Positions 1 through 20,674 of a stretch of DNA of 20,674 nucleotides are shown here, one piece after another. Position 1 is the stretch's first letter, and the number at the start of each line of letters is the position of its first letter. A program made the translations under genes and the position numbers. The stretch is from a virus, in IMG/VR virus record IMGVR_UViG_3300030110_002634, positions 914 through 21,587 of that record, one strand, 5' to 3'. The notes beneath the pieces were generated by a model. It saw only the letters and a program-made list of their open reading frames with translations. It was not told where the DNA came from and made no database searches.

Positions 1-86
1 TTAAGTTTACGCTTTGCTATGACATTGAACATTTTGTCTAAAAATTTATCAACAATACTCTCATTGACATTTTTATACTTTGGCAT
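1..86 (-). CDS. Unknown small protein, N-terminal part only
   Basis: The gene begins with ATG at 86 and runs off the left edge after 28 codons, so only the N-terminus (MPKYKNVNESIVDKFLDKMF...) is visible. A strong ribosome binding site (AGGAG, eight bases before the ATG) and a candidate promoter octamer at 119-126 support the start. The visible part is charged, with an amphipathic helix pattern. I do not recognise a family with certainty. It follows the gp26-like/frameshift gene, where tail modules usually place the tape measure or small baseplate genes, so a virion role is likely by position only. Confidence 0.75.
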   Translation of the reverse strand, partial: MPKYKNVNESIVDKFLDKMFNVIAKRKL

Positions 87-118
87 TTAATTCTCCTAAT
101 AGATATAACGATTCATTA

Positions 119-126
119 ATAAATAT
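119..126 (-). promoter_or_regulatory. Candidate late-promoter octamer ATATTTAT
   Basis: On the coding strand the octamer ATATTTAT is followed by TAATGAAT and lies 32 bases before the ATG at 86. The 16-base string covering 111-126 is repeated exactly at 16691-16706, also just upstream of a gene. The role as a promoter is inferred from recurrence in intergenic gaps; it is not the T4 late consensus TATAAATA. Confidence 0.4.
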
Positions 127-141
127 TAAGATATGAAAAAA

Positions 142-378
142 TTACCTTTTAGGAATATTTAATTTAGGAATTGTTTTTTGGGATTGTTTTTGTTGTTTTT
201 GTATGGCGTCGTTTTCTTCTTTATATTGTTTAGTGAGACGCTTTATGTAGAATTTTCTAAGATATATTGGTAGGTTGTATACGTCCTTAAAAGTAAAGCT
301 TCCTTTACTATGATACATTAGTTGGAATATTTCTTCGTGTAAGTCGGGCTTATTATTGGCTTGAAGGCCAAAAAAACC
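142..378 (-). CDS. Frameshift (+1) extension of the gp26-like gene; putative tail-assembly-chaperone C-terminal part
   Basis: This frame is open for 78 codons, from just after a TAG at 379-381 to a TAA at 142-144. It has no ATG near its beginning: the first is 21 codons in, at 318, without a good ribosome binding site. Its protein reads GFFGLQANNKPDLHEEIFQL, then LMYHSKGSFTFKDVYNLPIY and LRKFYIKRL, then a Lys/Gln-rich tail; it looks like real coding sequence and not noise. It overlaps the end of the gp26-like gene across seven T residues (370-376), where a +1 slip of the second TTT would join the frames. The joined product would be 248 residues of the gp26-like protein plus 75 more, 323 in all. 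Position after sheath and tube matches the frameshifted tail-assembly chaperone genes of many phages. An independent small gene starting at 318, or a homopolymer sequencing error, are the alternatives. Confidence 0.7.
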   Translation of the reverse strand, partial: GFFGLQANNKPDLHEEIFQLMYHSKGSFTFKDVYNLPIYLRKFYIKRLTKQYKEENDAIQKQQKQSQKTIPKLNIPKR

Positions 379-1114
379 CTACCGTCATAGGGACGGTCAC
401 CTCTCTTTCTTCACCATTGGAGAACTTTAATGTTGTTTCCATTTCAACATCAGGCATAAGAGATTGTACGTGGGTTCTGAAATCTAAAGAATCAATTGAT
501 AAAAATTCATTATCAACAAAATTATTAATTGTCATTGTATCGGATTCACCATCAACGGATTTGATAATCTTTTTCAAACGAGTGGTTAACTCATATTGGA
601 TTGAACCATCGGACATTTTTTTACGAGCGTTTACCTCAGACTGAATTTCACTCTCATCCTTTTGATTAAGTAATTTAAACGTTAATATTCTTTTTGAATT
701 TTTTAATTCATATGAGAATTCGTTTATACCCTTTTCCAATTTTTTAAAGTCTATTTTTTTATCTTTGGCAGTTGTTAAATCATAAGTGGATTTTCTTGAA
801 ACACCATCATCATCGGTATATTCAAAAGAATAATCCTTACCATAGGCTAGGATTCTAGCTGCTATAATCAAACCATTTTTATCACCAATCAATAAATCAT
901 CACAATTTATTTTCTTATCAATAATCAATGATTCTAATAGTTTATCCAATACCAAACCGCTCTTCAATAGGTTCGGAGAAGTTAATATGTCCTCCTCACG
1001 CGCAGTCATATATTTCATTTCAACTTTACCAGAAGACAATGGATTACTCTCAGGATAAAAATATCCTTTGGATGGTAAATCCACAACTTCCGTAGGGAAT
1101 TTGTAATCGCTCAT
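353..1114 (-). CDS. 26: T4 gp26-type baseplate/tail assembly protein
   Basis: The 253-residue protein matches the T4 baseplate family (gp26-like) by its N-terminal pattern: LPSKGYFYP near residue 14, NPLSSGKVEMKYMTAREEDIL near 24-44, then a helical stretch (LLKSGLVLDKLLESLI). In T4, gp26 is needed for baseplate hub assembly; in phages generally the gene between tube and tape measure is the tail assembly chaperone, which fits here. It is longer than T4 gp26 (208 residues). It ends GFFWPSSQ over a seven-T run, where a +1 shift would give a 323-residue product. The upstream ribosome binding site is weak (AAAGAT). A promoter-like octamer variant lies 24 bases upstream of the ATG. Confidence 0.85.
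   Translation of the reverse strand: MSDYKFPTEVVDLPSKGYFYPESNPLSSGKVEMKYMTAREEDILTSPNLLKSGLVLDKLLESLIIDKKINCDDLLIGDKNGLIIAARILAYGKDYSFEYTDDDGVSRKSTYDLTTAKDKKIDFKKLEKGINEFSYELKNSKRILTFKLLNQKDESEIQSEVNARKKMSDGSIQYELTTRLKKIIKSVDGESDTMTINNFVDNEFLSIDSLDFRTHVQSLMPDVEMETTLKFSNGEEREVTVPMTVGFFWPSSQ
370..397 (-). promoter_or_regulatory. Putative +1 frameshift signal: hairpins, SD-like AGGG and slippery T7
   Basis: Read on the coding strand, codons GTA GGG TTT TTT TGG end the gp26-like frame. A Shine-Dalgarno-like AGGG (377-380) sits three bases before the TTT at 371-373. This TTT can re-pair one base forward with TTT at 370-372, giving GGC as the next codon. The spacing resembles the RF2 (prfB) +1 frameshift site. 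Just upstream, ACCGTC/GACGGT (392-397 with 381-386) and CCCTA/TAGGG (388-392 with 377-381) form two mutually exclusive hairpins. The second, followed by seven U, also has the shape of a weak intrinsic terminator. A -2 slip would reach the same frame. Confidence 0.55.
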
Positions 1115-1138
1115 GTTTTATCTTTCTATAACTTATTA

Positions 1139-1146
1139 ATATATAT
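1139..1146 (-). promoter_or_regulatory. Candidate late-promoter octamer, variant ATATATAT
   Basis: In the 56-base gap upstream of the gp26-like gene the coding strand reads GTTT-ATATATAT-TAATAAG, one base from the ATATTTAT element seen in other gaps, and has the same trailing TAAT. It lies 24 bases before the ATG at 1114. This is the weakest member of the set, because simple AT-richness could explain it. Confidence 0.25.
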
Positions 1147-1170
1147 AAACTTAATTCAGTAAATAAAAAA

Positions 1171-1323
1171 TTATTTTGATGGTGCGAATTTTTCCTTAAT
1201 TGGTTTAAGAATCATATCAAAAACGATATCATCATATTTTGTTGGAGTAAGTTTTACTATCTTTTCCAAAGCGTAAATTACTATCAACGCATATTCCCAA
1301 TTTGCTGCTAACCATTCAGTCAT
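1171..1323 (-). CDS. Small single-membrane-segment protein (50 aa), function unknown
   Basis: A 50-codon frame begins at ATG 1323, preceded by an excellent AAGGAG six bases upstream, and ends with TAA at 1171-1173. It lies 10 bases after the tail tube gene. The protein starts MTEWLAANWEYALIVIYALE; residues 8-23 are hydrophobic enough for one membrane or amphipathic helix. It continues with KIVKLTPTKYDDIVFDMILK and a basic end. It looks like other tiny proteins of tailed phages with one N-terminal hydrophobic helix. A holin-like lysis role is possible but unproven, and a minor tail protein is equally compatible with its position between tube and gp26-like genes. Confidence 0.75.
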   Translation of the reverse strand: MTEWLAANWEYALIVIYALEKIVKLTPTKYDDIVFDMILKPIKEKFAPSK

Positions 1324-1333
1324 TTTATTCTCC

Positions 1334-1822
1334 TTAGAATTGTAAGATTGCGTAATCGTATTTAAGTGTTAAGGATATTTCTACTGGCTCACTATCAGCA
1401 AAAGATAAATCACCAAAGTTAGCATTTTCAATATAAGCTCCCTTTAGTGTCCATTCCTCAACCAAATCACCGACAGGCCCTAACACATTAAACGTAACGT
1501 CTTTTTTATAAAAATCTGAGTACCCATCTCTACCAGTAACAGACTCATGTCCTAATCTTATCCACTCAATGACCGCCTGTGCACCACTTGGAACTACGGG
1601 GTCATATAATGTAATGTCAATCGGCTGCCACGCAGCTTTACCTTTGACATATCTTTTAACATTAATGTGGTCTAAAACTATTTCGTCGAACTGAAGTTGT
1701 GGTCTGTTCATAGTTTTGATGAGATATGCTGGTATACCCTCAATGAACATAATGAACCTATTTTTAGTCTTAGGTTCAAAGGGTGTGAACATAATCTCTG
1801 ATGGGTCTAGTAAATCTGGCAT
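1334..1822 (-). CDS. 19: Tail tube protein, T4 gp19 type
   Basis: This is the inner tube of the contractile tail, through which DNA passes. The protein starts MPDLLDPSEIMFTPFEPKTK, contains FIMFIEGIPAYLIKTMNRPQ and ends SLTLKYDYAILQF, the usual pattern of the T4 gp19 family. The start at 1822 is chosen because GGAG lies eight bases upstream, and the resulting 162 residues are almost exactly the length of T4 gp19 (163). An in-frame ATG at 1870 would add 16 residues and has no ribosome binding site. The gene follows the sheath gene but is separated from it by a terminator and by its own promoter-like octamer, so it can be transcribed independently at a high level. Confidence 0.95.
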   Translation of the reverse strand: MPDLLDPSEIMFTPFEPKTKNRFIMFIEGIPAYLIKTMNRPQLQFDEIVLDHINVKRYVKGKAAWQPIDITLYDPVVPSGAQAVIEWIRLGHESVTGRDGYSDFYKKDVTFNVLGPVGDLVEEWTLKGAYIENANFGDLSFADSEPVEISLTLKYDYAILQF

Positions 1823-1859
1823 TAAGTTTCTCCAAAATCTTATAATTTTTTCATCGTAT

Positions 1860-1867
1860 ATAAATAT
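1860..1867 (-). promoter_or_regulatory. Candidate late-promoter octamer ATATTTAT upstream of tail tube
   Basis: The coding strand reads TTTG-ATATTTAT-ATACGATG, 37 bases before the tube ATG at 1822 and 61 bases downstream of the sheath terminator stem. A promoter here would restart transcription for the tube gene after the terminator. The opposite strand reads TATAAATA, an exact T4 late consensus facing away from the tube gene. Confidence 0.4.
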
Positions 1868-1928
1868 CAAATAATTAAAAAATATCGCATTTTGTTATTC
1901 AAAGTTTTTTAGAAGTTTTATTAGAAAC

Positions 1929-1956
1929 AAAAAACCCCGCGATATACACGGGGTTT
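1929..1956 (-). terminator. Rho-independent terminator after the tail sheath gene
   Basis: On the coding strand an eight-base-pair stem, AAACCCCG (1949-1956) with CGGGGTTT (1932-1939), and a nine-base loop are followed by an uninterrupted T run (six Ts, 1929-1934, three of them in the stem). It starts 22 bases after the sheath stop codon. The GC-rich stem stands out sharply in this AT-rich sequence. Confidence 0.88.
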
Positions 1957-1978
1957 GATGTATGATTATAAGTTAAAC

Positions 1979-4429
1979 TTATTCAGGAAACGTAGCGCCT
2001 GTAGGTTGTACTACGAAGTCCAATACTATGAACTCAGCGGTTCTAGTTGGTTGAATAAATATCTGTCCGATAAGACGATTTCTATCAATCTCATCAGGTG
2101 TGTTATTTGATTCATCCATAACAACTCTAAACGCACTCAATCCACTATTTTGTTGAACATCTTCTAAGAATGGATTCACTATAGATAAGAATCTATTTCT
2201 AGTCGCCACAGTATTTTGTTCAAACACTAAGAATCTGGAAGAACTTGCGATAAACTTCTTCAATGCGATTAATAGTCTTCTTACGTTTACCCTATCCAAC
2301 GCTGATGGTCTGGCCTGTAATGTCTTTTGTCCAAACACCACAACTCCCTGACCAGGAAATGTTGCGATTGGATTAACCCTAGCTTCATAGAGTTCGTCTC
2401 TGTTTGCGTGGGTCAATCTGGTCTTAGCTTCCAATGCGTCGGTTAGACCACCTCTGTTTAGTCCAGCGGGTGCAAACCATTCAAATGCTACTTGGTCGTT
2501 AAACGCTATAACACCAGGCAACATTACTGATGGTGGTACGAACACAGGCTTTGCTGTATTTCTATCCTGTATCTTTACCCACGGATAGTAAGTAGCCACA
2601 TAATTTGAATCTAATGTTTTTACCGTATTTGTGACCTGCGCTATCGTATCATTAGCGGATGAAGCGTCCATCACAAATAAAGCATCTGACCTATCCTCAA
2701 TCTTATCAATTGCGTGATTTGTAGTTGTTGAGTGTAATCTGTGATTAACACCAGGTATTGCTAATAAGTTGATATCATACTCCTCAGGATTAGATATACT
2801 ATTGATTGCTCTTTTGTAAGCTACCGAACCACTTGATGCGGAATTGGTGTGGTCAAATCCCTGTTGGTTTGCAGTTGTAATTCCTGCACCTGTTGACTTA
2901 GGATTAGCTGGATTATCACCATCAAAACCAAATTGGAATGGTATAGTAAACTTTCTTTGACCAATCGCTGAATTTGTTAATGAAATCAAAGTTGTTTGAT
3001 TAGCAAAAGTATCAGACAATACAGAAGCCCCATCGGAACCAAACATATTTTCTAAACTCATTGATACGTTTGAACCAACCGTAGCGGTTGCTGGTACTGG
3101 TGCGAGATATTGTTGATTATCTGTATCTGAGAAATTATATCCATAGAAAACATTTTGGTCAAAATCAGCCACAGAACTACTTTGATTTGTTTTGAAAGAT
3201 GCAGTAGGTACGTTAGTTGCACCTGGTATTGTATTGTTTACTGCTCCAAATCCCATAGGTACTAATGTCTTTGGGAAATCAGTTGAACCAGAGAAGTCAC
3301 CAACTCTAATATGTTTACTACTATTTGGATAATCTCCATTAAATGATAACACACCAGATGAATCAATCTCTACAAAACTATCACCAATCACTCTTACGAA
3401 ATAATTTGGATTGTCAGGATCCATTGATAAACCATCAAATTGTTCCATTATGTCATCATTGTTAGGTCTTGTTTTATCAGAATTACCAATATTGACTGAC
3501 CTCACCTGTAATGAGAATGTTCCGTAATCTGAACCAGCCACAGAAGCAGCATCTTTAATATTTAGAACATTAACTTTAAATTGTGAATTAACGTCTGTTC
3601 CGTGTGAACGGGTATAGACTCTGAATAGATTAAATCTCTCACCACTAACTGCTTGTGATGTGACGAATGGAGTTCTAGCATATTGATATCTACTATTTCC
3701 AGTCCAATTACCTGCACCACCATCATTGTTGTATTCTGTAGTTCCAGATGCTAAATCTAAACCTTGTGTTGTTACTTTCAAAGAAGCTGAAGCTGCTGAG
3801 TTTTGACTACCATCAGTTTGAGTTCTTTTAAAGTTTTTATATAAATAGACAGGCATTAATGCTGTACCTGATTTTTCTGTTGTGGCAGAAAAACTAAATA
3901 TATTTTCAATGTAGTTAGCTGAAGATGAATCAAAACTAACAATCTTTTCTATACTAGCAGCACTACTTGTGATTCTTAACTTTGAACCTGAGAGTTGTGC
4001 GTAAGCTTCACCAGCTCCACCCGCCTCTTCAGATAGTCCAAGTATTGAAGCCGCTGTTATAGTAGCGGTTCCATCTGTACCACCTCTTGATGGTGCTAAG
4101 ACTGCCACCGATTGACTGGTAGCGCCTGTTGATAAAAATAATTCAATTGTATCTGCTTTGTAACCCCCAATACCAAGAACTCTAACCACAGTCACGCTAG
4201 GTGCGCTTCTGATATATTGTTCTACAGTATATGGTGTATAAAATCTTTCATCGGTACTACCAAAAACATCTTCAAATTGTGAAAAGCTTGTGATGATTGT
4301 TGGTGTAAAAGCTGGGCCTTTTTTAGTTGGGCCAATGACTGCAGCTCCGATTTCCTGAATTCCTTGCGGAAGGAAAGATACGTCTCTTTCTCTCGTAAAG
4401 ACGCCAGGACTAACTATTCTCTCTGCCAT
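1979..4429 (-). CDS. 18: Tail sheath protein, T4 gp18 type
   Basis: This is the contractile outer sheath of the tail. The 816-residue protein begins MAERIVSPGVFTRERDVSFL and continues with GAAVIGPTKKGPAF and VVRVLGIGGY, the conserved N-terminal region. The last 110 residues hold the conserved C-terminal sheath domain (RVNVRRLLIALKKFI, FEQNTVATRNRF, GQIFIQPTRTAEFIVLDFVV). It is longer than T4 gp18 (659). The extra length seems to lie in a Ser/Thr/Gly/Asn-rich middle part (about residues 120-560), likely surface-exposed domains. GGAG lies seven bases before the ATG. The gene ends in its own terminator, and promoter-like AT motifs occupy the gap upstream. Confidence 0.96.
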   Translation of the reverse strand: MAERIVSPGVFTRERDVSFLPQGIQEIGAAVIGPTKKGPAFTPTIITSFSQFEDVFGSTDERFYTPYTVEQYIRSAPSVTVVRVLGIGGYKADTIELFLSTGATSQSVAVLAPSRGGTDGTATITAASILGLSEEAGGAGEAYAQLSGSKLRITSSAASIEKIVSFDSSSANYIENIFSFSATTEKSGTALMPVYLYKNFKRTQTDGSQNSAASASLKVTTQGLDLASGTTEYNNDGGAGNWTGNSRYQYARTPFVTSQAVSGERFNLFRVYTRSHGTDVNSQFKVNVLNIKDAASVAGSDYGTFSLQVRSVNIGNSDKTRPNNDDIMEQFDGLSMDPDNPNYFVRVIGDSFVEIDSSGVLSFNGDYPNSSKHIRVGDFSGSTDFPKTLVPMGFGAVNNTIPGATNVPTASFKTNQSSSVADFDQNVFYGYNFSDTDNQQYLAPVPATATVGSNVSMSLENMFGSDGASVLSDTFANQTTLISLTNSAIGQRKFTIPFQFGFDGDNPANPKSTGAGITTANQQGFDHTNSASSGSVAYKRAINSISNPEEYDINLLAIPGVNHRLHSTTTNHAIDKIEDRSDALFVMDASSANDTIAQVTNTVKTLDSNYVATYYPWVKIQDRNTAKPVFVPPSVMLPGVIAFNDQVAFEWFAPAGLNRGGLTDALEAKTRLTHANRDELYEARVNPIATFPGQGVVVFGQKTLQARPSALDRVNVRRLLIALKKFIASSSRFLVFEQNTVATRNRFLSIVNPFLEDVQQNSGLSAFRVVMDESNNTPDEIDRNRLIGQIFIQPTRTAEFIVLDFVVQPTGATFPE

Positions 4430-4472
4430 ATTTATTCTCCGTTAAATATTATAAATAAAAAAAAGTTTAATG

Positions 4473-4480
4473 ATAAATAT
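4473..4480 (-). promoter_or_regulatory. Candidate late-promoter octamer ATATTTAT upstream of tail sheath
   Basis: The coding strand reads GTTT-ATATTTAT-CATTAAAC, 43 bases before the sheath ATG. A second AT-rich element (TTTATTTATAATATTTAA, around 4443-4460) lies between it and the ribosome binding site. The 91-base gap holds no gene. Confidence 0.4.
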
Positions 4481-4520
4481 AAACTAAATTACCCAAACAT
4501 ATATATTTTAGGTATTTTTT

Positions 4521-4832
4521 TTATTTACTAGGTGTAAAAACGCCTGTTTCAGGATCGAGTTGTCCAGCACCATACTTATCATTTAATTTTTTAACCAACT
4601 CTCTCTCTTCTACCTGAATTTTAACATAAGAATCTTTAGCTAATTGTATTTCATTATCCAAATTTTCTGTTTGTTGTTCTAAGAGAATTCTCTGAACATT
4701 AAGTTGACCGATTTTAGAAGTAGCCACTTGATAGCTAGTTTGTAATTCAGCTAACTTCTCCATTTCAGCTGGAGTAAATTTTACCTCATCATCGGTTCTT
4801 AGTTTAGTTTCTACGACATTATCATCAGCCAT
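4521..4832 (-). CDS. Coiled-coil virion-type protein (103 aa), function unknown
   Basis: The protein is MADDNVVETK..., with a long helical segment at about residues 20-90 showing coiled-coil spacing and many Glu, Gln and Lys, and a short tail KYGAGQLDPETGVFTPSK. I recognise the general type from other marine T4-like phages, where such proteins are unannotated neighbours of the sheath gene, but no function is established from the sequence. GGAG lies five bases before the ATG. It is separated from the sheath gene by 91 bases of promoter-like sequence and from bS21 by 60 bases. No signal peptide or membrane segment is visible. Confidence 0.85.
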   Translation of the reverse strand: MADDNVVETKLRTDDEVKFTPAEMEKLAELQTSYQVATSKIGQLNVQRILLEQQTENLDNEIQLAKDSYVKIQVEERELVKKLNDKYGAGQLDPETGVFTPSK

Positions 4833-4860
4833 ATTAACTCCTTTATTTTGATTAATAATT

Positions 4861-4875
4861 TATATATATATATAT
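4861..4875. repeat. TA dinucleotide tract
   Basis: Seven and a half TA units lie in the 60-base gap between the bS21 gene and the 103-residue coiled-coil gene. The coding strand reads TATATATAAATTATTAATCA just beyond it, so this may serve as the AT-rich promoter element of this gap. It lacks the ATATTTAT octamer found in the other gaps. Confidence 0.6.
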
Positions 4876-4892
4876 TTGTTTAAAACAAAAAA

Positions 4893-5084
4893 TTAAATTT
4901 TATTTTTCTCTCTAGATTTATTTCTCAATCTAGCTTTGGCATTTTTTTCTCTTTTTTTAACAGAGGGTTTAACGTAATATTCCCTTTGTTGTACTTCATA
5001 TAAAATACCGCTATCTTTAACTTTTCTTTTGAAAATCTTTAAAGCTTGTTCTACGTTTTTATTTTTAACTTTTACTGATATCAA
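4893..5084 (-). CDS. rpsU: Ribosomal protein bS21, phage-encoded
   Basis: The 63-residue basic protein matches bacterial S21 along its length: MISVKVKNKNVEQALKIFKR, KVKDSGILYEVQQREYYVKP, SVKKREKN, and a Lys/Arg-rich tail. bS21 sits on the 30S platform next to the 3' end of 16S rRNA and influences translation initiation. Phage-borne bS21 has been reported in pelagiphage and metagenomic phage genomes and is thought to enter host ribosomes. The start codon is TTG at 5084, supported by GAGG five bases upstream and by alignment of the family's N-terminus; no ATG is available. It lies in a late structural gene run, suggesting late expression. The preceding gene ends 25 bases upstream. Confidence 0.93.
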   Translation of the reverse strand: MISVKVKNKNVEQALKIFKRKVKDSGILYEVQQREYYVKPSVKKREKNAKARLRNKSREKNKI

Positions 5085-5109
5085 TATAACCTCAAATTGT
5101 TATTTGTTT

Positions 5110-5757
5110 TTAATCTCTCTCTATTTTAGCGTCGTAATTCTTATCAACATAATTAAAGAAATCTTTCTTCTTATCCTTATCTAATTCAGCGGGTGATTTA
5201 ACACCAAACTTCTTTAGACTAGCTCTGAAAAATTTCTCATATTTGTCTTTTTCTTCCTCAGTAATAGAATCATTTATTTCATAATATCTACCTAAGATAT
5301 TACCCATATCCTCATATAAGGTAGACATTCTTTGTTGTAACACGTCGGATTCATTAGCAACCTTTTTGAAAGAATTAGCTAAACTGGTCAACTCCCTCAT
5401 ATTACGATTAACCGTAATCTTATCAAACCATTGGTCAGTTTCCTCTAAAGCGTAGTTCTTTGCATTTTCAGCTAACTCTGATAGTGTATTTGCTATGTTG
5501 GATAAATTATCCTCACGGTGTATACTTTTTCCAATTGAGTTAAAATTAGACACTGCCTTTTGAAAATCTTTAGGACTCATTTTGACACTATCTTCATTTT
5601 CAGAAATAGATTGTTTTAGAAAATGCTTTTGACTACCTGCATTGAACGTAGAAAACGCTTGATTACTAATAAATCCACCACGTGTTGAAAGACTTCCTGG
5701 AATAGTACCAGCGATACTTTCTTTAAGCAAGTCTTTTAATTTTATTCTTTTACTCAT
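5110..5757 (-). CDS. Putative capsid-targeted internal protein (215 aa), function unknown
   Basis: The N-terminus MSKRIKLKDLLKESIAGTIP is a short basic amphipathic helix ending in LLKE, resembling the T4 capsid-targeting peptide (for example MKTYQEFI-type leaders) removed by gp21 after (L/I)-x-E. Predicted mature protein would begin at about residue 13. The remainder is helical, hydrophilic and without membrane segments; a coiled-coil region covers roughly residues 75-160. No enzyme motif was recognised. The ATG is nine bases after the stop of the 95-residue gene and has no clear ribosome binding site, so translational coupling is likely. The capsid-delivery idea is inference from the leader and from similar leaders in neighbouring genes. 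Confidence 0.8.
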   Translation of the reverse strand: MSKRIKLKDLLKESIAGTIPGSLSTRGGFISNQAFSTFNAGSQKHFLKQSISENEDSVKMSPKDFQKAVSNFNSIGKSIHREDNLSNIANTLSELAENAKNYALEETDQWFDKITVNRNMRELTSLANSFKKVANESDVLQQRMSTLYEDMGNILGRYYEINDSITEEEKDKYEKFFRASLKKFGVKSPAELDKDKKKDFFNYVDKNYDAKIERD

Positions 5758-5766
5758 TAAATATTA

Positions 5767-6054
5767 TTATAGTTCTAAGCTGACGCCTGAAACCATTACA
5801 AATGCTGAACCAGTTGTTGAAGAACCACCCTGCATAGCACCACTTCCAGTTAAGAATAGTGAGCCTGTATTCAATGGTTCGGTTGTTGGTAAATTACCAA
5901 AAATAGCTGAACCAAAAGAGGCAGTTGTGACTGTACTCGCATCACTAGCTGAACCACTTACAATTATATTAAAAGTTGAATCAATAGCGTTCTGAAATTT
6001 TTCCAACTGAGTATTGTTGATTTCAGATATTAATTCTGCTTTGCCTTTAATCAT
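5767..6054 (-). CDS. Small Ser/Thr/Gly-rich virion-type protein (95 aa)
   Basis: The protein begins MIKGKAELISEINNTQLEKF, then becomes rich in Ser, Thr, Gly and Ala, with NLPTTEPLNTGSLFLTGSG and a hydrophobic beta-type ending VMVSGVSLEL. This resembles small beta-rich minor structural proteins of tailed phages that carry an LPT(S/T)(D/E)P segment followed by a G-x-L-(F/Y)-(V/L)-T strand. A similar GSLFIT segment occurs in the 106-residue protein at 16031-16351. AGGAG lies eight bases before the ATG, and a promoter-like octamer lies 60 bases upstream. Function is not known; a head or tail decoration role is a guess. Confidence 0.8.
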   Translation of the reverse strand: MIKGKAELISEINNTQLEKFQNAIDSTFNIIVSGSASDASTVTTASFGSAIFGNLPTTEPLNTGSLFLTGSGAMQGGSSTTGSAFVMVSGVSLEL

Positions 6055-6114
6055 TTTAATCTCCTGTTAAATTTTTTTAAATACACCGTTTGTATTAACC
6101 TTAATTATTCTCTA

Positions 6115-6122
6115 ATAAATAT
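6115..6122 (-). promoter_or_regulatory. Candidate late-promoter octamer ATATTTAT in the 92-base gap
   Basis: The coding strand reads CATT-ATATTTAT-TAGAGAAT, 60 bases before the ATG at 6054. The same gap contains a weak six-base-pair hairpin (AATACA with TGTATT, about 6080-6096) with no T tract after it in the gene direction, so it is not a terminator. Confidence 0.38.
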
Positions 6123-6146
6123 AATGTTTTTAGTTTTCGTGTCTAT

Positions 6147-7202
6147 CTATCTTCTTAATTTTCCTCGTTTAGAATACCTTCTAAACCCTTTACGAACTTT
6201 ATTCCATAATATTGATAAAAAATCTTTTTGTCCCTTATATCTACCTGTTGTTGGGCCTGTTTTAAATCCTCTGTTTAAATCCAAAGCATCATATTTACCA
6301 GCCTTTACTCCATTCATCATTACTTTGATGACTTGTTGTGATGCTTTACCTAAAATCTTTGACATAGTGTTTATATCTTGAGCGACCATTTTCTTAGCTT
6401 CCGTAGAACTATATGCGGCGGGATAAGCGCCAAATCCACCCTGCCCAGCCGATTTAGTTTTAACTGATTTATAGTAGGTGGCGTCGTTTGTATCAGAATC
6501 GTCTGGTCCAGTCATAAATCGAAATACTTCATCGTCCTCTTCTATTGGTAATTTAGAAATAATATCAGTTTGTTTTGCTAAATCTCTTACATTATTAACA
6601 AGCTCATCTTCGACAAGAATTCCAATATCACCCCAATAATTGTATTTTACATATCCTTTAATTTGTCTGATTATTTTTTCTGTATTTTTTAAGTTTTTTA
6701 AAAAATCTCTCTTAACCTTTTCTCTTTTTGGATTCTTTCTTTCTTCTACTGGCTTTTTACCCACAACATATTCAACCTTTTTCATTTGGTCGTGCGTTTT
6801 ATCCAACATATCACCAGGTTTGTAATTTTTACCTTTGTTGATTACCATAAACACAACTGATTTAGGATTGATTGATTTGACGGTTCCCATAGCACCATTG
6901 TGTGGACAAGTCGGATTAATATCTTTTACGACATCTCCAACCCCATATGTGTAATTGTGAACTGATTCGAATTGTGATAAACTCGAAAGTATTTCTGCTT
7001 TTTTGGCGGGCGTTGAGCTTTTGTATGTACGTTTAATATAATCGTAATTTTTATCTATCTCTTTTTTAGCATCCTCTGGTTTATCACCACGCTTTACCAT
7101 AAGATTTAAAATCTTTTTCTTTTCGGCGGGACTCTCCGTAAGATTCATCAATTTTTTATACAATGATTTGTTTTTCACTATTTTTTCAACCAATTTTTCC
7201 AT
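6147..7202 (-). CDS. Unknown protein with a KOW/SH3-like domain (351 aa)
   Basis: No full-length family was recognised. Residues about 84-142 (TYGVGDVVKDINPTCPHNGA, MGTVKSINPKSVVFMVINKG, YKPGDMLDKTHDQMKKV) look like a small beta-barrel of KOW or SH3 type, a pattern I associate with recurring domains in T4-like phages of aquatic bacteria. The N-terminal 80 residues are helical and basic (LTESPAEKKKIL near 21). The C-terminal part contains EEDDEVFRFMTGPDDSD followed by an Ala/Gly-rich region and ends strongly basic (KGFRRYSKRGKLRR), consistent with nucleic-acid contact. The start overlaps the upstream gene by 25 bases with no obvious ribosome binding site, implying coupling. The gene lies in the probable internal-protein cluster, so virion packaging is possible. 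Confidence 0.78.
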   Translation of the reverse strand: MEKLVEKIVKNKSLYKKLMNLTESPAEKKKILNLMVKRGDKPEDAKKEIDKNYDYIKRTYKSSTPAKKAEILSSLSQFESVHNYTYGVGDVVKDINPTCPHNGAMGTVKSINPKSVVFMVINKGKNYKPGDMLDKTHDQMKKVEYVVGKKPVEERKNPKREKVKRDFLKNLKNTEKIIRQIKGYVKYNYWGDIGILVEDELVNNVRDLAKQTDIISKLPIEEDDEVFRFMTGPDDSDTNDATYYKSVKTKSAGQGGFGAYPAAYSSTEAKKMVAQDINTMSKILGKASQQVIKVMMNGVKAGKYDALDLNRGFKTGPTTGRYKGQKDFLSILWNKVRKGFRRYSKRGKLRR

Positions 7203-7564
7203 GTGTCGTAATCTACATAGTTTTCTATGTCACTAAGTGCTACCTTTTGTAAATTACTTTTCTTTCCTGTTCCGCCTTTTTGATGGATAATTTGATAAGC
7301 TTTTTTTCTGCCTCTATTTATTAGAAAAATACCGCCTGGTAAATTACTAATCTGCATCCCTTTTCTTGCTTTTACTTTCATACCCTTATCTCTATAAATC
7401 ATTTTATTACCACCTGGACCCGCAGTTGAATATTGTCCTGTGGGTTCCAAACGACCTGTCTTAACAAAAAGGTCAAATGGTCTTTTGACAAGAAAGTTTG
7501 TTGTATCACTTCCGTATACTGGATGTCTGTATTCCTCTGATAGTAGTTCTTTTAATTTAATCAT
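7178..7564 (-). CDS. Putative capsid-targeted internal protein (128 aa), function unknown
   Basis: The leader MIKLKELLSEEYRHPVYG has the form MIKLxxLLxE, matching the leaders at 8941 and 9534 and resembling T4 capsid-targeting peptides cut by gp21 after L-x-E; cleavage would follow E10. The rest is basic and beta-rich, with AGPGGNKMIYRDKGMKVKAR and NLPGGIFLINRGRKKAYQII, and ends in a Trp-containing helix. No known enzyme motif was seen. The ATG is four bases after the stop of the 371-residue gene with only a weak GGA upstream, and its 3' end overlaps the next gene, so it belongs to a translationally linked cluster. Confidence 0.78.
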   Translation of the reverse strand: MIKLKELLSEEYRHPVYGSDTTNFLVKRPFDLFVKTGRLEPTGQYSTAGPGGNKMIYRDKGMKVKARKGMQISNLPGGIFLINRGRKKAYQIIHQKGGTGKKSNLQKVALSDIENYVDYDTWKNWLKK

Positions 7565-7568
7565 ATTC

Positions 7569-8684
7569 TTATCCGTAATACTTTAAAATTAATTGTTTCA
7601 TTTTAGGTAACTGTAGAGCTCTAAATTTTTTCTGTAATCTTGGATTTTTATCATAGGCTTTATCTATCGTTACTATTAGGTTAGCGGTCTGTAAATCAAT
7701 ACCCTTTTCGTGTTGTTTATTTTTAAGAACCTTTTTAGCCACATCAACACCACTAACTTCATTTACGGATTCTTTTACTGGTGCTTGTCCTAATTTTTTT
7801 CTAATAACATTAATTTGTTTTTTAATTTTTTTCTGTGCAGGACTACCAGGCATCTCCCTCATAGCTTTTGCTAACAATATGATTTGTTGCATTTCTAATG
7901 AACTCATTTTTCTTTCAGCTTCATTTACGGATTCATTGAACCTTTTGTTTTTCAACATCTTCTTCATTTCAATAGCTTTATCATAGATGTATTCTATCTC
8001 AGGTAAAACCATATCATCATTTTGATTTCTAATACCTTTACTTAAATCTTTTAAACCTACCGATATACCATATGCAATTTTTTTGAGTTGTGAATAACCT
8101 GATGATGTGATATCTTCATTCTTTTTCTTTTTCTTACCCTTTTCTTTGTATCCACTTGCGAAAGCAGCTCTTCTCTGTGCATCGGAAGCGAATCCCTCCA
8201 CAGGCACCACCAAATAATTTCTTGATTTCTCAATATAATCCTTTGCTAAGGTAATCTTATCAGTCCACCAGCTAGGTAATGAATCCTCATTTGACATATT
8301 TTGTAATTGTCTGATTAAATCAATGGTATATTGTCCAATCAACTTCAATTTTCTTTCAACTGAAGCTACATCGGTGTGTCCATCTTCGTTAATTGATTCT
8401 TTTTTCATTTTTTTCTCCGGGTCATAGATAAAATCAGGTTCTGTAGCAATCTTATATCCTTTTCCAATATCCTTACCTTTGATAGCAAAGACGGATTCTT
8501 TCTTTTTTACCTTTTTTGGTAAATCATCATGTTTGGTAGCAGCAAACTTCTTAACATCTTTTTTCTTCATCTTTTTTGCTGCGTCCCTAGCTTTCTTAGA
8601 GAAATCACCAGCCTTAGCATCACCTTTTTGTATAGCTCTAACTATACCCATAAATTTTTGTTGTTGTTGTGATACTGCGGGCAT
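7569..8684 (-). CDS. Modular polyprotein with repeated ES(I/V)NE sites; N-terminal DUF3008-like domain
   Basis: Residues 1-60 (MPAVSQQQQKFMGIVRAIQK, then SKKARDAAKKM and KKFAATKHDDLPKKV) match the DUF3008 pattern. Later parts are short helical modules separated by near-identical linkers: KESINE (95-100), NESVNE (250-255) and KESVNE (304-309), each matching or close to the gp21 target (L/I)-x-E. Modules include LPSWWTDKITLAKDYIEKSR (136-155), SDAQRRAAFASGYKEKGKKK (167-186) and the C-terminal IDLQTANLIVTIDKAYDKN. The simplest reading is a polyprotein cut by the prohead protease into several small, basic, DNA-compatible internal proteins; this is inference. The start overlaps the upstream stop codon as TAATG. 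The protein could instead stay intact as a scaffold or core component. Confidence 0.8.
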   Translation of the reverse strand: MPAVSQQQQKFMGIVRAIQKGDAKAGDFSKKARDAAKKMKKKDVKKFAATKHDDLPKKVKKKESVFAIKGKDIGKGYKIATEPDFIYDPEKKMKKESINEDGHTDVASVERKLKLIGQYTIDLIRQLQNMSNEDSLPSWWTDKITLAKDYIEKSRNYLVVPVEGFASDAQRRAAFASGYKEKGKKKKKNEDITSSGYSQLKKIAYGISVGLKDLSKGIRNQNDDMVLPEIEYIYDKAIEMKKMLKNKRFNESVNEAERKMSSLEMQQIILLAKAMREMPGSPAQKKIKKQINVIRKKLGQAPVKESVNEVSGVDVAKKVLKNKQHEKGIDLQTANLIVTIDKAYDKNPRLQKKFRALQLPKMKQLILKYYG

Positions 8685-8941
8685 TACTTCATCTTTTTAA
8701 TAATAGAGTTAGCGTCTCTCATAAATTTAGTAACGCCATCCTTATATGATTTTTTCAAATCCGTACGCAACTTTTGGTTCTCTGGTCTTGGGTCTTGCAA
8801 TAAAATCTGTTCTATTTTGAACATCCTATCTCTAAGCTTGGCTTCTTCTTTGGACAACATTTGTAATTGTCTTTTAGCCTTTCTTACATCGTCCGGCCCC
8901 TCATTTAAGGTATCTTTAAAAAAATCAGCTAACTTAATCAC
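8684..8941 (-). CDS. Putative capsid-targeted small helical protein (85 aa), GTG start
   Basis: The frame is open upstream to a TTG at 8956, but the better start is GTG at 8941: it has GGAG nine bases upstream, forms a GTGA overlap with the stop of the preceding gene, and gives the leader MIKLADFFKDTLNEGPDD, which matches the MIKLxxLL leaders of the neighbouring genes. The leader ends LNE followed by Gly, a close fit to the T4 gp21 cleavage rule. The remaining ~70 residues form a charged coiled coil (QLQMLSKEEAKLRDRMFKIE) with a basic end. A T4-like internal protein or core component is plausible; no function can be assigned by family. Confidence 0.8.
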   Translation of the reverse strand: MIKLADFFKDTLNEGPDDVRKAKRQLQMLSKEEAKLRDRMFKIEQILLQDPRPENQKLRTDLKKSYKDGVTKFMRDANSIIKKMK

Positions 8942-9534
8942 TTTTCTTTTCTCCAACTACCACCAGCTGCTTTGTATTGTTTAGCAGCCCAAGCGTTTGC
9001 GTATGCTGATGGATAAACATCAAACTTCTTTTTGGCCTGTGATTTATAATAACTCCATTTGGATGGATTGGTTGGTACATTCTTCTCTAAAAATATATTT
9101 AATTTTTCCTCAACCTTATCTTTGATTTTTATATCATCTTTTCTGTTAATAATTACCATAACATGCATTTTAATAAAATTAGTATCTCTTTCAAAGTTAT
9201 CACCGATAATTCCACCGACAACCCCTAATTGAAATGAAGCGATATTACAAAGTTCGACAGAGTGTTCTATAGGGTCGTGGTCTAATTCTTCTCCGTTGAC
9301 AACCTGCTTTTCCATCTCAAATATATGGTCTAAATTTTTAGCAGCTTTTTTAATATATCCGTCTGCTAAATCGTTTTCAACCTTATCTAGCTTTTCAAAT
9401 AAAGCAACAGCCGATTGACAAATATCAAAGTGTTGGGTTTCATACCCCTTAACCGTAATATTTTTACCACCACCAAAATGGGATGGTTTTTCTTTTTCTT
9501 GCTCCTGTTCTAATAAAGGTATTAACTTAATCAT
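8938..9534 (-). CDS. Putative capsid-targeted protein with a C-terminal YPSAYAN module (198 aa)
   Basis: The leader MIKLIPLLEQEQEKEKP again has the MIKLxxLL form and an L-x-Q-E or LLEQE segment as a possible gp21 site. Residues about 30-150 are a mixed helical/beta domain with ICQSAVALFEKLDKVENDLA and FQLGVVGGIIGDNFERDTNF. The C-terminal 45 residues (NPSKWSYYKSQAKKKFDVYP, SAYANAWAAKQYKAAGGSWR) form a module I know as recurrent at the C-termini of many uncharacterised phage proteins; its role is unknown. The ATG lies four bases inside the upstream gene (ATGA overlap) and has AAGGA upstream. Confidence 0.8.
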   Translation of the reverse strand: MIKLIPLLEQEQEKEKPSHFGGGKNITVKGYETQHFDICQSAVALFEKLDKVENDLADGYIKKAAKNLDHIFEMEKQVVNGEELDHDPIEHSVELCNIASFQLGVVGGIIGDNFERDTNFIKMHVMVIINRKDDIKIKDKVEEKLNIFLEKNVPTNPSKWSYYKSQAKKKFDVYPSAYANAWAAKQYKAAGGSWRKEK

Positions 9535-9833
9535 GTGTTTTTCCTTTTAAATTGTTTAAATTTTACATCCATCTCAATCACATATTTTTTATAAAAATTT
9601 TGTAATTCTTTAATCTCTTGTCTGTAATCAGCATCACCATCTTTTGTATCTTGCGCTAAATCTTTTATCAATCTTTTTATGCTATCACCGACTTTTTTAA
9701 TATCTCTTTCTATGAATTTAAAATAATTATCAAATCCAGCAAACCCCATTTTAATTTTTTCTTCATCTAATTCTTGATATCTACTTAATCTAAAGTCTTT
9801 CCACTTATCAAGCATTTGTCTATTGTCAGCCAT
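9531..9833 (-). CDS. Unknown helical protein directly downstream of the prohead protease (100 aa)
   Basis: The protein begins MADNRQMLDKWKDFRLSRYQ and is almost entirely charged helix, with IERDIKKVGDSIKRLIKDLA and a second helix ELQNFYKKYVIEMDVKFKQF, ending in basic residues. No leader, signal peptide or membrane segment is visible. Its ATG overlaps the last base of the gp21 stop codon (TAATG) and its own stop overlaps the next start (ATGA), so it is tightly coupled to the protease. In T4 the scaffold gene 22 follows gene 21; this protein is far too short to be a full gp22 but could be a small core or scaffold component. This is positional inference only. Confidence 0.75.
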   Translation of the reverse strand: MADNRQMLDKWKDFRLSRYQELDEEKIKMGFAGFDNYFKFIERDIKKVGDSIKRLIKDLAQDTKDGDADYRQEIKELQNFYKKYVIEMDVKFKQFKRKNT

Positions 9834-10447
9834 TATATACCACTTATGATATCATTTATAATTTTTTCAGTTTTACACCAAACCCCACATTCAGCTGCAG
9901 AACGATTATTTTTATCAACGGATTCATTCATTGGATACATAAAAGCTCCATGCGTGGATGGATTGGAAACAAAATCAAAAGCTATCAATTCAAAATCGCT
10001 TTGTACCTGTTGAGCATCACCCTCTTCTATAGCTTCGACGGAACCTATGCCTCTGCTTGAAATACCTAATTTTATCCCACTCTTAAATAATTCTTTTAAT
10101 ATGTTACCGCTTGGAGTCCCTAATACCTCAACTGTTCCCATCAAGTCGTTGCTTTTCCAATACATATCTATAATATTGTGAGATGCATTTGATAAATTAA
10201 CAACCGAACTATCTGGATGGTCAAGCTCTCCTAAAGCTCTATTTTCCTTTATAAAATTATTATTATAATTTTTAGCCTCTCTCATAAGGATTTCTTTCGG
10301 ATATACTCTACCATTCTGATTTTTGGCTTCGGCTCTCTGCAATACACCCTTAACGATGAGTTTTCCGTTATTTTCTTTTATAGATTCTGTTATTTGTTTT
10401 TTTGATACGTCAAATGGTATATATTCAACCAATAAGTTTTTATCCAT
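9833..10447 (-). CDS. 21: Prohead protease, T4 gp21 type
   Basis: This serine protease matures the prohead by cutting scaffold, core and internal proteins. The 204-residue protein (T4: 212) has a conserved glycine/asparagine segment NGRVYPKEIL near residue 45, ALGELDHPDSS with catalytic-type His77, and LGISSRGIGS with the likely nucleophile at Ser130 or Ser131. FDFVSNPSTHGAFM follows. The start at 10447 is chosen because it overlaps the preceding stop as TAATG, has GGGAG upstream and aligns with family length; an ATG at 10528 would add 27 basic residues within the upstream gene. Its presence supports the idea that (I/L/V)-x-E sites in neighbouring proteins are real targets. Confidence 0.93.
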   Translation of the reverse strand: MDKNLLVEYIPFDVSKKQITESIKENNGKLIVKGVLQRAEAKNQNGRVYPKEILMREAKNYNNNFIKENRALGELDHPDSSVVNLSNASHNIIDMYWKSNDLMGTVEVLGTPSGNILKELFKSGIKLGISSRGIGSVEAIEEGDAQQVQSDFELIAFDFVSNPSTHGAFMYPMNESVDKNNRSAAECGVWCKTEKIINDIISGI

Positions 10448-11295
10448 TATTTTAGACTCCCTACTTTTGTAGCTAATTTTACTAATCTTTCTGAAATTTT
10501 TCCTAAAGCTTTGTGTGTATTTTTCCAATAATTTTTTGAATCAACATTTAATTCTGTTTTTAGCTTTAAATTCATTTTAATTACTTTATCTAATTCTTGT
10601 AGGGCATCTCTAACTTCTCTTACGGATTTACCAATCTTTTGTTTCGGAGTCATCGATTCGTCATTTCTCCAATCGTGATAACGACCTTCATTTAATGATT
10701 CATGTAATCCTTTTTGTGCGGCTTTTTTAATAAATCGCTTGAAATCTGGTTTGTTTGACATTTTTATGACGGGTGTTAATCCTCTTAACATATCACCAAG
10801 TTTAGCAATTACTTTTAATTCTTTTTCGTTTGCCCATTTGAAATTCCTTTCCCAATTTGGAGCGAAAATTAATGGATTCAACGAAACCTCACTAATTGAT
10901 TCTAATTTTTGTTTGACTATTTTAGCCTTTGATGGATTTACCCTATTGACACCAACAATAGCTTTTACACCTTTTCTTAAATTTTTTGATATCAACATTT
11001 TCGCTTCACCTGGCGAACCTGCATCAACGACAACAGTTGCGGTGTCGCTTGCATCATTACCTAACATAAATTTAACTGCAAATTTAGCTTCTTTGACTTT
11101 CATATAACCTCCTGCTGTGGCTATAGCCTTTTCTTTATCTTTATCTTTTTTGGATTTTGGTTTAGATTGAAATGCGTAAGGAGTTTTTGGGGGGCCTTCA
11201 CCACCATCTATATTACCTGTTACTGAAGCCTCTTCGAGTGCTTGATTGATTAACTCTCTTATTATCTCTTTTAATTTATCTATCGCCGATGACAT
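10447..11295 (-). CDS. Unknown protein with two ES(I/L)xE sites, probable prohead core or internal protein (282 aa)
   Basis: The N-terminus is an amphipathic helix (IDKLKEIIRELINQALEEAS) leading to VTGNIDGGEGPPKTPYAFQ and a Lys/Asp-rich linker. A recurrent phage segment of the form EASVTGNI...GPPKTPYAF is recognised but has no known function. Two linkers, LESISE (131-136) and HESLNE (198-203), match the (L/I)-x-E rule of gp21 and divide the protein into three segments; a first cut could follow LEE at 20-22. The last segment is a long helix pair. Position between portal and protease equals T4 genes 67 and 68, which encode prohead core proteins. AAGGAG precedes the ATG, which overlaps the upstream gene by 20 bases. 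Confidence 0.8.
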   Translation of the reverse strand: MSSAIDKLKEIIRELINQALEEASVTGNIDGGEGPPKTPYAFQSKPKSKKDKDKEKAIATAGGYMKVKEAKFAVKFMLGNDASDTATVVVDAGSPGEAKMLISKNLRKGVKAIVGVNRVNPSKAKIVKQKLESISEVSLNPLIFAPNWERNFKWANEKELKVIAKLGDMLRGLTPVIKMSNKPDFKRFIKKAAQKGLHESLNEGRYHDWRNDESMTPKQKIGKSVREVRDALQELDKVIKMNLKLKTELNVDSKNYWKNTHKALGKISERLVKLATKVGSLK

Positions 11296-12142
11296 TTTCT
11301 AGCTCCTTAATTAACTCATAATATCTCATAAGATTTACTATCTGCTTGTCTTTAACCACATTACCAACTTTAAGGTTTGGTATTTGATTGATAACTTCAC
11401 TTAATTTTATTTTTGTGACCTTATCATCAACTTTTATTAAGTAGTTTTTGAGTATTTTAGTAACCTTTGATACCTCAGAGCTGACCACCTCTTTTAAGGA
11501 ATTAGTATTGGATATGTTGTTGACATATTCTCTCAATAATTTCCTTTGAGGGTCATTTAAGGAACTATATTTGGCGTTGAATTTATCAACTAATAATTGA
11601 TAGGATAATAATCTAACGTCTTTATCTTCTTCTTTTAATTTTGAACCTTTTTTATTTTCGTTAAGAGTATTATTATCACGTGTGATGTATTCTATAATTG
11701 TATATCTGCCTTCAGTAATTGGAATAACATCAGTATGGGTATTTGATGAATGAAAAACTTTATAAATTGAGGCTAGAATTTTATAATTAGGAATTCTAAC
11801 CTTAAAGAAATCAGATACATTATAATTTTCTTTGATTTCTTTTATTAAATTAAATTTTTCTCTTTTTAAAACTGAATTATTTATATTTTGGCGTGATTTA
11901 ATTACCGCGTCTACTAAATAGGTAGCTTTATTTTCTGATTTAAAATTTTTATTGATTAATATATTATATAATTGGTTTTCTTTTCCAATTTCAGTTCTCT
12001 CATTAAAATATTTTTTAACTAGTTTAACGGCTTTAGAACTTTTTTCGTTTGCATTCAAAATATCGGCTGTCACTTGACGAGTCAACAACTCAAAAAGGAT
12101 GCCTGTGTTTTTTATCTTTGAATGTTTAACACTCTGCTTCAT
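11276..12142 (-). CDS. Unknown helical protein between portal and protease (288 aa)
   Basis: The protein begins MKQSVKHSKIKNTGILFELL and continues TRQVTADILNANEKSSKAVK, a helical N-terminal region of about 110 residues. A central part has TEGRYTIIEYITRDNN, and the C-terminal half is again helical (LLREYVNNISNTNSLKEVVS). It is basic and soluble, with no membrane segment. I have no confident family name. Proteins with the same opening pattern (K-x-KNTG-x-LFELL) occur in this genomic position in T4-like phages of aquatic bacteria, as I recall. Position just after the portal gene suggests a head-assembly role comparable to T4 gp67 or gp68. GGAG lies six bases before the ATG; a promoter-like octamer lies 50 bases upstream. 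Confidence 0.8.
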   Translation of the reverse strand: MKQSVKHSKIKNTGILFELLTRQVTADILNANEKSSKAVKLVKKYFNERTEIGKENQLYNILINKNFKSENKATYLVDAVIKSRQNINNSVLKREKFNLIKEIKENYNVSDFFKVRIPNYKILASIYKVFHSSNTHTDVIPITEGRYTIIEYITRDNNTLNENKKGSKLKEEDKDVRLLSYQLLVDKFNAKYSSLNDPQRKLLREYVNNISNTNSLKEVVSSEVSKVTKILKNYLIKVDDKVTKIKLSEVINQIPNLKVGNVVKDKQIVNLMRYYELIKELENVIGDR

Positions 12143-12192
12143 AAATTACTCCAAAAAAGTTTTCATACACTTTCATATACAAATATTCATAT

Positions 12193-12200
12193 ATAAATAT
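12193..12200 (-). promoter_or_regulatory. Candidate late-promoter octamer ATATTTAT after the portal gene
   Basis: The coding strand reads CTTT-ATATTTAT-ATATGAAT, in the 82-base gap between portal and the 288-residue gene, 50 bases before the ATG at 12142. The trailing ATGAAT resembles the copies at 119 and 16699. The opposite strand carries TATAAATA. Confidence 0.4.
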
Positions 12201-12224
12201 AAAGAAACATAATAATTATTCATA

Positions 12225-14057
12225 TTATGTATCAGATAAAGAGGAAGATAGTTCGGATTCATATTCCTTTTCAACTTCAGTCGTTTCGTTAATCAAAGTC
12301 CTATCTTTTTTGTTAAAAACACCCTTTAACTTATCAAGATGTGCTAAAGCCAAACCACTTCTATACTCAGTTCCATACTTTGGAGCATGTGAACCAGCTT
12401 TTTTGAGGTCATGTTTTCCTATTGGGTCTCTACCCCTAGCACTTCCATCTTTTCCATAATGTGAAATTTCTTTCGGTCTACCAGCTCCTTCAAATCCACC
12501 CTCTGGTGCGCCACCTTTATCATTAAGTTCATGTCCAGTTCTACCCATAGCCATATCCGATGGTGTACCTTGCGCCTGTCCACTCTCTGATGGGTCGTTA
12601 CCTTCATTTTCAATTTGAGAACGTCTGAATTTTTCCTTAAAATCTTCTATTATACCATCCTGCTCTTCTTTTTTCTGTTCGTCTGTAAAATTAAATATAT
12701 TTTTATAAACCCATTCGCTTGATAATAAACCATCACCAATCATATCTCTAGCTAAACTAATTTTATTTCCTAACAATTCTAGCTTTTCTTGCTCATAAAC
12801 GGTTGATGGGTTCGTTAATTCCAAATCAAAATTAACTAAATCTTGGTCGGTGTAACCTTGCGCATATAAATGAACGATACCAATTTTTGTTAACTCACTA
12901 ACAATGATTCTTTGGATTCTTTCGATTGTTCTAGCAAACCTAACATCTTGTGCTGCTAAAGTAGCTTTACCCTCAACTTGCTCCTCATAACCGATAAAAG
13001 CGGATGGTATTCTTAAGGCTGCCATTAGTTTTTTTCTTAGATATTCAATATCATCTGTGGCGTTAAAATCTAATCCACCTAAAGAATCTATTTGAGTACC
13101 GCTATCTCCACCTCTTACAGGCATAAAAAAGTCTTCTGTTAGGTTTTGAATATTGTATTTTAAATTATATTGTCCATTATCATCTAAGACAGGTGCTTTT
13201 TTCATTTTGTTTACAATTTTTTGCATATATTGGTCAACCTCTGCTGGAGGAATATTTCCAATATCAATTTTGAAGACTCTCTTCTCAGGAGCTCTCATTA
13301 TCCTATGGATTAACATAGCATCTTCCATCAAAGATAGTTGTTTCCATATCTTTCTACCACCCTCTAATTGTGACCTACCATAAGGTAAAAAGTTTGAATC
13401 AGCTAACATCCTAAAATGAGCTACTTCATAATTTTCAAATTCCGATTGTTCCTTACCACCAGGTAAAGAGTGACGTTTATCACCTGTTTCTAAAACATAT
13501 TTTACATAATGTGGATTGGTTGGGTCATCCCCTTCAACTCTCGTGATATCATAAGCTGATATAGGTTCAACATTGGTTATACCAAATTGTTCACTAATGT
13601 CTAGCTTTAAAAAGAAATCACCATACTTAACTAAATTTCTCACCCACGGATACAAATTAAATTCTATGTTTAAAATATCATAATATAAGTTATGAAGTAT
13701 GTCGTGTATATTACTGTTATCTGTTGTTATTTTTACAACCTTTCCATACTCACCTTTTAGAGTGGATTCATCAGCATAAATATCCAAAGCAGATGCGATT
13801 ATTGGGTCACTATCCATAGCTTCATAATCTCTGAATAATCCAAGCCTCATAGTTTTTTGATAAAGTGATTGATTGTAACCACTCATACCTGACATATTAT
13901 TATATAATCTATTATATCTATCCACAAGTTGACGTTGTGCAACTGCCTGTACTTTCTCTGTATCAGCTATTTTAAGTTTTTTACCACCAACATTTCGTAC
14001 AATTACGTTTGTGGAAAATAATCTTCTAAGTCTACTGAATAGATTTTTATCAGCCAT
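12225..14057 (-). CDS. 20: Portal vertex protein, T4 gp20 type
   Basis: The dodecameric portal forms the DNA entry channel at the head vertex, docks terminase and nucleates head assembly. Family signatures are DSDPIIASALDIYADEST near residue 80, YPWVRNLVKYGDFFLKLD near 135, APEKRVFKIDIGNIPPAEVD near 255, MPVRGGDSGTQIDSLGG near 310 and AALRIPSAFIGYEE near 345. At 610 residues it is longer than T4 gp20 (524). The extra length is mostly a Gly/Ser/charged C-terminal tail from about residue 478, ending with a helix and the segment TLINETTEVEKE; LINE (588-591) matches the gp21 target rule. GAGG precedes the ATG, and terminase ends 10 bases upstream. Confidence 0.95.
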   Translation of the reverse strand: MADKNLFSRLRRLFSTNVIVRNVGGKKLKIADTEKVQAVAQRQLVDRYNRLYNNMSGMSGYNQSLYQKTMRLGLFRDYEAMDSDPIIASALDIYADESTLKGEYGKVVKITTDNSNIHDILHNLYYDILNIEFNLYPWVRNLVKYGDFFLKLDISEQFGITNVEPISAYDITRVEGDDPTNPHYVKYVLETGDKRHSLPGGKEQSEFENYEVAHFRMLADSNFLPYGRSQLEGGRKIWKQLSLMEDAMLIHRIMRAPEKRVFKIDIGNIPPAEVDQYMQKIVNKMKKAPVLDDNGQYNLKYNIQNLTEDFFMPVRGGDSGTQIDSLGGLDFNATDDIEYLRKKLMAALRIPSAFIGYEEQVEGKATLAAQDVRFARTIERIQRIIVSELTKIGIVHLYAQGYTDQDLVNFDLELTNPSTVYEQEKLELLGNKISLARDMIGDGLLSSEWVYKNIFNFTDEQKKEEQDGIIEDFKEKFRRSQIENEGNDPSESGQAQGTPSDMAMGRTGHELNDKGGAPEGGFEGAGRPKEISHYGKDGSARGRDPIGKHDLKKAGSHAPKYGTEYRSGLALAHLDKLKGVFNKKDRTLINETTEVEKEYESELSSSLSDT

Positions 14058-14067
14058 TTTTTACCTC

Positions 14068-15648
14068 TTAATTAATTAACCAATTTAATGATTCTTTTTG
14101 TCCCTTAACATCCCACTGCCAAGCATCGTCTTCTTTATCATCTGCTAAATAGACTCCTTGATTTGATGTTATACTACTTAGGGTTTTCTTTTGTAATGCG
14201 ATACCTTCTGCTTTTAATCTCAAAGCCGTATCTCTTATCCATAAGCCAATGCCTAAACTCATAACTAAATCATCATTATAGCCAGTCATTGCCTCTGTCT
14301 TTTGACCATTGTAAATAAAAACAAATAATTCATCAATTAACCTTTGGGATTTAATGGTTAATGATTTTTCTCTGAAATATTCTTCCAACTTTGCAATTAC
14401 CAATGGTCTGGTTTTCATTGACATTGTAAAGCCAGGCACTAAATTTTTATCTGCTTGTCTATATTTGTTTGAAATCTGATGTTGTGTATCGACATATTTC
14501 AAATCTTTGGATGTGTAAAATAAATTATCGTATCCTCTGTCTATACATTGTTGTAGAGCAGCCCAACCTATGTTGTTGTTCTCAACAACTAACAAAGCAT
14601 TATTAAACTCAGCTGCTACATTGACTAATAGATTTCCAAAATCTCGTGTGGATATTTTTCCTTTATATTCACCGACCTGTTTTACTTCCTCAAGCTCAAT
14701 TATGTGAAAAGCGGAGTAGTCTGTACCATCACCTCTACTAACGTCAGCACATATTAAATAATCCTTTGTATAATTAGCAGGTTCCCAAATCCATAAATTA
14801 CCATCAATACCTCGTTTTTCCAATGGTTCCTCTATGTTTTTTTCTCTGAACTCTTCCAAAATAATACCATCTATTACGGTTCTACCTGAGGTAATAAAGT
14901 TACAATCACATTCTTGAGCCGCCATAGACGGGCCTAAGAGACTATCTTGTCTATCTCTCCAATCTTGATTTCTTTCAGGATGTAATGTCCAATGTAATTT
15001 TATAAAATTAAATTCGTTTAGTCCATCTTCTGAATCCATCCAAGTTCTATGGAACCAATTACCAACACCATTTGGTGTTGAAAGAGCTATACATTGTCCA
15101 CCAGTTGATAGTGTTTGTTGTGCCGAAGCCCAAATACCATCTATCTTATCAATAAAAGCTGCCTCATCAATAATTAGAAGTGATAACGCTTCTGACCTAC
15201 CAGCCTCCTCCTTACTAGATATGGCTTTTATTTGTGAACCATTTTTGTATCTCAAGCTCAATTTGTTATCTTCAACGCATGGTTGTTTCAACCAACTTGG
15301 TAGATTAGCGTGCATCACTCTTACTTTGGTAACTAAATTTTTAGCCGTATCTTGTTTTGTTGCAATCACTAATATATTCTTATCAGCTTTAAACGTCATC
15401 ATCCATAAAGAGTAACCTGCTGTTAAAGTGGATAAACCTAATTGTCTAGCTTTTAAAATAATATTGTATCTATTTACAGAAAACTCCGATAGAGTTTTTT
15501 CTTGAAAGTCATATAAATTAAAAGGGACTTTACCTTTCATAGGATGTTGTATCATCCCATATTTTTTTAAAAAATATACCGGGTCTTGCGCACACTTAAT
15601 GTATTCTTTTTTGATTACATCTTTTAGTTGTTTATCATTTGTTTCCAT
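14068..15648 (-). CDS. 17: Terminase large subunit, T4 gp17 type
   Basis: This motor ATPase and nuclease packages DNA through the portal and cuts concatemers. The ATPase domain shows a Walker A-type segment KARQLGLST (66-74), Walker B LLIIDE (157-162) with the catalytic Glu, and the coupling motif ALSTPNG (188-194). The RNase H-like nuclease domain shows ICADVSRGDGTDYSA (Asp302), LLVVENNNIG (Glu356) and GYNDDLVMS (Asp459/Asp460), the expected acidic triad. The 526 residues are shorter than T4 gp17 (610), mainly at the N-terminus. The ATG overlaps the stop of the upstream gene by one base (TAATG). No small terminase (gp16) gene was recognised in the window. Confidence 0.97.
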   Translation of the reverse strand: METNDKQLKDVIKKEYIKCAQDPVYFLKKYGMIQHPMKGKVPFNLYDFQEKTLSEFSVNRYNIILKARQLGLSTLTAGYSLWMMTFKADKNILVIATKQDTAKNLVTKVRVMHANLPSWLKQPCVEDNKLSLRYKNGSQIKAISSKEEAGRSEALSLLIIDEAAFIDKIDGIWASAQQTLSTGGQCIALSTPNGVGNWFHRTWMDSEDGLNEFNFIKLHWTLHPERNQDWRDRQDSLLGPSMAAQECDCNFITSGRTVIDGIILEEFREKNIEEPLEKRGIDGNLWIWEPANYTKDYLICADVSRGDGTDYSAFHIIELEEVKQVGEYKGKISTRDFGNLLVNVAAEFNNALLVVENNNIGWAALQQCIDRGYDNLFYTSKDLKYVDTQHQISNKYRQADKNLVPGFTMSMKTRPLVIAKLEEYFREKSLTIKSQRLIDELFVFIYNGQKTEAMTGYNDDLVMSLGIGLWIRDTALRLKAEGIALQKKTLSSITSNQGVYLADDKEDDAWQWDVKGQKESLNWLIN

Positions 15649-16031
15649 TATAGTCCAGGTATTTGAGATGCTAAATAAATAGGAATTATTGCGCTAGCAA
15701 TTCCATAAGTATACCAAAGATATTTGTTATCATACCATTTTGGTTTCACTAATTTAATTTGTTGTTCGTAATTATCTTCTCTTTCTTTTAACACAGATAT
15801 TTGTAAATCTTTCTGACTTATCAAAGAAGAATCAATAGCTGTTTGCTCCTCATATTCCTTTACCAAATCCTCCAAATAACCAATTGATAGTTTTTGATTA
15901 TTTATTTCAGATTCCATTTCTTTCATCTTATTAGCAATCTCAACTATTTGTTCATTGGTTAATAAAGGTTTTTGTTGCGCATAACAAAAGCACATAAAAA
16001 AAATACAGAATATCTTAAATAAATTTCTCAT
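15648..16031 (-). CDS. Exported coiled-coil protein with C-terminal membrane segment; spanin-like candidate (127 aa)
   Basis: Residues 1-18 (MRNLFKIFCIFFMCFCYA) form a signal peptide with a likely cut before QQ; Cys14 or Cys16 might instead be lipidated, but no standard lipobox is present. Residues 25-90 are a coiled coil (ANKMKEMESEINNQKLSIGY). Residues 104-124 (LWYTYGIASAIIPIYLASQI) form a membrane helix near the C-terminus. Outer attachment at one end, coiled coil, and inner-membrane helix at the other is the layout of unimolecular spanins, which fuse the host membranes at lysis. This is architecture-based inference. The signal peptide ending FCYAQQ resembles those of Flavobacteria. Its ATG overlaps the preceding stop codon (TAATG). 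Confidence 0.8.
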   Translation of the reverse strand: MRNLFKIFCIFFMCFCYAQQKPLLTNEQIVEIANKMKEMESEINNQKLSIGYLEDLVKEYEEQTAIDSSLISQKDLQISVLKEREDNYEQQIKLVKPKWYDNKYLWYTYGIASAIIPIYLASQIPGL

Positions 16032-16351
16032 TATGGGAATAGTAAATTGACACTACCGCTACCACTCACTCTTTGAACACCAATTTCAAATACAGTATCT
16101 AAAGAGCCAGTCAATGTACTAGCAGCTACTGAACCACCCTTTGCCGCGGTAATGAATAATGAACCAGCATCTTCTATTGTAAAAGCAGCTGCTCCTCTCT
16201 CAGAAGCCGTAGCGAAGAAGTCAATACCGCTCGAACCATCTATCGTCTTTATTCTGTTATACTTGCCAGTAGCTTGAGCGGATGATGATGGTTGTGCTCT
16301 ATCTATAAATTTGAAATGTGTTGCCAATCCAGTTGAAAATCGGTCAGACAT
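16031..16351 (-). CDS. Small Ser/Ala/Gly-rich virion-type protein (106 aa)
   Basis: The protein starts MSDRFSTGLATHFKFIDRAQ, then has SSAQATGKYNRIKTIDGSSG and repeated short beta-type segments rich in Ala, Gly, Ser and Thr (AGSLFITAAKGGSVAAS), ending with GVQRVSGSGSVNLLFP. There is no signal peptide or membrane segment. It resembles small beta-rich structural proteins and shares a GSLF(I/L)T segment with the 95-residue protein at 5767-6054; whether they are related cannot be told by eye. AGGAG lies six bases before the ATG, and the preceding gene ends 13 bases upstream. Function unknown; a decoration or minor capsid role is a guess. Confidence 0.8.
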   Translation of the reverse strand: MSDRFSTGLATHFKFIDRAQPSSSAQATGKYNRIKTIDGSSGIDFFATASERGAAAFTIEDAGSLFITAAKGGSVAASTLTGSLDTVFEIGVQRVSGSGSVNLLFP

Positions 16352-16364
16352 TTGATTCTCCTAA

Positions 16365-16676
16365 TTATTTCACAAATTTTTTCAAATACTCAGCTGCTTT
16401 TTCTGCATCATCATTATCAAATGCTTTTTGCATTTTGACCGTATTCTTTTTTGTATTTGTGAGTTTTCTTTTTAAATTAGTAATTTGTTTTTTGTTTGTT
16501 TTCTTATCTTTTTCTAAAGTCTTAATTTCTGAAGTAATACCCTTTTCTACCTTTTTAGAATTGTTGATTACTTTTTTTAGCTCTTTAACTTTCTTATCTC
16601 TTCGAGCACCTAAAAAAGCAGTCAACGCCATTGTCAATACTCCAACGATAGCTATCCAAGCTTTTTTTATTTTCAT
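16365..16676 (-). CDS. Membrane-anchored coiled-coil protein; inner-membrane spanin-like candidate (103 aa)
   Basis: Residues 6-23 (AWIAIVGVLTMALTAFLG) form one N-terminal membrane helix with two lysines before it and two arginines after it. The rest is a Lys-rich coiled coil (VINNSKKVEKGITSEIKTLE, NKKQITNLKRKLTNTKKNTV) followed by a short helical end. One N-terminal membrane helix plus a coiled coil is the plan of the inner-membrane spanin (Rz type), but also of many other phage proteins. The nearby 127-residue exported protein makes a lysis pair conceivable. GGAGG precedes the ATG, and a promoter-like octamer lies 22 bases upstream. No endolysin was seen in the window to support a lysis cassette. 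Confidence 0.78.
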   Translation of the reverse strand: MKIKKAWIAIVGVLTMALTAFLGARRDKKVKELKKVINNSKKVEKGITSEIKTLEKDKKTNKKQITNLKRKLTNTKKNTVKMQKAFDNDDAEKAAEYLKKFVK

Positions 16677-16698
16677 TGATACCTCCAGTAATTCATTA

Positions 16699-16706
16699 AT
16701 AAATAT
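16699..16706 (-). promoter_or_regulatory. Candidate late-promoter octamer ATATTTAT within an exact 16-base repeat
   Basis: The coding strand reads TTAG-ATATTTAT-TAATGAAT, 22 bases before the ATG at 16676. The 16 bases at 16691-16706 are identical to 111-126, upstream of the partial gene at the far left. Identity over 16 bases in two noncoding gaps supports a functional element. Confidence 0.42.
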
Positions 16707-16710
16707 CTAA

Positions 16711-17262
16711 TTAAAGATTTTCTTTCATTTTCTCAATGTCTTTAAGAGCATCGTCAGCTAATTTATTAATTACCTCTTTATCTTTTTTAGATATATTCCA
16801 TTTTTCTTTATCAACCGAATATCCATCAGGTCTGTTTTGATTAAAAAACTCAGGAGATTTTTGGTTTCTAAATCTTTTTATATCTTCTTCTAAATCGCTG
16901 AGATATGCTTTGGTATTATTTTTTACTTTACCATTTGCCCATTCTTCATAGGTTCCCTCAATTCTCATTTTATTTTCGGCTTCAACTTGACAATCGAAAC
17001 AATGACCATATATTCTCCACATTTTATCATCTAATCTTTTTTTCATCGTCTTCTTACACTCAGGACAAAACCACGGCATTCGTGCTTCTTTCATTATCTC
17101 TGATAATTCATCTATTTGGTCACCATTCTTTTTATCAGTTTTGCTTTCATACCCAACCATAACCCTTTTCTCTGGCGTTTCACCTTTGATTACTGAGTCT
17201 AAATATTTTAATTGTCTCTCCCTTTCTTTTGGTGAGACATCATCTACTGGATTTCTTCCCAT
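16711..17262 (-). CDS. Unknown protein with a four-cysteine zinc-binding motif (183 aa)
   Basis: Cys66-x2-Cys69 (WFCPECKKTMKKRLDD) and Cys88-x2-Cys91 (GHCFDCQVEAENKMRI) form a zinc-ribbon-like pair 18 residues apart. Before it lies a charged helical region with VMVGYES, after it a segment EGTYEEWANGKVKNNT and helical tail. I recall similar proteins in T4-like phages of aquatic bacteria near the terminase genes, all unannotated. A nucleic-acid-binding or packaging accessory role is possible, but the sequence does not show it. The ATG follows the stop codon of the giant upstream gene by three bases and lacks a ribosome binding site, so reinitiation is likely. Confidence 0.82.
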   Translation of the reverse strand: MGRNPVDDVSPKERERQLKYLDSVIKGETPEKRVMVGYESKTDKKNGDQIDELSEIMKEARMPWFCPECKKTMKKRLDDKMWRIYGHCFDCQVEAENKMRIEGTYEEWANGKVKNNTKAYLSDLEEDIKRFRNQKSPEFFNQNRPDGYSVDKEKWNISKKDKEVINKLADDALKDIEKMKENL

Positions 17263-17265
17263 ATT

Positions 17266-20200
17266 TTAAAAAGTTGTTAAACCTATTATTTGGTTTATTG
17301 GAGCAAAAGCGCCGGTAAATTTATAAGTTTTACCTTTGTATTTAAAAACCAATCCTTCCGCTGGAACTATTGATTTAAAACCACCAATCGCGTTTAGTTT
17401 GCTTAGTTGTTGTTTTAGAGTATTTAATTTTTTCAAATCCTTACCTTTTCTTACAACATTTATCGCTTTAACAACATCCTTTCTGATTGTTTGAACTGCT
17501 TTATCTGGATTAGCCGCTAAAAAATTACTTATATTTTTTAATATTTCGGCACCCAACTCAAAAAATAAAATTTCAAATGGTTTCATATTCTCTTTTACCA
17601 TTTTGGTGTGGTCTTGTTTATCCGTAGATAAAAACCAATCTAAAAACTTTTGATTATCAATATCTGCTCTGATTTTTTGAACGCTATATGATTTGTCAAA
17701 GAATGCCCATCTCTTTGTTAAGTTCATTAAAACCTTATTTGGTATTGCGTATTTATATTGTTTTGCTGCGTTGAATATGAATTCCATCCAATAACTTTGA
17801 TGATACTCATTTAGAGTATCGGTATCTTTTAATCCAAATTGACTTTTAAGTTTATCAATTCTATTGAAATAAATATCACGTTTTTTTCCAAAGTTTTGAC
17901 TTTTTTTCAATGTTAAAAAATTTGGTTTTTGAACCTTAAACTTTTTTCCAATGTTCGCATTTATTTGGGTTATCATACCAGCCAATATTCTACCACCATC
18001 ACGTACCTGACCTTTTGGATTCCCATTTTCATCATATTTTGTAGCGCCATGAAATTGTAATAACCTTTTATCATAATCTATTATGTTTTTGGTAGGGGGA
18101 TAAATAATTTCTAAATTTACAAAATTACCACCTTCATCAAATATTTTTTTCTTTTGTGCGTCTGATAATTTACCAACCATCTTTTTTAAATCTTGCATAG
18201 CAAAAACAAAAGCATCCTTTATATCTCCTCTGCCTTGAAACTTTCTAGCAACAGCAACAACATCCATAGCTTTTTTACCCTTATCTTTTATTTGACCTTT
18301 ATTCCTAGCTGCTAACAATTTATCTTTTTTAAAGGTTATCATAAGATTTTGTCCGTCTGTTTTTTCTGTAGGTGTTTCCTCTAAATCTAATCTTCCTTGC
18401 AGGCCTAAATCAACTATTTTCTTTAAATCACCAAACGTTAAATCCTTATCATCAAAGGGATGATTCATATGACCATAGGCACCACCCTCCAACAATATAT
18501 TTTCCTTCACCACATTACCATCATCATCTATTTTTGGTTCTTTAATTTGACCATCATAATCTATAACTTTGACAGGAATTTGATTACCAAAAGCTGTTTG
18601 TGCCATTAGTCTGGTATTTCCAGCTAATAAAAACATATTTCCTTCTTTATCTTTTACTGATATTGGAGCCTCTTGAGCCTCACCACTTTTAATATTTTGT
18701 GTAATGTAATCCCAACTTTTATCATACTCTATAGCTTTTTGTTTAGCGTAGGCTATAGGATTATCAGATTTAGCTACATCAGCTGCATCTGTATTCATCA
18801 TATTTTTCAAATCATTATCTGACAAGCTCCTCTCAGGTGCATCTAATATTTTTTGTTTTAAATCATCTTTATTTTTAGCTAAATCTGGCATAGCTGCAAA
18901 AGCAAAGTCATTCTCAAAGTATTCACCTGTTTCCTCTTCAGCTTGTTCGTCTGAGTAAGGTTTGGTTTTGACTTCAACGCCGGCTGAACGTTCTTTTTTA
19001 CCTGAGGGATTTTGAGGCTCTAAATTTTTTTTACTATTTGGATGTTTATCTAAATAAGATTGCTGCGCTGCGGTTGACTTATCGGTAAAATAGTCCTCAA
19101 CTATTAAACTAACCTCATTTTTCAAATTAATTCTTTCTTTTAATTTTAATTTATCTGTGGTTGTATTACCAACATTATCTAGTCCAACTCCTGGTAAAAC
19201 AGGTGTCTCAACCTCAACACCAGTATAAGATTTACCATCAGGTGTGATACCCATCCACTTCAATAATGTGAACCCTAAGTTTTTTAAAACAGTTCCCTCT
19301 ATGTAATTTTTATAGGATTGTATTGGATTGTTAACTCCAAACCTAGTACCATATTCACCAGATTGTTTTCTACCATAAGCTACGGCTGGTACAACATTAT
19401 ATTCTAATGTGTAATCATAATCTGGATTTAAAGCGCCCTTACCTAAAATATAATTAAGTATTTTCCAACCAGCACCAGCATACATATCATCAATCCAGTT
19501 TGTAACATTTTTCTTATAATCATTAAATCCTCTATAAAAGGTCGGAGGCCCATCATCGGTAGGAGAGCCGCCTGTTGTGCTTTCTTTGATTATTTTATTT
19601 ACATCAATTTCAGTTAAAAACTCATCTATGATTTCATTGGTTAATTTAAATTGTTCGAACAATTTTTTAAACTTATTGGTCATCATATTATAGATACCCT
19701 TATCAAAGTATCCAAAAGCTTTTTTGAACAATTTTTCTCTATCTTTTTCCATATCAGGTGAACCCAACAATTGTCTCATAGTAGTTCCACTAACTTCCTT
19801 ACCAGCTATGTTTATTGAGACGTGAGGTGCTGTGAGAACATATCCGTTATCTTCAAATCCATTGAGATTATCTTTACTTTTTTTATAGTCTTGAAAATAC
19901 TTTCCACCTTTTAATCTACCAGCATCTTTTGCACCAAATATGTAGACAACCGCTGTGGTTTGTGGGTCATATTTTGATAAAACATTTTTTGCCACATAAG
20001 GTGATTTTTCTTGCACTATACGATTTTTTGGAACACCCATCTTTGTCATATGACGAACTTTTTCTTTAAAGTTCATTGGATGGCGTGGTGGTTGTTTTAT
20101 ATTTGATGTTGTGATGTAAGCGTCATCAACTTTTTTCTTTAGCCACTCATAAGTTTTTTTATGATGGGGGCCGAATGGTTGAAATCTACCACCATAAACA

Positions 20201-20670
20201 CCAACAATCTTTTTGATTTCTTTTTGTTCTTTTATCTTTTCATAACCACTACCGTATGGAACGGATGTGTTTTCTTTTTTTTTCTTTTTTTTCTTAGTGG
20301 TATCAGGATTGTAATACCTATGTTCACCATCTTTTTGAATAGCGGGTACCTGTGCTACGGGTCTTAAAAGATTTGGATAATTCATCATTTCTTTTACTTT
20401 TTGTATAACTTCTTTTTTTAACAATTTTTGTTTCTTAACCCAATTCTGACCACGATAATTTTTTATGGGTTTTTTTATAAATTTACCAACCCCCTTTTTA
20501 ACTAACATTTTAAATTTTTTCTCAGCTGCTTTTTCCGCCAATGTTTGAGAATTATCTACTAATAAAAAATTAGATGAACCAAACAAACCTTGAAAAGCTC
20601 CTTTGTTAGCCTGAACATCATTCCAAGATTTCTCAACTAACTCAGGACTTAATTTCCTAGCTCTTGCCAT
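17266..20670 (-). CDS. Giant fusion: NMNAT-like nucleotidyltransferase, ParB-like segment and RNA/DNA-ligase-like domain (1134 aa)
   Basis: Residues 1-150 are basic, with a Lys7 run. Residues 153-335 form a cytidylyltransferase/NMNAT-like domain: GGRFQPFGPHH (160-170, the (H/T)xGH-type site) and VSGTTMR (293-299, like ISSTxxR). Residues about 365-470 form an unknown module after IIKEST. Residues 665-705 resemble a ParB/sulfiredoxin-type strand-helix (LLAGNTRLMAQTAFG). After NILLEGGAYG (724-733) comes a covalent nucleotidyltransferase domain: motif I EKTDGQN with Lys770, LEIIYP (853-858), EGLVFKYKG (1105-1113) and YKFTG (1116-1120), as in RNA and DNA ligases. LLE before Gly729 and ESTTGG after IIKE fit gp21-type cut sites, so processing is possible. 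The ATG is five bases from the window edge, so its ribosome binding site is barely visible and an earlier start cannot be excluded. Confidence 0.85.
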   Translation of the reverse strand: MARARKLSPELVEKSWNDVQANKGAFQGLFGSSNFLLVDNSQTLAEKAAEKKFKMLVKKGVGKFIKKPIKNYRGQNWVKKQKLLKKEVIQKVKEMMNYPNLLRPVAQVPAIQKDGEHRYYNPDTTKKKKKKKENTSVPYGSGYEKIKEQKEIKKIVGVYGGRFQPFGPHHKKTYEWLKKKVDDAYITTSNIKQPPRHPMNFKEKVRHMTKMGVPKNRIVQEKSPYVAKNVLSKYDPQTTAVVYIFGAKDAGRLKGGKYFQDYKKSKDNLNGFEDNGYVLTAPHVSINIAGKEVSGTTMRQLLGSPDMEKDREKLFKKAFGYFDKGIYNMMTNKFKKLFEQFKLTNEIIDEFLTEIDVNKIIKESTTGGSPTDDGPPTFYRGFNDYKKNVTNWIDDMYAGAGWKILNYILGKGALNPDYDYTLEYNVVPAVAYGRKQSGEYGTRFGVNNPIQSYKNYIEGTVLKNLGFTLLKWMGITPDGKSYTGVEVETPVLPGVGLDNVGNTTTDKLKLKERINLKNEVSLIVEDYFTDKSTAAQQSYLDKHPNSKKNLEPQNPSGKKERSAGVEVKTKPYSDEQAEEETGEYFENDFAFAAMPDLAKNKDDLKQKILDAPERSLSDNDLKNMMNTDAADVAKSDNPIAYAKQKAIEYDKSWDYITQNIKSGEAQEAPISVKDKEGNMFLLAGNTRLMAQTAFGNQIPVKVIDYDGQIKEPKIDDDGNVVKENILLEGGAYGHMNHPFDDKDLTFGDLKKIVDLGLQGRLDLEETPTEKTDGQNLMITFKKDKLLAARNKGQIKDKGKKAMDVVAVARKFQGRGDIKDAFVFAMQDLKKMVGKLSDAQKKKIFDEGGNFVNLEIIYPPTKNIIDYDKRLLQFHGATKYDENGNPKGQVRDGGRILAGMITQINANIGKKFKVQKPNFLTLKKSQNFGKKRDIYFNRIDKLKSQFGLKDTDTLNEYHQSYWMEFIFNAAKQYKYAIPNKVLMNLTKRWAFFDKSYSVQKIRADIDNQKFLDWFLSTDKQDHTKMVKENMKPFEILFFELGAEILKNISNFLAANPDKAVQTIRKDVVKAINVVRKGKDLKKLNTLKQQLSKLNAIGGFKSIVPAEGLVFKYKGKTYKFTGAFAPINQIIGLTTF

Positions 20671-20674
20671 ATTA

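Follow-up and report, generated by a model that had tools for sequence, protein, structure and literature searches.

A gp26-like gene on the minus strand of a DNA fragment from a T4-like phage ends at a run of seven Ts, where a second open frame, lacking a suitable start codon, continues one base ahead. This arrangement raises the question of how the second frame is expressed. Here we analyse the 20,674-nucleotide (nt) stretch containing the gene (hereafter referred to as the window), which is part of a 21.6-kb IMG/VR record, together with its relatives. The comparison makes it very likely that programmed +1 ribosomal frameshifting, stimulated by an RNA hairpin refolding behind the ribosome, yields a short (TAC-N) and a long (TAC-NC) tail-assembly chaperone. 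This conclusion is based on sequence-level evidence, namely the conserved fused frames, the coding character of the extension, the covariation of the hairpin, and base and codon biases. The features of the locus are as follows.

353–1114, minus strand: gp26-like 0-frame gene (TAC-N), 253 amino acids, C-terminal GFFWPSSQ (from translation)
142–375, minus strand: +1-frame extension (putative TAC-C domain), FFGLQANN...NIPKR, 77 amino acids, without its own start codon (from conservation and pN/pS)
370–376, minus strand: predicted slip site TTTTTTT (from the pattern of P-site YTT then Y)
377–379, minus strand: E-site codon GGG (from codon bias among relatives)
381–397, minus strand: predicted RNA hairpin ACCGUC-CCUAU-GACGGU, 6 base pairs, 3′ arm ending 4 nt 5′ of the slip site (from a shuffle test and compensatory changes)
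400–404, minus strand: Shine–Dalgarno (SD)-like AGAGG, 2 nt upstream of the hairpin (from motif enrichment)

Reading frames and conservation of the extension

The 0 frame ends with GGG TTT TTT TGG CCT TCA AGC CAA TAA, and the translation near this end is V T V P M T V G F F W P S S Q stop. The +1 frame reads GGT TTT TTT GGC CTT after a TAG codon (381–379), which bounds it one codon before the slip, and stops at 144–142. The sequence confirms the statement in a preliminary description of this DNA that the second frame opens at this TAG without a suitable start: no ATG, GTG or TTG occurs near its beginning in the window, and its first ATG sits within the domain, so that a start there would cost the first 19 residues. 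When reading resumes one base past the GGG codon, the computed fusion has 323 residues, the approximate length that had been given for a product spanning both frames. The 5′ neighbours of the gene encode the tail tube (1334–1819) and sheath (1979–4429), and in the isolates immuto, SP-15 and LIS04 the chaperone gene lies between the tube and the annotated tape measure gene, in agreement with the earlier placement of the gene at the classical chaperone position. Just outside the window, between a small open reading frame and the putative tape measure gene, the source record contains a run of Ns (L082 905–914). Elsewhere in the window, the minus strand at 17266–20670 encodes a 1,134-residue protein that matches no PHROG family and carries near its N terminus a GRFQPFGPHHKK motif, nucleotidyltransferase-like in appearance.

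One scan provided 80 relatives (54–96% identity), and two scans with proteins of the phages immuto (Flavobacterium) and Mel-JY01 (Microcystis) provided a further 160. The site-bearing loci number 241, of which 178 are non-redundant and fall into clades A (64, including the window), B (51) and C (63); they comprise metagenomic contigs, whose sequences are related to one another, and include isolate genomes.

The extension lies in the +1 frame in every non-redundant relative with sufficient downstream sequence, and the few apparently short extensions are those that reach contig ends. Over 893 pairs, its pN/pS is 0.18 in its own frame, the other two frames giving 1.32 and 1.95, and F, F, L, P and R residues are invariant. 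Judged by this pattern of substitution, the +1 extension is a real protein-coding sequence that evolves as a protein. The earlier proposal of a programmed +1 frameshift is supported. Of the 64 clade A sequences, 52 lack any ATG, GTG or TTG from which the extension could be initiated; in clade C, a +1-frame ATG lies 9 nt 5′ of the slip in 12 of 63 sequences. At −33 to −22, some clade C loci, such as L189, carry AGGAGAGAGATG, in which an SD-like motif precedes an in-frame ATG. Initiation at this ATG, 24 nt 5′ of the slip, could give a very short peptide or a short product consisting of the extension alone.

Signals around the predicted slip site

The commonest slip site among the 178 non-redundant relatives is TTTTTTTGGCCT, and the variants are TTTCTTT (27), TTTCTAT (3), TTTTTAT (1) and CTTTTTT (3), the T run being broken in 34 of the 178. 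Relatives with a broken run, among them the isolate phage immuto, retain the extension in the same frame, and none of the relatives has the run lengthened to eight Ts. The A-site codon is TTT, CTT, CTA or TTA, with no obviously slow codon to account for a pause, and the codon after the site is sometimes TAC in place of TGG. Every variant consists of YTT followed by Y, which points to P-site re-pairing at the first codon; in the window, the slip would most likely occur at the first TTT (376–374), with re-pairing on 375–373.

Among the positions upstream of the slip, the E-site codon shows the strongest bias, at 3.19, 2.78 and 2.38 bits per sequence in clades A, B and C, respectively. It is CGA, CAG, GGG, ACG, AGC or one of several others among the relatives, and within clade A every Arg codon at this position is CGA, every Gln codon CAG and every Gly codon GGG. 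This codon has been altered about 53 times on the tree, yet it never ends in T. Thus, a T directly precedes the slip in none of the 178 sequences, although codon usage would predict 69.

The preliminary description had likened the site to that of RF2, on the strength of an AGGG three bases before the slip TTT. This spacing holds with respect to the second TTT, but not the first, where AGGG abuts the T run. Moreover, AGGG occurs only in the closest relatives, and because the codon before the slip varies as described above, AGGG can be discounted as the stimulator and the RF2-like SD geometry falls away. The alignment of relatives thus bore out the frame of the extension and, for the most part, the T run, but not the AGGG. 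A different SD-like motif (GGAG, GAGG or AGGA) lies at −36 to −22, immediately 5′ of the hairpin, in 100% of clade A, 82% of clade B and about 70–78% of clade C, compared with a gene-wide median of 3–6% and synonymous expectations of 0.14–0.57. With the hairpin folded, the spacing from this motif to the slip has no single value among the relatives (modes of 3–5 and 8–10 nt in clade A and 10 nt in clade B), and its role as an anchor is therefore speculative.

The 36 nt before the slip were folded and compared with synonymous shuffles. The mean z was −2.47 in clade A (83% of sequences at p ≤ 0.05), −0.94 in clade B and −1.09 in clade C, and the 15 control windows gave values close to 0. Of the 64 clade A sequences, 63 have a stem whose 3′ arm stops 1–6 nt short of the slip; under looser limits (0–8 nt), stems are present in 42 of 51 clade B and 36 of 63 clade C sequences, the remaining 27 in clade C having no clear stem. 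Covariation was assessed in the 43 clade A sequences that share the main register, a set chosen partly by register, which favours structure: here 90.6% of cells pair, as against 72.6 ± 1.7 in shuffles, both partners have changed in five of seven pairs, and the compensatory cells number 63 (0 of 500 shuffles). Two of the pairs changed eight times each on the tree and are still paired in 43 and 42 of the 43 sequences. The other 21 clade A sequences have the stem in shifted registers, and covariation in clade B gives weaker support for a stem. As the hairpin is strong in clade A only, it is not universal. Downstream, no signal for a stimulatory structure adjoins the slip (z about 0), and a search of Rfam gave no match. 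Within the extension of clade A, RNA structure is in modest excess between +46 and +106, counted from the slip (z −1.5, with 41% at p ≤ 0.05).

Proposed mechanism and alternatives

We propose that most ribosomes would terminate after FFWPSSQ, producing the short, gp26-like form (TAC-N), whereas a fraction with YTT in the P site would slip one base forward, re-pair on TTY and enter the +1 frame. Reading in this frame would append a helical C-terminal domain (TAC-C), producing the long form. The forward push would most likely come from the small hairpin refolding just behind the E site, with its 3′ arm 1–6 nt before the slip, and would be helped by weak codon pairing in the E site and perhaps by the SD-like motif 5′ of the hairpin. 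Without a T ahead of the run there is no −1 slippery heptamer, and the direction would thereby be fixed. We infer from the patterns described above that the shift is ribosomal, takes place at the first YTT and is stimulated by the hairpin, and that the products function as chaperones; the position of the hairpin fits the upstream-hairpin model, from which its function is suggested by analogy.

The frameshift may be real and the hairpin otherwise employed, for example as an intrinsic-terminator-like attenuator lowering the expression of downstream tail genes. We consider this improbable: a hairpin followed by T7 is terminator-like, but a spacer of 1–6 nt separates the two, clade B stems persist despite a broken T run, and the downstream genes are essential tail genes. 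Slightly less probable still is transcriptional slippage, in which the hairpin upstream of T7 would make RNA polymerase drop one U and the U6 mRNA would encode the fusion; the Roseiflexus IS630 element is a precedent. Loss of one U yields the +1 frame, and a nascent-RNA hairpin beside a homopolymer is a known context for deletion slippage (PMC5009743). However, the 34 relatives with a broken run keep the frame of the extension, the run is never T8, and the selection on the E-site codon is a ribosome-level signal.

Ribosomal −2 frameshifting would enter the same frame with one residue more, and the frame alone does not separate it from a +1 shift; T7 would also allow a P-site TTT to re-pair 2 nt back, but such re-pairing would be poor at the TTTCTTT, TTTCTAT or CTTTTTT of relatives, making this reading very improbable. 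The least credible reading is that the extension forms a distinct gene with an independent start, or that a sequencing error has broken a single gene into two frames: the annotation of Mel-JY01 includes a separate small coding sequence, and an ATG precedes the slip in part of clade C, but most of clade A lacks a start codon, the TAG of the window stands one codon before the slip, and the T count is identical in dozens of independent contigs. Sequencing error was rejected, as the count is constant in independent contigs and isolate genomes. The preliminary description had named a separately started homologue and a differing number of Ts as the observations that would overturn its proposal; the relatives have no conserved own start for the extension, and the number of Ts is constant in dozens of independent contigs.

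Protein family, shift direction and known systems

The 0-frame proteins of the related loci L083–L085 and L248–L253 match PHROG_150 (baseplate hub) at 8e-9 to 1e-31, and this family is also matched by T4 gp26 (7e-71) and gp51 (3e-84), which upholds the gp26-like identity at the level of the family. The window 0-frame protein alone does not match PHROG_150 at the 1e-3 level but is 48–52% identical to its counterparts in L083 and L084. The 0-frame protein and the extension were modelled separately rather than as the fusion. The AF2 model of the 0-frame protein (pLDDT 93) is similar to T4-like hub proteins, and its top match among solved structures is a weak one to the HK97 tail assembly chaperone (2ob9, Z 4.7 over 97 residues), the next having Z 2.3. 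The extension is predicted to be a small helical domain (pLDDT 85), weakly similar to the Moogle tape measure chaperone. A sequence search of solved structures gave nothing relevant.

When the +1 extension was compared directly, by profile, with the C terminus of T4 gp51 alone, the match was not significant. The −1 extensions of the group comprising S-RIM8, phiM9, Aeromonas 65.2, OLIVR6 and Cygsa01 match PHROG_634 (the gp51 family), and the +1 extension aligns to them with 87% probability. By way of these intermediate −1 phages, the extension would correspond to the C terminus of T4 gp51.

Among distant annotated phages, the +1 arrangement is found in GXN1, LIS04, SP-15 and LR756508, and the −1 arrangement in Atu_ph07, PA5oct, RAS14 and LR756511, as well as in cyanophage S-RIM8, phiM9, Aeromonas 65.2, OLIVR6 and Cygsa01. 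T TTT TTN (N = C, T or G) stands at the junction in eight of the nine −1 cases, Cygsa01 being the exception. As most −1 relatives have this motif at the same place, the base before the run tracks the direction. LR756511 (L086 4690–4771) has a homologous extension in −1 with the junction GGT TTT TTC, and LR756508 (L085) has one in +1 with the junction AAC TTT CTA. Tentatively, and with somewhat less than even confidence, we suggest that a large group of T4-like phages shares a composite forward motor, composed of an SD-like anchor, a hairpin closing between the anchor and the E site, a weak E-site codon and YTT-Y. In the wider family, whether the shift is +1 or −1 would depend largely on the one base that precedes the shared T run, and evolution would hence have switched the direction while keeping the fused product.

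In the records of S-RIM8, OLIVR6, phiM9, SP-15, immuto and LIS04, the second half of the chaperone appears as a separate tiny gene or a gap (in the corresponding loci, L254 2181–2369, L257 2181–2360, L255 2154–2333, L251 2184–2383, L084 4726–4949 and L249 2208–2439). The small ‘baseplate hub assembly catalyst’ genes or gaps beside gp26 in many phage records, among them S-RIM8, OLIVR6, Mel-JY01, SP-15, LIS04 and immuto, probably correspond to the other half of a chaperone made by frameshifting.

The locus resembles lambda gpG/gpGT and other frameshifted chaperones in its predicted short and long forms from one gene, its extension in another frame and its location between the tube and tape measure genes. 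Most frameshifted tail assembly chaperones use a −1 shift on XXXYYYZ, whereas the window would use a +1 shift on YTT-Y with an upstream hairpin. T4 gp26/gp51 and the T4-like chaperones belong to the same protein family as the window protein (PHROG_150). T4 has two separate chaperone genes, which we take to be 26 and 51, consistent with the PHROG_150 matches, and S-RIM8, phiM9, OLIVR6 and Aeromonas 65.2 apparently shift −1 at T TTT TTN, in contrast to the +1 shift of the window. The chaperone of the haloarchaeal myovirus HSTV-2 has been described as ‘very likely +1’ (PMC5009743). In the portions of the literature considered here, Vladimirov et al. (2022) are cited for such chaperones in T4-like phages: some phages, T4 itself included, encode them as two distinct genes, and others have poly-T −1 sites (PMC10885494, PMC12846349). 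The earlier remark that T4-like phages are not usually annotated with a frameshift is thus partly out of date. Relative to the same portions, neither chaperones of the T4 gp26/gp51 type nor −1 shifts in T4-like phages are new to the literature; a +1 variant whose hairpin lies upstream of the slip appears to be.

The proposed mechanism shares with RF2 (prfB) the P-site re-pairing of YUU on UUU, a duplex behind the E site and an E-site effect. RF2 differs in having a stop codon in the A site and an SD duplex 3 nt behind the slip codon (PMC5009743), whereas the duplex in the window is an mRNA hairpin. By analogy, this hairpin may act like the SD duplex of RF2. To our knowledge, 5′ hairpins driving +1 frameshifting were previously known from engineered constructs. 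Such constructs, with the hairpin placed upstream, promote +1 shifts in yeast and in 70S systems (PMC3639245, PMC6321510), and Huang et al. found that an upstream hairpin beside the E site mimics the RF2 SD duplex and stimulates +1 shifting in a 70S system (PMC6321510). If the proposed mechanism is true, the locus would represent a natural, evolutionarily replicated 5′ hairpin-driven +1 frameshift, with over a hundred natural variants to test, and, together with the −1 relatives at the same junction, would make the determinant of frameshift direction testable within one gene family. As in the engineered refolding hairpins, a 5′ hairpin behind the ribosome would favour forward movement, but the site in the window is natural and conserved. 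The 5′ stem loop of T4 gene 60 likewise favours forward movement, in that case the bypassing of a 50-nt gap (PMC5009743).
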